Assembly (NCBI RefSeq): GCF_000328525.1
Contig: NC_019964.1
Location: 1,550,001-1,614,000, forward strand
Source of the DNA: Halovivax ruber XH-70
GTDB lineage: Archaea; Halobacteriota; Halobacteria; Halobacteriales; Natrialbaceae
Direction: 5' to 3'
Length of the DNA stretch: 64,000 nucleotides
In this document: in pieces, positions 1-64,000 of the stretch
Position numbering within the stretch: position 1 is the stretch's first letter
Layout: each line of letters begins with the position of its first letter
The notes under the pieces: generated by a model
Told to the model about the DNA's origin: nothing
Seen by the model: only the letters and a program-made list of their open reading frames with translations
Database searches by the model: none
Position numbers and translations under genes: made by a program

Positions 1-44
1 ACGTGATCGTCGACGGTCGGTCCGTCGAGATGAGTGACTGGTAA
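1..44 (+). CDS. Possible 3' end of a truncated gene
   Basis: An open frame enters from the left edge and stops at TAA 42-44. Only about 14 codons are inside the window, ending in residues VEMSDW. The piece is too short to assign a family, and it may be chance. The next promoter starts about 60 nt later, which fits a gene end here. Confidence 0.3.
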   Translation, partial: VIVDGRSVEMSDW

Positions 45-101
45 TCCGCCCAGGCAGCTCCGCTCGCACCCGACATGCTTCGGTTCGAAACCGCGATACG
101 C

Positions 102-137
102 CTATTAGGATGGAGAGTTACGTGGTACCATACCACG
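102..137 (+). promoter_or_regulatory. TATA-like box and palindrome before the stress-protein gene
   Basis: A TATA-like CCTATTA lies at 102-108, about 30 nt before the ATG at 138, which suggests a near-leaderless transcript. Between it and the start codon, 121-137 is an inverted repeat, CGTGGTA-CCA-TACCACG, with perfect 7-nt arms. It touches the start codon and would cover the transcription start. Its position is that of a repressor operator. The regulator is unknown. Confidence 0.5.
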
Positions 138-629
138 ATGTACGACCGTCTTCTCGTCCCGACCGATGGATCGTTCGCCGTCGAGCGAGCCATCTCGCAC
201 GCGATTGACCTCGCCGAGGTTCACGACGCGGCGATCGATGCGCTCTACGTCGTCAACGCAACCAGTTACGGCGGTCTCCCGATGGAGACCGCCTGGGACG
301 GGATCGGACGCGCACTCGAGGACGAAGGAGCGGCGGCCGTCGAACGCGTTCGAGAACTGGCCGCCGAGCGGGAGGCAGACATTCCTGTACGAACCTGCGT
401 CGTCAACGGTTCTCCCAGCCGATCGATCGTCGAGCACGCACGATCGAACGAGTGCGATCTGATCGTGATGGGGACCCACGGACGCGGCGGGATCGACCGA
501 CTCTTGCTCGGCAGCGTCGCCGAACGCGTCGTCAGATCTGCCCCGATCCCGGTGACGACGGTTCGCGTCGGTGACGACGAGCAGGACGAGGCGGAGGGGC
601 GGTCCGAGGCGGTTGCAACCGCCGAGTGA
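138..629 (+). CDS. Universal stress protein (UspA family)
   Basis: This 163-residue protein has the single-domain alpha/beta fold of UspA proteins, cytosolic factors that bind ATP or related nucleotides and act in stress adaptation. The N-terminus YDRLLVPTDGS is the typical first strand and nucleotide loop. The ATP-binding signature G-2x-G-9x-G-S is complete at residues 112-126 (GTHGRGG then LLLGS). I chose ATG 138 rather than the in-frame ATG at 75, because the family begins here and the 75 start would lie upstream of the TATA-like box. The last 18 residues are an acidic tail typical of halophiles. The client process is unknown. Confidence 0.92.
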   Translation: MYDRLLVPTDGSFAVERAISHAIDLAEVHDAAIDALYVVNATSYGGLPMETAWDGIGRALEDEGAAAVERVRELAAEREADIPVRTCVVNGSPSRSIVEHARSNECDLIVMGTHGRGGIDRLLLGSVAERVVRSAPIPVTTVRVGDDEQDEAEGRSEAVATAE

Positions 630-746
630 CACTGAGTCGGGCGTAAGTCAATTCGCTGAATGGACGTCCAGGAGAGGACGTAACGGGTTGGCTGCGAATC
701 GGTGTGAACACTGATTGTACGTGAACGGGCATCTGGACCGGCCGGA

Positions 747-1697
747 TCAGGTCTGATCGGACGCCGGCCTCAGGTGCTCGCAGTCGCCTGCCGTCACGGT
801 GACCCTGTCGTCGTCCGTCTCGAGAACGAGCGCGCCCGACTCGGTGACGGCGACGGCCGTCCCCTCGATCGTCCGCTCCCGGTGGGTGACGCTCACCCGC
901 TGACCCAGCGTCACGGCGAGTTCGCGCCAGCGGTCGAGGGTGGCCGACAGATCGTCGCGCCGCGCGTCGAAGCGTTCGAGCAATCGCTGGAGAAACGCCC
1001 GCCGGTCGACCGCACTCGCTTCCTGGACGATCGAGGTGGCGCCAGCCGGAAGGGCCGATGGGTCGACATTCGCGTTGACGCCGATGCCGCAGACGAGCCA
1101 CGAGATACGGTCGGTCTCGCCTTCCATCTCGGTCAGGATACCTGCGAGTTTACGGTAGCCGCGATCGGTGTCGGCCGGGACGACGACGTCGTTGGGCCAC
1201 TTGATCCCGGCGTCGACACCCGCCTCCCTGCTGGCCTCCGTCGTTGCCACGGCGGCGGCGAGCGTGTAGAGTGGCGCGCGAGCGGGCGGAATCGTCGGCC
1301 GGCAGACCAGACTCGTCCAGATGCCGCCAGCCGGAGAGTCCCAGCCGCGATCGAGTCGTCCCCTGCCACCCGACTGGGTGTTCGCGACGACAGCGACGTC
1401 ATCGGCGCCGTCTGCAGCGAGTTCGCGCGCCCGCTCGTTCGTACTGGGGAGGGTGTCGTGGAAGTCGATCGAAAACGGTGCGTCCAGGCCGTACTCGACG
1501 AGCGGGCCACTGTACCCCGATACGTCGCCGAGCGCGTATCCCGACGGCGTCCCGTCGATTGCGAATCCTGCCTCGCGCAGCGCCTCCACGTGTTTCCAGA
1601 CGGCCGCACGCGACATATTGAGCTCGTCGGCGAGCTCCGGTCCCGTTACTGGGCCGGCTTCCAGCCCCTCGATCACGGCCTGGCGCGTCTCGTCCAT
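747..1697 (-). CDS. birA: Biotin--[acetyl-CoA-carboxylase] ligase, with N-terminal HTH
   Basis: BirA activates biotin to biotinyl-AMP and attaches it to the lysine of biotin carboxyl carrier proteins. The 316 residues hold a winged helix-turn-helix (about 1-58, MSRAAVWKHVEALREAGF) and then the catalytic domain, with the biotinyl-AMP loop GRGRLDRGW at 111-119 and the KWPND motif at 166-170. The HTH makes this the bifunctional class, which can also repress biotin genes. No biotin genes are adjacent, so its operators must be elsewhere. It runs in the same direction as tyrS but about 100 nt separate them, and co-transcription is uncertain. Confidence 0.93.
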   Translation of the reverse strand: MDETRQAVIEGLEAGPVTGPELADELNMSRAAVWKHVEALREAGFAIDGTPSGYALGDVSGYSGPLVEYGLDAPFSIDFHDTLPSTNERARELAADGADDVAVVANTQSGGRGRLDRGWDSPAGGIWTSLVCRPTIPPARAPLYTLAAAVATTEASREAGVDAGIKWPNDVVVPADTDRGYRKLAGILTEMEGETDRISWLVCGIGVNANVDPSALPAGATSIVQEASAVDRRAFLQRLLERFDARRDDLSATLDRWRELAVTLGQRVSVTHRERTIEGTAVAVTESGALVLETDDDRVTVTAGDCEHLRPASDQT

Positions 1698-1798
1698 ACT
1701 CTACCTCGCCACGGCATGCCCTTCAAAGAGCCGATACGGGCCAGGAAATTGGGGTTCGCCGACTCCTACCGAAATCAGCAGAACCGCACATTGCCGAG

Positions 1799-2779
1799 TT
1801 AAGCTCGCATCTCGGACAGCACGTCGCGTCCGGGTGCGATCAACTCGTCGAGGTAGCTCGCGAGCGCACCTTTTGCATCGGCTGGGTGGAGTTCGCCGGA
1901 CTCCAGGTCGGTCGCTAGCATCTCGTAGGACTCGTAGGTCAGATCGCCGCCGTACTCGTCGGGTCGCTCGACGACGACTTCCTCGAAGCGGGGGAAGACG
2001 TGGTACTCGAAGAGTTCGAGGACGGGATTCTCGAGGTCTCCCTCGGGGTCACGCGTCGGCGGGCAGAACGCCGAGTTGACTTTCTCTTCGAGTTCCTCGG
2101 CGGAGTCCTCCATCGAGATGGTGACGCCCTCGGAAGAGGACATCTTCCCGTCACCAGTGGTGAGGTCTGCGACGATCGGCGTGTGGAGGACCGGGCGGGC
2201 CTCGTAGCCGATGTCGGGTAATTCCTCGCGCATGAGCATGTGGACTTTGCGCTGGTCCATTCCGCCGATCGCCAGGTCGAGATCGAGATACTCGATGTCC
2301 AGCGCCTGCATCAGCGGGTAGACGACGTGGCTCACCTTCGCCGTCTCGCCGGACTGGATCTCGGCCATCGCGCGCTGGGCCCGATTCAGCGTCGTCGAGA
2401 GCTCCAGTTCGTGTACGTCGAGGGTGTAGTCTTCTTCGAGCTGGTAGTCAGACCCGTAGACGAACTCCGTCCGTTCTTCGTCGAGGCCGTACGCGAGGAA
2501 CTGCGCGCGCATTCGTTCGGCCGTCTCGCGGATCTCCTCGAAGGTGCCCTTGTCGTTCAGGTAGGCGTGGACGTCTGCAAGGAGGACGACGACCTCCATG
2601 CCCGCCTCTTGCAGGTCGATGAGTTTGTTCGCTGTCAACAGGTGCCCGAGGTGGAGCACGCCAGACGGCTCGTAGCCCACGTAGACCCGTTTGCCGTCGG
2701 GATCCTGGGCCAGTTCGCGAACCTCGTCCTCGACAACCACCTCGTCGGTGTTCCGGGTGAGCAACTCGTAGGTGTCCAT
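1799..2779 (-). CDS. tyrS: Tyrosyl-tRNA synthetase
   Basis: This 326-residue class I synthetase charges tRNA-Tyr with tyrosine. The HIGH-type motif is HLGH at 43-46 and the KMSKS-type loop is KMSSS at 212-216. The YPLMQALD (154-161) and GGMDQR (172-177) segments are the tyrosine-pocket motifs of archaeal TyrRS. Archaeal TyrRS proteins lack the bacterial S4 tail, and this length fits that form. The gene is divergent from deoxyhypusine synthase; only 90 nt separate the two starts, so their promoters are crowded or shared. Confidence 0.95.
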   Translation of the reverse strand: MDTYELLTRNTDEVVVEDEVRELAQDPDGKRVYVGYEPSGVLHLGHLLTANKLIDLQEAGMEVVVLLADVHAYLNDKGTFEEIRETAERMRAQFLAYGLDEERTEFVYGSDYQLEEDYTLDVHELELSTTLNRAQRAMAEIQSGETAKVSHVVYPLMQALDIEYLDLDLAIGGMDQRKVHMLMREELPDIGYEARPVLHTPIVADLTTGDGKMSSSEGVTISMEDSAEELEEKVNSAFCPPTRDPEGDLENPVLELFEYHVFPRFEEVVVERPDEYGGDLTYESYEMLATDLESGELHPADAKGALASYLDELIAPGRDVLSEMRA

Positions 2780-2869
2780 GCGTGAGGTCAGTCGGTCGAC
2801 CGATTTATGCGTTCGTTTCCGCGCCGGCGTTCCGAGCCATTGAAACCGTCTTGTCGGCTACGACTGGCC

Positions 2870-3847
2870 ATGGAACCCGACGACTCCCGTGAACACGTCG
2901 TTCCCGGGACGGACGAGGAACTCGACGGGGCGGACGTCCGCGGCTACGACTTCCGCGACGGCGTCGATCTGGGATCGATTCTCGACAGCTACGCGACGAC
3001 CGGCTTTCAGGCGACACACCTCGCGGAGGCGATCGACATCGCCGAGCGGATGCAAGACGAGGACGCCACGATCTACCTGACGCTCACCTCGAACGTGATC
3101 TCCTCCGGCCTTCGCGAGGTCGTCGCCGCGCTCGTCCGCGAAGGGCACGTCGACGTCATCATCACGACCTCCGGGTCGATCACCGAGGACGTCATCAAGA
3201 CCGCGAAACCATTCAAGATGGGCGAGTGGGACGCCGACGAGGCCGCCCTGCGCGAACGGGGGATCAACCGCCTGGGCAACATCTTCGTTCCCTCCGACCG
3301 CTACGTCTGGCTGGAAGAGTACCTCTACGACTTCTTCGACGACTTCTTCGACGAGGAGGCGATCCGCACCCCCTCGGAGTTCGTTCGTGAACTCGGTGCG
3401 ACGCTCGACGACGAGGATTCGGTGCTCTATCAGGCCGCCCGAAACGACGTTCCGGTCTACTGCCCGGCGCTCACCGACGCTGAGGTCGGCAACTTCCTGT
3501 ACTACTACCGCCAGCGCCCCGACACGCCCGATGTCGGCATCGAGATCGTCGAGGACTACGACTCTCTGATCGGCGACAGCATGCTCCAGGATACGACGGG
3601 GCTCATCGCGGTCGGTGCCGGCGTCCCGAAACACCACGCGATCATGACCAACCTCTTCCGCGGCGGCGCCGAGTACGCCATCTACATCCAGACCGGGATG
3701 GAAGGTGACGGCTCGCTCTCGGGCGCCCCGCCGAACGAGGCCGTTTCCTGGGGCAAGATCAAGGCGACCGACGGGAGCAACTACACCGAGATCCAGGCGG
3801 AGGCGACGCTCGTCTTCCCGCTGCTGGTCGCTGGCGCATTCTTCTAA
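2870..3847 (+). CDS. dys: Deoxyhypusine synthase
   Basis: The enzyme transfers the aminobutyl group of spermidine, with NAD, to a lysine of initiation factor aIF5A, the first step toward hypusine. The 325 residues show the NAD-binding TTSGSITED stretch (99-107), GVPKHH (251-256) and the C-terminal active-site motif EAVSWGKIK with lysine near 296. The start at ATG 2870 gives the usual family N-terminus; the longer frame from 2807 would put an Arg-rich stretch in front. Acidic clusters such as DFFDDFFDEEA reflect haloadaptation. It is monocistronic. Confidence 0.94.
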   Translation: MEPDDSREHVVPGTDEELDGADVRGYDFRDGVDLGSILDSYATTGFQATHLAEAIDIAERMQDEDATIYLTLTSNVISSGLREVVAALVREGHVDVIITTSGSITEDVIKTAKPFKMGEWDADEAALRERGINRLGNIFVPSDRYVWLEEYLYDFFDDFFDEEAIRTPSEFVRELGATLDDEDSVLYQAARNDVPVYCPALTDAEVGNFLYYYRQRPDTPDVGIEIVEDYDSLIGDSMLQDTTGLIAVGAGVPKHHAIMTNLFRGGAEYAIYIQTGMEGDGSLSGAPPNEAVSWGKIKATDGSNYTEIQAEATLVFPLLVAGAFF

Positions 3848-3888
3848 GACTTGCAGGACAACCCTGCACCACTTCTGGTGAACCGTGG

Positions 3889-4341
3889 TCAGTACTGGAT
3901 CGGCGAGTCGTCGCCGCGATCGCGATCGGACTCCTGGCCGGGAAGCGAGACCGGCGCGCCCGTTAACTCGGCGACGTAGTCCGCAACTGGGTCCGGACAG
4001 TGGTCTCCCTCGAGTGACTCGCCTTCCATGAGGACTTCACAGCACTCTGTCTGCTCGTATTCGGTGGCCTCGTCCGGACTGTACCGGTGTGAGGCCCGGA
4101 GGACGAACTCGGCGCGACTGCCACGGCCCGCGAAGATCCACATCCTGAAATCGAGCGGATCCGGGTCGCGTGCGACGAGGTAGACGTCGGGGACGGACCG
4201 CGAACTCTCCGATTCGAACGTCCAGACGAGGAAGTCACCCGTCGAGGTGTCCGGCGGACCCTCGGGTTCGCGCGGGGCCTGATCCAGCGGCCCGATGTCG
4301 TTGGGATCGCCGTACGTGTCCAGATCGTCGATCAGGCTCAT
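3889..4341 (-). CDS. Haloarchaeal hypothetical protein
   Basis: I do not recognise a family. The 150-residue product starts MSLIDDLDTYGDP, which fits haloarchaeal starts better than the frame's upstream ATG at 4392. The middle (FLVWTFES, VYLVARDP, FRMWIFAGRG) reads as a beta-rich soluble domain. A CC pair lies in TECCEVLMEGE. The tail is Asp/Arg-rich and probably disordered. No signal peptide or membrane segment is visible. It is convergent with deoxyhypusine synthase. Confidence 0.7.
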   Translation of the reverse strand: MSLIDDLDTYGDPNDIGPLDQAPREPEGPPDTSTGDFLVWTFESESSRSVPDVYLVARDPDPLDFRMWIFAGRGSRAEFVLRASHRYSPDEATEYEQTECCEVLMEGESLEGDHCPDPVADYVAELTGAPVSLPGQESDRDRGDDSPIQY

Positions 4342-4468
4342 CGGCAGCAATTTCGGCGGGAACGCGAATATACCTTGGGTGTTCGGCCGCATCTGTCGGC
4401 GCCAGTGACAGGCAATTCACGGTCCTGGAAGCAAGCACTTTTGGGCGTTTCGAACCCACGATCTCTTC

Positions 4469-5023
4469 ATGGGCTTTCACACGTTCCCGGTCGATCGCGC
4501 CGACGGCCTCCGCGATCCCGGCCGCTACCGATACTGCTCCCGTGAAGAACTGCTCTCCGCGCTCCCAACCGGCACCGACGCGACCGTCGCCGACCTCGGG
4601 TCCGGAACCGGATTCTACACCGACGACGTCGCCCCGTTCGTCGGGACGCTCTATGCCGTCGACGTCCAACAGGAGATGCACGAGAAGTACCGGGAACAGG
4701 GTGTTCCGGAGAACGTCGATCTGGTGACGGCCGGCGTCGATTCGCTGCCCTTCGCCGACGACGAACTCGACGGGGCCTTCTCCACGATGACCCACCACGA
4801 GTACGCGAGCGAGGAGGCATTCGCCGAACTCGCGCGCGTCGTTCGCCCGGACGGTCGACTCGTCACGGTCGACTGGGACGCCGACGGTGAGGGGGCCGAC
4901 GGGCCGCCGACCGACGAACGGTTCTCCGCGGACACGGCGGCAGACCAGCTCCGAACGGCCGGGTTCTCGATCGAAGCCGTTCGAGAACGACCCGAGACGT
5001 TCTTCCTCGTCGCCAGTCGGTGA
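4469..5023 (+). CDS. Class I SAM-dependent methyltransferase
   Basis: This 184-residue protein has the Rossmann-type methyltransferase core (Methyltransf_11 type). Motif I is VADLGSGTGFY at about 40-50, followed by an acidic residue ending strand 2 (LYAVDVQQEM) and motif IV-like LDGAFSTMTHHEY. The methyl acceptor cannot be read from sequence, and the neighbours on both sides are unrelated hypotheticals. Family members of this size act on small molecules or quinones. It probably has its own promoter. Confidence 0.85.
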   Translation: MGFHTFPVDRADGLRDPGRYRYCSREELLSALPTGTDATVADLGSGTGFYTDDVAPFVGTLYAVDVQQEMHEKYREQGVPENVDLVTAGVDSLPFADDELDGAFSTMTHHEYASEEAFAELARVVRPDGRLVTVDWDADGEGADGPPTDERFSADTAADQLRTAGFSIEAVRERPETFFLVASR

Positions 5024-5058
5024 GGGTTCGGCCCCGGGGAGCCGTTCGTTCGAGTCCT

Positions 5059-5520
5059 CTAGAAGTCCGGTAAGTCCTCGGGCGGCTCGTACTCGGCCTC
5101 CCAATCGACGTACGACTCCTTGAGGTGCTCGCAGACGATCTGGCCGAACTCGGTGAGGCCCGCGTTGATCGCGGAGACCGTTCCCCAGGTATCGAGTTCC
5201 GGGTGATACGATCGCTCTTGCCAGTCTTCCGGAATACCTGGCGCGTGATAGCCGACCCGGTCGGCGAAGTCGTCCCAGAAGAAGTCGAACTGGGAGAAGA
5301 GATCCATGTCGGTCGCGATCGCGAACTCCCGTTCGGACAACGCCGCGTCCGCGCGCCAGCGGTCGAACGCCTCTTCCCAGCCGCCCGCTTCGAGGAATTC
5401 TTGCAGTTCCTGCCGACGGTAATCGACGTCCGGACCGTCAGCCACGGAGGCGTCGTCGTACTGGTTCGGGTCGACGTACTCGAGTTCCGGCGGGGCAGGT
5501 GGCTCGACGTCGAGGGGCAT
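5059..5520 (-). CDS. Haloarchaeal hypothetical protein
   Basis: This is a 153-residue, strongly acidic, Trp-rich soluble protein that I cannot assign. It begins with a Pro/Glu-rich stretch (residues 1-25). The remainder is predicted helical, with motifs GWEEAFDRWRADAALSE, FDFFWDDFADRVGYHAPG and EHLKESYVDWEAEYE. No cysteine cluster, signal peptide or membrane segment is visible. Codon use matches its neighbours. It is convergent with the methyltransferase gene (35 nt between stops). Confidence 0.75.
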   Translation of the reverse strand: MPLDVEPPAPPELEYVDPNQYDDASVADGPDVDYRRQELQEFLEAGGWEEAFDRWRADAALSEREFAIATDMDLFSQFDFFWDDFADRVGYHAPGIPEDWQERSYHPELDTWGTVSAINAGLTEFGQIVCEHLKESYVDWEAEYEPPEDLPDF

Positions 5521-5623
5521 ACGCGGTCGTATGGGCGGTCACCGGTTAAGAATTCCCACACGGAATTGAGCCTGGTTCGAGTACGAACTCGATCGTCACG
5601 AAATGGACCAGCCCGACCCAAAC

Positions 5624-5962
5624 TTACGGACGGATGTACGCGTAGCCGTCGCTCTGGAGCCGCGTGAGTTCGCCGACGCCGGAGGGGGCAGTCTGAATGC
5701 CGTCGACGAGATCGGCTTCGGTGAGGTCGTGCATGTCCATCGTGTTCTGACAGGCGGTAATCGAGACACCGTCGTCAAGGAGGGACTCGACGTGCTCACT
5801 TACTGCTGCGTCGTTCCGCACGGCTTCGATCCCCGGGCCCTGGGCAACGACGGCGACGGCGTCCAGTTCGACCGAATCGTCCTCGGTGAGGTTCTTCGTG
5901 ATCGCGAGTGCAGATTTTCGATCCTCGGCGTCGTCCTGAATCAGGTGTACGACGGTGCGCAT
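5624..5962 (-). CDS. DsrE/DsrF-like family protein
   Basis: The 112-residue product MRTVVHLIQDDAED... has the DsrE fold seen in sulfur-relay and persulfide-handling proteins. A conserved-type cysteine sits in GVSITACQNTMDMHDL, the position that can carry a persulfide in active DsrE proteins. I place the start at 5962. The frame continues to 6094 but the extension is Arg/Thr-rich and unlike the family. No other sulfur-relay gene is next to it, so its partner is unknown. Confidence 0.85.
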   Translation of the reverse strand: MRTVVHLIQDDAEDRKSALAITKNLTEDDSVELDAVAVVAQGPGIEAVRNDAAVSEHVESLLDDGVSITACQNTMDMHDLTEADLVDGIQTAPSGVGELTRLQSDGYAYIRP

Positions 5963-6123
5963 AAGGTACCTCGCATCGACGACCGCGAAAATGGTGGTGC
6001 ATGCAGACCGAAAACGGACGGTGATCGTGGATCGACAACCGATGGTGTATACTGATCGAAACCCGGTGGGGCCAACGACATCGAAACGGGGCAACAGGAC
6101 GTACCTGTGCTGCTCTGGAGGAG

Positions 6124-6573
6124 CTACCTGCCCTGTCCGGATTCACCTTCGAGCGCCTCAGTGCGAAGTCGCTCGCCGTCTTCCGTCGCGACGGTCAGGT
6201 CGGGGATCGTCGTCGGATGCTCGTCTTCGTCGATGGCCACGTAGACGAAGTACGATTCGGTCGTCAGTTCGCTCTCACCCGTCCGGAGGTCCTCCCGCTC
6301 GACCGTCACGCGCGTCTTCACGCTCGTTGCTCCAGCGTCGTAGACGTAGGCGGTGACGAGTGCGGAGTCACCGAGCCGGATCGGCAGTTCGAAGTTCATT
6401 CGGTCGACGCGGGCCGTCACGCAGGTTTCGCCCGAAAAGCGCATCGCTGCCATCGCGCCCACCTCGTCCATCCACTTCATGACGTGCCCGCCGTGGGTCT
6501 TGCCCAGCATGTTGGTGTGATTCGGCTGGACGAGGGTTCGATTCTCGATATAGGTCTCCATGAGTTCGGTCAT
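6124..6573 (-). CDS. Acyl-CoA thioesterase, hotdog fold (YciA/BACH type)
   Basis: This 149-residue single hotdog domain hydrolyses acyl-CoA to free acid and CoA. The N-terminal signature NHTNMLGKTHGGHVMKWMDE contains the active-site region of BACH/YciA thioesterases, and the helix continues through DEVGAMAAMRF. ESYFVYVAIDED is the closing strand. Chain-length preference cannot be inferred. It is a single gene, divergent from the TraB gene with 200 nt between them. Confidence 0.9.
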   Translation of the reverse strand: MTELMETYIENRTLVQPNHTNMLGKTHGGHVMKWMDEVGAMAAMRFSGETCVTARVDRMNFELPIRLGDSALVTAYVYDAGATSVKTRVTVEREDLRTGESELTTESYFVYVAIDEDEHPTTIPDLTVATEDGERLRTEALEGESGQGR

Positions 6574-6774
6574 ATGCTGGGCTGCGCGTCGGAGTGAAAA
6601 GATGGTGTCGCATCGATGTCACGCGTGGGAGACAGTGGTTAGCGCGGTGTATCGAAGCGTTCTCAGGCCGTGGTCGAAGGACATCAACGGGATCGTCGCG
6701 GTTGCCCAGCGCGTGGTTGCCGTAGGTCCCATGTTCGATACGCCTAAACGTCGTCGGCGTGTTGACCGACAGTA

Positions 6775-8541
6775 ATGAGTGACGTACGCGAGGACGGTAC
6801 GCCCCGTCCACCCGACCCACCCGACCGGGATCAGGGCGAGATCACGGTCGTCGGGACGGCACACGTCTCGCAGGCGAGCGTCGACGAAGTGAGGGAGACG
6901 ATCGAGGAGGAGTCCCCCGATGTCGTCGCCGTCGAACTAGACGAAGGCAGGTACCGCCAGATGAAAGGCGGGACGCCGGACGACATCGAAGCCGCCGATC
7001 TCCTCTCCGGAAACACGGTCTTTCAGTTTCTGGCCTACTGGATGCTCTCGTACGTCCAGTCTCAGCTCGGCGACCGGTTCGACGTCGAACCTGGCGCGGA
7101 CATGAAGGCCGCTATCGACACCGCCGAACGCAACGGCCTTGGTGTCGCTCTCGTCGACCGAGATATTCAGGTGACGATGCAACGATTCTGGTCGCGTCTT
7201 ACCATCGGTGAGAAGGCCAAACTCGTCGGCGGGCTCGCATTCGGCGTGACGAAACCGACGACCGTCGGCCTCTCGCTCGGCGCCGGGTTCGGTGCCCTGT
7301 TCGGCCTCCTCTTCGCGATCGGTCTCGCCCCCATGCTCGGGATGACCGGTCTCCTCACGCTCGGCATCTCGAGTTCGACAATCTTGGGTACGGTGGGTGC
7401 GGTCGCGATCGGGCTGACCGCCGGAGCCCTCTTTGGGCTGCTGTTCGTCCCATCACTGGACAGTCTCGGGGACAGCGGATTATTCTCGGGCTTCTCGCTC
7501 AGGCTGCTCGCCGGTGTCGTTCTCGGGGTCGGGGCCATGATCGGTGTCGTCGCGACGAACACGTACGTCGGTCCGCTGTCGGCTGGTGCCGTCGAACACG
7601 CCGGCGCCTTGGCGATCCGAACGATCGTCGGGATCCTCGCTGGCGTCGGCATCTTCGGCGGCCTTGGAATCGTCCTCGGTGGCCTCTTCGCCCCGTCGAA
7701 CGAGCAAGTCGAGGACTTCGACGACTTCGACATCGATCAGCTCACCGACGGTGACGTGGTCACGGCGATGATGGAGGAGTTCCGTCGATTCAGTCCCGGC
7801 GGTGCCGAAGCGTTGATCGACGAACGCGACGCGTTCATCGCGAATCGCCTACATGCGCTTCGCAACGAAGGCTATCACGTCGTGGCCGTCGTCGGTGCTG
7901 GCCACCGCGCGGGTATCGAACAGTATCTCGACAATCCAACCTCCCTCCCCCCGATCGAGTCGATAACCGGGACGGCATCGGGTCGGCGCTTTTCGATCGC
8001 CAAGGTCGTCGGCTACCTGATGATGATCGGTTTCGTGGCGTTCTTCGGTCTGCTCCTCATGGCCGGGGTGGAGAACGTCCTCCTCCTGAAGCTCTTTCTC
8101 GCCTGGTTCTTCGTCAACGGAATCTTCGCCTTCTCGCTCGCCCGTCTGGCCGGCGCCCGCCTCAGCAGTGCAGCGGTCGGCGGTGGCGTCGCCTGGTTGA
8201 CGAGCATCAATCCGCTGCTCGCACCCGGCTGGTTCGCCGGCTACATGGAGCTTCGTCATCGCCCCGTCAACGTCAGCGACATCGGCGTGCTAAACGACCT
8301 GTTAGACGACACCGAACGCCCGATCGGTGAACTGTTCGACGAGATGCTTGACGTCGAACTGTTCCGGCTGATCGTCATCGTCGCACTGACGAACGTCGGC
8401 AGCATGATCGCCTCGGCGCTTTTCATCCTCGCCGTGATTCCGTGGTTCGGCGGGGAAATCGGCGGTGTCAGTGAACTACTCGCCCAGCTGATGGACGGCG
8501 CCGGCAACAGTCTCGAGACGATCGTGGGGCTGTTCGAATGA
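6775..8541 (+). CDS. TraB/PrgY family protein with inserted membrane segments
   Basis: The family is defined by EreA/TraB-like motifs, all present here: GTAHVS (27-32), AVELDEGRY (about 51-59), a VDRD segment near 126, an ERDAFIANRL motif and VVAVVGAGH. Family members are proposed membrane-bound metalloproteases or signal-turnover proteins; the activity in archaea is not established. The 588-residue protein is unusual in topology: a Gly-rich hydrophobic block of several membrane segments (about 155-305) is inserted inside the soluble domain, and more membrane helices follow from about 405. It overlaps the next gene, an M50 protease, by 4 nt (ATGA), so the two are translationally coupled. Confidence 0.88.
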   Translation: MSDVREDGTPRPPDPPDRDQGEITVVGTAHVSQASVDEVRETIEEESPDVVAVELDEGRYRQMKGGTPDDIEAADLLSGNTVFQFLAYWMLSYVQSQLGDRFDVEPGADMKAAIDTAERNGLGVALVDRDIQVTMQRFWSRLTIGEKAKLVGGLAFGVTKPTTVGLSLGAGFGALFGLLFAIGLAPMLGMTGLLTLGISSSTILGTVGAVAIGLTAGALFGLLFVPSLDSLGDSGLFSGFSLRLLAGVVLGVGAMIGVVATNTYVGPLSAGAVEHAGALAIRTIVGILAGVGIFGGLGIVLGGLFAPSNEQVEDFDDFDIDQLTDGDVVTAMMEEFRRFSPGGAEALIDERDAFIANRLHALRNEGYHVVAVVGAGHRAGIEQYLDNPTSLPPIESITGTASGRRFSIAKVVGYLMMIGFVAFFGLLLMAGVENVLLLKLFLAWFFVNGIFAFSLARLAGARLSSAAVGGGVAWLTSINPLLAPGWFAGYMELRHRPVNVSDIGVLNDLLDDTERPIGELFDEMLDVELFRLIVIVALTNVGSMIASALFILAVIPWFGGEIGGVSELLAQLMDGAGNSLETIVGLFE

Positions 8542-9176
8542 GTTACGCCCAGCGGTCGACCCTGTCGTTCAGCACACGGGAACTCCTGGATCTCGCCGCT
8601 GCGTGGATCGTCCTGAGCGTCGCGTTCGCCCTCTTGTTGTCCCGGGAACCGGCGATCGGTGGGATCGATCCGACCGAACTCGTCCGGATGACCGGTCTGA
8701 GCGTGGTAACGGTGGGGGTCGGCTTCCTGAGTCACGAACTGGCCCACAAGGTCGTCGCGATTCGGTTCGACCAGATCGCCGTCTTCAAAGCCGACTACAG
8801 CATGCTGTTCATCGCGTTATTGAGCGCGATGGTCGGCTTCCTGTTCGCCGCACCGGGTGCCGTCTATCACCGCGGGCGACTCACCGCCCGACAGAACGGC
8901 CTCATCGCCCTCGCCGGGCCGCTGACGAACCAGGCGCTCGCTGCGGTATTCTTCACCTTGATACTCGTCCACGACACGGTCGGCGCACCCGGGATCGTCC
9001 GCGAGATCGGCCAGCTCGGCCTCTGGATCAACCTCTTCCTCGCGGCGTTCAACATGATCCCGTGGGGACCCCTCGACGGCGCGACGGTGAAGCGATGGAA
9101 CACGAGCGTGTTCGTCCTCGTCTTCGTTCCGAGCCTGCTCGCGGCGCTGTACGTCACCTTCGTCGTCGGCATCTAA
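8538..9176 (+). CDS. Site-2-protease family (M50) membrane metalloprotease
   Basis: The 212-residue protein is an intramembrane zinc protease. HELAH at 66-70 supplies the zinc-binding HExxH, and NMIPWGPLDG at about 172-181 supplies the second motif with the zinc-ligand Asp. Four or more hydrophobic segments surround them (about 18-35, 50-65, 83-106, 130-146, 163-175, 191-211). It is minimal, with no PDZ or CBS domain. Its start overlaps the stop of the TraB gene, which implies joint expression and possibly a shared membrane task. The substrate is unknown. Confidence 0.9.
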   Translation: MSYAQRSTLSFSTRELLDLAAAWIVLSVAFALLLSREPAIGGIDPTELVRMTGLSVVTVGVGFLSHELAHKVVAIRFDQIAVFKADYSMLFIALLSAMVGFLFAAPGAVYHRGRLTARQNGLIALAGPLTNQALAAVFFTLILVHDTVGAPGIVREIGQLGLWINLFLAAFNMIPWGPLDGATVKRWNTSVFVLVFVPSLLAALYVTFVVGI

Positions 9177-9266
9177 CCGGGACTTCGACAGCAGCCGTTC
9201 TCCGTCCGGGCCCCCATCTCGGCGCGGACCGGTGGTCTTTTGCCGCCACCCAGCACTCGATCCAGT

Positions 9267-10244
9267 ATGAGCGACGACGAGACGGGACTCACCTACGCGG
9301 AGACGGGGGTGGACATCGAGGCGAGCGAGGACGCGACGGCAGCGCTCCTCGAGGCGTTCGGCAGCGACCTGACGACGGAGTACGCCGGACTGCTCGACAT
9401 CGGTGATCGATACCTCGCACTGGCGACGGACGGCGTCGGGACGAAGTTGATGGTCGCGGAGGCCATCGACGACTACTCGACGATCGGGATCGACTGCATC
9501 GCGATGAACGCGAACGATCTCGTCGCGGCGGGGGTCGAACCGGTCGCGTTCGTCGACTATCTGGCGATCGAAGACCCCGACGAAGCCCTGACGAACGAGA
9601 TCGGGGAAGGTCTCGCCGTTGGCCTCGAACGGGCTGATCTGACGCTACTGGGCGGCGAGACGGCGGTCATGCCGGAGGTCATCGACGGCTTCGACCTCGC
9701 CGGCACCTGCGCCGGCCTCGCCGGAAAGGACGACGTACTCGACGGCAGCGCCGAGGTCGGTGACGCCCTCGTCGGCTTTCCCTCCAACGGGATCCACTCG
9801 AACGGGCTCACGCTCGCCCGGGAGGCCGTCACGCGCAACCACGAGTACACCGACGACTTCCCGCCGATTCCCGACCGGACCATCGGCGAGGAGCTGCTTC
9901 GACCGACACGGATCTACACCGATCTGCTGGAGTATATCCACGATTACGACGTCTCCGCCGCCGCACACGTCACGGGCGGCGGATGGACGAACCTCCTTCG
10001 GATGGGCGATCGGCGGTACGTCGTCGACGATCCGCTGCCTGCACAGCCGGTCTTCGACTTCGTCCAGGCCGAAGGGTCCGTTTCCGACGCGGAGATGCAC
10101 CGGACGTTCAACATGGGCACCGGATTCGTCCTCTCGCTCCCGCCCGAGCAGGCAACCGAGCTCGCCGCGGAGACGGACGGGGGCGTTATCGGGCGCGTCG
10201 AAGACGGCTCGTCGGTCGAAATCCGCAGTCTCTCGCTCGAGTGA
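9267..10244 (+). CDS. purM: Phosphoribosylformylglycinamidine cyclo-ligase
   Basis: PurM closes FGAM to aminoimidazole ribonucleotide with ATP, the fifth step of purine synthesis. The 325-residue protein begins LTYAETGVDIEA, the usual YxxAGVDI region, and shows the ATP-grasping segments GDRYLALATDGVGTK, CIAMNANDLVAAGVEP and LLGGETAVMPE, and the C-terminal HVTGGGW..NMGTGFV motifs. ATG 9267 is the family start; the frame upstream to 9240 is not needed. No other pur gene is in the window. Confidence 0.95.
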   Translation: MSDDETGLTYAETGVDIEASEDATAALLEAFGSDLTTEYAGLLDIGDRYLALATDGVGTKLMVAEAIDDYSTIGIDCIAMNANDLVAAGVEPVAFVDYLAIEDPDEALTNEIGEGLAVGLERADLTLLGGETAVMPEVIDGFDLAGTCAGLAGKDDVLDGSAEVGDALVGFPSNGIHSNGLTLAREAVTRNHEYTDDFPPIPDRTIGEELLRPTRIYTDLLEYIHDYDVSAAAHVTGGGWTNLLRMGDRRYVVDDPLPAQPVFDFVQAEGSVSDAEMHRTFNMGTGFVLSLPPEQATELAAETDGGVIGRVEDGSSVEIRSLSLE

Positions 10245-10331
10245 TCCGCGCACGTATCGCTTTGTCGTATCCGCAAGCCGCTTCACACACGATCCGGTAC
10301 ATTCCGTCTCAGATACGTCCCGTCTCACATC

Positions 10332-10832
10332 TCACTGATCCGGTATCACCGCCTGTACCGCCTCGTATTCGGCGTCGCTGTAGAAGATGAATCTGACGTC
10401 AGTCAGCGATTCGGGTTCGAACGACTGGATCTGGTCGACGATGAGAGTAGCTCCGTCAGCAAGGTCGTACCCCGCGACGCCACAGCCCAGTGCGGGGATC
10501 ACGATCGACTCGCACTCGAGGACGTCGGCACGTTCGAGCGCGTTCCGGGTCGCCGAGCGAATACTCTCCTCGGTGGCTTGTCCGTCCCCGTAGTGGGGCA
10601 TCGCCGCCGCGTGGATGACGTAGGTCGCGTCCAAATCGTACGCATCCGTGACGGCGACGGCACCGAGGTCGATCGGTCCCTTCTCCATCGCGGCGTCGTT
10701 GATGTCACCACCAGCACCACGACGTAACGCGCCCGCAACGCCGGATCCCATCCGTAAGCTTGTTCCGGCTGCATTGACCAGTGCGTCTGCGGATTGGTCG
10801 GCGATATCTCCCTGGACGACTGTGAACTCCAT
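10332..10832 (-). CDS. Macro-domain protein (ADP-ribose binding or hydrolysis)
   Basis: The 166 residues form a single macro domain of the O-acetyl-ADP-ribose deacetylase / Appr-1''-p processing type. Seen motifs are VVQGDIADQ (5-13), ALVNAAGTSL with VNAA at 19-22, the diphosphate loop GSGVAGAL (29-36), and IPALGCGVAGYDL near 115. These are the residues that hold ADP-ribose. The chosen start gives the standard first strand MEFTVVQGDI; the frame runs further upstream without family support. Substrates in archaea are unknown, though roles in ADP-ribosylation reversal are likely. Confidence 0.92.
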   Translation of the reverse strand: MEFTVVQGDIADQSADALVNAAGTSLRMGSGVAGALRRGAGGDINDAAMEKGPIDLGAVAVTDAYDLDATYVIHAAAMPHYGDGQATEESIRSATRNALERADVLECESIVIPALGCGVAGYDLADGATLIVDQIQSFEPESLTDVRFIFYSDAEYEAVQAVIPDQ

Positions 10833-11083
10833 ACCCGCCCTGTCGATCGCGGGGTCGAAAAGTCTCGTCCCAGCCAGAACGCACCGCCCCCGCACAACTT
10901 GCAAGGGCGGACGAACCTGTCACAGACGGCGGGTAGCGATGAAAACGGACACTCGACAGGTACAGTACCGAATCACCCGATGGGATGTCGGCCAATCAGG
11001 AACGCCTCACACTCACGTGTATACTCGGGGCCAACCGCTTCACAGGTTGGAGCAGCGGCCGCCGACCCGGTGGAACGCAACCC

Positions 11084-11105
11084 TTATGAATTTAGGCCGG
11101 CCTAA
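11084..11105 (+). promoter_or_regulatory. Perfect palindrome TTAGGCCGGCCTAA over the promoter
   Basis: The 14-nt perfect palindrome at 11092-11105 directly follows an AT-rich TTATGAATTTA stretch (11084-11094) that can act as TATA box for the ATG at 11120. The TTAGG...CCTAA arms resemble the operator shape of DtxR/IdeR-type metal-dependent repressors. That assignment is inference from motif similarity. The position, overlapping the TATA region, would block initiation. Confidence 0.5.
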
Positions 11106-11119
11106 TCGACTACACGACA

Positions 11120-11281
11120 ATGGATGCCCCCGACTCACGACAGGCGACGGATACTCCTTCGACGGAGTCCGAAGTCGTCGTCTCCTGCCACGAAACGAAA
11201 CCCGGCCGTCGCGTGTTCACCGAACGCGGCAATGCTGACGGCTGGATCTCCTCCGACCTCGTCGTCGAACTGTCCCGCTAG
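11120..11281 (+). CDS. Small haloarchaeal protein, 53 residues
   Basis: The frame MDAPDSRQATDTPST... ends at TAG 11279-11281. The second half, SCHETKPGRRVFTERGNADGWISSDLVVEL, resembles a compact small protein of a type common in Halobacteria, with a Cys-His near residues 23-24 and a final tryptophan-bearing strand. The function is unknown. Support for reality is codon use, the promoter spacing, and the palindrome immediately upstream. It lies beside the iron-storage gene dpsA, so a link to metal homeostasis is possible but unproven. Confidence 0.65.
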   Translation: MDAPDSRQATDTPSTESEVVVSCHETKPGRRVFTERGNADGWISSDLVVELSR

Positions 11282-11400
11282 GCATGGACGGGCGGTTCGA
11301 TCCACGTGCGACGGGCCACTTGATTGAGACTCGGCTCTGTCCGTTCTCGACTACTATTCGGAAATATTGGTAAACGGCGTGGTGTGACGTCGATCGATCG

Positions 11401-11946
11401 TCAGTGGGTCGCTTCTTCGAGGACGAGGGTGTCGTCTTCGAGGTAGTGTTCGACGTGGTGGGTGTCTTCCTCGACGGTCACCAGGATCTCTCGGAGAATC
11501 TCACCCGTCGCGAAGTCGCCGAGGTTCTCGGCGAGCTCGATGGAATCGCGCATCGACTCGATGATGTGACCGTACATCTCGAGGTCGTTCTCGAGCATCG
11601 TTCGAACGTCGTAGACGTCTTCCCCTTCGAACGAGACGGTCGCACGGTCGGCCTGCTCGGCGGGCCCGGAGACGGGAACCCCACCGAGTGCCTGTGCGCG
11701 TTCGGCGATCAGATCCGCCCCCTCCTCCGCGTGTTCGTAGGCCTCTTCCGTGAATTCGTGTATCGGCAGGAACTCTGCTCCCTCGACGACCCAGTGGTGC
11801 TTCTTCAGCTGGTGATAAAGGACGTACGTGTTCGCCAGTTCCGTGTTGAGCGCGTCGACGATCTGCTCTGACCGGTCAGTGTCCAGCCGGAGACTGTTCT
11901 CCACGATCGAGTCGGCTGGCTGTCGGACTGTCTTCTGGGTACTCAT
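11401..11946 (-). CDS. dpsA: DNA-protecting ferritin-like protein DpsA
   Basis: Dps proteins form 12-subunit shells that oxidise and store iron and protect DNA from oxidants. The 181-residue product has the four-helix ferritin-like fold with the intersubunit ferroxidase residues in QLKKHHWVVEGAEFLPIHEFTEEAYEHAEEGADLIAER. The start MSTQKTVRQPADS matches halobacterial DpsA; the long open frame upstream is not coding. An AT-rich stretch on the minus strand (about 11990-12010) can serve as promoter. Confidence 0.93.
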   Translation of the reverse strand: MSTQKTVRQPADSIVENSLRLDTDRSEQIVDALNTELANTYVLYHQLKKHHWVVEGAEFLPIHEFTEEAYEHAEEGADLIAERAQALGGVPVSGPAEQADRATVSFEGEDVYDVRTMLENDLEMYGHIIESMRDSIELAENLGDFATGEILREILVTVEEDTHHVEHYLEDDTLVLEEATH

Positions 11947-12234
11947 CTCACCTCGTAGTAGGCCCGCATTCCTCTTAATGGTTGCACAAGGGAAAGATAT
12001 TTTAGAATCGTGGGAATGGACGGTTGGATAAAGAAATAGTATATTCAATATCGGTGAACTACGGCGTATTCGACCGACAAATCGGGAACCTCTCCAACGG
12101 GTCTCGCGCTGGCCACGATCACTCTTTGCGTCGTGATATTGGGCTTCAATTACGAGTTCCATATCCGGTCCTGGTGTGTGGGTCCTTTCACGCCGGCCAG
12201 CGTCGAAGTCACTTTGTAGCAGAGCGCTCCACGT

Positions 12235-12876
12235 ATGGTCGTGACGCCATCGAACTGGGAGACCTACCTCGTAACCCAAGCGTCGATTTCCGGTGACCGA
12301 TCGACACCGGAGGTCGTCTCGGCGGCCATCGAGGGTGGGATCGACGTGGTACAGCTTCGCGAGAAAGACACGACCGCCCGCTCACGGTACGAACTCGGGC
12401 GAGCGCTTCGCGAACGTACCGCCGCGGCTGATGTGCCACTCATCGTGAACGACCGGATCGATCTGGCGATGGCGATCGACGCTGACGGCGTTCACCTCGG
12501 GCAATCCGATCTACCGGTGGCAGTGGCACGCGAACTCCTCGGGGAGGACGCGATCGTCGGCTGTTCGGCCTGGCGCGTCGACGACGCCCGTGCAGCCGAG
12601 CGCGACGGCGCCGACTACCTCGGAACTGGCGCCGTCTACGGAACGTCGTCGAAAGACGTCGACGAGGCCAAAGACGGGATCGGGCCGGACGGGGTCGCTG
12701 CAGTCGCCGATGCCGTCTCGATTCCGGTCATCGGGATCGGTGGGATCACGCCGGCGAACGCGGCCGACGTCGTCGAGGCTGGAGCCACGGGCGTGGCCGT
12801 CATCAGTGCGATTACGGCCGCTGACGATCCAGCGGCAGCGACACAACAACTCGGCGAGGTGGTTGCCAATGTCTGA
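12235..12876 (+). CDS. thiE: Thiamine-phosphate synthase
   Basis: ThiE joins hydroxymethylpyrimidine diphosphate and thiazole phosphate into thiamine phosphate. The 213-residue TIM barrel shows QLREKD (40-45), IVNDRIDLA (70-78), DGVHLGQSD (84-92), GTGAVYGTSSK and PVIGIGGI, all standard for the family and for pyrophosphate and phosphate binding. It overlaps thiM by 8 nt. About 290 nt of AT-richer non-coding DNA lies upstream; I see no TPP riboswitch there. Confidence 0.95.
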   Translation: MVVTPSNWETYLVTQASISGDRSTPEVVSAAIEGGIDVVQLREKDTTARSRYELGRALRERTAAADVPLIVNDRIDLAMAIDADGVHLGQSDLPVAVARELLGEDAIVGCSAWRVDDARAAERDGADYLGTGAVYGTSSKDVDEAKDGIGPDGVAAVADAVSIPVIGIGGITPANAADVVEAGATGVAVISAITAADDPAAATQQLGEVVANV

Positions 12877-13702
12877 CTCCGTCCCGATCGATTCGAACAG
12901 CCTGGCGAACGCGCTCCAGACCCTTTCCGACGGGTCCCCGCTCGTCCAGCACCTGACGAACCGAGTGACGATGAACGACGTCGCCCAGGTCACCCTCCAC
13001 TGGGGCGGCCTGCCCGTGATGGCTGATACCCCGGGTGACGCCGAGGAGATGGTTCACGGCGCAAGTGCCGTCTTGCTGAACATCGGCACGGCATCGCCAC
13101 AGGAGGTCGAGACGATGGTGGCGGTCGGTGAGGCGGCGAACGAACTGGACGTCCCGGTCGTGTTCGATCCTGTCGGCGTCGGCGCCACGCCGACGCGGGA
13201 CGAGTACGCCGAAACGCTCCTCGAACGGGTCGACTTCGCCGCGATCAAGGGTAACTACGGCGAGGTGAGTGCACTAGCCGGCGTCGAAGCAGACGTCGCC
13301 GGCGTCGAATCCGTCGGCGAGTACGACGAGATCGCGGCGACCGCACGCGCACTCGCCGCCTCGGCGGACACGACCGTCGTCGCGTCGGGCGTGACGGATA
13401 TCGTCGCGACCGGTGAGGCGGCATACGAACTCAGTGTCGGGCACGAACGCATGGGGTCGATCGTCGGGACCGGGTGCGTACTCGGGGCGACGCTCGCGAC
13501 GTTCAACGGGGTCATCGACGACGCGTCCGAAGCCGCGTTGTGTGGAACGACAGCGTTCGGACACGCTGGCGAACGCGCAGCCGAGACGGAGCACGACGGC
13601 CCCGAGAGCTATCGTGTCGCCTTCCTCGATACGATCGCTGGGGTGACTCCGGAATCAGTGCGTGAGAAGACTATTGCAGACCGAATCGACCAGGTGCTGT
13701 AA
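12869..13702 (+). CDS. thiM: Hydroxyethylthiazole kinase
   Basis: ThiM phosphorylates the thiazole alcohol and feeds ThiE. The 277-residue ribokinase-like protein has the signatures HLTNRVTMNDVAQ near the N-terminus, PVVFDPVGVGATPTR in the middle, IKGNYGEVSALAG, and the C-terminal GTGCVLGA anion hole with its catalytic cysteine. Its ATG at 12869 lies inside the end of thiE, so the two are translationally coupled and form a thiazole-salvage operon. Confidence 0.95.
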   Translation: MSDSVPIDSNSLANALQTLSDGSPLVQHLTNRVTMNDVAQVTLHWGGLPVMADTPGDAEEMVHGASAVLLNIGTASPQEVETMVAVGEAANELDVPVVFDPVGVGATPTRDEYAETLLERVDFAAIKGNYGEVSALAGVEADVAGVESVGEYDEIAATARALAASADTTVVASGVTDIVATGEAAYELSVGHERMGSIVGTGCVLGATLATFNGVIDDASEAALCGTTAFGHAGERAAETEHDGPESYRVAFLDTIAGVTPESVREKTIADRIDQVL

Positions 13703-13712
13703 TCCCGGATCG

Positions 13713-14126
13713 ATGGAGGACAGTCTCGAATCGGTTCGCTCACGACTCTGCTCGGCCCACGGAAACGTCCTCGCGATGATCGAGGCGAGTGCCGACGCGA
13801 CCGTCGACACCTGGCCGGCCGACGCCGTCGCCGAGCGCCATCGCGTCGTCGATCCGTTTCGGACGGCGCTCGCCGAACGCGACGTCATAGAAGAACTCCC
13901 CGCGATCCTCGAAGACCTCGTCGCAACCGCTGGGGGCGACCTGTCGGTACCCCCTGTCGCGGCACCACCATACGTCGTCGTCACCAGTATGGGTGTCCTC
14001 TTGCGCGCTACACTACCCAGGGGGCGACTCGTCGTCGCAATACACCCGTTCGTCGTGGATCGGAAGCCATCACCGACGTACCATCGACGCGACGAACTCG
14101 CTATCGAGGTCAGCTGGGCCGAGTGA
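13713..14126 (+). CDS. Haloarchaeal hypothetical protein
   Basis: The 137-residue product begins 10 nt after the thiM stop, so it probably belongs to the thi operon transcript. Residues 1-70 look helical, and 80-137 look beta-rich (PPYVVVTSMGVLLRATLPRGRLVVAIHPFVV). I do not recognise an enzyme family; it resembles conserved haloarchaeal proteins of unknown function. A role in thiamine metabolism is suggested only by position. Confidence 0.75.
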   Translation: MEDSLESVRSRLCSAHGNVLAMIEASADATVDTWPADAVAERHRVVDPFRTALAERDVIEELPAILEDLVATAGGDLSVPPVAAPPYVVVTSMGVLLRATLPRGRLVVAIHPFVVDRKPSPTYHRRDELAIEVSWAE

Positions 14127-14196
14127 GGTCGATATCGATTCGTGCTGGTGTACTGCCTTGCTGGTGTATTGTCAGCTGAACTCGGGGCTCGCCGAT

Positions 14197-14203
14197 ACTA
14201 TTA
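14197..14203 (+). promoter_or_regulatory. TATA-like box for the YbaK gene
   Basis: ACTATTA is centred about 31 nt before the ATG at 14231, the spacing of a leaderless or near-leaderless haloarchaeal promoter. No operator-like repeat overlaps it. Confidence 0.45.
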
Positions 14204-14230
14204 GGAGCACTGCGTTCGATTCCTCAGCGC

Positions 14231-14713
14231 ATGCACGAACGCGCCGAGTCGTTTCGTGAGTGTGCGAGTCGGAACTACGACCTCGATCCGGACGTCGTCG
14301 AATTCCCCAACGGGACGAAGACGGCGGCCGACGCCGCAGCGGCGATCGGCTGTACCGAGGCACAGATCGCCAGTTCGCTCGTATTCGACGTCGACGGGGC
14401 TCTCGTCGTCTGCATTACGAGTGGGGCAAACCACGTCGACGAAACGGCGCTCGGTGACCACTTCGAATCTCCTGCTGATACGGTCGAGATGGCCGATCCG
14501 GACCGAATCCGTGAGGCGATTGGCTGGGTGATCGGGGGCGTTCCGCCGATCTGTCACGATACGACCGTACCGATCGTCATGGATCGAAGCCTCCTCGGCT
14601 ACGAGACGGTGTGGGCCGCTGCAGGAACACCGTCGGCTGTCTTCTCGATCGATCCGAAGCGGCTTCGAACACTGACGGATGCTACACCGATCGACGTCAC
14701 CGCTGGATCGTAG
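14231..14713 (+). CDS. YbaK/EbsC-type aminoacyl-tRNA deacylase
   Basis: The 160-residue single domain belongs to the YbaK/ProX editing family, which hydrolyses mischarged Cys-, Ala- or Ser-tRNA. Typical stretches are FPNGTKTAADAAAAIGCTEAQIASSLVF, LVVCITSGANHVDE and IGWVIGGVPPICHD. The family's IGG-x-PP loop that lines the substrate pocket is intact. Which tRNA it edits cannot be read from sequence. It is a free-standing trans-editing protein, not fused to ProRS. Confidence 0.92.
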   Translation: MHERAESFRECASRNYDLDPDVVEFPNGTKTAADAAAAIGCTEAQIASSLVFDVDGALVVCITSGANHVDETALGDHFESPADTVEMADPDRIREAIGWVIGGVPPICHDTTVPIVMDRSLLGYETVWAAAGTPSAVFSIDPKRLRTLTDATPIDVTAGS

Positions 14714-14798
14714 AGAGCCGCTCACAGTAGCGATTCGACTCGTGATCAGTTCCGGCGGTGATTTCTCCGCCGCCCCAGCTCAACGACACCACCTAGTC

Positions 14799-14852
14799 TT
14801 TCGCCCCAAATTAACAACCAGGGCGAAACAAATGGCTGGGATTATTAAATCC
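14799..14852 (+). promoter_or_regulatory. Two dyads before the metal-importer operon
   Basis: Arms TTTCGCCC (14799-14806) and GGGCGAAA (14821-14828) form a perfect 8-nt inverted repeat around a 14-nt spacer. Just downstream, GGATT-ATTA-AATCC (14839-14852) is a second, AT-rich dyad. The latter contains a possible TATA element. The znuA-like ATG is at 14901. The layout suits control by a metal-sensing repressor, which is inference; the regulator is not encoded next door. Confidence 0.5.
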
Positions 14853-14900
14853 TGGCCGTAGAATAATAACACTTTTTACAAGGGCGGTCCACGGTGATGT

Positions 14901-16031
14901 ATGGACCGTTCACGACGATCGATCCTCTCGATCGGTGCCGGATCGATAGCAACTGCCGTCGCGGGTTGTCTCTCCGAATCCGACTTACAGGGTTCGGAGG
15001 GGGGATACGCGGCGTTTTTCACCCTCCAGGACTGGGCGAATGCTGTCGGTGGCGACCACATCACGTTCGAAACGCCGATCGACGTCGGTGACATGGGGCA
15101 CGGCTGGAGCCCGAGTTCGGACCTCATAACGGAGCTCGGAACCTCACGTGTGTTCATCTATCTCGATTCGCCGGCGTTCTCGTGGGCACAGGATGCGGCC
15201 GACGTAATCGAACGTGATTACGACGACGTGACCCTCGTAGACGCGCTCGACGGTCTCGATCTTCTAGCGACGGATCACGAGATCACTCACGACGACGGAC
15301 ACCACGAAGACGGCGAACACGATCACGATGAGGGAGACGATCACCACGAAGACGGCGAACAAGATCACGATGAGGGAGACGATCACCACGAAGACGGCGA
15401 ACACGATCACGATGAGGGAGACGATCACCACGAAGACGGGGAACACGATCACGATGAGGGAGACGACCACGCCGACGAGCACGATCACGGCCAGTACGAC
15501 CCCCACGCCTGGGTAGACCCCGTCAGGGCCACGCAAATGGTCGAAACGATTGCCGACGGACTCGCCAGGGTCGAACCCGATCACGAGGACTCGTTTCGGG
15601 AGAACGCCGCGGCATACACCGACCAGTTGGACGACCTCGATCGGCAGTTCCGGACGCTCGTGTCGGATATCGGCGGGCCGATCGGCGTCCTCGCAAGTCA
15701 CGATTCGTTCCGGTATCTGCAGGACCGGTACGGGTTCGTCTTGCACACGCCGGCGGGAATCTCCCCCGACCAGTCACCAAGTCAGTCGGAGATCGCGGAG
15801 ACCATCGACTTCGTCGATTCGAACGGGATCGAGACGGTCCTGTACGATCGATTCGAATCGGACAGACTGGCCCGGACGATCGTCGAGAACAGCGATGCGA
15901 CGTCTACTGAGGCTATCTCGCCGGCTGCGGGAACGACCGAAACGTGGGCCGAAAACGGCTGGGGGTACGTCGAGCAGATGGCGGAAATAAACGTCCCAGC
16001 TCTCGAAGCGGCACTGGTGAGCCGTGACTGA
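14901..16031 (+). CDS. Metal ABC transporter substrate-binding lipoprotein (ZnuA-like)
   Basis: The protein captures zinc or a similar metal outside the cell and delivers it to the ZnuB-type channel. It has 376 residues. The N-terminus DRSRRSIL...AVAGC is a twin-arginine signal ending in a lipobox with Cys 23. Cluster A-1 fold elements are present: a histidine in DMGHGW (67), one in YDPHAWVDP and one in ASHDSF. Residues 134-189 are four copies of a 14-residue His/Asp/Glu unit (HHEDGEHDHDEGDD) plus a shorter tail, the charged loop seen in ZnuA proteins. The stop overlaps the GTG start of the ATPase gene by 8 nt. Confidence 0.93.
   Translation: MDRSRRSILSIGAGSIATAVAGCLSESDLQGSEGGYAAFFTLQDWANAVGGDHITFETPIDVGDMGHGWSPSSDLITELGTSRVFIYLDSPAFSWAQDAADVIERDYDDVTLVDALDGLDLLATDHEITHDDGHHEDGEHDHDEGDDHHEDGEQDHDEGDDHHEDGEHDHDEGDDHHEDGEHDHDEGDDHADEHDHGQYDPHAWVDPVRATQMVETIADGLARVEPDHEDSFRENAAAYTDQLDDLDRQFRTLVSDIGGPIGVLASHDSFRYLQDRYGFVLHTPAGISPDQSPSQSEIAETIDFVDSNGIETVLYDRFESDRLARTIVENSDATSTEAISPAAGTTETWAENGWGYVEQMAEINVPALEAALVSRD
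15300..15467 (+). repeat. Four tandem 42-nt repeats encoding the His-rich loop
   Basis: Four in-frame 42-nt units start at 15300, 15342, 15384 and 15426 and are nearly identical. Differences are a His-to-Gln change in unit 2 (GAACAAGAT) and a silent GGC-to-GGG change in unit 4. A degenerate fifth half unit follows. Such a near-perfect coding minisatellite can gain or lose units by slippage and so alter loop length. Confidence 0.95.
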
Positions 16032-16764
16032 CGTCGTGCACCTGGAGAACGTGAGCTTCTCCTACGGCGAGCAGCCCGCGGTGGCGGACGTGACGCTGTC
16101 CGTCGGTGCCGGCGAGTTCCTCGGTTTGATCGGCCCGAACGGCTCCGGGAAGACGACGCTGTTACACCTGCTGCTCGGCCTCCTCGAACCCGATTCGGGC
16201 CGTGTCGAGCTGTTCGGCCAGCCAGTCTCGTCGTTCGACCAGGGGGAGCGAATCGGCTACGTATCCCAGGGGGCGACGGATCGGGCGGAGACGATGCCCG
16301 TCACCGTCCGGGAAGTGGTACGGATGGGACGGTTCGCCCACGCCGGCCACTCGCGGCTCGCTGAAGAGGACCGAGACGCGGTCGACGCCGCGCTCGCGAC
16401 CGTCGACATCGAAAATCTTGCCGAGCGCCGGATCGGATCGCTCTCGGGCGGTCAGCGCCAGCGGGCGTACATCGCTCGCGCACTCGCCTCCGAGGCCGAC
16501 TTGCTCGCGCTGGACGAACCGACGGTGGGCGTCGACGCAGAGTCCCGCGACGCGTTCTACCAACTGCTAGCATCGCTGAACGACCGTGGCATCACGATCG
16601 TCCTGATCGAACACGACATTGGCGTCGTCACGGATCGTGTGGATCACATCGCCTGTCTCAACACGCAGCTGTATCATCACGGAGATACCGAATCGTTCGT
16701 CGAGAGCGACGCACTCGCGGATGCCTACGGTGCGTCGGGGCGGATCGTCCAGCACCACCACTGA
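16024..16764 (+). CDS. Metal ABC transporter ATP-binding protein (ZnuC-like)
   Basis: This cytosolic ATPase drives import with the flanking ZnuA and ZnuB-like proteins. The 246 residues contain Walker A GPNGSGKT (37-44), a Q-loop in VSQGATDRAE, signature LSGGQRQR, Walker B LLALDEPTVGVD and the switch His in VLIEHDI. The GTG start at 16024 overlaps the binding-protein gene, which points to translational coupling. The C-terminus ends in HHH, which may bind metal. Confidence 0.93.
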   Translation: MTDVVHLENVSFSYGEQPAVADVTLSVGAGEFLGLIGPNGSGKTTLLHLLLGLLEPDSGRVELFGQPVSSFDQGERIGYVSQGATDRAETMPVTVREVVRMGRFAHAGHSRLAEEDRDAVDAALATVDIENLAERRIGSLSGGQRQRAYIARALASEADLLALDEPTVGVDAESRDAFYQLLASLNDRGITIVLIEHDIGVVTDRVDHIACLNTQLYHHGDTESFVESDALADAYGASGRIVQHHH

Positions 16765-16766
16765 CT

Positions 16767-17945
16767 ATGAGTGAACGCACGGAAATCGAAACCGACGACG
16801 CGCCAATCGACGAACAGCGTGAATCGGGACGGGCTGACAGTGACCCGACGGCAGACAGTGACCCGACGAGCGGTCGCGACACTCACGCAACGGGAAACGA
16901 GCCGACGACGCGACGAGAACCGACAGCGGGGGCGTCCACCACGGGAATCGGGCTCGTCCAGCGGATCGGACTCGCGGCGACGGTGGTCCTCGCGATCGTC
17001 CTGACCGGGTTCGTCGTCGCGTACTGGCTCCGCTCGTATCCCCTGCTGGGAGACGTAGCCACACAGTACGTCTACGTTGGCCAGCACATGGACCAACTGC
17101 TGGGGACGAACGTCTTTCGACACCCGGTCATGTGGCAGTCGGTCGCCACGGCGGTCCTGATCGGAATCGTTGCCCCGCTCGTGGGCGTCTTTCTCGTCCA
17201 CCGCGAGATGGCGCTCATCGGCGAAACTCTCGCGCACACGGCGTTCGCTGGCGTCGCGGTCGGCCTCTTGCTCGGCGCGACGACCGACTGGCAGGCGTCG
17301 CTGCTCCTGTCCGCGCTCGTCGTCGGAATCGGTGGTGCACTGGCAGTGCAGTGGCTGGCCGAACGGACGGATGCCTACGGCGACGTGCCGATCGCGATCA
17401 TGCTCACCGGGAGCTTCGCCGTCGGCACGCTCGTCATCAGCTACGGACGCGGATTGACGGCCGTCAACGTCGAGGAGTACCTCTTCGGCAACCTCGCCTT
17501 CGTGACTGGCGAGGGTGCCCGACTGATGGTCGTGTTGACGATCTTCGTCGTCATCGGTGTCGCATCGACCTACAAACAACTCCTGTTCATCACCTTCGAC
17601 GAACAGGCCGCCCGCGTGGCCAGGCTGAACGTCCGCGGCTACAATGCCTTGCTCGTCGTGATGACTGCAGTCGTCGTCGTCGGTGCGATGCAGGTCCTCG
17701 GCGTGATCCTCGTCGCGGGCATGCTCGTCATCCCGGTCGCCGCCGCGACGCAACTCGCCGAGAGCTTTCGGGAAACGCTCTCCCTGTCGATCCTGTTCGG
17801 CCAGGCGGCGGTTCTCGGAGGGTACGCCCTCGCGATCTCCCAGTCGCTGCCACCCGGTGGGTCGATCATCGTCGTCGGCATCGCGTGCTACCTCTTCGCG
17901 ATCGGCTGGTCCGGGTCGTCACGTCGCGGGGTGCGGATGCACTAG
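16767..17945 (+). CDS. Metal ABC transporter permease (ZnuB-like)
   Basis: The 392-residue protein is an ABC-3 family permease with about eight hydrophobic helices starting near residue 70, including the conserved VFLVHREMALIGETLAHTAFAGVAVG and the QVLGVILVAGMLVIPVAAA segments. It forms the channel for the importer and follows the ATPase gene by 2 nt. The first 65 residues are an unusual hydrophilic, Thr/Asp-rich extension, containing an exact 15-nt direct repeat (16836-16850 and 16854-16868). A later start would remove it, but no good alternative start with family-like sequence is evident before the first helix. Confidence 0.92.
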   Translation: MSERTEIETDDAPIDEQRESGRADSDPTADSDPTSGRDTHATGNEPTTRREPTAGASTTGIGLVQRIGLAATVVLAIVLTGFVVAYWLRSYPLLGDVATQYVYVGQHMDQLLGTNVFRHPVMWQSVATAVLIGIVAPLVGVFLVHREMALIGETLAHTAFAGVAVGLLLGATTDWQASLLLSALVVGIGGALAVQWLAERTDAYGDVPIAIMLTGSFAVGTLVISYGRGLTAVNVEEYLFGNLAFVTGEGARLMVVLTIFVVIGVASTYKQLLFITFDEQAARVARLNVRGYNALLVVMTAVVVVGAMQVLGVILVAGMLVIPVAAATQLAESFRETLSLSILFGQAAVLGGYALAISQSLPPGGSIIVVGIACYLFAIGWSGSSRRGVRMH

Positions 17946-18084
17946 GCCGGTTGCTGTCTTGGCGTCTTCCCGACGAACGCGTCGAACATACGTGGCAGAC
18001 TGCCGACTTCACTGGCTGGGCCACCACCCGGTCACCGACAGCAGAATCGAACAGTTTCATGAGCACCCGGTCCGGAGCGTCGGT

Positions 18085-18774
18085 ATGGGATCTACCGAGG
18101 AAACAGAAAATTATCCGCGGGACACGCCGGGGAAAGGTGTGACACCGACTGCGGAAGCGATCGAGCCCGCGGCGCCCGACGAGTTCGGCCTGGTCCAGGT
18201 CTGGTGGGGTGACGGTAAGGGCAAGACGACGGCCACGCTCGGCATGGGAATGCGCGCGGCCGGCCACGGCTACCGGGTCCACCTGCTTCAGTTTATGAAA
18301 GGCGGTGCCGAGAGCGTCGAGGCCGTCCGCGGCGAGTACAACGCTATCGCGGCTCTCCCGGGGATCAGTTTCGAGAATCTCGGTCACTACGGCTGGCACG
18401 GCATGGCCGACGGCAGCGACGAGGCCGACCACGAGGCACAGGCACAGGCCGGACTCGAACGGGCTCACGAACTGCTCGAGGGGGCTCACCAGGCCGATCT
18501 AACGGCACCGCTCTCCTTCGACGGTGACCCAGACGACGGCGTACACATGCTGATTCTAGACGAGGTACTCTACGCCGTCGCGATGGGCCTGATCGACGAG
18601 GATGACGTTCGCGAACTCGTCGAGTCGAAACCCGATGGGCTCGAACTCGTCCTCTCCGGCGGGCACGAACGGCCGGCGTACCTGGACGAGCTGGCCGATC
18701 TGATGACGAACGTCCGAAAGGAACACCACCCTATCGACGACGGACAGCGCGCCCGCAAGGGAACCGAGTACTGA
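18085..18774 (+). CDS. cobA: Corrinoid adenosyltransferase, CobA/BtuR type
   Basis: The enzyme moves the adenosyl group of ATP to cob(I)alamin or cobyrinate to form the coenzyme B12 cobalt-carbon bond. The 229-residue protein has the P-loop GDGKGKTT (42-49), LHLLQFMKGG-like corrinoid segment, DEVLYAVAMGL and the ending LVLSGGHERPAYLDELADL, which are CobA hallmarks. ATG 18085 is chosen because the frame upstream overlaps the permease gene in another frame and has no family resemblance. It supplies the cofactor needed by the glutamate mutase encoded at 48.6-50.5 kb. Confidence 0.93.
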   Translation: MGSTEETENYPRDTPGKGVTPTAEAIEPAAPDEFGLVQVWWGDGKGKTTATLGMGMRAAGHGYRVHLLQFMKGGAESVEAVRGEYNAIAALPGISFENLGHYGWHGMADGSDEADHEAQAQAGLERAHELLEGAHQADLTAPLSFDGDPDDGVHMLILDEVLYAVAMGLIDEDDVRELVESKPDGLELVLSGGHERPAYLDELADLMTNVRKEHHPIDDGQRARKGTEY

Positions 18775-18853
18775 CGTGCCGCTTGGCATCGAGTGATTCG
18801 GTACGGGTCGCTCCGGGAGCTTGGTCCGATACTCGAATCGCCGGTGCCAGTAC

Positions 18854-18861
18854 GATTATAC
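18854..18861 (+). promoter_or_regulatory. TATA-like box for the ABC ATPase gene
   Basis: GATTATAC is centred about 31 nt before the ATG at 18889, consistent with a short-leader promoter for the two-gene ABC operon. Confidence 0.5.
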
Positions 18862-18888
18862 GAGTGGTCTGAGAATTCATCCTGATCG

Positions 18889-19629
18889 ATGAGTGCAATC
18901 CGAGTCAGGGATCTGACCAAGTCCTTCGCGGGTGTCGACGCCGTATCGGGGATGGGGTTCGACGTCGACCGTGGCGAACTGTTCGGCTTTCTGGGTCCCA
19001 ACGGGGCGGGTAAGACGACCACGATCAAAATCCTGACGGGCCAACTCAGGCCGGACTCCGGTGCGGTCGAAGTGGACGGGACTGACCCGTCGGTCGATCC
19101 GATCGAAACGCGTCGCCGGGTCGGAATCGTTCCCGAGGGAGGGGTGCCGCCGAGTTTCTTCACGCCCCGAGAGTACTTTACGTACGTCTCCAGACTGCGC
19201 GGACTCGAGTCGGAAATCGTCGAGCGGCGGATCGACGAGTGGGCCGACCGGCTCGGCCTGCAGGACCGTCTCGAGACGATCCACACCGATCTCTCTCGCG
19301 GCCAGCAACAGAAGGTGATGATCGCACAGGCGTTCCTGCACGAACCCGACGTGGTCTTCATCGACGAACCACTCGCCAACCTCGACCCGCTCGTTCAGGA
19401 GCAGGTCAAACGGCAACTCGCCGATTACGTCGACGACGACAACACCGCGTTCCTCTCGACACACAACATCGACGTCGCCGAGGACCTGTGTACACGGGTT
19501 GGGATCGTCGCCGACGGGCAGATCGTTGCCGAACGAGATCTCGATACCGCGGACGAACCGCTCCTCGACGTCTTCCTCTCGACCGTCGACGAGGCACAGC
19601 CACGCGACGTCCCAATCGTCGACCGATGA
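18889..19629 (+). CDS. ABC transporter ATP-binding protein (export type)
   Basis: The 246-residue protein is of the CcmA/DrrA class that powers efflux or drug and copper-related permeases. It has Walker A GPNGAGKT (36-43), a variant signature LSRGQQQK instead of LSGGQ, Walker B VVFIDEPLANLD, and switch His in STHNIDVAE. It overlaps its permease by 4 nt (ATGA). The transported substrate is unknown. Confidence 0.9.
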   Translation: MSAIRVRDLTKSFAGVDAVSGMGFDVDRGELFGFLGPNGAGKTTTIKILTGQLRPDSGAVEVDGTDPSVDPIETRRRVGIVPEGGVPPSFFTPREYFTYVSRLRGLESEIVERRIDEWADRLGLQDRLETIHTDLSRGQQQKVMIAQAFLHEPDVVFIDEPLANLDPLVQEQVKRQLADYVDDDNTAFLSTHNIDVAEDLCTRVGIVADGQIVAERDLDTADEPLLDVFLSTVDEAQPRDVPIVDR

Positions 19630-21137
19630 CGAGCTCATCCGAAGCCCCGGCCGACGGAGCGACTGAGCGCACCGGGCCGGGAGTCGGTACTGGCTACACC
19701 GAGACGCCACCGATCCGAACACAGCTCGCGGTGACGGCTCGTGCCCTGGCACGCGAAGAGTGGCGCGTGCACACGACGCTCTTCGGCGGGTACCGGTTCC
19801 TGACGATGCCGATCTTCATCACCCTCTTCGCCGGTGGGACGGCCTGGCTGCTCACCGAGACCGGGACTGCACCGGACGCCGTCCTGGTTGGCATCCACGT
19901 CTGTGCCCTCGCGTTCGGGCTCTACGCGGGGACTGCGGGGTTCGCCGGCTCGGCGATGCTCGAAGACGTGTTCGGTACGCACCAGTTTCTGCTCGGTGTC
20001 GCCGACACGTTGCCCCTTTCACGTCGGCTCTTTCTCGGGCTCTTCCTGGTGAAAGACGCCCTCTTCTACGGCTGTTTCTTCGTCCTGCCGATGGCGGTCG
20101 GGGCAGTGGGTGTCTCCGGCTTTTCGGACGCGACGCCGATCAGTCTGGGCGGTAAGTGGCTCTCGCTCTGGCTCGTCTTCGTCGGTGGCATGGCCCTGAC
20201 CGTCGGGGCGATCTCGGCTCGGACGAACGGGGTGCCGACGTGGGCGATCGCCGTCGTCGCACTCCTGGCGGCTTTCGGCGCCTGGGCGAGCGGATGGCTC
20301 GATGGTGGGACCGTCCTCGTCACCGCTCACTCACCGGGTTCGATGGCGATACTCGCACTGTCGACCGTCCTCGTCGGCTCTCTCGCACTGGCTGCGTACA
20401 AGCCGACGCACGTCCCACCCTCTCGAACGGCCCCAGAGCGGTTCGACGGGATCCGACGGCTGCTCCCGACGGACGATCCGCTCGTCGCGAAGGTGTTGCT
20501 CGAACTCGGTCGAAGTAGCGGCGGATTCGCGAAACCGTTCGTCTCGGTCGGTCTCCTGTTCGGGCTCGTCGCCGGATCGCTGGGGATCGTCGAATCGATC
20601 ACGGGTGTCGCCCCGGCGCCGGGCATCTTCTTCGGTGGCATCCTCGGCGTCAGTGCTTTCACCACGTACAACTGGCTGACGCAGTTCGACGACGTGTCCG
20701 ACTACCTCGTGCTCCCCGTCTCGGTCGTCGACGTCTTCCGGGCGAAGCAACTCGCGTTCCTCTTCGTCGGCCTCCCGACAGCAGGACTGCCGTATTTACT
20801 TGCAGTCGTGTGGTTCGACGCAACGCTCCTCGACGCGATCGCGGGCGGCGCCGTGCTGGTCGGCTACTCCGGGTACTACTACGGACTGACGGTGGCGCTG
20901 GCCGGCTTCTCACCGAACGAGTTCCTCTTCGACGGCGGTCGGTTCGCGGCGTTCGGCGGGGGTGTCGCCATCGTGCTCGTCCCAACCTTACTCGCCGCGT
21001 TCGTCCTGACGCCACCGTCCGCACTCTCGACGGTGGTTCTCGTCTGTGCCAGCGCGCTGCTGGCCGGTGTCGGGTTCGTCCTCTCGACCAGGGCGGCGAC
21101 GTACTGGGCCGATCGTTCGATGGCCGGTACCGCCTGA
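19626..21137 (+). CDS. ABC transporter permease, partner of the upstream ATPase
   Basis: The 503-residue product has about ten to twelve hydrophobic helices and a hydrophilic 45-residue N-terminus. I chose ATG 19626 because it overlaps the ATPase stop and gives the coupled layout; the open frame upstream to 19239 is antisense-like Arg-rich sequence. No recognised substrate motif is present. It lies between two cobalamin genes, but nothing in it ties it to corrinoids, and the spacing on both sides (115 and 174 nt) suggests an independent operon. Confidence 0.87.
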   Translation: MTSSSEAPADGATERTGPGVGTGYTETPPIRTQLAVTARALAREEWRVHTTLFGGYRFLTMPIFITLFAGGTAWLLTETGTAPDAVLVGIHVCALAFGLYAGTAGFAGSAMLEDVFGTHQFLLGVADTLPLSRRLFLGLFLVKDALFYGCFFVLPMAVGAVGVSGFSDATPISLGGKWLSLWLVFVGGMALTVGAISARTNGVPTWAIAVVALLAAFGAWASGWLDGGTVLVTAHSPGSMAILALSTVLVGSLALAAYKPTHVPPSRTAPERFDGIRRLLPTDDPLVAKVLLELGRSSGGFAKPFVSVGLLFGLVAGSLGIVESITGVAPAPGIFFGGILGVSAFTTYNWLTQFDDVSDYLVLPVSVVDVFRAKQLAFLFVGLPTAGLPYLLAVVWFDATLLDAIAGGAVLVGYSGYYYGLTVALAGFSPNEFLFDGGRFAAFGGGVAIVLVPTLLAAFVLTPPSALSTVVLVCASALLAGVGFVLSTRAATYWADRSMAGTA

Positions 21138-21311
21138 ACAGCGCGGTCATTTCTCCGTTTCGCCCGACCGAGTCGGGTCGACCGATCGTTGCTCGTCTCG
21201 CTCGTCGCGATTATCACGAGAGTCGCGTGAGTCGAGACGATTGCGCGCCAGGGCGACTGTCACGGAAATCGGTACGACAAAGCGTCCGGGCGCCAGGGGA
21301 TCAGGTGACGA

Positions 21312-22919
21312 ATGACGGAAACGGTACTGGTGGCCGGAACGGCGAGCCACGTCGGGAAGTCGACGGTCGCGACCGGTCTCTGTCGACTGCTCGCGGACCG
21401 CGGGTACGCGGTCGCCCCGTTCAAGGCACAGAACATGAGCACCAACGCACGGGTGGTCCTTTCCGGGTCGGCTGTTGGCGACGACGCAGGCATTGATCGT
21501 GTCGATCACCACAGCGAGGGAACCGACGAGTCGTCGGTTACTGCAGCTCCCTCGTCCGCACAGTGGGGAGAGATCGGTGTTTCACAGTTGGTCCAGTCGA
21601 GAGCAGCGCGAACGACGCCGACGACCGACTCGAATCCGGTGCTGTTGAAACCGCGTGGAGACGGCGAGAGCCAGCTGGTGATCGATGGTCGGGCCGTCGG
21701 TCACTTCGAAGCGGGAACGTACTACGAGCGCCACTGGGAGACGGCCCGCGATGCGGCGATCGCCGCCCACCGCCGGCTGTCACGCGCGGCGGACGTGATC
21801 GTCGCGGAAGGCGCCGGCAGTATCGCGGAGATAAACTTACACGACCGGGACCTCGCGAACATCGAAACCGCCCGGTTCGCGGACGCGAAGATCGTGATCT
21901 GCGCCGATATCGAACGCGGTGGGGCGTTCGCGAGTATCTACGGAACGCTCGAACTCCTCCCGGAGGACGTTCGCGATCGTGTCGTGGGCGTCGTCATCAC
22001 GAAATTTCGCGGCGATCAGTCGCTGCTCGAACCGGGAATCCGGACGATCGAAGCGCGCTGTGACGTGCCGGTGCTCGGGGTAATTCCGTACGAGGAGTTC
22101 GACCTGCCCGAAGAGGATAGTCTCGGGCTGCCCGACGAGACGACGGTGGCTGTCCGGGGAGCTGATGACAACGTGTCGGCCGACCACAGTGTCACCGTCG
22201 CCGTTCCGAGGTTGCCCCGACTCTCCAATGCCGCCGACGTCGACGCACTGGCGGCCGTCCCGGGCGTTCGGTGTGTGTTCGTCCCGCTCACCGACGCCGG
22301 CTGTGACCGACTGGCAGGCACCGACGCCGTGGTGATCCCGGGGACGAAAAACACCGTCGACGACACTGAGGCCCTCGTCTCCTGTGGGATGGGCGACGCA
22401 ATCCGTGCGTTCGACGGACCCATCGTCGGGATCTGTGGCGGCTACCAGCTACTCGGGCGGCGGCTCGTCGACGCCCAGCACGAAGGAACCGGGTCGGACC
22501 GGCTCGTCGAGGGACTCGACGTCTTGCCGGTCGAAACCCGATTCGGACCCGACAAGCAGGTCCGTCGGCGCCGAGTCTCAGTCGATGGTGCCGGACCGAT
22601 CGCGGCTGCAACTGGCACAGCGACGGGGTACGAGATTCACGCAGGCGAGACGAGTCACCTGCAGTCCATGGACGAACCGTTAGAACCCGGAAGCGCCGTC
22701 CGTGGATCGGTGCTCGGAACGTACCTCCACGGCCTGTTCGATACGGACCAGGTGAGATCGGCGTTCGTGGAGGCCGTGTATCGTGCGTCGGATACCCCAC
22801 GGCCCAGCGGATCAACGGATCGTGCGTCACCGTCAGATCCGTACGATCGTGTTGCAACCGTCCTGGCCGAATCCATCTCACTCTCGCCCATCGTCGAGGA
22901 ACTCTCACCGATACGGTGA
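21312..22919 (+). CDS. cbiP: Cobyric acid synthase (glutamine-hydrolysing)
   Basis: The enzyme amidates four carboxylates of adenosylcobyrinic diamide using glutamine and ATP. The 535 residues contain an N-terminal ATPase-like domain with GTASHVGKST (9-18), FKAQNMSTNARV, and the substrate segment NPVLLKPRGD; and a C-terminal class I amidotransferase domain with nucleophile Cys in GICGGYQLLG (about residue 375) and the His in GTYLHGLFD. An extra low-complexity stretch of about 30 residues (about 50-78) splits the QNMS and GEIG motifs, which are usually closer together. It is a late B12-pathway gene. Confidence 0.93.
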   Translation: MTETVLVAGTASHVGKSTVATGLCRLLADRGYAVAPFKAQNMSTNARVVLSGSAVGDDAGIDRVDHHSEGTDESSVTAAPSSAQWGEIGVSQLVQSRAARTTPTTDSNPVLLKPRGDGESQLVIDGRAVGHFEAGTYYERHWETARDAAIAAHRRLSRAADVIVAEGAGSIAEINLHDRDLANIETARFADAKIVICADIERGGAFASIYGTLELLPEDVRDRVVGVVITKFRGDQSLLEPGIRTIEARCDVPVLGVIPYEEFDLPEEDSLGLPDETTVAVRGADDNVSADHSVTVAVPRLPRLSNAADVDALAAVPGVRCVFVPLTDAGCDRLAGTDAVVIPGTKNTVDDTEALVSCGMGDAIRAFDGPIVGICGGYQLLGRRLVDAQHEGTGSDRLVEGLDVLPVETRFGPDKQVRRRRVSVDGAGPIAAATGTATGYEIHAGETSHLQSMDEPLEPGSAVRGSVLGTYLHGLFDTDQVRSAFVEAVYRASDTPRPSGSTDRASPSDPYDRVATVLAESISLSPIVEELSPIR

Positions 22920-23063
22920 GACCGACGTTCATCGACACCGTGAGACGAATCGATCGGTGACTACTGGGGCGACAGGCGCACGATTTACGAGATTCGAATC
23001 GGCGCTCGATACGGCAGGAAGGTTAATGCAGGTATCCCGACGATATCTCGTATCGGGCTCTGT

Positions 23064-23756
23064 ATGATCGGGACTGCTCCTGCAGTAATTTTCGATAGCT
23101 TTCCCTGGTGGATCGCCAGACCGATCCTCTACGTACTCGTCCTCGGGACGGGGATGGCCCTGGACGAGACCTACGTCAACCGAACGACCGTCCTGGCCGG
23201 CGCCCTCGCACTCTCGATCCACAGTCTGACGACGGGCGGCGTCTGGGCACCATTGGGACTGTACCTCGACGTCGGCCTCGTGCTCGGGGTTTACGGGCTG
23301 TACGCGTACGTCGTCGATGCGTACGTCCCCGGCTGGTTTCGCGCCGCCGCGTTCATACTGTACTCGCCCCTGTCGATCGCGTTGATCCTGCTGTTTCCCG
23401 ATATCATCTTCATCGTCTCGCTGTTGGTCGCGGGCTACGCGAATCTCCAGTTGCTCGCCACGCTCCATCCGGTCGAACCGTACTACTTCGGTCCCGAATC
23501 GCCGGACGCGTCCGCCCGTGCAGCATCGGCAGCCGGCGCTCCAGATCCGGTCGAGCGAGCTGACGGCTCCGTTGGCGGCGGCCTCGGAAGTATCGCGAGT
23601 GAACTGGGGAGCCTCACGGGGACCAGTTCCGAAGAGGAACCTGCCCAGTCGACGACTCAGTCGGCGAGTGACCGTGACGCCCGGCGAGACCCGGATCGAT
23701 CCGGCGCTCCACCCGACGATCGAGGCGTTCTTCCCGCGTTCATGCGTCGACTGTAG
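23064..23756 (+). CDS. Haloarchaeal membrane protein of unknown function
   Basis: The 230-residue product has four or five hydrophobic segments in residues 10-135 (for example IARPILYVLVLGTGMAL, LGLYLDVGLVLGVYGLYAYVV, FILYSPLSIALILLF, IIFIVSLLVAGYANL), then a Ser/Asp-rich tail of about 85 residues that is probably cytosolic and disordered. I recognise no family. It is a single gene. Confidence 0.75.
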   Translation: MIGTAPAVIFDSFPWWIARPILYVLVLGTGMALDETYVNRTTVLAGALALSIHSLTTGGVWAPLGLYLDVGLVLGVYGLYAYVVDAYVPGWFRAAAFILYSPLSIALILLFPDIIFIVSLLVAGYANLQLLATLHPVEPYYFGPESPDASARAASAAGAPDPVERADGSVGGGLGSIASELGSLTGTSSEEEPAQSTTQSASDRDARRDPDRSGAPPDDRGVLPAFMRRL

Positions 23757-23827
23757 CGCTCTACGGCTGGAATCGTGCTCCGTGAGCGGTACCGTCACCG
23801 CCGTGGAGAGTCAACTACCCCATAATT

Positions 23828-23858
23828 TATTATTTATGCGGCGGAAGTACCGCCTGCA
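23828..23858 (+). promoter_or_regulatory. Leaderless promoter with GGCGG-AAGTA-CCGCC dyad
   Basis: A strong TATA-like TTATTATTTA (23828-23837) is centred 26 nt before the ATG at 23859. Between them, 23840-23854 is a perfect 5-nt-arm inverted repeat with a 5-nt spacer. The spacing predicts a leaderless transcript with the dyad just before the start site. Confidence 0.55.
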
Positions 23859-24113
23859 ATGGCAAACGAAGACGAACTCCGCGAGCAATTCACCGACGCC
23901 TTCGAAGGCGCATCGTACCCCGTCTCGAACCCAATGGACCTCGTCCCGGCACTGCCGGACGGTCCGGCCACGAAGTTCGAGTCCGGTGACTTCTCCATGA
24001 CGGCGATGGAACTGAACTCGAAGACCGCGGGCGACGCCGACTTCCCCTACGATTCCGTCGACAATCTCGTCGACGACCTCATTCAGGGCCTCAAAGACGA
24101 CGACTACCTGTAG
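23859..24113 (+). CDS. MTH865-like family protein
   Basis: The 84-residue acidic protein resembles the MTH865 family, small helical archaeal proteins of unknown function. Typical parts are LREQFTDAFEGASYPVSNPMDLVPALPDG and the final DFPYDSVDNLVDDLI. It stands alone behind a strong leaderless promoter. Structures of the family show an EF-hand-like helix-loop-helix topology, but no metal-binding loop can be claimed here. Confidence 0.85.
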   Translation: MANEDELREQFTDAFEGASYPVSNPMDLVPALPDGPATKFESGDFSMTAMELNSKTAGDADFPYDSVDNLVDDLIQGLKDDDYL

Positions 24114-24252
24114 ATCGTCGACCTCGATTTTGGCTTCGCTGCGTAGCGCTCGCATCGAACTGATCGAGTGCAATAGACACGGTAGCGAAGCTCACCGCCC
24201 GTTCGCATCCTGGCCATCTCAGTGAGTCAGCCGAAGACGTCGCCTCGGCCGA

Positions 24253-24429
24253 TCACGCCGTCGAGTGGACGACGATGTCCTCGCTCCCACACGCCGGGCA
24301 CGACGTGGTCGTCGTCTCGACCGTCGTCCCACACCGTCGACACTCGTGGACGTCCTCACTGTCAGCCGGTGAACCGCCGAAGATCTCTCGCACAGTGTCG
24401 AGCATCCCAGTCCCATCGAGGCCTGCCAT
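24253..24429 (-). CDS. Small zinc-ribbon protein, rubrerythrin-like domain
   Basis: The 58-residue product MAGLDGTGMLDTVREIFGG... carries two CxxC pairs, C30/C33 and C44/C47, that form a zinc ribbon (CRRCGTTV, CPACGSEDI). Similar one-domain proteins are common in Halobacteria, where they follow a short helix. An alternative start at the second ATG (24405) would still keep the ribbon. Function unknown; such microproteins may act in protein-protein contacts. Confidence 0.8.
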   Translation of the reverse strand: MAGLDGTGMLDTVREIFGGSPADSEDVHECRRCGTTVETTTTSCPACGSEDIVVHSTA

Positions 24430-24661
24430 CCCGACAGCTAAGTATCTTTCTGGATGACTCACTTCGCGTGAGGATACTATTCGTCCCGGTACGATCGACT
24501 GTGTAATTGTTCGGTGCTCGAGAGAGGCTGCTACAGTGATGGTCGGCACATCCGCCCCGTGAGACGCTCCGTCCGGGGTCGTGAACCGAAGCCGGCCGCG
24601 TTAGTCGATGGACCAGTTGCGCACTTCAACGATTCGTATGTCCACCCGTCGGCAAACGTGA

Positions 24662-25060
24662 GTGTCGGTCGAACGTGACTCTCGTGAGAGCTGGACGACC
24701 GACACGACGTTCTCGCTCGAGTTCGAGCCAACTGGGGAGACCGTCACCGTGAGCGCACTACCGGAGTGCTTCGTGACCGAATCGGGTCGCTACCTGACTC
24801 GCTGGCAGCTCACGCGTTCGTTCGAAATCGGCATACTGACCGCTCGTCTCTCGGCCGACGACGAGCAGATACTACTCGCAGAACGAGCCGAGGGAACGGC
24901 CGTGACGATCGTTCGCTGTCCGTGGGAGGCGCTCCCGACCCACGTCGAGCTTCGCTCGGACGGAACCCGTGTCTGGATCGCCGACCGACGCCGCACACAC
25001 CCGGCAAGCCAGGCTACCGTGTGGCCACCGGCGTCACCACGAGTCGGTGATAAGGTGTGA
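24662..25060 (+). CDS. Hypothetical protein
   Basis: The 132-residue frame begins at a GTG. Its composition (Glu/Thr/Arg rich, no strong hydrophobic block) and the beta-like FSLEFEPTGETVTVSALP and WQLTRSFEIGILTARL suggest a soluble protein. I find no family match by eye. A gene is supported only by codon use and lack of a better frame. It precedes the protease gene by 47 nt. Confidence 0.5.
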   Translation: MSVERDSRESWTTDTTFSLEFEPTGETVTVSALPECFVTESGRYLTRWQLTRSFEIGILTARLSADDEQILLAERAEGTAVTIVRCPWEALPTHVELRSDGTRVWIADRRRTHPASQATVWPPASPRVGDKV

Positions 25061-25107
25061 AGATATTCACCATCGGTGTTCAGTAGGATCGATCGAAACG
25101 TTCTCCC

Positions 25108-25851
25108 GTGAACCGTCGAACCGCTCTCGGGGCGCTGGGGACGGCCATATTCGTTCCCGTCGTCGGGTATTCGTCCGCTCGGGATGGATCGACCGTTTCG
25201 GTTCGATTCTGGCTCACTCCTGGTGCGGCCCGGTACACCGGCCTCGAGGGCTGCGTCCGACGACTGCTGCGTCGAGGGCTGGCGTTCGATCACTGGACAG
25301 TCGAGGTCACTGCTGGTGGTGTCGTCGATATCGGGACGGAGAGTGCAGCCGAGACGATGCGAAGCGGGCGGTGGCCAGGTGCCGTCGGTGCCGGGATCGC
25401 CGGCGTCCGTGACGTCGATCCCGTCTGGGACGTCAATCTCCTCGTTACCGACGGATCGCTGGCCGACTCGCCATCCGGATACGGTGTTCCACACGTCGCG
25501 GCAGTCGGCGGTGCGTCGGCCCTCACGACGGTCGAACTGGACGGGAGCTTCGACGAGCCGGTCCCTATCACGGATGCGACGTTCGCGTCACAACTGGTGT
25601 TGCACGAAGTTGGTCACGCGTTCGGGCTCTCTCACGAGGATGGCAGCCGATACGAGCGATCCGGTTCGAGCGTCGTAACGCCGATGCTGTCGCTTTACGG
25701 GTGGCGACGCGAGCAATTGCCCGAATCGACGTGCGGTGGGCCGGTCACTTCAGGTCCACCAGCGGAAGGTAAAGACCGGCAACTGGATCTCACGTTCAGT
25801 GACTGTGCTCGGCGCTCGTTGCGAACGTACGATGGAAACCACCTCGGCTAA
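25108..25851 (+). CDS. Secreted metzincin-like zinc protease
   Basis: The 247-residue product has an extended zinc motif HEVGHAFGLSH at 166-176 (His 166, 170, 176 and catalytic Glu 167) and a downstream Met-turn candidate at TPMLSLYG (Met 193). This is the metzincin layout of matrixin or archaemetzincin-like proteases. The N-terminus MNRRTALGALGTAIFVPVVG is a Tat-type signal peptide. The start is GTG. The sequence between is low in known motifs, so the exact family is open. It is probably exported and acts on extracellular proteins. Confidence 0.8.
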   Translation: MNRRTALGALGTAIFVPVVGYSSARDGSTVSVRFWLTPGAARYTGLEGCVRRLLRRGLAFDHWTVEVTAGGVVDIGTESAAETMRSGRWPGAVGAGIAGVRDVDPVWDVNLLVTDGSLADSPSGYGVPHVAAVGGASALTTVELDGSFDEPVPITDATFASQLVLHEVGHAFGLSHEDGSRYERSGSSVVTPMLSLYGWRREQLPESTCGGPVTSGPPAEGKDRQLDLTFSDCARRSLRTYDGNHLG

Positions 25852-26000
25852 CCGCTATACGGATGAGCGGACGCTCTCGATCGGGGGGAGCGTCGGCCTG
25901 GACGAACGAGCGAGCGGCACTGCGCACAAGTCAGTGACCGGTGTCGGGCGACGAGTGCCGCCAGTACCGTTACGAGAGCGTCGGTAGTGACGCCAAGTTC

Positions 26001-26363
26001 TCAGGAGTCGTCGTCCGGCTTCTCTGACTCGCCGCGTGCGAAGCTGGCCTGTGGCGTCGCGTCGGTCGCGCTCGCACTGGGGCCCGAATCTGCACGCTCG
26101 AGGAGGGCTTCAAAGTCCTCGACTTCGTCGTACTCGTCCTGGTGCATCAGCGCGCGCTTCCCGAGGTTCGAGATCTCGTACAGGCCGGAGCGTTCGGCCG
26201 GACCGATCTTGTCGACGAGGCCGTAGTCTTCGAGGACGGGGAGTCTCGTGTTGATGTTCTTGCGGCTCTTTCCGGTGTGGGAGGCGAGGTTCGTGGCGAC
26301 GTTCCGACCCCTGTCTGCGAGCGCCTCGAGGATCAGAAAGTCAGTTGGTTGACGGAGTTTCAT
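26001..26363 (-). CDS. Winged-helix transcriptional regulator, PhiH1-repressor-like
   Basis: The 120-residue protein has a winged helix in residues 1-75 (PTDFLILEALADRGRNVATNLASHTGKSRKNINTRLPVLEDYGLVDKIG then the wing SGLYEISNLGKRAL). This is the shape of the haloarchaeal PhiH1-like repressors. The C-terminal 40 residues are acidic and disordered. It probably represses or tunes a nearby or self promoter; its target is unknown. Confidence 0.82.
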   Translation of the reverse strand: MKLRQPTDFLILEALADRGRNVATNLASHTGKSRKNINTRLPVLEDYGLVDKIGPAERSGLYEISNLGKRALMHQDEYDEVEDFEALLERADSGPSASATDATPQASFARGESEKPDDDS

Positions 26364-26602
26364 GAGCGTGTTCTGTATCCTACCTAGCTTTCCGATGGTA
26401 ATAAACTCTTTCGGCTAGTAGCCGCGCTATCGGACAATCGGGAGCGCCAGCGAAGAGCGACTCGATAAATTGCTATCGTGTTCGCACATTTTTGAACAGT
26501 CGTTTACTCCCGGTTCGCTTCGTGAAACTCGCCATCTCGTCGTCGATCAGTACCACAGTCCCGCCATGTGGTGACTCCATCTCCAGCGATTGACTGTCTT
26601 CA

Positions 26603-27496
26603 CTATCCGGAGGCCACTGTTTTACTCGAGATGGACCCCGCGAGCCGATCGAGGAACGCTCGCACCGTGCTGGGTGATTCCGTTCGATACTGCGCCGCCG
26701 ATCGCGTTCGTTCCCCCACTCGAACGCCGACGTCGGACCGTCGGAGGGATCGAAACGCGTCCTCGTCCGTCGTATCGTCACCGCAGACGAGGACACGCGT
26801 GCCGCTCGGCTGTTCGCTCCGAAGGAGTTCGACGGCGTCACCTTTCCCCCACTCGATGGCCGGGCCGAACTCCACGATCTCGTCGCCGTGGCTCAGCGAC
26901 AGCCGTTCGTCACCGACCCGCTCGACGACGTCGACGGTTAGTCGCCGACAGAGCTGGGCGACTGGCGCTGGAGCGGTTCGGTAGTGGACCGTTCCGGTGA
27001 GGCGTTTCGACTCGACGCGGACGTTCGGAAGCGGAGCGAGAACCGTTTCGAGCGTCGCGGCGCAGGCCTCGATACGCGGAATGGCTGCCGCAGCGAGGGG
27101 ATGGACGACCGGCCGGGAGGCACCGGCCACCGAATCCGTCGGTCCAGAGCGGTCCGATCCGCGCGTATCCGCCGAGGGACGATCGAGCCGTTCGAGTCCA
27201 TGATTGCCCACGAGCGTGACTGGCAGTTCGACTCTGGATCGCAAATCCAGCACTGATCGGCCACTCACGATCGCGACCGTCACGTCCGGCGCTTCGTGCA
27301 GTCTGGCGAGGACCTGTTCGGTGCCAGGTGGGAGTGTTGCCTCGTCGGGATCGTCGACGATCGGCGCGAGCGTTCCGTCGAAATCGAGACAGCAGAGAAG
27401 ATGTGGGCCACTACGGAGTGTCGAGATGACCTCGGCACGATCACGGTCCAGCGGGTCGGGATAGCCGACCGCCGTTCTGTCTCTCCCTCCTGTCAT
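26603..27496 (-). CDS. otsB: Trehalose-6-phosphate phosphatase
   Basis: OtsB removes phosphate from trehalose-6-phosphate to give trehalose, a compatible solute. The 297-residue HAD-superfamily protein has motif I DFDGTLAP (about 38-45; Asp nucleophile and Asp acid/base), TVAIVSGRSV as motif II, a K-bearing ESKRLTGTVHYR segment and motif IV GDDTTDEDAF. I start at 27496; the frame upstream to 27613 overlaps otsA and lacks family sequence. It follows otsA by 26 nt in the same operon. Confidence 0.93.
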   Translation of the reverse strand: MTGGRDRTAVGYPDPLDRDRAEVISTLRSGPHLLCCLDFDGTLAPIVDDPDEATLPPGTEQVLARLHEAPDVTVAIVSGRSVLDLRSRVELPVTLVGNHGLERLDRPSADTRGSDRSGPTDSVAGASRPVVHPLAAAAIPRIEACAATLETVLAPLPNVRVESKRLTGTVHYRTAPAPVAQLCRRLTVDVVERVGDERLSLSHGDEIVEFGPAIEWGKGDAVELLRSEQPSGTRVLVCGDDTTDEDAFRSLRRSDVGVRVGERTRSAAQYRTESPSTVRAFLDRLAGSISSKTVASG

Positions 27497-27522
27497 GGAT
27501 CCGTCCGTCTCACGGGTCGCGT

Positions 27523-29091
27523 TTAGATCCCGTCTCCGGAATATTGGGTGGAGAGTACCGACCGATCGTCCGATCGCTCGGCGAAGGCGTCGAACTGAGC
27601 GGCCATCCACCACTCGAGCGGTCGTTCGAAGACGCGTGTCCGGAGGCGGCGCATACGGCGTCGCCGGTCAGCGTCCGGAGTCGTGAGGGCACGGTCCATC
27701 GTTCGCCAGATCGATTCGACGTCGGTCGGATCGATGGAGAACGCGTCGTCACCCAGTTCGTCGTGTGCGCCGGCACGTTCGCTCAGACAGAGCGCGCCGG
27801 ATTCGTCCACGCTGGCTGCGAGGTACTCTTTCGAGACCAGATTCATGCCGTCACACCGTGAGGTGACCAGCATGAGATCCGCGTGGCGGTAGAGTGCCGA
27901 CAGCTGGTCCCGCGTGAGGTACGCTTCGGAATAGACGATCGGCCGCCACGAATCGGTCGCGAATCGGTCGTTGATCCGCTCCACGCGCTCTCTGACCGCT
28001 TCCCCGTACGACGCGTACGCGGGAATGTCCGTCCGACTCGGCGTCGCCGTCTGGACGAACGTGAACGATTCCAGCCATCGGGGCTGATTTTCGAAGAGTG
28101 CTTCGATCGCATCGAGTCGCGCGACGATCCCCTTCGAGTAATCGAGTCTGTCGACGCCTAAACCGAGGTGTTCCGTCGTCGGGATGGAGAGTGTCTCGGT
28201 GACAGACTCGAATACCATCGCATCCGCTGCGTGCCCCCGTTCTTCGTGTTCACTTGCATCGATTCCCAGGGGGATGGCGCGGACGTGTGTCTCGGAACCT
28301 TCGTACGTGACGATGCCATCCTCGGCGTCGACACTGGCACCATCGACGAAGTACCGGACACAACGTAAGAACCGCTCGACGAACCGATCGACGTGAAACG
28401 CGAGGACGTCGTTCCCGAGCAGCCCTTCGAGTATCTCTCGCCCCTCTGGACATCGACTGAACAGTTCGGGTTTCGGCCACGGAATATGCCAGAACTGCCC
28501 GATCGTCGTCGAAGACGGGACGCGATCGCTGATCATCGCCGGTGCGAGTGCCAGGTGGTAGTCCTGTACCCAGACGAGCGTCTCGGGAGTGGCGTGGGCC
28601 GCCACTCGGTCGGCGAACCGTTCGTTCACCGCCCGGTACCCATCGTAATCGCCAGTTCGGATCGAGATCGCGTCACGAACGCCGTGACAGAGCGGCCAGA
28701 GTACTCGATTGCTATAGCCGTTGTAGTACGCTTCTTTCAGTTCGTCGTCGATCCAGACCCGTTCGACATCGTACGCCGGGTCCTCGGGCGGGACGGGCAC
28801 ACGATCGTTCTCGTCGACGACCGCCCGATCGGCCGAGCCATCTCCCCAGGCGATCCAGGTGCCGCCGACGCGCTGCAAGACGGGGTCCAGTGCCGCGGTG
28901 AGTCCGCCGGTCGGTCGGTCGACTTCGATATCGCCGTCTGGCCCGTACGTGTGTCGGTACGGTTGTCGATTCGACAGTACCACGAACGACTCGAACGAGT
29001 CCAGTGGCGCCGCCCACGCCGGCCTCGTCTCGTCCTCAGTTTCCTGCGTCGCTGTCGGTACCGGATCCGTTCCGTACGCGAAATTTCCCAT
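27523..29091 (-). CDS. otsA: Trehalose-6-phosphate synthase
   Basis: This GT20 glycosyltransferase joins UDP-glucose (or another NDP-glucose) to glucose-6-phosphate. The 522-residue protein has VVLSNRQPYR, the PTGGLTAALDP loop, the WVQDYHLALAP motif, GLGVDRLDYSKGI phosphate-binding region and the nucleotide-sugar region TSRCDGMNLVSKEYLA. The start MGNFAYGTDPVP at 29091 is chosen over an upstream ATG at 29256 because the first 55 residues of the longer frame are Cys/Arg rich and unlike the family. With otsB it makes trehalose for osmoprotection. Confidence 0.93.
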   Translation of the reverse strand: MGNFAYGTDPVPTATQETEDETRPAWAAPLDSFESFVVLSNRQPYRHTYGPDGDIEVDRPTGGLTAALDPVLQRVGGTWIAWGDGSADRAVVDENDRVPVPPEDPAYDVERVWIDDELKEAYYNGYSNRVLWPLCHGVRDAISIRTGDYDGYRAVNERFADRVAAHATPETLVWVQDYHLALAPAMISDRVPSSTTIGQFWHIPWPKPELFSRCPEGREILEGLLGNDVLAFHVDRFVERFLRCVRYFVDGASVDAEDGIVTYEGSETHVRAIPLGIDASEHEERGHAADAMVFESVTETLSIPTTEHLGLGVDRLDYSKGIVARLDAIEALFENQPRWLESFTFVQTATPSRTDIPAYASYGEAVRERVERINDRFATDSWRPIVYSEAYLTRDQLSALYRHADLMLVTSRCDGMNLVSKEYLAASVDESGALCLSERAGAHDELGDDAFSIDPTDVESIWRTMDRALTTPDADRRRRMRRLRTRVFERPLEWWMAAQFDAFAERSDDRSVLSTQYSGDGI

Positions 29092-29224
29092 TCGGGTGTG
29101 TCCACATCGCCACCGGTGGTTCTCTCCGCGCTTGCACATGCGTGGTCGACATACCATGGTGGGGAACGAACGCACAATTCGTCGCACTGTTCGACACCTT
29201 GCACGATACTGATCGACCGCTAAT

Positions 29225-29395
29225 TCAGTAGAAGTAGAGTTCGAGTTCGTGCCCACAATTTCGACACGACATGTCGTGACCGCGAAGCGTCGCGTCGGAC
29301 ACGTCGTCGGTCGACTGGAGCCCGGGACCGTTCGGCACCGTCGCGGTGACGGGCGTCTCGCACGCTGGACAGCCGATGCGTAGTGGTGCGGCCAT
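29225..29395 (-). CDS. Zinc-ribbon microprotein, 56 residues
   Basis: The frame MAAPLRIGCPACETPV... ends at TGA (29225-29227). It has CPAC (C9, C12) and CRNCGHE (C44, C47), a four-cysteine zinc ribbon with a 31-residue loop, and ends LELYFY. The codon use matches neighbours, and it lies about 130 nt before otsA in the same direction. Such zinc-finger microproteins are abundant in Halobacteria. Function unknown. Confidence 0.75.
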   Translation of the reverse strand: MAAPLRIGCPACETPVTATVPNGPGLQSTDDVSDATLRGHDMSCRNCGHELELYFY

Positions 29396-29810
29396 AGAAC
29401 GTCACCGCTGACACCGCCATCCCACGTAGTTACTGTCCACCAACTACCAGTGGGAGTCTCGCAACGACTGCTAGCCGAATCACCAACTTCCAGGTAGTCG
29501 TTTCAGCGTCGGTTCGATGGTTCCCGACCCCGCTACGTTCGAGTTGGCCTGGCTCCGTCGATCGAATCACCCGAGAGTGAGAAAGCGTGAGTGAGCGAGG
29601 GATCGGGTCGAGTGGAGCGAAAGCGCAGGTATGGGGCACTTACCCTTCGAAACAGTCACGAGATGTTACGTTGCCGACCCGAAACCTAGCAGCGTGGACA
29701 CGTCCGACTCGAGTGAACCGCGATGTCGACGGCCACTTGCTCGGACGTTCGGCGACCGAAGCCGACCGCAAGCTTCCGAATCCGGGTAACAGGGCGGTAA
29801 TTGGGACGCT
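29396..29810. other. Intergenic region, 415 nt, no gene recognised
   Basis: Neither strand holds a frame with convincing family resemblance. Two short overlapping frames are antisense-like. The region must hold promoters for the minus-strand microprotein and for the plus-strand Bat regulator, but I see no clear TATA-like element at a defined distance. Confidence 0.6.
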
Positions 29811-32800
29811 ATGAACGATCTGCCAGACCAGGTACCGACGACGCGTATTCGGGCCGTCCTCGTCGGCGAGTCAGCCGACGTGGCCCAGCTCGGCCGAACC
29901 CTCTCTCGCGGGGAGACACTCGTCTCGGTCGCGGCCGTCCCGACCGCTGATGCCGCCATCGGGCAATCAGAACACGCAGATTGCCTGGTTACCGATCCTG
30001 AACACGTCGAGATCCTCGTCGCAGCTACGGACGTGCCGATCGTCTCGGTGTCGTCCGACGACGCAGCGCCACTCGAAGAGGGCGCGGCCGACGTCGTCTC
30101 GCCGAGGGCCCCGGTGAACGTCCTCGAGACCCGCATTCGAAACGTCGTCGACGCCCGAACGGGAGACCGTGACCGCAGCGCGCGGATTCACGGAATACTG
30201 GAGGCGAGTGGATCGGCGATCGTCCTTTCGGACGCAGATGGGACGATCGAGTGGGTGAGCGAGTCGGTTGATCGACTGTTCGGCTACACGCCCGCCGCAC
30301 TCGCGGGCACCACTATCGAGTCGCTCGCCATCGAACCGGATCGGGAGACGCTGGGACAGCACCGAATCGCCGTTGCCGACGGCGACGCTGACGAATTCAG
30401 GCGGACTACCGCTCGTATACGTGACGGGACCGGTCGGCTGAGTGAGTGTACGGTCGAGGTGCGAAACCGGTTATCAGACCCCAGCCTGAATCGACTGGTC
30501 TGGACGATCGCCCCCATCGACGGACGACCGAGCTGGCGCGAAGGATTCAGTGCTGACGTCGACGCTATCGACGACCCGATCCTCACGCTCGACGACGAGT
30601 GGATCGTGCGACGGGCGAACGAGGCAGCGCGAGGAGCGTTCGCGGTGGCGGAGAACGGGTCGATCGGCGATGAGGGAAGTTCGATCGGTGACGAGCGGGA
30701 GCCGGTTGGCCACGAGTTCTGGACACTCCTGTCCCCGGCGACCGTCGATACGTGGTTCGAACGACTGGCCGAAGCCCGTGCCAGTGATTCGACGGTCTGG
30801 TTCGACGTCTCTCGACCCGACGACGGCGTCGATTCGGTCGTCGCCTATCCAGGAGACGGCTCGCTCACGGTCGTCGTCCACCGCCGGGACGCCTCGCCGA
30901 TCGATCGGTATCGAGCAGAACTCGAGCGGACGACGGGGCTCTTAGACGAGATGGCCGACCCTGCCGTCCTCGTCGACGACGGACGAATCACCGCGGCGAA
31001 CGCCGCCGTCTTCGAGTACACGAGTCACGCGACCGTCGTCGGTCGGCCGACCGAGACACTCGTCGGGGATCGAATCGCCTCGGAAATCACCGCTCGGGCT
31101 GGCGCACCGGTTCGACGGGTCGACCCGATCGAGTGGCGCCCGTCAGTGGACGGTCGCGAACACGTCGTCTTGCTCACCGTCGGCACGGTCGCGGACGACC
31201 AGACAGCCGTCGTCGGCCGGGACGTAACTGACGAAAGGCGGCTGCTCGACGGCACTCGCGAACTCGGCGAGACGATCGACGCCGTCGAATCAGTCTCGAC
31301 CGTCGAAGCGACCCGCCGGACCCTTCTCGCGGGAATCGTCTCGGTGACGGGAGCGACAGTCGGCGGCTGGTATCGTCGAGACGGTGACCGACTGTCGCCA
31401 CGAACGAGTATCGGCCCGACCCAGACAGAACGAGCACCGACGATCACCGTCGCGACGGAGCGAGTGAACGAGATGTTCTCGGATGGACCGACGAGACTTC
31501 CCCGATCCGTCCGCGTTCCCATTACCGCAGCGACGACGATGGCTGGACCGCTCGCGATTCCGGTCACCGACACGGACGTGATCCTCGTCGGGACGGTCGG
31601 TACGGACGGAGAGGCGATCGACACCGAATCAGCCTCGGCGGAATCGCCACAGAACGGACAGACAGCGTTCGACGCCGGATCCGAGGGCGAGGGTGGTGAT
31701 CTCGTGGCCCGGTATTCGGCCGATGACTGGCTCACACCGACAGTCGGCCCCGGGCCGGAACGAACTGTCGAACGCGACGCGTTCGGCTCGTTGTTCCGAT
31801 CCGTCGTTCACCTCTCGCTGGCCCGAGCCCGTTGTCTCGACAAGACGCGTGAACTGACGGCATCCGTCTCGCTCGGATCCGAATTGCGCGATCGGGTGGT
31901 CACACTCGCCGAGCACCGTGAATCCACGTACCGTAAACTGACGTCGGCACGGACTCGACAGGCAGTCGAACGGGCGTTGTGTGACTCGATGGCCGACCTC
32001 GATGCCGTCAGCGCGTGCTGGCTCGTGGCGGGGGACGCAGACGAGCGACACGTTCGCGAGGCTGCAGGGTCGGTCGCGCGATCCGAGAGCGGTGTCGATC
32101 CAGCCACCACCGATTCGTTCGACCTGCTCGTCGAACGAGCACTGACGGCGGGAGACCAACAGATCGAGCGGATCGATTTGGCACGAACCGACAGCGGTAG
32201 TCGGCCGTCAGCAGCCGAGGGGCCGGTACGCATCGCGACCCCGTTCGACGATCCGACCGGCCCGGCGACGGTTCTCGTCGTTCAAGCGTCGATCCACGAC
32301 GAATCGGTGTTCCCGGAATACTGTACGGAACTCGTGACCGTCGTCGGTCTCGCGATCGATGCGATCACCGCCCAGCGTGCACTCCACGCCGACGACACGC
32401 TCGAAGTGGAATTGAGTTTCCCCACCGCGACCGACGACCCACTGACGCGACTGGTAGCCGAGATCGATCGATCGCTCACCGTCGATTCGGTCGTGCTCAC
32501 AGACGATCACGTTACCTCCTATCTCACGGTAGCACAACTGGACGAAGCGTCGTTCGTCGCTGCCGTCGGTGACGTCTCGGCGACGACGCTCGTAAACAGC
32601 TACGTCGGGGAAAACGGGACGTTACACGCCGAAATTGCCGTCGAAGAGAGTGAGTTGTTCGAGCTCATCCGCGCGCACGATGGCGTCCTTTCTGGGCTGT
32701 CACCACGGGACGACCGACTGTCGCTCCGTCTCGAACTACCTGCGACGCGTGACGTCCGTGGACTCGTCGATTCGATTCGAGCCACATTTCCGAACGCGGA

Positions 32801-33080
32801 GCTCCGAGCGCGACGGCCGGTTTCCCCGCGAGGGCCGGATCAGCCCGTCGGGACACTACTCTCAACACTGACGGACCGTCAACGAGAGATCCTCCGGACC
32901 GCCTACGCGGCAGGCTATTTCGAATCGCCGCGCGAGCGCACCGGTGAAGAGATCGCCGAGACGCTGGGTATCTCACAGCCGACGTTCACTCGTCACTTCA
33001 GGGCGGCCGAGCGAACCATCTTCGGGACACTCTTCGATCAGAACTCGGGAGAACCCAGCGAAGAACGTGGGGTCGAGTGA
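29811..33080 (+). CDS. Bacterio-opsin-activator-type sensor and transcription regulator
   Basis: This is a 1089-residue multi-domain haloarchaeal regulator of the Bat type. Residues 1-115 resemble a degenerate response-receiver fold. PAS domains follow at about 124-240 (SGSAIVLSDADGTIEWVSESVDRLFGYT), 255-370 and 375-475. A GAF-like block lies at about 490-700. The C-terminus carries the Bat HTH (HTH_10), with TDRQREILRTAYAAGYFESPRERTGEEIAETLGISQPTFTRHFRAAER at about 1022-1070. No histidine kinase domain is present, so sensing and DNA binding are in one chain. The ligand and targets are unknown. Confidence 0.9.
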   Translation: MNDLPDQVPTTRIRAVLVGESADVAQLGRTLSRGETLVSVAAVPTADAAIGQSEHADCLVTDPEHVEILVAATDVPIVSVSSDDAAPLEEGAADVVSPRAPVNVLETRIRNVVDARTGDRDRSARIHGILEASGSAIVLSDADGTIEWVSESVDRLFGYTPAALAGTTIESLAIEPDRETLGQHRIAVADGDADEFRRTTARIRDGTGRLSECTVEVRNRLSDPSLNRLVWTIAPIDGRPSWREGFSADVDAIDDPILTLDDEWIVRRANEAARGAFAVAENGSIGDEGSSIGDEREPVGHEFWTLLSPATVDTWFERLAEARASDSTVWFDVSRPDDGVDSVVAYPGDGSLTVVVHRRDASPIDRYRAELERTTGLLDEMADPAVLVDDGRITAANAAVFEYTSHATVVGRPTETLVGDRIASEITARAGAPVRRVDPIEWRPSVDGREHVVLLTVGTVADDQTAVVGRDVTDERRLLDGTRELGETIDAVESVSTVEATRRTLLAGIVSVTGATVGGWYRRDGDRLSPRTSIGPTQTERAPTITVATERVNEMFSDGPTRLPRSVRVPITAATTMAGPLAIPVTDTDVILVGTVGTDGEAIDTESASAESPQNGQTAFDAGSEGEGGDLVARYSADDWLTPTVGPGPERTVERDAFGSLFRSVVHLSLARARCLDKTRELTASVSLGSELRDRVVTLAEHRESTYRKLTSARTRQAVERALCDSMADLDAVSACWLVAGDADERHVREAAGSVARSESGVDPATTDSFDLLVERALTAGDQQIERIDLARTDSGSRPSAAEGPVRIATPFDDPTGPATVLVVQASIHDESVFPEYCTELVTVVGLAIDAITAQRALHADDTLEVELSFPTATDDPLTRLVAEIDRSLTVDSVVLTDDHVTSYLTVAQLDEASFVAAVGDVSATTLVNSYVGENGTLHAEIAVEESELFELIRAHDGVLSGLSPRDDRLSLRLELPATRDVRGLVDSIRATFPNAELRARRPVSPRGPDQPVGTLLSTLTDRQREILRTAYAAGYFESPRERTGEEIAETLGISQPTFTRHFRAAERTIFGTLFDQNSGEPSEERGVE

Positions 33081-33487
33081 TGAACGAGAAAGTGTGTCCG
33101 TGTGGGCTGCCTGGATGCATGAATTGCTGTTTCCGCTGACTTGACCGGGTAGTGACACCGTAGACTCGTTCTCCGACGCCGTCGCCACGGTCTATAGCGC
33201 GGCTTTCTGCCCCTAATCGGGCATTATCACTGACGTCCGGGTGATAATGGTGGATTGCCGTTGCCCCCACTGCACCGTCGGCGGCCGGCAGATGAATACA
33301 ACTAGCCCCATCCTGGTGGCACTGAATACACCTAGCGCTACCGAAGATGTGGACGGCGTGGGAAGGAAGGAGCGATGAAAGCCGGAACGGAAACGGAACC
33401 TTACCAGCCGCGGAGTGAGTGGTTACTGCGATCGACGTCGCGTCCCTATCAGGATCGGGGAATCGGTGCGATCGGGAGGTGGGAACG
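33081..33487. promoter_or_regulatory. Intergenic region with dyad and phased direct repeats
   Basis: No gene is recognised in these 407 nt. An inverted repeat, ATTATCAC (33223-33230) and GTGATAAT (33241-33248), has perfect 8-nt arms and a 10-nt spacer. Two near-identical direct repeats, TGAATACA-A-CTAGC (33293-33306) and TGAATACA-C-CTAGC (33323-33336), lie 30 nt apart, about three helical turns, so a regulator could bind the same face twice. The small Bat regulator gene lies downstream. Confidence 0.5.
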
Positions 33488-34249
33488 GTGAGTACCGACG
33501 CTCGGCAGTCCGGTCCCCGCCGAGAGACCGAGTCGGGGCCAGTCGAACGCACTCGGAGAGACCGTACCCCGGCGACCGCTGGTGACGGTGTCGTTGCCGA
33601 ACTGCACCTCGATCACGATCGATTGCTCCTCCGACCGACGCTCCGTTCGATCGACGACGTTTCGGTCACACCCGAATATCGCGCGCGAAACGACGGCGTC
33701 TGTTACCAGTTCGTCACAGTCCGCGGTGGGCAACTATCGGATTTGCTGGCAGCGTTCGAGCGTGACCCAACAGTCGCGAACCCAGTCTGCGTCGATCGAA
33801 CCGGCGATCGCGTCGCCTTCCGACTGGAAGTGACGGACCGGGCCGTTTCCCTGTCCGGCCCGATTGCGGAGCAAGGTGGGCGCGTGCTGGACGCAGACGG
33901 GACCACCGCGGCGTGGATCTTTCAGTTGCAGTTTCCCTCACGCGATGCGCTGGTCGCCTTCAACGACGCGTGCAAAGACCGGGACATCTCCGTCCAGGTA
34001 ACGCAGTTGCGATCTAGTAGCGACGACGCCGAACCGGTGCTCGGGTTGACCGACAAACAACAGCACTTGCTCTCGGTCGCCTACGAACTGGGATACTTCG
34101 ACGTCCCCAGAGGGATTTCCCAGGACGAGCTCGCCGCAAAGCTGGGCGTTTCAAAATCAGCAATCTCACAGCGACTCCGGCGCGCGATGACCGAACTGTG
34201 TGCGACTTCGCTCTCCTCACCCGGTGGGGCGGCGCCGAGCGGCGATTAA
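33488..34249 (+). CDS. Bat-type HTH_10 transcription regulator
   Basis: The 253-residue protein has an N-terminal Bat-associated domain and a C-terminal HTH_10 (LTDKQQHLLSVAYELGYFDVPRGISQDELAAKLGVSKSAISQRLRRAM). It lacks PAS and GAF domains, so it is a short paralogue of the upstream 1089-residue regulator. The start is uncertain: GTG 33488 is used; a GTG at 33419 would add 23 residues. Its stop codon overlaps that of the convergent XRE-CBS gene by 4 nt. Confidence 0.85.
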   Translation: MSTDARQSGPRRETESGPVERTRRDRTPATAGDGVVAELHLDHDRLLLRPTLRSIDDVSVTPEYRARNDGVCYQFVTVRGGQLSDLLAAFERDPTVANPVCVDRTGDRVAFRLEVTDRAVSLSGPIAEQGGRVLDADGTTAAWIFQLQFPSRDALVAFNDACKDRDISVQVTQLRSSSDDAEPVLGLTDKQQHLLSVAYELGYFDVPRGISQDELAAKLGVSKSAISQRLRRAMTELCATSLSSPGGAAPSGD

Positions 34250-34785
34250 GACAGTCTCGCGGCGAGATCGGCTTCGGTGATGAGCCCAACCGTGCGTCCG
34301 GACTCGGTGATCATCACCGCCTTGTAGTGGTCCAGTAGATTGCTAATCTCGTCCAGCGTGGCGTCCTTCGAGACGGTGGGAAAACTCTCCGCCATGTGTT
34401 CGGAGACCGGTTCGTTCCGGGAATCTTCGTCTAAGTGGACGAGTTCGCTCTGGCTGATCGAGCCGACCGGAATCCCGTCCTGGATAACCGGGAGTTGCGA
34501 GTACGCTTCTGACTCCATCAACGTGGCGGCGTCGCTGACTGCGTCGTCCGGAGCGACACTGACGACATCCTCGTTCAACAGGTCCCCGGCCCGAATGATG
34601 TCTCCTTCCGCTTCGTCGAGTGCGGTGACGATTCGACGCAACGTCGAGAGTCGGGGATCGACGTCTCCGCCTTCGATTCGGGCGATCAGCGGCTGGGAAA
34701 CGTCGGCCCGGTCCGCCAGCTCGCTCTGGGTCAGTTCCAGGTCGGTCCGGCGCTGTCGCAGGTCCGCAGGCGTCGGCAGATTCAT
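34246..34785 (-). CDS. XRE-type HTH with paired CBS domains
   Basis: This 179-residue regulator has an N-terminal helix-turn-helix (LRQRRTDLELTQSELADRADVSQPLIARIEGGDVDPRLSTLRRI, about 9-53), and two CBS domains (about 66-120 and 125-179) that may bind an adenosyl ligand such as AMP, ATP or SAM. This fusion is widespread in archaea. It probably switches DNA binding according to energy or cofactor state. It is convergent with the Bat-type gene, with overlapping stops. Confidence 0.92.
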   Translation of the reverse strand: MNLPTPADLRQRRTDLELTQSELADRADVSQPLIARIEGGDVDPRLSTLRRIVTALDEAEGDIIRAGDLLNEDVVSVAPDDAVSDAATLMESEAYSQLPVIQDGIPVGSISQSELVHLDEDSRNEPVSEHMAESFPTVSKDATLDEISNLLDHYKAVMITESGRTVGLITEADLAARLS

Positions 34786-34804
34786 GCAAATAGATTACCT
34801 GGGG

Positions 34805-34810
34805 TTATAG
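34805..34810 (-). promoter_or_regulatory. TATA-like box for the XRE-CBS gene
   Basis: On the minus strand the sequence CTATAA lies about 22-25 nt before the ATG (34785). The spacing suggests a leaderless or near-leaderless start. Confidence 0.45.
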
Positions 34811-34894
34811 TTAGGTGTTTGGATCAGACCGAGTCCTCGCAGACACGGGACGGTACTGGACTGCTTGACGAACCAGTGAGAAACGGGAGCCGAC

Positions 34895-35257
34895 TCAGGC
34901 TGCTTCTTCCTCGTCGGTCTCTTCGAAAATCTCGACGACGTCGAGCGGGACGTCTTTGAGCGCGCCACCGACTTCGCTCTTGGCGATGCGCTCAGCGTGT
35001 TCTTCCCCATCGGCGTTGAAGACCTCCATCTCGAGGGCCAGGCCGACGAGGGCGGTCTCGGCGGCGATGAACGCGGAGTCGAACGGTTCGCCACAGGCCG
35101 GACAGCCCGTCGCGCCGACTTCGACTTCGACGTACTGCATATCCGCGGCGTTCAGCCGTTTGCCGGCCTCGCTCACCGCGACACCGATCGCGTCGTCGAC
35201 GCCATTCACATCACGAACCAACCAGGCAGCTTCCATCGCAACGAGATAGTTGCTCAT
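34895..35257 (-). CDS. UPF0212 / DUF555 family protein
   Basis: The 120-residue protein MSNYLVAMEAAWLVRDV... matches the archaeal UPF0212 (DUF555) pattern, including ATGCPACGEPFDSAFIAAETALVGLALEMEVFNADGEEHAERIAKSEVGGAL. A CPAC motif could bind zinc, with a second pair in a partner or dimer. The function is unknown. The start at 35257 gives the family N-terminus; the frame runs on upstream to 35488 with no family match. Confidence 0.92.
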   Translation of the reverse strand: MSNYLVAMEAAWLVRDVNGVDDAIGVAVSEAGKRLNAADMQYVEVEVGATGCPACGEPFDSAFIAAETALVGLALEMEVFNADGEEHAERIAKSEVGGALKDVPLDVVEIFEETDEEEAA

Positions 35258-35655
35258 ACGGAACCCTCGTTTCCCGTGGCCACCTTCTTTGCGGTTTCCA
35301 CTCGCGAAACGGACTACCCGTTCGGCGTACATCCGTGATCGATTGTCGTCCTTCCTTCGTGGACTGATGTTCATCCATGATGGATCGTCATCCGTCCGCA
35401 TGTTGGATCGACGACAGCCTATGGCCAGAACGACGCGCGCCCGAGACGCAAATGATGACGATACGTTACGAGAATTCTCGGAGTACATGCCCGCCGCGTT
35501 ATCCGTGGTTCGGCCGAAGGACAGTCGAATTGTCTCCGAGTAAACCTGAGTTTAATCGCACGACGTGACGGGGGTGGTCGCACATGATGAATCGGGACAA
35601 ACCGTCTTCGGCAGGAAGACTTATGTACGCCCTGCGGCTGAGCACCGACCACGCG
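35258..35655. other. Intergenic region, 398 nt
   Basis: No gene is recognised. An ATCCAT-G-ATGGAT inverted repeat lies at 35373-35385, and similar GATCG-type motifs recur around it (for example near 35341 and 35403). Upstream signals for both flanking genes must lie here. The TATA-like CTTATGTAC at about 35619-35627 serves the downstream small membrane protein. Confidence 0.5.
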
Positions 35656-35826
35656 ATGACAACCCGCGCCCACCGTGCGGCCATGTTCACCCTGTACCAG
35701 TTGACGATCCTGCTCGGGATCCTCCTGATGCCGATCGCACTGCTCACCAGGCAGGCTGGGGTCTCGTTCCCCATTCACCGAGTTATCGGCCGAATGGAGG
35801 CGGCCTACGAGCGTACCCAGCCCTGA
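35656..35826 (+). CDS. Small haloarchaeal membrane protein
   Basis: The 56-residue product starting MTTRAHRAAMFTLYQLTILLG has one hydrophobic helix (about 12-30: TLYQLTILLGILLMPIALL) followed by a charged tail. The frame extends upstream to 35584, but a TATA-like CTTATGTAC about 30 nt before this ATG supports a near-leaderless start here. No known function. Confidence 0.7.
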   Translation: MTTRAHRAAMFTLYQLTILLGILLMPIALLTRQAGVSFPIHRVIGRMEAAYERTQP

Positions 35827-36076
35827 TTACAGCGATCACTCCCTCCGACTTCGGAAGCGACCACATTCTGCAGTGAGGCGATGGTCGTCGACGGTACCGT
35901 TCACCCTGCCCTGACATCGAACCACACGTCGATACAGGCCCGCTCCGTCACGAAGATTGTACTTCTCGGTCAGTAACAGGCAGAACGTTGCAGACGAGCG
36001 CTGGTCGTAGCAGCGCCAGTCGGCAGGTCCTCGGCTGGGCATCGAACCCAGCTAACGGGGTCCGTTACCGCCGATG

Positions 36077-36083
36077 TTTTATA
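36077..36083 (+). promoter_or_regulatory. TATA-like box of the proteasome beta gene
   Basis: TTTTATA is centred 29 nt before the ATG at 36109. This matches a strong leaderless haloarchaeal promoter; no dyad overlaps it. Confidence 0.6.
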
Positions 36084-36108
36084 CCGTCCCGCCCGTTAGT
36101 CTCGATCA

Positions 36109-36837
36109 ATGCGTCAACCGAGTGTCGACGACTTCTCGACGACCGCTGATCGACTCGCCGGTCACAGTGATCCGTACAGTCCGGAACTCGGCTCACTGCC
36201 CCAAAACGACATCGACGAGGCTGACCTCGACAACGTCAACAAAACTGGGACGACGACGATCGGCATCTCCACAGCCGACGGCGTCGTCATCGCGACCGAC
36301 ATGCGAGCGAGTCTGGGCGGCAGATTCGTCTCGAACAAGAACGTCCAGAAGGTCGAACAGATCCACCCGACGGCCGCCCTGACCCTCGTGGGGAGCGTCG
36401 GCGGCGCGCAGTCGTTCATCTCGAACCTTCGCGCGGAAGTCAACCTCTACGAGGCGCGAAACAGTGAGGATATGAGCATCGACGCGCTGGCGACGCTCGC
36501 CGGCAACTTCGCTCGCGGCGGCCCGTTCTTCGCGATCCACCCGATCCTGGGCGGCGTCGACGACGAGGGAAGCCACGTCTACAGCATCGACCCAGCCGGC
36601 GGCGTGATGGAAGACGATTACACCGTCACTGGCTCCGGGATGCAACTCGCCTACGGCCACCTAGAGCAGTCCTACGAGGACGGCCTCTCGAACGACGAGG
36701 CGATGACGATCGCCGCTCGCGGGATCAAGTCGGCAGTCGAACGTGACACCGGGTCCGGGAACGGCATCTTCCTCTGTGAAATCACCGACGACGGCGTCGA
36801 TATCCACGGCCACCACGATTTCGACGAAGTCTTATAG
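36109..36837 (+). CDS. psmB: Proteasome beta subunit
   Basis: PsmB forms the catalytic rings of the 20S proteasome. The 242-residue precursor has a 47-residue propeptide that is removed autocatalytically before Thr 48 in KTG|TTTIGIS, and this threonine is the nucleophile. Downstream, the conserved Asp/Arg context (IATDMRASLGGRF), the Lys in VEQ-region and the SGSGM segment are seen. The gene is alone; the alpha subunit is not in the window. Confidence 0.95.
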   Translation: MRQPSVDDFSTTADRLAGHSDPYSPELGSLPQNDIDEADLDNVNKTGTTTIGISTADGVVIATDMRASLGGRFVSNKNVQKVEQIHPTAALTLVGSVGGAQSFISNLRAEVNLYEARNSEDMSIDALATLAGNFARGGPFFAIHPILGGVDDEGSHVYSIDPAGGVMEDDYTVTGSGMQLAYGHLEQSYEDGLSNDEAMTIAARGIKSAVERDTGSGNGIFLCEITDDGVDIHGHHDFDEVL

Positions 36838-37077
36838 AATCCTCCCAGCGAAGATCTTCTCCCGCCGGATTGTGAGCAGCCGACTTGATTTGTAGTACGA
36901 CGTGATCGGTACACGTGGGAACGAAACTATTCGACTATTCGGAGTCGAGACACCGTTGGCCGCATATCGACGTCCGATTCTCTCAGCAGACGGTCTCCAT
37001 CCGTCCGCTCCCTAACCGACTTCTCAGCTGCGGTCAGCGCAACACTTCTGCGATCACGTTCGTGCTTCGAGTAGCGC

Positions 37078-38190
37078 TTACTGTACTTCCGGAGCGGTCA
37101 GTTGCTCGTCCTGCATCTCTGCGCGCGGCGTCAACGCGACGCTTCGATTCGTCGCGGCCGATTCGTAGATCGCCTCGATCACGCGCTGGACCTGCAAGCC
37201 CTGCTCGACCGTGTTCGTCTCGGGCTCGCTGCCAGTGGCCGCACACTCGAGGAAGTGGCGGTCCTGAATTCGATAGCCGGGTTCGGCCGCTTCGGCCGAT
37301 AGTTCGACGTCCTCGTAGTGGTCGACACCGGCGACACCCGCATCGAGCACGCGACAGGTGGAGTCACCGATTTCGAACCTCGCACCGGCGTCACTGCCGC
37401 GGACGTGGACGTCCATCGATGGCTCTCGATTCGTCGCCCAGGCTGCTTCGAGCGAAATCGTCCGTCCGTCAGCGGTTCGAACGAACGCCGAGACCGAATC
37501 GTCGACGTCGTACGTTTCGTCCGATCCGGGGCCGCCGAACGCGTCCGGATCGGCGACTGACCGCGAGTCACCGAACGCCGACCGCGTCTGGCCGGTGACC
37601 TCGACGATCTCCGGGAAGTTCATCGCGTACAGCGACAGATCGAGCGCGTGAACGCCGATATCGATGAGTGCACCGCCGCCGGATAACGACTCGTCCGTGA
37701 ACCACGATCCGGTGCCGGGGATGCCCCGACGGCGAACGTAGTTCGTCTCGACGTGTCTGATCTCCCCGAATCGGTCTCGGTCACGCTGGGCATCGAAGAG
37801 TCGAACGGAGCCTGCGTGTCGGTTGTGGAACCCGACCATCGCACACCCAGGTGACGACGATGCGGCCTCCACAATGCGACGAGCGCTTTCGACCGTGTGG
37901 GCGAGCGGCTTTTCGATCAGGACAGACAATCCTGCTTCCAGTGCCGCGACCGCGATCGGTTCGTGAAACCGATTTGGGGTGGTGACGACGACCGCGTCGA
38001 CGGCCTCGTCGGCGACGAGCGCGTCGTACCGTTCGTACGTGGTCGCGTCGAACGATGCCTCGAACTCGGCACGGGACTCGGCGGCGATGTCCGCTCCGGC
38101 GACGACCGTCGCGCCAAGTTCTTGCACGGTCGACGCGTGCAGATGACCCATCCCACCGAGGCCGACGATCCCCACGCCCAGACCGCTCAC
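37078..38190 (-). CDS. Gfo/Idh/MocA family oxidoreductase
   Basis: The 370-residue NAD(P)-dependent dehydrogenase has the Rossmann motif GVGIVGLGGMGHLHAST near the N-terminus, the EKPLAHT motif (catalytic lysine), and a C-terminal domain with GGALIDIGVHALDL, where His is the usual catalytic residue. Substrate is a sugar or inositol-like alcohol but cannot be defined. The start is taken as GTG 38190; the open frame runs to 38445 without family match, leaving a long leader after an AT-rich minus-strand block near 38315-38330. Confidence 0.87.
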   Translation of the reverse strand: MSGLGVGIVGLGGMGHLHASTVQELGATVVAGADIAAESRAEFEASFDATTYERYDALVADEAVDAVVVTTPNRFHEPIAVAALEAGLSVLIEKPLAHTVESARRIVEAASSSPGCAMVGFHNRHAGSVRLFDAQRDRDRFGEIRHVETNYVRRRGIPGTGSWFTDESLSGGGALIDIGVHALDLSLYAMNFPEIVEVTGQTRSAFGDSRSVADPDAFGGPGSDETYDVDDSVSAFVRTADGRTISLEAAWATNREPSMDVHVRGSDAGARFEIGDSTCRVLDAGVAGVDHYEDVELSAEAAEPGYRIQDRHFLECAATGSEPETNTVEQGLQVQRVIEAIYESAATNRSVALTPRAEMQDEQLTAPEVQ

Positions 38191-38454
38191 GCGATACCAC
38201 CCGGTGCGATAGTGACGGTTGATCGTGGTGTCGGAGTAATCCCCACTTGCTCGGTGGAAACGAGCGGATACCGGGAGCCCATTGGCGGAGTCAGGGGTTG
38301 CCTCGAAATAACTTTTGTGACCCATTAATTGGCCATTTTTCGTGTATTTCCCCACACAGGTGATGATTGTATCGACAAGTGCGCGTTGAAACGCAAAAAC
38401 AGCCTGTTCGATTACGGTTCGCATGCGGGCGAACCGCTTTCTCACCAGTCTGTC

Positions 38455-39735
38455 TCACCCACTTCGCTGCGTCTCGACGAGTTCGAGTGTGACACGCACA
38501 TCCGTTCCAGTCGCCGCCTCCAGTCGCTCACGGACACGGTCTACAAGGTCCGGGTCCACCGAGTCATCGGGTGGATGTTCTGCCACGACCGTCACCGTCG
38601 GAGTCTGGCCGGTGTACACGTCGTGAAGGTCGTACGAGACGTCCACTTCGTGAAACACGCTGGAGGCGAACGCGGGATCGTCGCTCATCCGTTCGAGTTC
38701 TTCGTCGACGTCGTGAGTGACACTCGCGGTCTGATACGTGCCGAGTGTCACGCCAACCAGGACGACGGTGAGCAGGGCGATGGCCCCGATAACGATGACG
38801 GATCGAGTGAGCACCCGTCGGGCAGTCCGGTCCAGGCTCTCGATTCGTTGTGGTCGATAGCCGAGCAGCCACAGGAGGACCAGCGCGGTGAGGTTGATTG
38901 CCAGAACGTTGACCAACACCAGCGTCCCCGAGGTGAGGACGACCATGGGCTCACCCCAGGCGATGCCCAGCCCAGCGACGGCAGCCGGCGGAACGAGGGC
39001 AACGGCGATTGCGACACCCACGAGCACGGAGCCGACGTCGCGCGTGAGACTGACGACAGCAGCGCCACCGGAGCCGAGTGCGAGAATCAGGGACAGCAGT
39101 GTCGGGGTCACGCGCTCGTGCACCTGGGGAATCGTCGCAATATCGAGCCCTGGCGGGAGCAAGACCGTTCCACGGAGCGCCACCCCGAGGAGTGCTGCCG
39201 TCGCGACCGTCAGTAGCAGGCCGATTCCCTGTAGCGTCACGCCCCGAGAGGCGAGGTCGTCGTCGCCGACCACGACACCGACGCTCGCTGTCAATGCCGG
39301 TCCCATGAGCGGTGCAACGACCATCGCGCCGATGATCGTCGCTGCCGAATCGGTCAACAGTCCAGCCGTCGCAATGAGACTGCTGAGGACGAGCAGGACC
39401 GCAAAGGTCGAAAATCTCGGCGCGAGGTCGGCGGCTCGCGCGCGGAGTTCGTCTCGAGACAGGTGTCCGTCGTCGAGTTCATCTGCCGTCTCACCCCCCG
39501 ATACGGCGGCCTCGACGCCGAGAACGACGATTCTGACGTCGTCGTGCAGACCGGCCGCTCGAAGCGACGAAAGCACCGAATCGACCGCCCCGACCGCCAC
39601 CGGTATCGAGGCGATCGCCTCGTAGGCGCCCTCGCTCGTCTCCTCCATCACCCCGTATTCGACCGCCTCGGCGTCGAGCAACGCGAGTAACGACTCACGT
39701 TCACCGCGTGGAATGTACACCTGCACGAGTCGCAT
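38455..39735 (-). CDS. TIGR00341/DUF389 family membrane protein
   Basis: The 426-residue protein has an N-terminal soluble domain of about 100 residues with ferredoxin-like strands (MRLVQVYIPRGERESLLALLDAE) and a membrane domain with about six helices, including LIATAGLLTDSAATIIGAMVVAPLMGPALTASVG, the family's most conserved stretch. A C-terminal soluble portion follows near residue 330. Function is unknown. Its gene end lies 265 nt from the oxidoreductase start. Confidence 0.9.
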   Translation of the reverse strand: MRLVQVYIPRGERESLLALLDAEAVEYGVMEETSEGAYEAIASIPVAVGAVDSVLSSLRAAGLHDDVRIVVLGVEAAVSGGETADELDDGHLSRDELRARAADLAPRFSTFAVLLVLSSLIATAGLLTDSAATIIGAMVVAPLMGPALTASVGVVVGDDDLASRGVTLQGIGLLLTVATAALLGVALRGTVLLPPGLDIATIPQVHERVTPTLLSLILALGSGGAAVVSLTRDVGSVLVGVAIAVALVPPAAVAGLGIAWGEPMVVLTSGTLVLVNVLAINLTALVLLWLLGYRPQRIESLDRTARRVLTRSVIVIGAIALLTVVLVGVTLGTYQTASVTHDVDEELERMSDDPAFASSVFHEVDVSYDLHDVYTGQTPTVTVVAEHPPDDSVDPDLVDRVRERLEAATGTDVRVTLELVETQRSG

Positions 39736-39881
39736 ACGTCCGATACCACGGGTGAGCGGTTAGAACGAGGGGGAAGGGAGGGGAGACGTGTTACGGTTCC
39801 CACCAATGCCGTCGGATGTTGTCTTTGGCTGGTCGAAATGTTGCCACGGCGGAGTGTCTTCTTCAGGACCGAGGACCGTTC

Positions 39882-40733
39882 TCAGGGCGTTCGGGTCCCT
39901 TCGTCCGTGATGATCTGGTCGACGAGCTCGACCGGCGTTTCGTCGTACGCGGGGTTCGAGACCGAAAAGCCACTCGCGGGTTCGAGCATGACTTCGCTGT
40001 CGGCGCGGAACTCGTTCTCGAAGACGAACCCCTGCGTGATGAGCTTCGAGGCGGCGCCGAGGACGGTGACCGGAACGTCGAGTTGTGACGCCGTCGCTGC
40101 GAGTGGGAAGGTCCCGACGCGGTTGTAGAGGACGTCGTCGACGACACAGTCCATCCCGACGACGAGGCGATCGCACTCCCGCAGGTGATAGCCACCCGCA
40201 GCGTCGGTGATGAGCGTCACGTCCACGCCGTCGATCGTCGCGAACTCCCTGGCCGCTTTTCGACCGATGTACCGTGGCCGGGCCTCTGTCACGTACAGGT
40301 CGAACGTGGCTCCCGCATCCGTCGCGATCTCGAGCGCTTCGAGGACCGTCGAGGAGTAATCGTGCGTCATGAGCGTCGCCCCGCCCGACAGGACCGAGGC
40401 TGCGTTCTCGGCGGCCCGACGCTTCCCGGACTCGATCCGTGTTGCAACGTCTTCGATGATCGCCCGCGTGATGGACTTCGCCTCGGCGACCGTTTCGGCC
40501 TCGGAATCGACGCTTTCTGCGACGACTTTCCTCAGGGCGTTTTGCAACGAGGCGTGGGAGGGATTCGCCTGCCGGAGGATCGACGCGTTCTGTTCGAGTG
40601 CCGTCTCGAACGCGTCGATCGAGGCGAACTCGCGGTCGAGGATCGATTCGAGGGCCCGCGTCGCTCGGATAGCAACCGCCGAGGAACTGTGTGTTTGCAT
40701 CTGGCGGATCTCCTCGGCCGTTTGATCGATCAT
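39882..40733 (-). CDS. eIF2B-like / ribose-1,5-bisphosphate isomerase family protein
   Basis: This 283-residue protein is of the eIF2B alpha/beta/delta fold. Archaeal members include ribose-1,5-bisphosphate isomerase, which converts ribose-1,5-bisphosphate to ribulose-1,5-bisphosphate in nucleoside breakdown. Typical motifs are LMTHDYSSTVLEAL, YVTEARPRYIGRKAARE, VVGMDCVV and GTFPLAATASQLDVPVTVLG. In haloarchaea a non-carboxylating pentose bisphosphate pathway uses such an isomerase. The exact substrate is inference from the family. Confidence 0.85.
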   Translation of the reverse strand: MIDQTAEEIRQMQTHSSSAVAIRATRALESILDREFASIDAFETALEQNASILRQANPSHASLQNALRKVVAESVDSEAETVAEAKSITRAIIEDVATRIESGKRRAAENAASVLSGGATLMTHDYSSTVLEALEIATDAGATFDLYVTEARPRYIGRKAAREFATIDGVDVTLITDAAGGYHLRECDRLVVGMDCVVDDVLYNRVGTFPLAATASQLDVPVTVLGAASKLITQGFVFENEFRADSEVMLEPASGFSVSNPAYDETPVELVDQIITDEGTRTP

Positions 40734-40868
40734 GGTTCAGGGGTCGGCCGTCCGGGCAATAGCCGTTTCGGGTACTCTCACCGATGGACCCCGCGTGTCG
40801 GTGGGAGGATGGTGTTCGGTGCGTGTGGGTAACACAACGCTTTTCGAGCCAGGTGCCCGCGTGTCGGT

Positions 40869-41942
40869 ATGGACGAGGAAGCCGTACGCGACCGACTCGC
40901 CGACATCGAGGACCCGGCCCTCGACGGCGATCTCGGCTCGCTCGGGCTGATCAACGACGTGACGGTGACCGACGAGACGATTCAGGTCGATCTCGCACTC
41001 GGCGCCCCGTACTCACCCGACGAGACAGCGCTTGCGGGTACTATTCGCGACCACCTGTCGGGGGAGGGCTACGAGGTCGACATCTCGGCGAGCGTCCCCG
41101 GTCGAGACGACTCCGGCGCCGAAGACGCCGTCTTGCCGAACGTCAAGAACGTCATCGCCGTCGCCTCCGGGAAAGGTGGTGTCGGAAAGTCGACCGTCGC
41201 GGTCAACCTCGCCGCCGGACTCGCCGATCGCGGCGCCCGGGTCGGGCTCTTCGACGCGGACGTCTACGGGCCGAACGTCCCCCGGATGATCGACGCCGAC
41301 GAACCCCCTATGGCCACCGAGGACGAGACGCTCGTTCCGCCGGAAAAGTACGGCGTGAAATTGATGAGCATGGCATTCTTGGTCGGCGAGGACGATCCGG
41401 TCATCTGGCGCGGCCCGATGGTCCACAAGGTGATCACGCAACTGACCGAGGACGTCGAGTGGGGCCACCTCGACTACCTCGTCGTCGACCTGCCGCCGGG
41501 GACCGGCGACACACAACTGACGATGCTCCAGACGATGCCAGTCACGGGGGCCGTCATCGTCACCACCCCGCAAGACGTTGCACTGGACGACGCGCGCAAG
41601 GGCCTCGAGATGTTCGCCGAGCACGAGACGGTCGTCCTCGGTATCCTCGAGAATATGGCCACGTTCGCCTGCCCCGATTGCGGCAGCCAGCACGACATCT
41701 TCGGCTCCGGTGGCGGCGAGGCGTTCGCCGAGGTGCACGATCTCCCGTTCCTGGGATCGATCCCACTCGACCCAACCGTTCGAGAAGGCGGAGACGCAGG
41801 TGAACCGACTGTCCTCGGAGACGGCGAGACGGCCGACGCGTTCGCCGACGCGACGGCCGAGATCGCGGACAACGTCGGCATCGTCCACCGGCAGGCGATC
41901 GCCACCGAAACGCACCGCTCGACGCCACCGACGGAGCACTGA
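40869..41942 (+). CDS. Mrp/NBP35 family P-loop ATPase, iron-sulfur carrier
   Basis: The protein assembles or delivers iron-sulfur clusters. The 357 residues contain an N-terminal MIP18 (DUF59) domain (1-75), then the deviant Walker A GKGGVGKST (101-109), the VFDADVYGPNVPRM switch segment, DLPPGTGD, and a CPDC pair near 260 for a bridging cluster. It starts a small operon with a 73-residue protein 14 nt downstream. Confidence 0.93.
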   Translation: MDEEAVRDRLADIEDPALDGDLGSLGLINDVTVTDETIQVDLALGAPYSPDETALAGTIRDHLSGEGYEVDISASVPGRDDSGAEDAVLPNVKNVIAVASGKGGVGKSTVAVNLAAGLADRGARVGLFDADVYGPNVPRMIDADEPPMATEDETLVPPEKYGVKLMSMAFLVGEDDPVIWRGPMVHKVITQLTEDVEWGHLDYLVVDLPPGTGDTQLTMLQTMPVTGAVIVTTPQDVALDDARKGLEMFAEHETVVLGILENMATFACPDCGSQHDIFGSGGGEAFAEVHDLPFLGSIPLDPTVREGGDAGEPTVLGDGETADAFADATAEIADNVGIVHRQAIATETHRSTPPTEH

Positions 41943-41956
41943 CGACGGGACAACGC

Positions 41957-42178
41957 ATGAGTGACGACGAATTCGACCCCGACCCGGAACGCGTCGAACT
42001 CCTCCGGACGGTCGCCGACGACATCCGCGGCGATTCGAGCGAACGCAAACAGTTGGCGAACATCCTCTATCGCACGAGCGACATCTACGATCCCGACGAA
42101 CAGACAGATCCGGAGGACGTCGTTCGAAACGTCAAATTCATCCTCGAAGTCGTCGAACAGGGCGGTCTCGATCGGTAG
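41957..42178 (+). CDS. Small conserved haloarchaeal protein
   Basis: The 73-residue acidic, helical product MSDDEFDPDPERVELLRTV... begins 14 nt after the Mrp gene stop, so it is likely in the same operon and may work with it. Nothing in it identifies a family. It ends with EVVEQGGLDR. The T-run at 42221-42226 could end the transcript. Confidence 0.75.
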   Translation: MSDDEFDPDPERVELLRTVADDIRGDSSERKQLANILYRTSDIYDPDEQTDPEDVVRNVKFILEVVEQGGLDR

Positions 42179-42220
42179 TACGCGCTGGAATATCCCCCCA
42201 GAGATACGCCACCGCGGTGC

Positions 42221-42226
42221 TTTTTT
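42221..42226 (+). terminator. Possible T-run terminator
   Basis: Six consecutive T residues follow the end of the Mrp-operon, before the next gene at 42251. Archaeal transcription ends at such T-runs. No hairpin precedes it, as is usual. Confidence 0.4.
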
Positions 42227-42250
42227 GTCCGGCCACCCCAGCAACAGACG

Positions 42251-42877
42251 ATGGCACAGGAGACCCGGTCGAATCCCTTCGGGATGGACGCGGACTGCCG
42301 GAACTGTCCGGCGCTCTGTGAGACGCGCGAGACGGTCGTCCACGGCTACGGTGACGTCACCGCGGACTTCTGTTTCGTGAGTGAAAGGCCGACCATTCGG
42401 GCAGACTCGACGGGGGTCCCCTTCGCCGGCGACGACGAGTTCACTCCCCTCCAACGAATCCTCGGCCGACTGGGCTTATGTGACCTGACGAGCGATCCGG
42501 CCGAACCGCGGCTGGAAAACGCCTACCTCACGTCACTGACACGGTGTCGCCACCCCGAACGTGGCCCGACCGACGACGAGATCACGAACTGTGAACCGTA
42601 CCTCGACGCGGAGGTTCGAATGATCAATCCGCACCTGCTTGTTCCGATCGGGCAGCGAGCGCTCACCAGCCTGGGCGCCGAGTACACCACGCGAAACCCG
42701 GAGGAACTTCGCATCGAGGACCACCACGGTGAGTCGATTCGCGGACGTGGGTTCGAACTCGTTCCACTGATAAACCCGACGACGGCGACTGAGGACGAAA
42801 TCGATGACTGGGTGCGTCGCTTCGCCGAGCTCATGGCGGCCGATTACCGACAGACGAAGGGCCGACGCAGCAGATAG
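42251..42877 (+). CDS. Uracil-DNA glycosylase family protein with Fe-S cluster motif
   Basis: The 208-residue protein has the UDG-superfamily fold of the Fe-S class (families 4/5). Cysteines at 16, 19, 23 (CRNCPALC) and about 99 and 114 could bind a 4Fe-4S cluster. The GVPFAGDD motif (55-62) and the C-terminal LINPTTAT stretch mark the uracil pocket region. Family membership does not guarantee uracil excision; several haloarchaeal members are unproven. It has its own promoter region. Confidence 0.85.
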   Translation: MAQETRSNPFGMDADCRNCPALCETRETVVHGYGDVTADFCFVSERPTIRADSTGVPFAGDDEFTPLQRILGRLGLCDLTSDPAEPRLENAYLTSLTRCRHPERGPTDDEITNCEPYLDAEVRMINPHLLVPIGQRALTSLGAEYTTRNPEELRIEDHHGESIRGRGFELVPLINPTTATEDEIDDWVRRFAELMAADYRQTKGRRSR

Positions 42878-42973
42878 CGGCTTTCCACCCGGGATACCCC
42901 CAACAGGGACGACCGGGGATTCGTGAATCAGGCTCGGACACCAGCGGAAACGTGAAAATCGATTCTCGCTCTC

Positions 42974-43204
42974 TTACCAGTACGGCGTTTCGAGCCAGCC
43001 GCCACCACGGGCGCCGACGGTCGCGGCGAGTGCGACGGCCACGAAGACGACCACGCCGCTCAGAGCCGTCGTGAGTGGACGAATCGTCGATGGATCGAGA
43101 ACGGATCCACTGAGTACCCCGTAGACCCCGAGTGCGATGGTGCCTAACACGGTGAGCACGCCGAGTGCGCCTCCGATTCGTCTGGCTGTCGTCTGGGTTT
43201 GCAT
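42974..43204 (-). CDS. Small membrane protein
   Basis: The 76-residue product has two hydrophobic segments (LGVLTVLGTIALGVYGVLSG and LSGVVVFVAVALAATVGA), separated by a polar hinge. Conserved residues are not evident. It faces the next gene divergently. Function unknown. Confidence 0.65.
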   Translation of the reverse strand: MQTQTTARRIGGALGVLTVLGTIALGVYGVLSGSVLDPSTIRPLTTALSGVVVFVAVALAATVGARGGGWLETPYW

Positions 43205-43306
43205 GGGCGATAGTGACCGCGTCGCGAGTTAATCGTGGTGGTTCATCGAGCGAACAGGTGGGCAGAAAACGGCGCGCTCTTGGGGGTGGACGCCGTCGGC
43301 GCACGT

Positions 43307-44038
43307 ATGATCGTCGTCCTGCCGGTCTCACCGCCGTGGAGTGAGTGTATTTCGCGACGTTTCTCGATCGCGGCGCCGGACGCCTCGAACGCCTTCGAAA
43401 CTCTGTACGAGGCGGCCGTCGCCGACGTCGCGGCGATCGCCGAGGCGAGCAGCGGCCAAGTTCTGGTCAACTACCGCGACGAGGAGACGCTTCCCGAGAC
43501 GGACCGATCGGACGATCCCGCCGAGGTATGTCGTGCGCTGGTCGACGACGTGGTCAGTGACGACGTCCGATTCGAACGCCAGGTCGGCTCGACGCCTGCA
43601 GCCCGACTGGGAAATACGGTCACGCACTTGCTCGAACAGGAAGCGGCCGCGTCCGTCTGCGTTCTCGATCCACTCGCGCCACTGGTCCGCCGAGCGGACG
43701 TCGACGGGGTCCCGATGAAGGTCCGTCGCGACTCGGTCATCCTCGGCCCCGACGGAACGGGCGACGTTTACCTCGCGGCGTTTACGGACCCGATCGACTT
43801 CACCGATGCGTGCGAACCGCCAGTCCTCTCGACGCTCGCCGAACGGGCTCGCGAGGCCGATCGATCCATCGGATTCACGCCCACGGTTCCGCGTGTCACC
43901 ACTGACACTGGAATTACCGCCACGGCGGCCGCGATCGACGCCCGTCGCGCTGCGAACGAACCAGTTCCAGACGCGACGGCCGCCGCCCTCGAGGACCTGG
44001 GGTTCGCAAATCGGGACCGAGACGAGCCCGACGCGTAG
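43307..44038 (+). CDS. Hypothetical protein (possibly DUF2064-like)
   Basis: The 243-residue soluble protein starts MIVVLPVSPPWSE at 43307; a start upstream at 43235 is unlikely. Motifs such as CVLDPLAPLVRRADVDGVPMKVRRDSVILGPDGTGDVYLAAFTDPIDFTD, which resemble the 'GPD..Y.A....D' region of DUF2064 glycosyltransferase-like proteins, are present, but the match is weak. It ends 46 nt before a tRNA gene. Confidence 0.7.
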   Translation: MIVVLPVSPPWSECISRRFSIAAPDASNAFETLYEAAVADVAAIAEASSGQVLVNYRDEETLPETDRSDDPAEVCRALVDDVVSDDVRFERQVGSTPAARLGNTVTHLLEQEAAASVCVLDPLAPLVRRADVDGVPMKVRRDSVILGPDGTGDVYLAAFTDPIDFTDACEPPVLSTLAERAREADRSIGFTPTVPRVTTDTGITATAAAIDARRAANEPVPDATAAALEDLGFANRDRDEPDA

Positions 44039-44084
44039 GTCGGACCGACAACGCTTTTTGACCGGGCAGAAAACGACCACCTGC

Positions 44085-44166
44085 GGTGGGGTGGCAGAGC
44101 GGCCTATTGCGCCTGCCTTGAAAGCAGGTGGCGTCAGCCTCATGGGTTCAAATCCCATCCCCACCG
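44085..44166 (+). tRNA. tRNA-Ser(UGA)
   Basis: The 82-nt gene folds as a class II tRNA. The acceptor arms are GGTGGGG (44085-44091) and CCCCACC (44159-44165) with G at 44166. The anticodon stem-loop CCTGC-CTTGAAA-GCAGG gives anticodon TGA. The variable arm is TGGCGTCAGCCTCA-like, and the T arm is ATGGG-TTCAAAT-CCCAT. CCA is not encoded. A 3'-end fragment of this gene recurs twice downstream. Confidence 0.95.
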
Positions 44167-44402
44167 TCTTTTGCGAGGAACGGACGTGACGAGCAAAGCG
44201 TAGACATGGGATTTGAAGGAGACCAGTCGCGCGCAACGAAGTGAGCACGTCTGGGCGTTGTTCAAATCCCATCCCCACCGTCTTCTGCTCCGAACGAAGG
44301 TGAGGAGCGAAGCGGATACGGTGGGATTTGAATTATACCGAGGTTCTGTGAGCGGAGCGATCAGGTTCTCGGGGGTAGTTCAAATCCCAACCCCACCGCG
44401 TT
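44146..44402 (+). repeat. tRNA-Ser 3'-end tandem repeats with inverted arms
   Basis: The 25-nt stretch at the end of the tRNA (44146-44170: T-arm to acceptor 3' strand and four nt beyond) is copied exactly at 44260-44284 and, with four mismatches, at 44378-44402. Units of 114 and 118 nt result. Each unit also contains an inverted copy of the T-arm part: ATGGGATTTGAA at 44206-44217 and TGGGATTTGAA at 44322-44332, which can pair with the next direct copy as 12- and 11-bp stems. The two unit interiors are homologous, so the units arose by tandem duplication. No integrase gene is in the window. Confidence 0.92.
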
Positions 44403-44457
44403 CTCACGCACAATTTCGACGCGTAGCGGGGACTCCTATGGATACGAAATCGAAACG

Positions 44458-44838
44458 TTACCGGTGTTCGGCGGCGGCAGACTGCGGCGACGAGAGGAGC
44501 GAGGCGCCGGAAACGAGGTCGTCGTAGTGTTCGTCACAGAGGGCGAAGGGGTTTTCGTCGGCAGTGTATTCGACGCGTGATTCGACGACCCCGTCAGAGA
44601 CCGTGGTCGTGGGCAGCCATCGCGGGAAGGAGACGGTCGCGTCTCGTTCACAGCCGGGACAGCCGCAGTCCCCGTCGATCGAGCCGCGTTCGAAGACATC
44701 CGTCGCTGGGAGGACATCGAGTTCGCAGTTGCGACAGAGTGCACCGACCGCGTCGTCCGAGACGAGATCGATGACGGCCCTGTTGTAGCCCGGTTCACGT
44801 CGACAGCGGACACATCGGCTGCGAGATTCCGTCGGCAT
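44458..44838 (-). CDS. Cysteine-rich zinc-binding haloarchaeal protein
   Basis: The 126-residue protein has multiple Cys pairs: C9/C12, C35/C38, a C58-x-C60-xx-C63 cluster and a Cys near 101, with histidines in EHYDD. These can hold two or more zinc ions. I recognise no enzyme family. The gene lies convergent to the repeats after the tRNA gene. Confidence 0.75.
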   Translation of the reverse strand: MPTESRSRCVRCRREPGYNRAVIDLVSDDAVGALCRNCELDVLPATDVFERGSIDGDCGCPGCERDATVSFPRWLPTTTVSDGVVESRVEYTADENPFALCDEHYDDLVSGASLLSSPQSAAAEHR

Positions 44839-45010
44839 TCGTGGGAGTCAACTCGGCGCCATGGTACTCAACTCACCATCGTAAAACTATCGACCGCGTC
44901 GTGGAAACGAGTCGCCGATCGGAACCCGAATCTGTGGGGCAAATTTCAGCAGTTGTCGGCATAGCTCGACGTCGGGATACGACGGCTGGGAGCCGGTGGG
45001 CGGGGAAAAT

Positions 45011-46060
45011 CTACGGACTGGCGAGATCGATGTCTCGAGCGTGGGCGAGGAGTTCCTCGTCGTACCTGCTGGCCGTCTGCTGGGGCGCTCGGTCGTCTAT
45101 CGCTCTGACGAGCGAGACCGTGTTGCGGAAGTTCTTGATCGTCGCCTCGTCGATCATCTGGCCGTCGATCGATACGGCCCCCGTTCCATCATCCAGAGCG
45201 GCCGTCGCGCGCTCGATTCGATCGAGGGCGCGTTCGAGTTCGTCGGGGAGCGGCATGTGGACGTGGTTGGCCTGGACCGTCTGCTTCGGGTGCAAGGACC
45301 AGGAGCCGTCGAGACCGAGGTGGGCCTCGAGTTCGACCTGTTCGGCGTACGCCTCGGCGCGATAGGCAGTGACGCCCGCGCGCGTCGTGAACAGTTCGTC
45401 GAAGGGGCCGCCGATCGCGAGGAGATCATTCGCGCTCGTCTCTATCGAGAGTGCTTCGAGCGTCCCATCCCATCGAGGGCGACCGGATCCGACGTCCCGC
45501 CCGCCGAGCTGGGCGGTGTAGTCGACGGGACCGAAGACGATGGCCGAAAGTGGTGTGTCAGCCGCGCGATGGGCGATCTCTCGAAGTGCTGATCGTGCCT
45601 GTGCGGTTTCGAGAATAATCGCGAGTCCGATCTCGTCCTGGGGAACGTCGTACGTCTCGCGCACGTCCGCGAGGGTCCGACACACGCGGTCGAAATCCTC
45701 GATCCCGCCGACTTTCGGGACGACGACACCGTCGACGTGCTCGTCGACCTCGCGTACCAGGGTCTCGATCTGATCGCGACCGCGTTCTCGCAGTTCGGCG
45801 CTCGTGTCGCTCCACTCGATTCGTGGCCAGCACTCACCGGCGAAATCGTGGGTTCCCAGCAGGTCGACCGTGTTCTCGAGCGCCTCGTCTTTCATCGAGG
45901 GTGCCGTGCCGTCCTCGAGGTCGGGGACGAGCCAGTCGGGTGCCTCGAACCCCTCGGCGGTGAGTCCCGAACGCAGGTACTTCGCCGTATCGGCCTTCGG
46001 GACGGCGGCCGGGGCGGTCTGGAAACTTCGACAGAGTCGTGTCGTGTCGGTGGTCGTCAT
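45011..46060 (-). CDS. HpcH/HpaI (CitE-type) lyase, putative beta-methylmalyl-CoA lyase
   Basis: The 349-residue TIM-barrel aldolase of the CitE family shows the PDLEDGTAPSMKDEA motif, GVVVPKVGGIEDF, IILETAQAR and FGPVDYTAQLGG, with acidic metal ligands for Mg. In the methylaspartate cycle, beta-methylmalyl-CoA is cleaved to glyoxylate and propionyl-CoA, and the gene lies 64 nt after the hydratase gene that produces this compound. Substrate assignment follows from context. It is the last gene of the minus-strand cluster. Confidence 0.88.
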   Translation of the reverse strand: MTTTDTTRLCRSFQTAPAAVPKADTAKYLRSGLTAEGFEAPDWLVPDLEDGTAPSMKDEALENTVDLLGTHDFAGECWPRIEWSDTSAELRERGRDQIETLVREVDEHVDGVVVPKVGGIEDFDRVCRTLADVRETYDVPQDEIGLAIILETAQARSALREIAHRAADTPLSAIVFGPVDYTAQLGGRDVGSGRPRWDGTLEALSIETSANDLLAIGGPFDELFTTRAGVTAYRAEAYAEQVELEAHLGLDGSWSLHPKQTVQANHVHMPLPDELERALDRIERATAALDDGTGAVSIDGQMIDEATIKNFRNTVSLVRAIDDRAPQQTASRYDEELLAHARDIDLASP

Positions 46061-46124
46061 GGTGGATTGGTGGTTGGATTGAACGCTTCTCGGCGCGTTG
46101 TCGTTCGAGTGGTGCGATAGTGGG

Positions 46125-47309
46125 CTACGGTCTGGTCTGGATTGCCGCGAGTCGTCGACCCGAGTAGACCGGTTCGTCTCGCTGATTGAACGCGATGTGC
46201 TGGAATCTGACGAGGCCAGCCCTATCTGCGGGTATCTCGCCGTCGAACGCGGAGAGAGGGCTCGGAGTCGATCCGTCCGTCGAGGACAGTTCGACCGTCT
46301 CGAGCACCCGGGTGAACCCGTAGATCGTGTCTCCCGGCGTGACGAAGGTGTGGAACCGTTCGTCGTCGAACCCGAGGTCGCGGTAGGTCGCCTCGTCCGA
46401 CCGGGCGTGTCCGAGGGCGATCGATCTGGACACGTCGCCGTAGGCGACGATATCGCCCGACGGGGCGTCGGCCATCGCGTCCACGTTGTGGTGCTGCTTG
46501 GCGGTGTTGAGGGTCGAGAGTGGCAACGTCGCGACGGTCACGTCGTCGATCGTTCGCCCGCGTTCGTGTCGGTAGGCCGCGACGCCGTCGTGATCGGTGG
46601 CCGTTTCGAGTGTGGCGACGAAATCTTCGAAGTGAGGTCCCTCGGGAGCGACGAACGGGCCACTCGGGATATCCGCACCCTCCTCTTCCCTTTCGCCCTC
46701 TTTTTTCGCTTCTCCCTCTTCCGCCTCCGCTCCTCCTTCCGCTTCCTCCGCTCCGCTAGCCTCGTCGGCCGACGCTGGGCCGCCATCGGTGACGCGGGCG
46801 GGTTCTCGCCGCGGAATCATGTTGGTCCGGTCGTACGAACAGAGTGGTTCGCCCGTCTCCGCATCGAGCCCCGTCGTTCGCCAGGTGACGATCGCATACG
46901 ACGGACGGGATCCCGACTCCTCGACCGACAGTACCTCGCTCTCGACCCGGAGTTCGGTACCTGGGTAGACGTCGCGATGGAATCGCCCGTTCGTCCGCCC
47001 GAGGAAGTACCCGCCCTTCTCACTCAGATCTTCGACGGTGATCCCCAGCGTCGCGGCGAGCAGGTAATCCGGATGGATCGGGCGCTCGTCAAAATCCGCG
47101 TCTGCGGCTCGGTCTGTCCGCCAGTACGTTGGATCGTGATTCAGCGTTTGACTCGTCCACAGTTCGGTGCCCCACTGTGAGAGGACGAGCCCAGGGTCGT
47201 GTTCGATGACGTCACCTTCGTCGAAGAACTCCGCGTAGTGGCCGGTTTCCAGCGTCTCACTGTGGTCGAGGACGTGACCGAACGTTTCCGGATCCGTCCA
47301 GTCAGTCAT
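46125..47309 (-). CDS. mch: Mesaconyl-CoA hydratase (MaoC-like)
   Basis: The enzyme hydrates mesaconyl-C1-CoA to beta-methylmalyl-CoA. The 394-residue protein is a tandem of two hotdog halves (about 1-175 and 220-394); the second half has VSRSIALGHARSDEATYRDLGFDDERFHTFVTPGDTIYGFTRV. The linker holds a Glu/Lys/Gly-rich insert, about residues 181-213, coded by a purine-rich tract; the KKEGEREEE piece is unusual even for haloarchaea. It overlaps mal by 8 nt. Confidence 0.92.
   Translation of the reverse strand: MTDWTDPETFGHVLDHSETLETGHYAEFFDEGDVIEHDPGLVLSQWGTELWTSQTLNHDPTYWRTDRAADADFDERPIHPDYLLAATLGITVEDLSEKGGYFLGRTNGRFHRDVYPGTELRVESEVLSVEESGSRPSYAIVTWRTTGLDAETGEPLCSYDRTNMIPRREPARVTDGGPASADEASGAEEAEGGAEAEEGEAKKEGEREEEGADIPSGPFVAPEGPHFEDFVATLETATDHDGVAAYRHERGRTIDDVTVATLPLSTLNTAKQHHNVDAMADAPSGDIVAYGDVSRSIALGHARSDEATYRDLGFDDERFHTFVTPGDTIYGFTRVLETVELSSTDGSTPSPLSAFDGEIPADRAGLVRFQHIAFNQRDEPVYSGRRLAAIQTRP
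46677..46766 (-). repeat. Polypurine/polypyrimidine coding tract in mch
   Basis: Within the mch linker the coding strand is almost pure purine over about 80 nt (plus strand pyrimidine-rich, TCC/CTC/TTC triplets). It encodes the acidic/lysine linker. Such tracts are prone to slippage and triplex formation and probably vary in length between strains. Confidence 0.6.
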
Positions 47310-48564
47310 CGGCCGGCACCCCCGATTTCGCGTGACGGCGAACCGCGACGGTTCGACGCATCTCGTTCTCGACGAGCATGTAGCCCTCGTCGAACCCCAT
47401 CCCGGGTTTGGCGAGGACCTGGGCGGCGTCGGTGGCGAGCGCGACGTGAGCTGTCGCGCGAGCCGAGGTCGCAGTCTCGTTGCACGTACCGCCGAGATAG
47501 GCGCGCGTGTCCGTCCCGTCGCAGTACGTCACGGCTGCTGCACTCCGCTGGAGCCCACCGAGATCTGGCGTCTTGACCTGCACCACGTCGGCGGCACCGG
47601 CGTCGACGAACGCCTTCACGTCCGCCAGAGTGTTACACCACTCGTCGGCGACGATGTCGACATCGACACCGGCGTCGGCGAGCCCCTCCCGGAGTTCGGC
47701 CATCGCCGAGAGTTGTGCCTCGCGACTGCCGGCGTCCATCGGCCCTTCGATCTGAATATCGGAGGGCGCAGCTGCGTCCTCGAGATCACCGAAGTACTCG
47801 ATCACCCGATCACGATCGAACGGTGGTCCGAACAGGTCGCCGATCGTCCCGTAGACGTCGAGGTGGTACGTTGGTTCGTACCCCGACGGACCGAGCTCGT
47901 CAGTTCGGGCACGGAGCCACTCGACGTACTCGAGAAGTCCGTCACCGGACGGGCCGACTTTTTCGCGGGTGTTGAAGAGTCCGTGCGGGAGAACCGGAAC
48001 GCCGGAGAGGAGCATCTTCTCCGCGTTCGCGTACCGGTCGTCGCCGGATTGTCCGAACACTGGAATCGGCTGGGTCGCCGGTGTCGTGTCGACCGCGTCC
48101 GCGACGACGTCCGTCATCGTCGTGCGCTCAGCGCGGGCTGCAGCGGCGAGCAGTGCCTGTGAGAGGCCATATCTCACTGCCGTATGGAGTCGGTCACCGT
48201 CGGGCGACAGTGATTCGATTGTCGCCGTGTTCGCGGCGAAGGCTGCGGCGTCCCTACCGCGAAGTTCGTCGGCGATCGGTCCCTCGACGAGGTCGACGTA
48301 CTCCGCAGCCTGGAACAACGGATCGCGTCCGCCGGCGCCGCTGTACTGTACGGCAGCGCAATCGCCACGGACGGTCGAGCCGTCCGAGAGGGCGAGCGTC
48401 ACGACGAGGGATTCACCCGGCTGGCGAACCCGATCGAAGCCTGCCGTGACGGGGTCGCCCTCGTAGACGAATCCGTCACGACTGGCGCCCTGGGCGATCG
48501 CTGCCTGGTCGTCGAAGTAGAATCCGGAGACGCCGGGCGTGGCGACGACTGATTCAATCTGCAT
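47302..48564 (-). CDS. mal: Methylaspartate ammonia-lyase
   Basis: This enolase-superfamily enzyme removes ammonia from L-threo-3-methylaspartate to give mesaconate. The 420-residue protein has the HLDVYGTIGDL segment, QIEGPMDAG, and the catalytic lysine segment VQVKTPDLGGLQRS, plus an N-terminal capping domain. It is translationally linked: its start overlaps glmE by 11 nt, and its stop overlaps the mch start by 8 nt. Confidence 0.94.
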   Translation of the reverse strand: MQIESVVATPGVSGFYFDDQAAIAQGASRDGFVYEGDPVTAGFDRVRQPGESLVVTLALSDGSTVRGDCAAVQYSGAGGRDPLFQAAEYVDLVEGPIADELRGRDAAAFAANTATIESLSPDGDRLHTAVRYGLSQALLAAAARAERTTMTDVVADAVDTTPATQPIPVFGQSGDDRYANAEKMLLSGVPVLPHGLFNTREKVGPSGDGLLEYVEWLRARTDELGPSGYEPTYHLDVYGTIGDLFGPPFDRDRVIEYFGDLEDAAAPSDIQIEGPMDAGSREAQLSAMAELREGLADAGVDVDIVADEWCNTLADVKAFVDAGAADVVQVKTPDLGGLQRSAAAVTYCDGTDTRAYLGGTCNETATSARATAHVALATDAAQVLAKPGMGFDEGYMLVENEMRRTVAVRRHAKSGVPADD

Positions 48565-50014
48565 CCGACACCCCACCAGACCGGCTGGACTCTGACGGAC
48601 GCCCGATGAGGCGACCGTTACTGATCGCGTCGACGTCGTCGGCGACCATGTGGAACGAGGTCGATCGATCCTCGGTCTCGGCGCGTCGTTCGAGCCGTGC
48701 GGCGTGGATCTCCTTGATCTCGTCGTCGAAGGCCAGGTCGCCGAAGTCGAACAGTCGAACGCGACCGTCGTCGTCGCGCGCCGGGAGGCAGGCCCCTTTC
48801 GCGCTCTCGCTCGGCGCAAAGGGAACGTCGAGCGCACCTGTTTCGAACGCGCGCACGGCACCGCGGGCTACGTCGCCCTCGCCGTGTTCGAAGACCGCCT
48901 CGAGGAGCGATCGTGTCTCCCGTTCGATCAGGTCCTGTTCGGACTCGACGCCATCGATGTCGAGTCGTTGTTCCATCGCCATATCGAGTAGTTGTCGCGT
49001 CGTCCGCAGTCCCGCGGCGTTTGCCTCCTTCGTCGGCACGCCCTGGAACTCCTGGGGCGACTTGGTGATCACCTTGTCCGGACGTGCGATCGCCGCCGTG
49101 AGCGCTCCCAGCCCGATGACGCCGTTCGCCCGGGCCTCGTCGGGTGGGAATCCACCCATCCACTCGTGGAAGACAGTCGTCACGCACACTTCGTTCGGGA
49201 GGTACTCCTCGCCCAGCGCGCGCAGGGCCCGCAATGCGGCGACGTCCTGGACGACGTTTCCGACCTGTCCGTATCCCAGCGTCAGCGAGCGGACGCCCTG
49301 CGTCGCTGCGAGCAACCCCTCGACGATCATGATCGCGATCGCGATGGACGGGGGGACGAGCGTCCCGGTCAACGGTCCGAAGGGCTCGCGATTGATTCGG
49401 ACCCCGCGTTCGGTGTACACGCCAGCGAGCCGATCGACGTACTGCCAGTGTTCGATCGTCGTCGCCAGGTCGCCGCGCTTGGTGTACGGAATGTTGTACG
49501 AAATCGGGCCCCCCTCGAAGCTCTGGAAGCCGCCAGCGAGTGTGACCGCCGCGAGCAAGCGCGCATCCGGTGTCCCGTGGCGGACTTCGATCGGCCCGTC
49601 GACGGACTCGACCAGCGTGCGACACCCGTCGACGCCGTGATTGACGGCCGGAAAGCCGTTCAACGCGTCGGCGTCGGATTCGCGTGTCTTCTCCAGTCCC
49701 GTCCGTGCCTTCCCGTACTCGTTATCGCGCGTGTAGGAGTCGATCGTCGTCGGCAAGAGATCGGCCTCACCGGTCTCTTCTAAGTACGTGAGAAGTTCGA
49801 TCTGCTCGTCGAGCCTGGCCACCCCGGCCCGTGGTTGCAACAGCGGCTCGGTGGCGGACTCGAGAACGGTCGCGAACTCCTTCGAAGGGGGAAGCCCCTC
49901 GTGGAATGCGATGGCATCGTCGACGGTGGCCGCCTCGCCCGTTGGCCACTCGGCACGAACCGCCTCGTCTATCGTGGCGAGTCCGTCCGACGAAAGTTGC
50001 TCGTCGCGAACCAT
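48554..50014 (-). CDS. glmE: Glutamate mutase epsilon (E) subunit
   Basis: With the S subunit this enzyme rearranges glutamate to methylaspartate by a radical mechanism that needs adenosylcobalamin. The 486-residue TIM barrel has RHGTPDARLLAAVTLAGGFQSFEGGPISYNIPYTK and GYGQVGNVVQDVAALRALR, typical for the substrate-binding subunit. It lies 4 nt after glmS stop and overlaps mal. This is step one of the methylaspartate cycle's C-skeleton rearrangement. Confidence 0.94.
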   Translation of the reverse strand: MVRDEQLSSDGLATIDEAVRAEWPTGEAATVDDAIAFHEGLPPSKEFATVLESATEPLLQPRAGVARLDEQIELLTYLEETGEADLLPTTIDSYTRDNEYGKARTGLEKTRESDADALNGFPAVNHGVDGCRTLVESVDGPIEVRHGTPDARLLAAVTLAGGFQSFEGGPISYNIPYTKRGDLATTIEHWQYVDRLAGVYTERGVRINREPFGPLTGTLVPPSIAIAIMIVEGLLAATQGVRSLTLGYGQVGNVVQDVAALRALRALGEEYLPNEVCVTTVFHEWMGGFPPDEARANGVIGLGALTAAIARPDKVITKSPQEFQGVPTKEANAAGLRTTRQLLDMAMEQRLDIDGVESEQDLIERETRSLLEAVFEHGEGDVARGAVRAFETGALDVPFAPSESAKGACLPARDDDGRVRLFDFGDLAFDDEIKEIHAARLERRAETEDRSTSFHMVADDVDAISNGRLIGRPSESSRSGGVSDAD

Positions 50015-50018
50015 CTGG

Positions 50019-50456
50019 TCAGGAGGTCACCCGGAGGCGATCGGGTTCCGTCGTGAGGTTCAGGTCGCGCCGAAGGGCGTTGATCGCCTCCGTCGGATCC
50101 GTCTCCGGATCGAAGACGCGATCGAACCCGAGCGACTCGAATGTCGCACGCGTCTGAGCGAAGTCGTCCTGGCCGACGGCGAGGTTGCCACCGATGTAGG
50201 TGACCGCGTCGACGCCAGCGTTCTCGAGGTGGTCGTGGAACCCGGTGCAGTCCTGTTCGGCGTGCCCGTACAGCGACGAGACGAGGATCGCGTCCGCGTC
50301 GTGGTCTGTCGCGGCCGCCACGAACTCCGCCTGCTCGGTCTGGACGCCGAGGTTGACCACCTCGAACCCAGCTGCGTCGAGCGCTCGTTCGAGTATCGTG
50401 ACGCCAACCACGTGCGCGTCGGAGCCGATCACCCCGAGGACGACTGTTGTCGGCAT
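50019..50456 (-). CDS. glmS: Glutamate mutase sigma (S) subunit, B12-binding
   Basis: The 145-residue Rossmann-like cobalamin-binding subunit has the B12 signature DAHVVG (DxHxxG at about 13-18) with His as lower cobalt ligand, the VSSLYGHAEQD and TYIGGNLAVGQDD segments. It heads the minus-strand operon glmS-glmE-mal-mch-citE. (The same gene name is used elsewhere for a different amino-sugar enzyme.). Confidence 0.94.
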   Translation of the reverse strand: MPTTVVLGVIGSDAHVVGVTILERALDAAGFEVVNLGVQTEQAEFVAAATDHDADAILVSSLYGHAEQDCTGFHDHLENAGVDAVTYIGGNLAVGQDDFAQTRATFESLGFDRVFDPETDPTEAINALRRDLNLTTEPDRLRVTS

Positions 50457-50482
50457 GGATGCAGAACCATGATAGATCGGGG

Positions 50483-50509
50483 CTTAAAGGTAATGATTTA
50501 TCATGATAA
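50483..50509. promoter_or_regulatory. Shared divergent control region with ATGAT/ATCAT dyads
   Basis: A TATA-like element for glmS (minus strand CCTTTAAG, plus 50483-50490) is about 30 nt before its start. Just upstream of it, 50498-50509 is a perfect 12-nt palindrome, TTATCATGATAA, overlapping a second inverted repeat ATGAT-TT-ATCAT (50493-50504). A related ATGATAGATC lies at 50469-50478. On the plus side CTTATAC (50515-50521) could drive mct. A regulator bound here could coordinate both arms of the cluster. Confidence 0.55.
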
Positions 50510-50617
50510 TAGTCCTTATACGCCTTTGTATGAGTCACGTTGACACGGCATGGCTGAGAGTAGCTCCGACGGGATCCGGTAGAAAACGTTAACCCCGTCT
50601 TCGAGTTACGCCGGAGC

Positions 50618-51793
50618 ATGGGAGCACTCTCGGACGTGCGCGTGCTGGACCTGACGCAGGTGCTTGCAGGGCCGTACTGTACGATGTTACTCGCCGACAT
50701 GGGTGCCGATGTCGTCAAGATCGAACGGCCGGGCGGCGATCTCATCCGATCCAATCCGCCGTACGTCGACGATCCGGACGCCGAACCCTACGGTGGCTAC
50801 TTCCAGAGCGTCAATCGCGGCAAACGAAGTATCGAACTCGACCTCGCCGGGGACGACCGCGACACGTTCCTGGACCTCGTCGAATCGGCCGACGTCGTCG
50901 TCGAGAACTACCGCGCGGGCACGATGGAGTCGTTCGATCTGTCGTACGAACGACTCGCCGAACACAATCCCGAACTGATCTACGCGTCGATCCGTGGCTT
51001 CGGCGATCCGCGAACGGGCAAGACAGATCGCCAAGGGCAGCCAGCGTTCGACATCATCGCGCAGGCACTCGGCGGCGTGATGGAGATCACGGGCGAGGCC
51101 GACGGGCCACCGATGAAGGTCGGTCCCGGCATCGGGGACCTGTTCACGGCGACGCTCAACTGCATCGGCATCCTCGGCGCGCTCCACCACCGCGACCGGA
51201 CCGGTGAGGGCCAATACGTCGACACGGCGATGTACGACTCGATGCTCAGTATGACCGAGCGCGCGATCTACCTCCAGTCCTACGAGGGCGAGGCGCCGAC
51301 TCGCTGTGGCAACGCCCATCCGACACTCTTCCCGTACAATGCCTACGAGGTCGCGGACGGCTACGTCGTGGTCTCCGCGTTCGGCACCAACCACTGGCGG
51401 GCGTTCTGTGCGGCCATCGACAGGCCTGGCCTCGCCGAGGAGTATGCGACCCCAGCCGCTCGCCTGAAACACCGTGAGTCTCTCTACGACGAGATCGCCG
51501 CCTGGATGCGCGAGCACGAGACGGCCGACGTCATCGACCGGCTCGAGGGTGACGTTCCAGTCGCTCCCGTCCAGGACACCGAAGCCATCTTCGCCGACGA
51601 CCACGTCCACGATCGAGACATGCTCTACGAGGTCGAACAACCCGGTGCAGACGAGTCCGTTCGCATCGCCGGCAGCGCGATCAAGATGAGCGAGACGAAT
51701 CCCGAACCCCGGGGACGCGCCCCGATTCTCGACGAACACCGTGAGGAGATCCTGGCCGAACTCGCCGCACAGGAACAGGCTATCGACGAGTGA
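50618..51793 (+). CDS. mct: Succinyl-CoA:mesaconate CoA-transferase (CaiB family III)
   Basis: The enzyme moves CoA from succinyl-CoA to mesaconate, giving mesaconyl-C1-CoA for Mch. The 391-residue class III CoA-transferase has the VLDLTQVLAGPYCTMLLADMGADVVKIERP signature, NRGKRSIELDL, and the nucleophile Asp 174 in GIGDLF. It is divergent from glmS. Substrate assignment rests on the complete methylaspartate set around it. Confidence 0.92.
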   Translation: MGALSDVRVLDLTQVLAGPYCTMLLADMGADVVKIERPGGDLIRSNPPYVDDPDAEPYGGYFQSVNRGKRSIELDLAGDDRDTFLDLVESADVVVENYRAGTMESFDLSYERLAEHNPELIYASIRGFGDPRTGKTDRQGQPAFDIIAQALGGVMEITGEADGPPMKVGPGIGDLFTATLNCIGILGALHHRDRTGEGQYVDTAMYDSMLSMTERAIYLQSYEGEAPTRCGNAHPTLFPYNAYEVADGYVVVSAFGTNHWRAFCAAIDRPGLAEEYATPAARLKHRESLYDEIAAWMREHETADVIDRLEGDVPVAPVQDTEAIFADDHVHDRDMLYEVEQPGADESVRIAGSAIKMSETNPEPRGRAPILDEHREEILAELAAQEQAIDE

Positions 51794-51904
51794 CTCCCTG
51801 ACGAAGAATTCGACTGTGCGACCGCTAGCACTGCACCAGAGTGTATCCCATCTGATAGATGTGGCGTGAGTAACGTTTTTGCACCCACCGACGAGAGCAC
51901 CGGT

Positions 51905-52225
51905 ATGGACTGGCCGCACGACCCCGACGGCGAGGACGGAAGCGAGGGCGGTCGCAAGTACGATATGGCCGTCATCGCCAAGAAAGTCGACGAAGACGAA
52001 GACTTCCCGCTCGACCGAGACGAGTTCGTTGCCGAACACGGTGACGAACCGATCCGAATCAACCACCGTCGTGTCGTCGCACTCGCCGACATCTTCGAGC
52101 ACGTCGAACCCGACGAGTTCGAGACGATCGTCGATATGCACAAAGCCGTCGGCGACGCGATGCGTTCCGGTGACTTCTGGGAGTACCACCCGAAAGGAGC
52201 GAACCCGGAACACAATCCTGCGTAA
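51905..52225 (+). CDS. Haloarchaeal conserved protein (DUF5785-like)
   Basis: The 106-residue acidic protein MDWPHDPDGEDGSEGGRKYDMAVIAKKVDEDEDFPLDRDEFVAEHGDEPIRINHRRVV... resembles a haloarchaeal family that I recall as DUF5785, with no known function. Helical C-terminal part ends in DFWEYHPKG. The start is ATG 51905; an upstream GTG at 51866 would add 13 residues. The stop codon lies in the first unit of a tandem repeat. Confidence 0.8.
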   Translation: MDWPHDPDGEDGSEGGRKYDMAVIAKKVDEDEDFPLDRDEFVAEHGDEPIRINHRRVVALADIFEHVEPDEFETIVDMHKAVGDAMRSGDFWEYHPKGANPEHNPA

Positions 52226-52307
52226 ACTCGGGGCGATCTCACTTTCCCGCGTAAACCCGCGACGACCCCGCTTCCCCGTAAATCGCAACGACCCCATTTT
52301 CCCGCGG
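52221..52307 (+). repeat. Three imperfect 29-nt tandem repeats
   Basis: Units at about 52221-52249, 52250-52278 and 52279-52307 share the pattern (G)TAAA...CGACCCC...TTCCC(G). The first unit contains the stop codon of the upstream gene (TAA 52223-52225). They lie in the leader region of the GTP cyclohydrolase gene, 100 nt before its start. Confidence 0.7.
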
Positions 52308-52406
52308 CACTTACACTATCGTCGCCCATCTCAGCTCGGACCGCACCCCATCTCAGATCTGGATTGCGTATCACTTATCCGATGGTGGTGGTTTCGTTCA
52401 GGTATC

Positions 52407-53171
52407 GTGACGAACACGCAGGTGACACTCCTTCAGATCGACAACTACGGGCCGTGGACGGTCACGCCCGAACCGCGCCGCGAAGCGGATCTCCAGACCT
52501 TACAGTCCCGCCTCTACGCCGACGTCTCGCAGTTCGTCGGCGCCCGGGACGGCTACGTGTTCTTCACCCGCTTCGACAACATGGTCGGCGTGACGAACGG
52601 GCTCGACATCGACGACCACCGGTTGCTTCAGGAGTCGATAAACAACCGGTACCCGGTGACCGTCAGCCTCGGTATCGCAACCGGTCAGACGCCGATCCAG
52701 GCGCTCTCCGACGCGACAGCGCTCATTCAGGACGCCGGCAGTGCCCAAGACGCTGACCGTCGGAACGTGCTCGATGGGCGGATCGTCGACGACGCTCATC
52801 GAACCGAATCGGACGTCCAGATCGCCCACTTCGACGTCGTCGACGCCACCGGCGAGTACACGGACGAACTCAACGCCTTCGACAGCTTCATCGAGATCGA
52901 GCAGGGGTACGCCGAACTGATGCGATACATGCGCTCGGCCCACGACAGCCTCTCGTTCTTCGTCGGCGGCGACAACATCATCGCTGTCTGTCCAACGCTC
53001 GATCGAGCAGCCTACGAGGACGCCATCGACCACGTCGAGTCGGCAGTCGGCGTCGAGTTACGCGTCGGTGTCGGGCGGGGGAACACCGCACACGTCGCCG
53101 GAATGGACGCAAAACACGCGCTCGAACACTGTCGAGCAACTGGATCGATCCTCGATCTCGCGTGGGAATAG
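52407..53171 (+). CDS. GTP cyclohydrolase III (archaeal type IIa)
   Basis: The enzyme converts GTP to 2-amino-5-formylamino-6-ribosylamino-4(3H)-pyrimidinone 5'-phosphate, an entry to riboflavin and F420 synthesis in archaea. The 254-residue protein has a tandem GGDEF-like architecture, with FFTRFDNMVGVTNG in the first and FFVGGDNIIAVCPT in the second half, and VGVGRGNTAHVAGMDAKHALEHCR at the end. The start is GTG 52407. Its last 30 nt recur 140 nt downstream. Confidence 0.92.
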   Translation: MTNTQVTLLQIDNYGPWTVTPEPRREADLQTLQSRLYADVSQFVGARDGYVFFTRFDNMVGVTNGLDIDDHRLLQESINNRYPVTVSLGIATGQTPIQALSDATALIQDAGSAQDADRRNVLDGRIVDDAHRTESDVQIAHFDVVDATGEYTDELNAFDSFIEIEQGYAELMRYMRSAHDSLSFFVGGDNIIAVCPTLDRAAYEDAIDHVESAVGVELRVGVGRGNTAHVAGMDAKHALEHCRATGSILDLAWE

Positions 53172-53236
53172 GTGCTGGACCAGTTCAGGTCGATGAGCTG
53201 AGACGTCGACAGCACTGATTCGAGTACTGTATCCGG

Positions 53237-53269
53237 GCCGGAATGGACGCAAAACACGCGCTCGAACAC
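53237..53269 (+). pseudogene. 33-nt duplicated fragment of the GTP cyclohydrolase III 3' end
   Basis: Bases 53237-53269 are identical to 53097-53129 within the preceding gene, coding the GMDAKHALEH region. They lie exactly 140 nt apart, in otherwise unrelated intergenic DNA. The copy is not part of any gene. It looks like a recent partial duplication. Confidence 0.85.
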
Positions 53270-53319
53270 ACTGCAATCATCGAGAGACTGCCACACTGGT
53301 TTCCGTCACGAAGCAGCGG

Positions 53320-53325
53320 TTTTTT
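53320..53325 (+). terminator. Possible T-run terminator
   Basis: Six T residues lie in the intergenic region after the cyclohydrolase gene and its fragment, about 100 nt before the next gene. They are a plausible archaeal termination site. Confidence 0.35.
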
Positions 53326-53426
53326 CTCGCACAGAACGCCCAGATAGTGGCTCAGAAAAGTAGATGGCACGGCGGAATAAGCGTATCGGGGCTAGGTTTT
53401 AGGGGGACTGCGTGTTAACCCCTCAC

Positions 53427-53999
53427 ATGGAACCGGAGGTGTCGGTCAAAGACGTTCTGACGACGTCCTACGTGGGCGTCAGTGAGTCCGATAGCGTTCG
53501 CGGTGCTGTCGAACTCATGCGAACCGAGCGAGCGGGTTCGGTGCTGGTGGTCCGCGGATCGAGTGCGATCGGAATCATGACAGAGTGGGACGTCCTGGGC
53601 GTCGTCGAAGACGGAACCGATCCGTCGACCGTGACCGTCGGATCCGTAATGTCGTCACCGGTGATCTCGATCCCGCCGGATCACTCGCTCACCGACGCCG
53701 CGGACGTCATGGCGCGTGACGAGATCAGAAATCTGGTCGTCGAGGACGGCGACGGGATCGTCGGCGTGTTGACCCAGCGAGACGTCATCACCGCGGCGGG
53801 CTCGTTTACCGGTGCGACGGCCATCGACGAGGCCGAACTCCGAACGATGGCGACGCCCGAGTCGGGCGCGGTCCAGGCAGCAGCGAACGGCGGAACCGAG
53901 TACACCACCCAGAGTATCTGTGAAGTCTGTGGATCGCTTGCCGATTCACTCTGGGAACGAAACGGACAACTCGTCTGTACCGATTGCCGGTCGGTCTGA
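53427..53999 (+). CDS. CBS-pair protein with C-terminal zinc ribbon
   Basis: The 190-residue protein has two CBS domains (about 8-65 and 70-125), which often bind adenosyl nucleotides, followed by a linker and a zinc ribbon with CxxC pairs C165/C168 and C184/C187 (CEVCGS, CTDCR). Such proteins are thought to be energy-state sensors with an interaction tail. A GTG 15 nt upstream is an alternative start. It is upstream of pgk but 59 nt separate them. Confidence 0.85.
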   Translation: MEPEVSVKDVLTTSYVGVSESDSVRGAVELMRTERAGSVLVVRGSSAIGIMTEWDVLGVVEDGTDPSTVTVGSVMSSPVISIPPDHSLTDAADVMARDEIRNLVVEDGDGIVGVLTQRDVITAAGSFTGATAIDEAELRTMATPESGAVQAAANGGTEYTTQSICEVCGSLADSLWERNGQLVCTDCRSV

Positions 54000-54058
54000 G
54001 CCGCCGCGAATGCGTCCGATAGAAAGACCTTTTGGGACGGTCAGTGGATCTCCGTGTA

Positions 54059-55267
54059 ATGATTGCCACCCTCGACGATCTCGACGCGGCTGGGACCGTC
54101 GTCGGGCTCCGTGTCGACATCAACAGTCCGGTCGACGCGGACGGCCGTCTGCTCGACGATTCTCGCATCAGAGCCCACGTCGGTACGATCTCGTCTCTGC
54201 TCGAACGTAACGCCCGCGTCGCGCTCCTCGCACACCAGGGCCGCCCGGGCGGTGACTCGTTCACGACACTCGAACCGCACGCTGATCGACTGAACGAACT
54301 CCTCGACGCACCCGTCGAGTACGTCGACGAGACCCACGGCACGTCAGCCAGGGCTGCCATCGCCGATCTCACGGACGGTACGTGTGTCGTCCTCGAGAAC
54401 ACTCGGTTCTACAGCGAGGAGTACATGGAGTTCGACTCCGCCGACGCGGCAACGACGCATCTCGTCGAGCGACTCGCGCCGGTCCTCGACGTCTACGTCA
54501 ACGACGCGTTCGCCGCAGCCCACCGATCCCAGCCCTCGATCGTTGGATTCCCGCACGTTCTTCCGAGCTACGCCGGTCAGGTCATGGAACGGGAACTCGC
54601 TGTCTTAGACGACATCGAATCGACGACATGCCCGCGAACCTACGTCCTCGGCGGCGCGAAAGTGTCGGGGTCGATCGACGCTGCCCGTGACGTACTCGAA
54701 CGTGATCTCGCCGATACGGTCCTCACCGCCGGCGTGGTCGGCAACGTCTTTCTCGTCGCCGACGATCACGACGTCGGGAAGGCGAGTACCGACTTCATCT
54801 ACGACCAGGGCTACTGGGACGAGATCGACCGCGCGGCCGCTCTCCTCGAGGAGTACGGCGATCGGATCGAGTACCCACGCGACGTGGCCGTCGAACGCAA
54901 CGGCGACCGAGTCGAACTTCCCGTCGGCGAGATGCCGCCGGCTGACGACGAGCCAGCGATGGACGTCGGCACGGAGACCCTCGCAGCGTACGAGGAGATC
55001 CTCGAAGAATCGGAGACGGTCATCCTCAACGGGCCCGCTGGCGTCTACGAGAACGAGACGTTCGCCGAGGGAACCCAGTCACTGTACCGGGCCGCTGCCA
55101 CTGTCGAGACGAGCATCGTCGGAGGCGGTGACACGGCCTCGGCGATGAACGCCCTCGGAATCGACGGGTTCACACACGTGAGTACCGGTGGCGGGGCGGC
55201 ACTCGCGCTACTCACCGGCGACACCCTGCCCGCCGTCTGCGCCCTCGACAATGCCCCAGTATCCTGA
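54059..55267 (+). CDS. pgk: Phosphoglycerate kinase
   Basis: Pgk interconverts 1,3-bisphosphoglycerate and 3-phosphoglycerate with ADP/ATP in glycolysis and gluconeogenesis. The 402-residue protein has LRVDINSPV, LLAHQGRPGGD, YVNDAFAAAHRSQPS, LGGAKVSGS, the ATP-loop VILNGPAGVYE and the final VSTGGGAAL. The start is ATG 54059; nine residues upstream in the frame are not family-like. Its stop overlaps the acetyltransferase gene by 17 nt. Confidence 0.95.
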   Translation: MIATLDDLDAAGTVVGLRVDINSPVDADGRLLDDSRIRAHVGTISSLLERNARVALLAHQGRPGGDSFTTLEPHADRLNELLDAPVEYVDETHGTSARAAIADLTDGTCVVLENTRFYSEEYMEFDSADAATTHLVERLAPVLDVYVNDAFAAAHRSQPSIVGFPHVLPSYAGQVMERELAVLDDIESTTCPRTYVLGGAKVSGSIDAARDVLERDLADTVLTAGVVGNVFLVADDHDVGKASTDFIYDQGYWDEIDRAAALLEEYGDRIEYPRDVAVERNGDRVELPVGEMPPADDEPAMDVGTETLAAYEEILEESETVILNGPAGVYENETFAEGTQSLYRAAATVETSIVGGGDTASAMNALGIDGFTHVSTGGGAALALLTGDTLPAVCALDNAPVS

Positions 55268-55763
55268 GCCAGTCGTCGAATTTGCGTCTGGAACTGACGT
55301 CGATCAGGTCCTCGAGTGCTGGCTCCGACTGGCCGACGAACAACGCGCACACGGCTCTGCGGTCCACGTCGACGACAACCGAGAACCGATGCGACAGATT
55401 CTGTCGGCACAACAGGTCGCGAACGGCCTCCTCGTCGCGAGGGTGGGCGACGAGATCGTTGGCTTCGTGACCTTCACCGTCGAGACCGAGACGGTCGCCG
55501 TCGACCCAACGCGTGGCCTCCTCACGAATATCTGGGTCGACCCGGCCCACCGCAACGAAGGGATCGGCACAGCGTTACTCGATGCAGCCGAAACGGAACT
55601 CGCCGACCGGGGGGCCGACGTCTGCCGACTCGAAGTACTGGAGGACAACGAATCAGCTCGCCGATTCTATCGCGACCACGACTACGAATCGCGCCGCCGG
55701 ATCATGGAACGGTCACTTCGAGCGCGAGAGAAAAACGATACACACTCAAAGGGTGACGGCTAA
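55251..55763 (+). CDS. GNAT-family N-acetyltransferase
   Basis: The 170-residue protein has the acetyl-CoA motif A LTNIWVDPAHRNEGIGTALLDAAE (R-N-E-G-x-G) and the downstream NESARRFYRDHDYESR. The acceptor is unknown. It overlaps pgk by 17 nt and so is translationally coupled. A substrate among glycolytic or protein N-termini is possible but unsupported. Confidence 0.87.
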   Translation: MPQYPEPVVEFASGTDVDQVLECWLRLADEQRAHGSAVHVDDNREPMRQILSAQQVANGLLVARVGDEIVGFVTFTVETETVAVDPTRGLLTNIWVDPAHRNEGIGTALLDAAETELADRGADVCRLEVLEDNESARRFYRDHDYESRRRIMERSLRAREKNDTHSKGDG

Positions 55764-55787
55764 GGCCGGAGTGACGACCGAAAACGC

Positions 55788-55861
55788 GCCAGGGGAGCAT
55801 GGGCGGTTCATGCACTCGACTTGTAATCGAGACTTCGTGGGTTCAAATCCCACCCCTGGCT
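55788..55861 (+). tRNA. tRNA-Thr(UGU)
   Basis: The 74-nt gene has acceptor strands GCCAGGG (55788-55794) and CCCTGGC (55854-55860), a D-arm GCAT..ATGC, an anticodon arm CTCGA-CTTGTAA-TCGAG with anticodon TGT, and T-arm GTGGG-TTCAAAT-CCCAC. The discriminator is T. No intron and no encoded CCA are seen. Unlike the tRNA-Ser gene it has no repeats downstream. Confidence 0.93.
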
Positions 55862-56087
55862 TCGGACTTTACGTTCAAAGCTAGTCTCCCTGTAGTCAGC
55901 CAGTTGAACGGAGCGGCCCTTGAATCGACTGTCGAATCGAGACGGTTCATCAGCCGATACGGATGAAGAGCAGCTCCTACTTTAATCAGCTCCCAAGATA
56001 GTCCAGATATGGACTATTTAACGTATTATGGGATATAATTGGACAATCTCGGTAGCTTTATCAGTCGTGGCGGGTTGGATCGATGCA

Positions 56088-56363
56088 ATGCTGGTTTCAG
56101 CGGATCGATCAGCGGGGGTGGAGGAGTCACTGAGCGTCTCGATCGTCAGTGCGATTGCGAACGCGGAAGGCGTGGACCCGACGGCCATCCGTCCGCCGGA
56201 GTACGAAGCGCTCTATCACGTGTGTAATCCCGATGCACTGGAGTCACTGTTCTCGTACGACGACGATGCAACGCCAGGATCGGTTCAATTCGAGTTCTGT
56301 GGGTACGACGTCACCGTCACCAGTGATGGATCGGTGTCCGTCTCTGACCCGGGGTCAGAGTAA
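56088..56363 (+). CDS. HalOD1 output-domain protein
   Basis: The 91-residue protein is essentially a single HalOD1 domain: SVSIVSAIANAEGVDPTAIRPPEYEALYHVCNPDALESLFS...FEFCGYDVTVTSDGSVSV. HalOD1 is a haloarchaeal domain proposed as a signalling output. The start is uncertain; a longer frame begins at 56028 and includes a hydrophobic stretch. AT-rich DNA (about 56005-56040) upstream could be the promoter. Confidence 0.8.
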   Translation: MLVSADRSAGVEESLSVSIVSAIANAEGVDPTAIRPPEYEALYHVCNPDALESLFSYDDDATPGSVQFEFCGYDVTVTSDGSVSVSDPGSE

Positions 56364-56396
56364 TCGAGTTCGACACGATCAGCTCTCGACTGACGA

Positions 56397-57152
56397 CTAG
56401 TCCGTCGTCGAGTGAGCGTCGCGGAAGATCGTTTCGTCGAGTCGAGTCGTCACTTCGGTCGCGATGGGTTCGAGATTGATCGTGTCGGCCTGATTGTACT
56501 CGACGAGCGTCTCGAGGGCGGACTCACTCCCTCGTTCGTACTCGTGCCAGAGGCGAACGGCGTCGCGGCCGGAGATGTCCGGCCGATCCCGCTCGATACC
56601 GAGGGTGTGTTCGACGTCGGAGAGCCCACCGGTGAGTCCGACGGTCCGACACGCAGAGTAGAGGTCCATGTGCGGCAGTGTGAGATCGAGATCGAAATTG
56701 TACTCGAGAAATGGAACGTCGAACCGGCGCCCGTTGAAGGTCACTAGCAACGGAACGGAGTCGAGTCGGGCAGCGAGCCGGTCGGCTGTCAGGTCGTCGC
56801 CGCGAACGAGTGTTTCGGCGGTGCCGTTCTGATAGAGCGAGACGGTCGTGACCACGTTGCGTTCCCGACTCAACCCGGTCGTCTCGATGTCGAGATAGCA
56901 CGCCTCGGACCCGGCGTTTTCGAACAGTCGCCAGTGGGAGTTCGCCGGCACGCACTCGGCAAAGAAGTCGTAGGCACCACGGTCGAGTCGATCCTGGGCA
57001 GTGTCGATGAACGACTCGATCCGATCTGCCAGTGTCTGCCCGACGACCGACCCGTCGAACTCCTCCCAGTGTCTGACGCCGGCCTCCCACAGTTTCCGTT
57101 CCGTCTTCTCGCCGACGCCACGAACTGGATTGAAACTGTTTTCGATACGCAC
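56397..57152 (-). CDS. RNase H-like (YprB-type) nuclease
   Basis: The 251-residue protein has an N-terminal helix-hairpin-helix-like VRGVGEKTERKLWEAGV (10-26) and a RNase H-like exonuclease core with LDIETTGL (Asp 88, Glu 90) and FNGRRFDVPFLE, plus DLYSACR and a C-terminal NQADTINLEPI segment with a further Asp. It is predicted to cut or trim nucleic acids. Its stop lies just past the HalOD1 gene end, convergent. Confidence 0.85.
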   Translation of the reverse strand: MRIENSFNPVRGVGEKTERKLWEAGVRHWEEFDGSVVGQTLADRIESFIDTAQDRLDRGAYDFFAECVPANSHWRLFENAGSEACYLDIETTGLSRERNVVTTVSLYQNGTAETLVRGDDLTADRLAARLDSVPLLVTFNGRRFDVPFLEYNFDLDLTLPHMDLYSACRTVGLTGGLSDVEHTLGIERDRPDISGRDAVRLWHEYERGSESALETLVEYNQADTINLEPIATEVTTRLDETIFRDAHSTTD

Positions 57153-57221
57153 AGCCGTTCTGGATCGGCAGCGGCAAAAAGGGACTCGCTTCGATTCGAA
57201 ATGTTCTGGACGGAGCCGGAC

Positions 57222-59117
57222 TTAGCTGTTGTCGGAGAGATACAACGTCCGATCGATCACTTCGACGATCGCCGCCTCCCACTGGGAGACGTCAGTTCCC
57301 TCGGCATCGGGGATATCGACGACGATCCGGTTGCCAGCAACGGACACGTCGACGTCAACGTCGCTCTCGTTGGCGAAACTCTGGAGTTGATACGTGAGCA
57401 GACGCTTCGTGGATTGGCCCGCGTCGGCCGTCTCGAGATCGTACACGAGGACGACACCGTCGTCGTCCTTCTCCGCACTGGACGTCACCCCGTGAGCGGA
57501 CCGAGCGAGCGAGGGCTCCGACTCGTTGACCGCTTCGACGGCGTCGTCGACCGTGAGGGACGGTTCCGACGTGTCGTCCGGGGAAAACTCCTCGAACGTA
57601 AACTCCATATCTGGCGTCTCATCGATCTCCTCCGATTGGACATCACCGTTCCCGTCTCGGGCATCGTCATCTCCGTCTTGGGCCGTATCCACATCCTCGT
57701 CTGGGGGTGTATCCGCTTCCCCATCTGGGCTGGTATCCTCATCCACGACCGGACGGTCGTCCACCTCGTCCGCAACTGAATCGACAGCATCACTTTCGGA
57801 AGGAACCGGTTCCACGGCGGTCGGTGACTCCTCGGCCGCGGATTCGTCCTCCGACGGTTCGACCTCGTCAGTCGCTGCACGCGACTCATCGGTTCCAGTC
57901 GCGCCGAAGTCGTCCTCGCTGGCATCGTCTCCTCCAGCACCGATCACGTCCCCCTCACCGTCAGTCTCGGTTTCGGCTGTCCCCATCGTGATCGAATCAA
58001 CCGTCTCCGTCCCCGAGTCGCTCGTTTCCATCGATTCCGCTTCGTCGGGACTGGGTGATTCGGCCGTCGACGACGGTGAATCGACACGTTCACCTGTATC
58101 GTCGGTTCTGGGGTCGGTATCGTCCCCGGGTGACGCTTCAGCGTCGTCTTCGGGTGCCGATGAATCGTCTGTTCTATCGCCTCCCCCTCCGATCGCGTCT
58201 GTACCGTCGGCCTCCTCGGATTCAGTATCGTCTCGTTCGTTCGCTTCCTGCGAGTCAGGAGCTGTCGTCTCCGTCGTGGCTGCTCCATCGGGATCGACGA
58301 CGATCGGTTCGTCGGATGGACCCGTTTCGTCTCCGTCACCATCCGTCGGTGTCGGTTCGACGTCACCGGCCTCGAGTTCACCGGCGATGGGCGATCGACC
58401 GTCGGCGACGGCGTCCCAGTCGATGCGAGTCCGATACCAGGGCGTTCGATCCGGCGACGTGATGAATCGGCCCCAGTTCGGAGTGGAATCGCTTCCAGTA
58501 GGAGTGGCCTCGGCAGACCCAGTCGATCCTTCGTCGGCAGAATCCGTCTCCGCGTTCGCAACCTCTTCCGCATCCGACGCCGGCCACTCAGCGACCTCGG
58601 AAGCATTTCGAACGGGCGTCGGATCGGCACCGACCGATTGTCTCGATCGTCGTGGCTCGGGATCGGCGGTATTGTCCTGCGCCTCGGGGCCAGTCGTCTC
58701 GCTCGGTTCCGGTTGATCCCTCGCAGTCGCAGACGGATCGGTTCGAGCCGCGTCTGGTGGTTCTGTGCGGGCTCCCTCAGCGTGTGGAGAACGACGATCG
58801 GTTGCTGGGTCGCCAGTCGGACTGTCCGATCGGGGAGACGGGTGCGGTCCCGCCTGTGTCCGTGGCGAGCCACCGGACGTGATCGTTCCGCCGCCGCTCA
58901 GGTGGACCTGCGGTCCGCCGCCTCCGGGCGCACCGGAGACGGCTCGTTCCATGTCGGTGAGGTCGTCGTCGACCGTATCTTCCAGTTTGTCGAGCTTGTC
59001 CGCCACACCACGGATGGCGAGCGCGACATCCCAGAGGACGACCACACCGAAGAACAAGAGCGCGAGCAACACCGTTACCGCAACGCCGCCGAGAATTTGT
59101 GCGTCGACTGCGACCAT
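57222..59117 (-). CDS. Membrane-anchored acidic protein with globular C-terminus
   Basis: The 631-residue protein has one N-terminal membrane helix (about 6-33, LGGVAVTVLLALLFFGVVVLW), a short coiled-coil (about 37-58), then a very long Asp/Glu/Ser/Thr-rich low-complexity linker of about 460 residues, and a folded-looking C-terminus of about 100 residues (DDGVVLVYDLETADAGQSTKRLLTYQLQ... ending TLYLSDNS). I know no family. The topology suggests a reach-and-bind protein. The TATA-like box on the minus strand is at 59149-59154. Confidence 0.75.
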   Translation of the reverse strand: MVAVDAQILGGVAVTVLLALLFFGVVVLWDVALAIRGVADKLDKLEDTVDDDLTDMERAVSGAPGGGGPQVHLSGGGTITSGGSPRTQAGPHPSPRSDSPTGDPATDRRSPHAEGARTEPPDAARTDPSATARDQPEPSETTGPEAQDNTADPEPRRSRQSVGADPTPVRNASEVAEWPASDAEEVANAETDSADEGSTGSAEATPTGSDSTPNWGRFITSPDRTPWYRTRIDWDAVADGRSPIAGELEAGDVEPTPTDGDGDETGPSDEPIVVDPDGAATTETTAPDSQEANERDDTESEEADGTDAIGGGGDRTDDSSAPEDDAEASPGDDTDPRTDDTGERVDSPSSTAESPSPDEAESMETSDSGTETVDSITMGTAETETDGEGDVIGAGGDDASEDDFGATGTDESRAATDEVEPSEDESAAEESPTAVEPVPSESDAVDSVADEVDDRPVVDEDTSPDGEADTPPDEDVDTAQDGDDDARDGNGDVQSEEIDETPDMEFTFEEFSPDDTSEPSLTVDDAVEAVNESEPSLARSAHGVTSSAEKDDDGVVLVYDLETADAGQSTKRLLTYQLQSFANESDVDVDVSVAGNRIVVDIPDAEGTDVSQWEAAIVEVIDRTLYLSDNS

Positions 59118-59148
59118 CTGTATTCGATACTTGAATCGGCCGTTCGAC

Positions 59149-59154
59149 GTATAG
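59149..59154 (-). promoter_or_regulatory. TATA-like box for the acidic membrane protein gene
   Basis: On the minus strand CTATAC lies about 34 nt before the ATG (59117). Only spacing and base composition support it. Confidence 0.4.
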
Positions 59155-59350
59155 TGTTTGTTGCCGTATCGAGCCCTAAATCGACGCTCGAGGCGTCCGT
59201 ATTCGAGCCGTTCGACAGGGTTCTCGCTGATATCCGTCTGCACCGCTTTACCTGTCAGTTTAGTATAACGGGAGAAAATGGGTGACCGCAATCGTCACAC
59301 TGTCGCTCTGTTCTCGCTGTAGTCGGTGGAATCTCACCAGGACTGGACGT

Positions 59351-59995
59351 TCACAGCGGCAACCACTCCGTCGGCGTCTCGCTATCGCGAAGATGCCAGC
59401 GATGTTCGACGGTATCGTCGGTAGATCGGAGTGTTACGACGGCATCGAAGAGCGGTTCGAAGAGTCGAACGGCCTCGGACTCGCGTTCGATCGGGAGGTG
59501 GTAGTGGCCCATCCCTCGGCTTCGGCGCGTCCGGGTCGATAGTACGTGCAACAATCGAAAGACGACTTCCGAATCGTACGCAGCCAACAGATCGGCGACC
59601 GAATCGACGCAGACACGGAGTGACGCCGGTCCGAGATCGGTCCTGGATTCGAGTCGGTCGATTCGGTCGCCGAACTCCAGGCCGACCGTTCCGAGTGTCG
59701 GGAGAACTCTGATGTGGTCCTCCTCCGTCGGTTCGGCCGCCGTCCTATCCGGGTCGAGAAGGAAATACTGTGTCTGCGAGGGTCGATCTGCAGGAATCCG
59801 TGAGCGGTCGGTGGAAACGACGAGCCGGTGCGTGGTCGATTCACCGGCCCCCAGAAACCGAGAACAAACGTGCCCGTGGCTCGCCGCAGCCGGTTCGCCA
59901 ACCAACAGGACGTTACTCCCGTTTCGCTTCAACGTTCCGAGTTCCTGGACGAAAGAGGAACGTTCCGGAACGCCGACCCCAAGCTCGCTTCCCAT
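59351..59995 (-). CDS. Haloarchaeal RecA-like/HTR-like protein (DUF7504-like)
   Basis: The 214-residue protein resembles haloarchaeal HTR-like proteins with a degenerate RecA/KaiC core: NVLLVGEPAAASHGHVCSRFLG, then LRVCVDSVADLLAAYDSEVVFRLLHVLSTRTRRSRGMGHYHLP. The P-loop is not intact (GEPAAASHG), so ATP binding is doubtful. A minus-strand TATA-like ACTTATTT at 60021-60028 precedes it by about 29 nt. Confidence 0.7.
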   Translation of the reverse strand: MGSELGVGVPERSSFVQELGTLKRNGSNVLLVGEPAAASHGHVCSRFLGAGESTTHRLVVSTDRSRIPADRPSQTQYFLLDPDRTAAEPTEEDHIRVLPTLGTVGLEFGDRIDRLESRTDLGPASLRVCVDSVADLLAAYDSEVVFRLLHVLSTRTRRSRGMGHYHLPIERESEAVRLFEPLFDAVVTLRSTDDTVEHRWHLRDSETPTEWLPL

Positions 59996-60020
59996 TCAAT
60001 CAGTGTATTGCCACTACTAC

Positions 60021-60028
60021 AAATAAGT
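60021..60028 (-). promoter_or_regulatory. TATA-like box for the HTR-like gene
   Basis: AAATAAGT on the plus strand reads ACTTATTT on the minus strand, about 29 nt before the ATG at 59995. It is framed by GCCAC and GTGGC arms (60010-60014, 60032-60036), a weak dyad. Confidence 0.45.
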
Positions 60029-60165
60029 ATTGTGGCCATAAAATCATCCGATAGAATTAGCCAATGGCAATTTTCCCCCAACGAACTTCCTCTTTCACTT
60101 CAAGCGTGGTGCCAGTGAACCAGCATGCCGAAACCAGGAGGATGGATGTGGACCGCACGGATCAC

Positions 60166-60172
60166 CTTTATT
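60166..60172 (+). promoter_or_regulatory. TATA-like box for the 323-residue gene
   Basis: CTTTATT is centred about 28 nt before the ATG at 60197, which supports that start and a near-leaderless transcript. Confidence 0.5.
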
Positions 60173-60196
60173 CACGTAGCGTCCGAGTCGATAGCC

Positions 60197-61168
60197 ATGA
60201 GTCGAGACGACCGCGCGGCAGCACTCGAGGACCTTGCGGACGCGATCCGCGACCTGAGCGACGCTATCGACGAGCGTTCTCGTGATCGATCCATATCAGC
60301 GCCGTCCATGCGCGACGTGCTCCGAGTGGCTGGCGAACAGGCGATTCCGACGCTGATAACGCTCCTCGAAGCCCAGATTCGGGCTCTCAAGGCGATGCAA
60401 CGTGGTTCACGACTCGTTCGTCGCGGGAACCGGGCGGAGGATCGAATACGCTCGTCGATCGGTGAGGGGCGCACTCGGCGTCCAGACGCCGACGGCATGG
60501 TCGACCAACTTGGAACGACCATCGACGCGATTCAGCGCCGGCTCGGGGACACCGACGAGGAGACACAGGCCCTGCTCGACCGGACCCGATCGATCTACGA
60601 GGAGATCGATCGAACGATTGCGCCACAGACTGACGACACCACCAGTCAAGACGACGGGTTCCGGATCGAGATAGACGAGGGAGACGGCGACACGACCGAT
60701 AGCTCCGAAGAAGTTGGAGGACAATCGAATACGGGATCGACGAAATCTGCTGGCGATCACGTCGACGTGGATGCAGAACTCCGCACCCTCAAGGACCAGT
60801 ACGGCACAGGGACCGATCCCGAACCTCGAGAGAGCACGGACGAGGCACACGATCGTGAACAGACCGGTCAGCCGGGCCAAACGGACGGCCCACCTGGCGA
60901 TAGCGAAACGGGAACGAATGACAAACCGGCTGTCGATGACGAGTCGGGCACTGGAAGCGACTCGGACGACGAAGGCGATTCGAGCGACGACGGTTCGAAC
61001 TCGCGCGAGCAACCGGCGCCCGGGCGCGGGGATTTTGACCCGGCCGACGACGATGATCCGACCGATTCCGATGGCTCCTACGCCGGTGAGCAAGATTCAG
61101 CAGAACAGCATTCCGAGAAATCAACCACCGAAACCGCCGAGGACGAGCCCGACGACGTCGATCAGTAA
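60197..61168 (+). CDS. Acidic, largely disordered haloarchaeal protein
   Basis: The 323-residue protein has a helical N-terminal part (residues 1-150: RDDRAAALEDLADAIRDLSDAIDERS, and a region resembling ALKAMQRGSRLVRRG) that may be a coiled-coil, and then about 170 residues of Asp/Ser/Gly/Thr low complexity. ATG 60197 is chosen for the TATA spacing; a start at 60125 would place a random segment before the promoter. I recall similar haloarchaeal families (DUF7547-like) but cannot confirm. The function is unknown; it is divergent from the HTR-like gene. Confidence 0.72.
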   Translation: MSRDDRAAALEDLADAIRDLSDAIDERSRDRSISAPSMRDVLRVAGEQAIPTLITLLEAQIRALKAMQRGSRLVRRGNRAEDRIRSSIGEGRTRRPDADGMVDQLGTTIDAIQRRLGDTDEETQALLDRTRSIYEEIDRTIAPQTDDTTSQDDGFRIEIDEGDGDTTDSSEEVGGQSNTGSTKSAGDHVDVDAELRTLKDQYGTGTDPEPRESTDEAHDREQTGQPGQTDGPPGDSETGTNDKPAVDDESGTGSDSDDEGDSSDDGSNSREQPAPGRGDFDPADDDDPTDSDGSYAGEQDSAEQHSEKSTTETAEDEPDDVDQ

Positions 61169-61209
61169 GTCCTCGGTCCAGGTCGATGTGACGCGTCGGG
61201 ACGTGCGTC

Positions 61210-61602
61210 TCACTCCGAAACGGGCTCGAATCGATAGCCGTCCCAGTCCTGACTGTCCCGCGCTCGTATGCTGGGTTCGGGATCGCGCAGTTCGTCGACG
61301 TACACTGGTTGTACCGTCTGACCGATCGAGACGTCTCCGTCCACCTGCCCGATCGCTCTCACCGATTCGCCGTCGACGGTAAACTCGACGATAGCGAGTG
61401 TGTTCGGTTCGCGGACACCCGGCGGTGGAGCCGTACTCGTGGTCCAGGTGAGGACTTCGGCTGTATACTCGCTCAGATCGATCGATTCGATCGGATCGCC
61501 GCCGTCCGGCCCGACGGGATGGCCTGGATACGTGATCGTCCCATCGTCGTAGCGAACCGCTTCCATCGATGGCGTGTCGTCCGCGGGGTCGGATTCGGTC
61601 AT
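61210..61602 (-). CDS. DUF35-like OB-fold protein, thiolase partner
   Basis: The 130-residue protein has the OB-fold region (PGVREPNTLAIVEFTVDGESVRAIGQVDG, then IGQTVQPVYVDELR) of DUF35 proteins, which bind archaeal thiolase complexes and act as acyl-CoA bridging proteins. I do not see the zinc-ribbon cysteines that many DUF35 proteins carry at the N-terminus. It overlaps the thiolase gene by 4 nt (ATGA) and follows it, as expected for a stable complex. Confidence 0.8.
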   Translation of the reverse strand: MTESDPADDTPSMEAVRYDDGTITYPGHPVGPDGGDPIESIDLSEYTAEVLTWTTSTAPPPGVREPNTLAIVEFTVDGESVRAIGQVDGDVSIGQTVQPVYVDELRDPEPSIRARDSQDWDGYRFEPVSE

Positions 61603-62756
61603 GCGCCCACCTCCAGAATCGACGTCGTGACGCAGTTACCGAACCCGCCGACGTTACAGCACAGGCCGACGTCCGCCGAGACCTGTCGTGGCCCCGCGTC
61701 TCCGAGGAGCTGTTCGTACACTTCGACCGCCTGTGCGACGCCGCTGGCACCCAGTGGATGCCCTTTCGACTTGAGCCCGCCGGAGGTGTTGACCGGAAGT
61801 TCACCGCCGTCACGAGCCGTGTAACCCTCCTCGGCGAGTTGCCACGCCGTCCCGCGGTCAGCGAAGCCGAGCGCTTCCAGCTGGAGGAGTTCGAGAATCG
61901 TGAACATGTCGTGTAGTTCGGCGACGTCGACGTCGTCGGGTCCGTAGCCGCTCATGTCGAACGCGCCGCGTGCACTCTCGGCGACCGCCCCCATCCACGT
62001 CGGGTCCGGCCGTTCGTGAACGACGTGCGTGTCCGTCGCGCCGTCGACGCCGGCCACCACGACGTACTCGTCCGTGTACTCCCGAGCGACTGATTCCGGA
62101 CAGAAAAGCAGCGCTGCAGAGCCGTCGGTGATCGGACAGAAATCGTACAGGCGGAGGGGATCGGCGACGATCGGTGACTCGAGAATCGTCTCTTTCGACA
62201 CCGCCTTCTGAAACTGGGCCTTCGGATTGTCGACGCCGTTTCGATGGTTCTTGGCGGCGACCGACGCCAGTGATTCCCGCGGCGCCTCGTACCGGTCCAG
62301 GTAGCGTCTGGCGGTGAGCCCTGCGAACGACGGAAGCGTCAATCCGTGCTTGTACTCGACGGGATGCGTGAGCGAGGCGATGACGTCGGTCGCCTCTGAC
62401 GTCGATCGATGGGTCATCTTCTCGCCGCCGACGAGCAGCGTCATGTCGCTCGCCCCGCTCGCGATCGACCGCCAGGCGGCGTAGATGCCAGCACCACCGC
62501 TCGCACTCGTCTGATCGACGCGTTCCGTATAGGCCGGAAGGGCACCCAGATCGTGAGCGAGGGCGTTCGATACCCCGGTCTGGCCCTCGAACTCGCCAGC
62601 AGCCATGTTCGACACGTAGAGGTGGTCGAGGGCGTTCGGATCGACGCCGGCCGACGCCAGGCACGAGTGTCCCGCCTCGGCCAGTAACTCCCTGATCCAG
62701 GCCGACCGGTTTCCGAACTGCGTCATGGACGTACCGATGATCGCCACGCGTTCCAT
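61599..62756 (-). CDS. Thiolase-family acetyltransferase with Ser in place of the nucleophile
   Basis: The 385-residue protein is a SCP2-type thiolase-like enzyme: VAIIGTSMTQFG, SASGGAG, NTSGGLKSKGHPLGASG and GLCCNVGGFGNC. The conserved Cys nucleophile of the ACASGG motif is Ser 84 here (codon AGT; QTSASGG), and the HDCF motif reads HDMF. The second Cys-bearing and His-containing motifs remain. This suggests loss of thiolytic or condensing activity, or use as a scaffold or modified enzyme. It is coupled with the DUF35 gene. I start at ATG 62756, which gives the usual ERVAIIGTS N-terminus. Confidence 0.88.
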   Translation of the reverse strand: MERVAIIGTSMTQFGNRSAWIRELLAEAGHSCLASAGVDPNALDHLYVSNMAAGEFEGQTGVSNALAHDLGALPAYTERVDQTSASGGAGIYAAWRSIASGASDMTLLVGGEKMTHRSTSEATDVIASLTHPVEYKHGLTLPSFAGLTARRYLDRYEAPRESLASVAAKNHRNGVDNPKAQFQKAVSKETILESPIVADPLRLYDFCPITDGSAALLFCPESVAREYTDEYVVVAGVDGATDTHVVHERPDPTWMGAVAESARGAFDMSGYGPDDVDVAELHDMFTILELLQLEALGFADRGTAWQLAEEGYTARDGGELPVNTSGGLKSKGHPLGASGVAQAVEVYEQLLGDAGPRQVSADVGLCCNVGGFGNCVTTSILEVGA

Positions 62757-62859
62757 GCTCGACCGGTCGGCCACAGAGAGGTTAAACGGTGGGGATGCTG
62801 GCCAGCGTGGCGGATGGACAGTGTAACCGATAGGGATGCCAGCCGATGTCGGAAAGGGG

Positions 62860-63840
62860 TCAGTACGCAGGAAGTACGTCCGCCGCGGCAACGTCCTCGT
62901 CGAGCAATCGATACTCCCCGTCCGACCGATCGACCACACCAGCTCGTTCCAGATGATCGAGGTGGGCGAACGCTTCACCTGGCCCGTGGAGGATGTGAAT
63001 CGCCTCGAGCGACCCGAACAGGGTTGCACTCACTTCCCAGGCAGTCGCCGGCCCCTCGGATCGAAGCGCTTCCAGGACGTTGTCCGTTCGCTCGTGGTGG
63101 TGTTCGAGGATCGTCCGAGCCCGGTCTGCGGGGTCCTCGATGACGTCACGATGACCGGGCCAGACGCGATCGTAGTCGGCGTCGATGATGGCCGTGATGG
63201 ACTCGACGTAGTGGGCGAGCGGGTTTTCGAGGCGAAGGTCCGCACCGCCGACGTTCGGGGTATACACAGGGAGAAGAACGTCGCCGACGAAGGCCTCACG
63301 GTCGCCATTGTGCTCGAACGCGAACGTACAGTGGCCGGCCGAGTGGCCCGGGGCGTGGGTGACGGTGAGCGAGACGTCGCCAACCTGTATCTCGTCGCCA
63401 TCCGCGATCGTGGTCATCTCGTCGGGGCCGTCGATCGGAGGCACGGCGTCGAAGAAGGATCGTAGTTCCTCGCGTTTCGACACGGGCATTCCCCACTCCT
63501 CGAATCGTCGCTCCTGTAACTCGTCGTACGCTGCGTGGGCGTCCGGGTCGCGGGCGACCATCGGTGCGGCGTCGGCGTGGACGTAGATCGTCGCGCCGCT
63601 CTCGTCCGCGATGGGGCCGGCCAGGGCCGCGTGATCGATGTGATGGTGTGTGAGCAACACCGCATCGATATCCGCCACCGACCGCCCGTGCTCGGCGAGG
63701 CCCGACTCGAGCTGATCGCGGATGTCCGGCCGGTGAATGCCGGTGTCGATCAACACCGTCTCTCCGGCCGATTCGAGGAGGTAGGCGTTGTTCTTGCCCT
63801 CGAATTCGTGGTTTCCGAGCGAGATAGACTCCAGGTTCAC
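62860..63840 (-). CDS. Metallo-beta-lactamase-fold hydrolase
   Basis: The 326-residue protein has the zinc motif THHHIDH (HxHxDH) near 65-71, a later HAPGHSAGH histidine motif, GDVLLP with Asp, and a final His in WPGHRD. This is the layout of glyoxalase-II/MBL hydrolases. A C-terminal winged-helix-like tail follows from about 240. The start is a GTG at 63840; frame extends upstream to 63984 in random sequence. Substrate unknown. Confidence 0.87.
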   Translation of the reverse strand: MNLESISLGNHEFEGKNNAYLLESAGETVLIDTGIHRPDIRDQLESGLAEHGRSVADIDAVLLTHHHIDHAALAGPIADESGATIYVHADAAPMVARDPDAHAAYDELQERRFEEWGMPVSKREELRSFFDAVPPIDGPDEMTTIADGDEIQVGDVSLTVTHAPGHSAGHCTFAFEHNGDREAFVGDVLLPVYTPNVGGADLRLENPLAHYVESITAIIDADYDRVWPGHRDVIEDPADRARTILEHHHERTDNVLEALRSEGPATAWEVSATLFGSLEAIHILHGPGEAFAHLDHLERAGVVDRSDGEYRLLDEDVAAADVLPAY

Positions 63841-64000
63841 GGGTAAAGAGACGGAACAGTCGTACGTATCCTTGTTGGATCCGGCACGGAAGGCAGTGAG
63901 AGCCGGAATGGGGGAATTCGAGAGACGAACGCTGAGCAGACGGCCGCAGCTGTCCCGAGAGACGAATGGAGTGGCTACGGACACAACCAGTCCAGGCGAC
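63841..64000. other. Window end, 160 nt without a recognised gene
   Basis: I see no gene start or family match to the right of the hydrolase. The minus frame is open but carries no family signature and is probably non-coding leader DNA for the hydrolase. Confidence 0.5.

Follow-up and report, generated by a model that had tools for sequence, protein, structure and literature searches.

Why should the 3' end of a tRNA gene be repeated, in both direct and inverted orientation, in the DNA that follows it? The tRNA-Ser(TGA) gene of Halovivax ruber XH-70 raises this question within the window, by which we mean the whole stretch of 64,000 nucleotides that was analysed. A first-pass annotation had described an exact and then an imperfect recurrence of the tRNA-Ser tail, an inverted T-arm copy in each unit, and homologous unit interiors with a GCTCC/GGAGC stem. 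These observations were borne out (Table 1): their coordinates were correct within one base, the interiors of units 1 and 2 are homologous, and the stem lies in unit 2. The inverted T-box of unit 1 pairs with both neighbouring direct copies, and the inverted T-boxes of this array can in general pair with the tRNA, with their own tail copy or with an adjacent copy. Folded as single-stranded DNA, the predicted T-box-closed hairpins of the array (4 of 4) each beat 200 of 200 dinucleotide shuffles, with z values from -3.3 to -6.1. An Rfam search of the units returned tRNA as the sole family, the scores for sX4 and miRNA falling far below gathering.

Table 1. Features of the array at tRNA-Ser(TGA), window positions 44084-44398.
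Feature	Position	Strand	Support
tRNA-Ser(TGA), host gene	44084-44168	+	ARAGORN; Rfam tRNA 58.2 bits
tRNA-Ser(TGA) nt 54-73, TTCAAATCCCATCCCCACCG, copied segment	44147-44166	+	
Unit 1, module L: T-rich start, hairpin 1	44167-44207	+	sequence reading; L modules tRNA-specific
Unit 1, inverted T-box ATGGGATTTGAA	44206-44217	-	12/12 complementary to tRNA nt 54-65; cognacy test
Unit 1, module R: hairpin 2, class AGACCAGTCGC..ACGTCTGGGCGTTG	44218-44260	+	stem alignment, folding
Unit 1, direct copy of tRNA-Ser nt 54-73	44261-44280	+	20/20
Unit 2, module L: GCTCC/GGAGC hairpin	44281-44322	+	folding
Unit 2, inverted T-box plus flank TGGGATTTGAATTA	44322-44335	-	13/14
Unit 2, module R: class TTATACCGAG..CTCGGGGGTAG	44333-44378	+	
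Unit 2, direct copy of tRNA-Ser nt 54-73	44379-44398	+	19/20

Comparison of the window stretch with its own genome (G000; 3.22 Mb, one contig, 42 tRNA genes) unearthed 14 other matches, and all seven that were inspected lie directly behind other tRNA genes, nearly all of them repeating the adjoining tRNA's own tail. When all tRNA flanks were surveyed, allowing up to five mismatches (<=5), 24 of the 42 tRNA genes were found to be followed by a total of 37 tail copies, arranged as one to three tandem units per tRNA, each with its own tRNA's nt 54-73 and a cognate inverted T-box. Two other Halovivax species carry such copies at 25 of 41 tRNA genes each (42 and 44 tail copies), and a genome from a different family (G058) has them at 12 of 21 sampled tRNAs, while the same detector scored none of 26 tRNAs in a non-haloarchaeal control from another order of the same phylum (G169). 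The layout at tRNA-Ser is thus not a product of chance, since 24 of the 42 genes share it, each with its own tail, and the control genome is negative. The first-pass annotation had suggested a new family of hairpin repeats that started from a tRNA end; this proved right and far more general than was foreseen, the genome-wide and class-wide extent being what that first reading had missed.

We also scanned one genome per species (84,980 species) with a motif built from the inverted T-box together with the 5' arm of the hairpin of module R. The scan yielded 105 matching stretches, and in the 80 loci listed 76 of 86 matches have a tRNA gene just upstream in the same orientation, most with a tail copy that matches it; pattern matches sit at tRNA genes and are not dispersed. 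Four non-haloarchaeal matches among the loci listed (L076, L079, L110 and L116) lack a tRNA and were regarded as chance. In a sample of the phylum, 20 of 40 genomes of the same order were positive for the pattern against 0 of 157 others, and since the motif covers one class of R module only, its absence from a genome does not equal absence of arrays. In all, arrays were found behind about 35 tRNA species. No unit matched IMG/VR viral contigs or phages, and the one match in a plasmid search, to an 827-kb Natronorubrum replicon, is not evidence of mobility, as that replicon carries a ribosomal protein gene. We found no description of the arrays in the open-access literature; a prior description is possible, as most subscription journals and bioRxiv lay outside the search.

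Several tRNA loci stand apart from this distribution. The window's second tRNA gene, tRNA-Thr(TGT) at 55788-55861, has no array in G000 and two units in the congeneric G001. The tRNA-Ser(GCT), tRNA-Leu(CAG) and tRNA-Ala(TGC) genes of G000 are array-free in all three Halovivax genomes, and by eye their 3' flanks appear to enter ribosomal protein genes or the rRNA operon directly; this reading of three flanks suggests that arrays avoid co-transcribed tRNAs. An integrated element as the cause of an array-free tRNA was sampled at tRNA-Ala(CGC): in G000 about 4.4 kb lie between this tRNA and the flank that in G003 directly follows the array (L265/L266), with no tail copy at the far end of the insertion and with G003's unit absent. 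At least five G000 tRNA genes, namely tRNA-Arg-TCT, Ala-CGC, Tyr, Met and Pro-GGG (L014, L019, L034, L042 and L049, respectively), are followed by related small ORFs that start after GGTGGTCGGCGTGA and encode a zinc-ribbon-like motif, EFRCxxCxARCTRLLDG. Most of these tRNAs are array-free, and the ORFs could represent a second tRNA-linked element family.

Each unit is built in the order module L, inverted T-box, module R and direct tail copy of nt 54-73. Module L has a T-rich start and a hairpin with a GARCAA..GYGAGC-like loop, the inverted T-box is complementary to tRNA nt 54-63 or 54-64, and module R is a hairpin of one of several classes whose 5' and 3' tags are paired; the tail copy almost always has a G directly before it. 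Units are mostly about 110-240 nt long, with interiors of mostly 80-220 nt of hairpin sequence. Among 266 distinct units, the tail copy is exact in 132 and has at most one difference in 200, and 55 carry a one-base indel, often TTCAcAATC. An extra T-loop base in otherwise exact tail copies (TTCAcAATC, TTCAtAATC or TTCAacATC) is frequent at the unrelated tRNAs Lys, Thr, Phe, Pro and Ala-CGC in many genera.

Both T-boxes, direct and inverted, match the host tRNA. Scored against its own tRNA, the inverted T-box reached 283, compared with a maximum of 270 across 20,000 permutations of tRNAs, and a second such test gave 2263 versus 2045+-9 permuted. At tRNA nt 57, which is A or G, the inverted copy carries the corresponding base in 235 of 249 units, and where near-identical R modules lie behind different tRNAs the base in the inverted T-box is of the local type 66 times and of the partner's type 6 times. 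We found no direct tail copy with a foreign acceptor end; a single candidate for a chimaeric tail, with the T-box of one tRNA and the acceptor of another, turned out to be a genuine downstream tRNA.

Comparison between species revealed gain or loss of units beside the tRNA, changes in unit order and swapping of halves at the T-box. Units follow tRNA-Ser(TGA) in four of five Halovivax species, which is not the picture, named by the first-pass annotation as contrary to its reading, of units absent from close relatives and matching the end of a known integrative element. Their order at this locus is A-B in G000 and B'-A' in G003, with other combinations in G001 and G004, and the locus is empty in G002. 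The order of two units is likewise swapped between G000 and G003 at Val-CAC, the arrays at Thr-CGT, Ile, Asp and Gly-TCC have traded halves with the inverted T-box as the point of exchange, and Gly-TCC of G001 displays an ABAB pattern. At Glu-TTC, G003 and G000 differ by exactly one tRNA-proximal unit, and Met and Arg-GCG likewise show single-unit gain or loss on the tRNA-proximal side, with more proximal units. Tail decay is polar: the distal copy is the worse one in 23 arrays and the better one in 1 (p=3e-6), and in other genera distal copies are worse in 25 cases versus 4. The two modules differ in their movement: in 45 of 45 cases the best cross-genome counterpart of an L module lay behind the same tRNA, whereas this held for 42 of 63 R modules, which turn up behind various tRNAs. 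In one locus (L100) a script detected an R module inverted between its T-boxes, and a second inverted R module was recognized by eye (L058).

Is the pairing within the units maintained at the level of DNA or of RNA? Across 114 class-1 R modules, one stem pair is Watson-Crick in 112 with four pair types, against 46 expected by shuffling; the four core columns contain no G.T, and beside them stand a bulged G and near-constant mismatches of the types G.G, A.C and T.T. The hairpin stems of all L and R modules together gave 29 G.T and 33 A.C, whereas the acceptor and T stems of tRNAs in the same genomes have 24 G.T and 0 A.C. Most A.C in the R stems come from a recurrent position, and outside such columns the numbers are small (8 G.T, 4 A.C). 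Strictly Watson-Crick covariation that lacks the G.U excess of tRNA stems favours a DNA-level process, and G.T and A.C should be equally rare if the two arms are corrected together on DNA. With these modest counts, the case for a process that acts on DNA and not on RNA is good rather than conclusive. The mismatches and the bulged G kept in module R suggest recognition by a protein, something that template switching alone fails to predict.

The reading that we favour, at even odds of being right as a whole, is that the tRNA-Ser feature is a two-unit member of Halobacteria-wide arrays of non-coding palindromic DNA cassettes that are anchored on tRNA 3' ends and grow there by exchange at T-boxes, while template switching keeps the inverted arms alike. 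Units would be duplicated, deleted and reordered through exchange between the direct tRNA tails of 20 bp, the array growing beside the tRNA and decaying toward its distal end. Inverted-repeat arms are known to be homogenised, and their spacers inverted, by template switching (PMC8604942); between the inverted T-boxes this process would keep the inverted copy matched to the tRNA and occasionally flip the R spacer, and as the tRNA is held constant under selection, correction would run from the tRNA to the array. Such correction of quasi-palindromes explains why matched arms change together and how a spacer is inverted, but it is a mutation mechanism, not an element, and on its own leaves the conserved R family and its spread between tRNAs unexplained. 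The T-loop TTC(A/G)AATC, common to nearly all tRNAs, may let R modules move between tRNA genes; exchanges that shift an acceptor end would break a tRNA and be lost, and module L would stay put because it is attached to the tRNA-specific acceptor end. Ordinary homologous transfer could account for spread between species. For the host the arrays are probably of little benefit, and they would behave as selfish or by-product DNA anchored at tRNAs.

The closest known system consists of the repeats at E. coli tyrT-tyrV/RttR (Rfam RF00391, RtT), which also lie in tandem directly behind a tRNA gene. Each RtT unit ends in a 19-nt copy of the tRNA 3' end and holds an inverted GGGGAAGGAT that pairs with that copy across a hairpin, so the direct-plus-inverted layout is common to both. 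Having the same layout at one tRNA, RtT provides a bacterial counterpart of the haloarchaeal arrangement, from which it differs in modularity and breadth: RtT occupies a single tRNA locus with near-identical units, whereas the haloarchaeal units occur behind about 35 tRNA species, have exchangeable L and R modules and carry a T-loop-centred inverted copy that is cognate to each tRNA. The RF00391 covariance model matched neither the window nor any of five Halovivax loci, against four matches in an E. coli control; in E. coli K-12 (1286000-1288200; L264) RtT matches also lie between tyrT and tyrV. We know of no agreed mechanism for RtT repeats, and found no explanation for the origin of the tyrT layout in the open-access literature.

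That the E. coli repeat is annotated as a small RNA lends something to an explanation at the RNA level, in which the units are read-through trailers of the tRNA whose T-arm-like hairpins act on tRNA 3' processing, as RNase Z decoys (a role that the first-pass annotation had considered for co-transcribed units), as terminators or as trailer structure. The T-rich start of the units directly behind the tRNA, the good folding of their structures and the lack of arrays at tRNAs apparently followed closely by co-transcribed genes would also fit. RNase Z substrates need the 5' acceptor strand, however, which the direct tail copies lack, and fast gain, loss and reordering, with empty loci in sister species, speak against such a function, as does, indirectly, the missing G.U excess, which leaves the decoy proposal unsupported; we consider an RNA function improbable. 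Less probable still is that the units are scars left by larger tRNA-targeting elements, such as proviruses or plasmids, that repeatedly integrated with the tRNA tail as attachment site and were lost again. Direct tail copies do resemble attR sites, the 3' ends of tRNAs are frequent targets of archaeal elements, and tyrosine-integrase islands in tRNA genes likewise leave the tRNA intact with displaced copies of its 3' end behind it. From the repeated tRNA-targeted integration put forward by the first-pass annotation, the gain and loss of single units at the tRNA-proximal end with the tRNA left intact can be retained, but no larger element was found: the units, unlike such islands, are short, contain neither an element nor an integrase gene (they are too short for a gene), match no virus or phage, and have interiors that form one homologous hairpin family behind some 35 tRNA species, and their cognate inverted T-boxes, matching the host, would go unexplained. 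We regard as similarly remote a short transposable element of REP/REPIN or casposon type whose 20-bp target duplication would be set by the structure of the tRNA. Such a target-site duplication could account for the tail copy, the ends are palindromic, and REP/REPIN sequences with their RAYT transposases are also short imperfect palindromes in inverted pairs, non-coding and numerous per genome. The haloarchaeal units, by contrast, lie behind tRNA genes instead of being dispersed, and their ends are fitted to the host tRNA; the phylogenetic profile led us to reject the Y1 transposase (PF01797) as mover, given that it is missing from array-bearing genomes such as G003, G004, G011 and G058 and present in pattern-free ones.

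An integron-like process, with hairpin cassettes being inserted at the T-loop of tRNAs by a site-specific recombinase dedicated to the task, deserves to be weighed more seriously, although we think it unlikely. The tRNA tail would be the entry site, and folded single-stranded hairpins (with T-box stem, mismatched spacer, bulge and variable loop) would be the recombining sites. Integron cassette arrays (attC/attI) share with the haloarchaeal ones hairpin sites with mismatches and a bulge, growth proximal to the entry site and cassette reordering, and the polarity of the arrays and the conserved mismatches and bulge of module R are in line with this. Archaeal integrases favour tRNA 3' ends (PMC8371274), and an Xer-like tyrosine recombinase, mostly single-copy, is encoded in 50 of 50 complete genomes, that of G000 at positions 1410115-1411125. 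Unlike those of integrons, the haloarchaeal cassettes carry no genes, their interiors being mostly 80-220 nt of hairpin sequence, and their exchange points are direct and inverted with a tRNA tail as entry site. No recombinase is linked to the arrays, PF00589 and the Xer-like gene also occur in pattern-free genomes, and since almost all sampled genomes encode tyrosine recombinases a presence/absence profile cannot decide the matter. An integron integrase (IntI) was not found in G000, where the one of three PF00589 matches that was scored reached 23.6 bits against a cut-off of 265 bits, and inverted T-boxes re-adapted to each tRNA would require an extra templating step. That Halobacteria possess a host-encoded integron-like system, whose T-box-reading recombinase captures folded DNA hairpins at tRNA T-loops with tRNA genes as entry sites, appears doubtful to us.

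Cassettes growing at tRNA ends by T-box exchange and template switching, the reading that we favour, bear on how tRNA loci are viewed. For annotators, partial tRNA copies are not always island ends. The likeness to E. coli tyrT points to one of two things, tRNA ends that are unstable in general or a mechanism common to both systems, and renders the choice testable. tRNA genes rank with the most conserved genes of a genome and are classic docking sites for mobile DNA; in Halobacteria the DNA on their 3' side nevertheless rearranges quickly, and the rules can be read from sequence alone, with about 35 tRNA species serving as natural replicates of one process in which exchange, template switching and polarity can be measured.

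Follow-up and report, generated by a model that had tools for sequence, protein, structure and literature searches.

A direct-repeat promoter element common to the glmS and aceA operons of haloarchaea

Background

Some haloarchaeal activators, such as Bat at bop and GvpE at gas-vesicle promoters, have sites that adjoin the TFB-recognition element, and several TFB paralogues are present in haloarchaea. In bacteria, aceBAK is controlled by IclR. The ace operon of Haloferax volcanii was reportedly the subject of a study in 2001.

According to PMC7746861, H. volcanii requires aceA to grow on acetate, and this paper, together with PMC5592240, forms the literature basis for the haloarchaeal glyoxylate cycle. 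In Haloarcula hispanica, PMC10817205 describes TrmB sites that mostly activate when upstream of the core promoter and repress when overlapping the BRE; the methylaspartate operon is raised in the trmB mutant without glucose, an effect which the authors call indirect. No description of the element reported below was found in the open-licence literature, subscription papers lying outside that scope.

The window analysed here is a stretch of 64,000 nucleotides from Halovivax ruber XH-70 (NC_019964.1, positions 1,550,001 to 1,614,000), in a genome of 3,223,876 bp; the same glmS locus is also found on a contig of Halovivax asiaticus (L161). Five methylaspartate-cycle genes of the window (glmS, glmE, mct, mch, and that for malyl-CoA lyase) are above the NCBIfam cut-offs (Table 1), and 161 gene-free bases separate the start of glmS (50456, minus strand) from that of mct (50618, plus strand). 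Like the sites of Bat and GvpE, the element at glmS is placed just upstream of the BRE/TATA of its promoter.

Table 1. Genes and promoter features around the glmS-mct intergenic region (positions within the window)
Feature	Position	Strand	Basis and remarks
Malyl-CoA/beta-methylmalyl-CoA lyase	45011..46060	-	NCBIfam, 586 bits (cut-off 500)
mch, 2-methylfumaryl-CoA (mesaconyl-CoA) hydratase	46125..47309	-	NCBIfam, 562 bits (cut-off 560)
glmE, methylaspartate mutase subunit E	48554..50014	-	NCBIfam equivalog, 688 bits (cut-off 390)
glmS, methylaspartate mutase subunit S	50019..50456	-	NCBIfam equivalog, 204 bits (cut-off 110)
Half site CCATGATAG nearer glmS	50467..50475	.	Partly conserved within the family; outside the element common to glmS and aceA
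glmS TATA-like box TTTAA	50484..50488	-	Sequence; TTTAT or TTTAA in relatives
28-bp promoter element TATTATCATGATAAATCATTACCTTTAA, ending in the glmS TATA-like box	50484..50511	-	aceA-trained matrix, 46.5; core in 106/115 glmS-bearing family genomes
Proximal half site ATCAT (AYCAT in relatives)	50493..50497	-	Alignment of 30 loci; adjoins the TFB-recognition/TATA region
Perfect palindrome TTATCATGATAA	50498..50509	.	Specific to the window's genus; 4/30 aligned loci (L001, L002, L003, L021)
Distal half site ATCAT	50503..50507	-	Alignment of 30 loci; 10 bp from the proximal half site
CCTTATAC, TATA-like box in mct orientation	50514..50521	+	CATTAAGGAA or TTTAAGGAG in relatives; CATTAACGAA at aceA
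mct-proximal core promoter TAGAAAACGTTAACC, remnant of the second element copy of other genera	50580..50594	+	No mct-strand matrix match at this place in L001, L002, L003, L021; match at -53 to -60 in 25/30 loci
mct, succinyl-CoA:mesaconate CoA-transferase	50618..51793	+	NCBIfam equivalog, 719 bits (cut-off 700)

Results

The palindrome upstream of glmS

An earlier note on this DNA had drawn attention to a perfect 12-nt palindrome between glmS and mct as a possible operator for both directions. Its description of the DNA holds: TTATCATGATAA is present with that sequence and position, is overlapped by a second dyad (ATGAT-TT-ATCAT on the plus strand), lies just upstream of the glmS TATA-like box (9 nt from TTTAA), and is accompanied by a related half site, CCATGATAG, closer to glmS. 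TTATCATGATAA is the sole match at up to two mismatches within the window, where 0.21 such matches are expected; at least one was obtained in 15 of 100 shuffles. Taken alone, the palindrome is only mildly unlikely to be of chance origin; what far exceeds chance is the conserved element that encloses it.

Conservation of the palindrome itself failed when the glmS-mct intergenic regions of 30 family loci were aligned. It occurs in four of them, all from the window's genus, against 29 that carry the direct repeat ATCAT-N5-AYCATTA (ATCAT-N5-AYCRTTA is present in all 30), and the palindromic dyad was therefore rejected as a conserved operator. The CCATGATAG half site was found neither at Haloarcula glmS nor in the aceA promoters inspected. 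It is very improbable that the dyad is a binding site serving both directions: TTATCATGATAA is perfect in the window and in three further loci of the genus, and, read on the mct strand, it scores weakly with the matrix (8.5 bits) in a genus with an eroded mct copy, but it is missing from 26 regions in which the direct repeat stays, and from the aceA promoters inspected. The sequences suggest, instead, that the palindrome is a by-product of a spacer peculiar to the genus. It possibly stands in, in part, for the lost mct copy there.

The conserved element at glmS

The alignment reveals, on the glmS strand, the block TATTATCAT-N5-AYCATTA-NN-TTTA, in which the direct repeat ATCAT-N5-AYCAT, with a spacing of 10 bp (one helical turn), runs into the glmS TATA-like box. 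From the spacing of this box, the glmS transcript is predicted to be nearly leaderless.

The 23-bp core of the block, ATCATN5AYCATTANNTTTA, was searched for exactly in 125 genomes of the family. It is found once per genome in 106 of the 115 glmS-bearing genomes, in all 106 just 5' of glmS, although related genomes are not independent. Nine genomes have a strong glmS match and no exact core. None of the ten genomes with only a weak glmS match (E above 1e-9), which were counted as lacking glmS, contains it, and the reversed core, used as a control, gave a single match across the 125 genomes.

The position of the element is equally regular. With a matrix derived from 26 aceA sites, the glmS site of the window scores 46.5 bits, and the next match (8.5 bits) is on the other strand and overlaps it. 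Relative to the glmS start, the top glmS-strand match starts between -54 and -59 in every glmS-mct region of two sets, one of 30 and one of 55 (the larger set being 58 less three that could not be measured, and the two sets having genomes in common), i.e., in a fixed register directly upstream of the BRE/TATA. This test is partly circular, since the aceA sites had been located with glmS-derived patterns. Among the 1022 one-kb strand tiles from the 74 named loci, with one real site each, 71 maxima reach 20 bits. In the host genome, a scan allowing up to two mismatches gave 36 pattern matches, compared with 23 for the reversed control, and the runner-up among the 30 of them that were scored reaches only 21.3 bits, against 46.5 at glmS; therefore, no wider regulon is seen in this genome.

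Entry of the element into the TATA-like box at a fixed spacing, in every locus of both sets, is what would be expected of an extended core promoter, for example the preferred sequence of one TFB/TBP paralogue, rather than of a regulator site. Such an explanation is rather unlikely, considering that conservation extends a full turn past the BRE, and a general promoter class is disfavoured because a core found once per family genome is too rare. A regulator site is preferred: the cluster is probably one copy of a haloarchaeal cis-element, TATTATCAT-N5-AYCATWA-NN-TTTWT, which abuts and enters the TATA-like box and would be read by a shared regulator (see Discussion).

Some Haloarcula-type genomes (g47) have two glmS genes with the element at each (L061 and L062 in G276; L063 and L064 in G391); the two loci of G391 appear almost identical.

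The element before aceA

The exact pattern TATTATCATN5AYCATTANNTTTA was used to scan genome_contigs, a collection stated to hold 84,980 species, from which near relatives of the window were possibly left out. Of the 107 stretches returned, 93 stand directly before glmS (64) or aceA (29, including L123, L127, and L163, in which the stretch ends within aceA). One, from Halorubrum californiense (L212), has the typical ace leader ORFs and stops short of aceA, one from Halorussus litoreus (L202) has the element upstream of a GNAT gene, and 12 are bacterial. The bacterial matches, some of them interrelated (three Clostridia MAGs, two Desulfosporosinus, and seven others), are taken as chance in AT-rich DNA. 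The 64 glmS and 29 aceA stretches show that two non-homologous acetate-assimilation operons, glmS and ace, have one promoter element in common in many aceA species. The element is rare elsewhere and has the same register before both operons.

As to the identity of the ace genes, AceA of L068 is above the Pfam ICL and PEP_mutase cut-offs and below the NCBIfam isocitrate-lyase cut-offs, and AceB (malate synthase) of L080 scores 849 bits against a cut-off of 780. Of the 26 aceA stretches listed, none contains a close AceB, and six have just 27%-identical matches. Because a close AceB is not alongside, the glyoxylate cycle of those 26 species is deduced from AceA and the haloarchaeal literature.

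A matrix derived from glmS sites only, with its TATA end removed, is free of the circularity mentioned above. It gives at least 29 bits upstream of aceA in 22 of 30 aceA loci, with an opposite-strand maximum of 0.5, and no good copy in the other eight; these loci favour one family, since they were selected as the closest to the AceA first met through the core. For a broader sample, 20 regions upstream of aceA that lack the core, from diverse genera, were scored with a pooled glmS and aceA matrix. Seventeen score at least 22 (e.g., TATTAACATTATAAATCATAAAGGTTTTT), the opposite-strand maximum being 18.1, and three have no good copy. A poor distal half is seen in three of the seventeen (L221, L223, L236).

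In a survey of 392 genomes of the order, the core (up to one mismatch) is present in 145 of the 151 that have glmS, in 61 of the 155 that have only aceA, and in 17 of the 86 that have neither, while the backwards control matched 19 genomes; these figures, compiled by hand from lists, represent presence per genome and not position. The core is thus missing from 94 of the 155 aceA-only genomes, and the claim for aceA is narrowed accordingly. Several other aceA loci have a diverged copy at best, and aceA is without the element in the three family genomes owning both pathways (G033, G043, G045). At the aceA of these three (L109, L258, and L259, respectively) another common sequence, resembling CTAGATTTGTACTAG, takes its place.

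The two operons are not homologous and their N5 spacers differ, often GGAAG or GAAAG at glmS versus TATCA or TATAA at aceA, so that the elements might be look-alikes for different regulators. This is improbable, because the matrix of each class recovers the other in the same register and with high scores. Outside the family, a TATAA or TATAG spacer is found at some glmS loci (L063, L067, L071). The outer part of the element is also alike, with CATTAAGGAA at some glmS loci and CATTAACGAA at aceA.

The ace operon often opens with a mini-ORF of 29-38 aa, located 51-66 nt after the element start, whose C-terminus is proline-rich (RPPQPPTRPDDDT in Halorubrum; YRPPTPPT and PPIPPTRPT elsewhere). Next comes a Thr-rich ORF (about 70-125 aa) that has one or two APLVP motifs, and then aceA. 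Examples are L113, L117, L122, L131, L169, L066, L069, L086, L088, L147, and L212. Pfam gave no match for two of the Thr-rich second leader ORFs.

Copies at other genes

Among the 17 core-positive genomes with neither gene, eight belong to one genus (g45) and have the element before a GNAT gene. At the g45 loci (L075, L077, L238-L245, and L202, the last from Halorussus litoreus), the GNAT acetyltransferase gene is mostly preceded by a mini-ORF of its own beginning with MGR; the element in L245 is a weak variant. In the remaining nine genomes, 11 sites were inspected and their contexts are mixed. Variant sites lie upstream of small Pro-rich ORFs in L248, L249, and L250 (G290, G292, and G301), followed in L248 and L249 by what appears by eye to be a ribbon-helix-helix-like protein. 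A 95-aa DUF5789 protein in L255 (G417, g47) has a strong extra element (44.1 bits) before it, and similar extra sites occur in G360, G401, and G411. G214 (L079) has five variant sites, three of which are GTCATTAACGATCATTACCTTTA; close to a site in L079, a metal-type ABC transporter and a gene resembling DtxR were recognised by eye. The G214 sites perhaps represent an unrelated regulon.

The mct side

In many genera a second, weaker copy is present on the mct strand in the same register (e.g., ATCATGATCTATAGTAAAGGTTTT). In the set of 30 loci, 25 have their best mct-strand match between -53 and -60, with scores of 6.1-30.1; in the set of 55, the best match of 49 lies between -53 and -61. With the matrix lacking the TATA end, 13 of the 30 best mct matches keep their position; part of the mct signal is therefore the TATA end, and the claim for mct is narrowed. 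The match in Haloarcula is poor (about 7-12 bits, with ATCAT not clear). In the window's genus (L001, L002, L003, L021) no mct-strand match was found at the usual mct position, and remains resembling GTAGTAAGG are seen at the mct side in L003 and L021. CCTTATAC, listed in Table 1 as a TATA-like box, may belong instead to the outer part of the element.

The suggestion in the earlier note that one regulator sets both the minus operon and mct thus survives in part: it agrees with the conserved element at glmS and with the weaker same-register copy of many genera, but joint control of mct is least certain in the very genus of the window, where the mct copy is eroded.

Discussion

The comparison of promoters makes it probable that one conserved haloarchaeal regulator, likely an activator, binds at both glmS and ace, in each case directly ahead of the TFB/TBP site. 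The putative regulator, encoded away from the locus, would contact both half sites from the same side of the helix, given their 10-bp spacing, and would help to recruit TFB/TBP when acetyl-CoA must be assimilated. The second, weaker copy would let the same protein drive mct, and would have decayed in the window's genus. As the earlier note had remarked for this locus, no regulator gene adjoins: none was recognised by eye in the gene clusters recurring around the element at the 74 named loci (stretches of up to 8 kb with uneven flanks).

Activation is favoured by the position of the element upstream of the core promoter, following the rule for TrmB in PMC10817205. Repression retains a share, since the proximal half site adjoins the core promoter, abutting the TATA-like box, and the TrmB-repressed genes in that source had BRE-overlapping motifs. 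A repressor site is nevertheless unlikely, for the distal half site is one full turn further out and the bulk of the element lies ahead of the core promoter. What PMC10817205 says of the methylaspartate operon, namely an indirect effect of TrmB, is in keeping with a separate regulator. The TrmB regulon described there resembles the control proposed for glmS in that it concerns sugar and gluconeogenesis control and its upstream sites activate; the TrmB motif, a 19-bp partial palindrome, is set apart by description from the glmS element, which is a direct repeat.

There is perhaps an even chance that the regulator and its element predate the choice of pathway, and that whichever operon is in use took up or kept the same element. 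A single acetyl-CoA-anaplerosis switch would then govern either pathway, with lineage-specific extras such as the GNAT acetyltransferase in Halorussus. If this is true, one switch has been kept while the pathway beneath it was exchanged. The element provides a ready bait for the regulator, and from it the same protein is predicted to act in Halorubrum, with isocitrate lyase, and in Haloarcula and the Natrialbaceae, with the methylaspartate cycle.

Among the known systems, Bat and GvpE are likened to the present one by position alone; here, in contrast, a 10-bp direct repeat stands before central-metabolism operons with no regulator gene adjoining. The likeness to IclR and aceBAK is one of role, as in both cases one regulator would adjust acetate anaplerosis, but the haloarchaeal element, unlike the bacterial system, serves two non-homologous alternative pathways.
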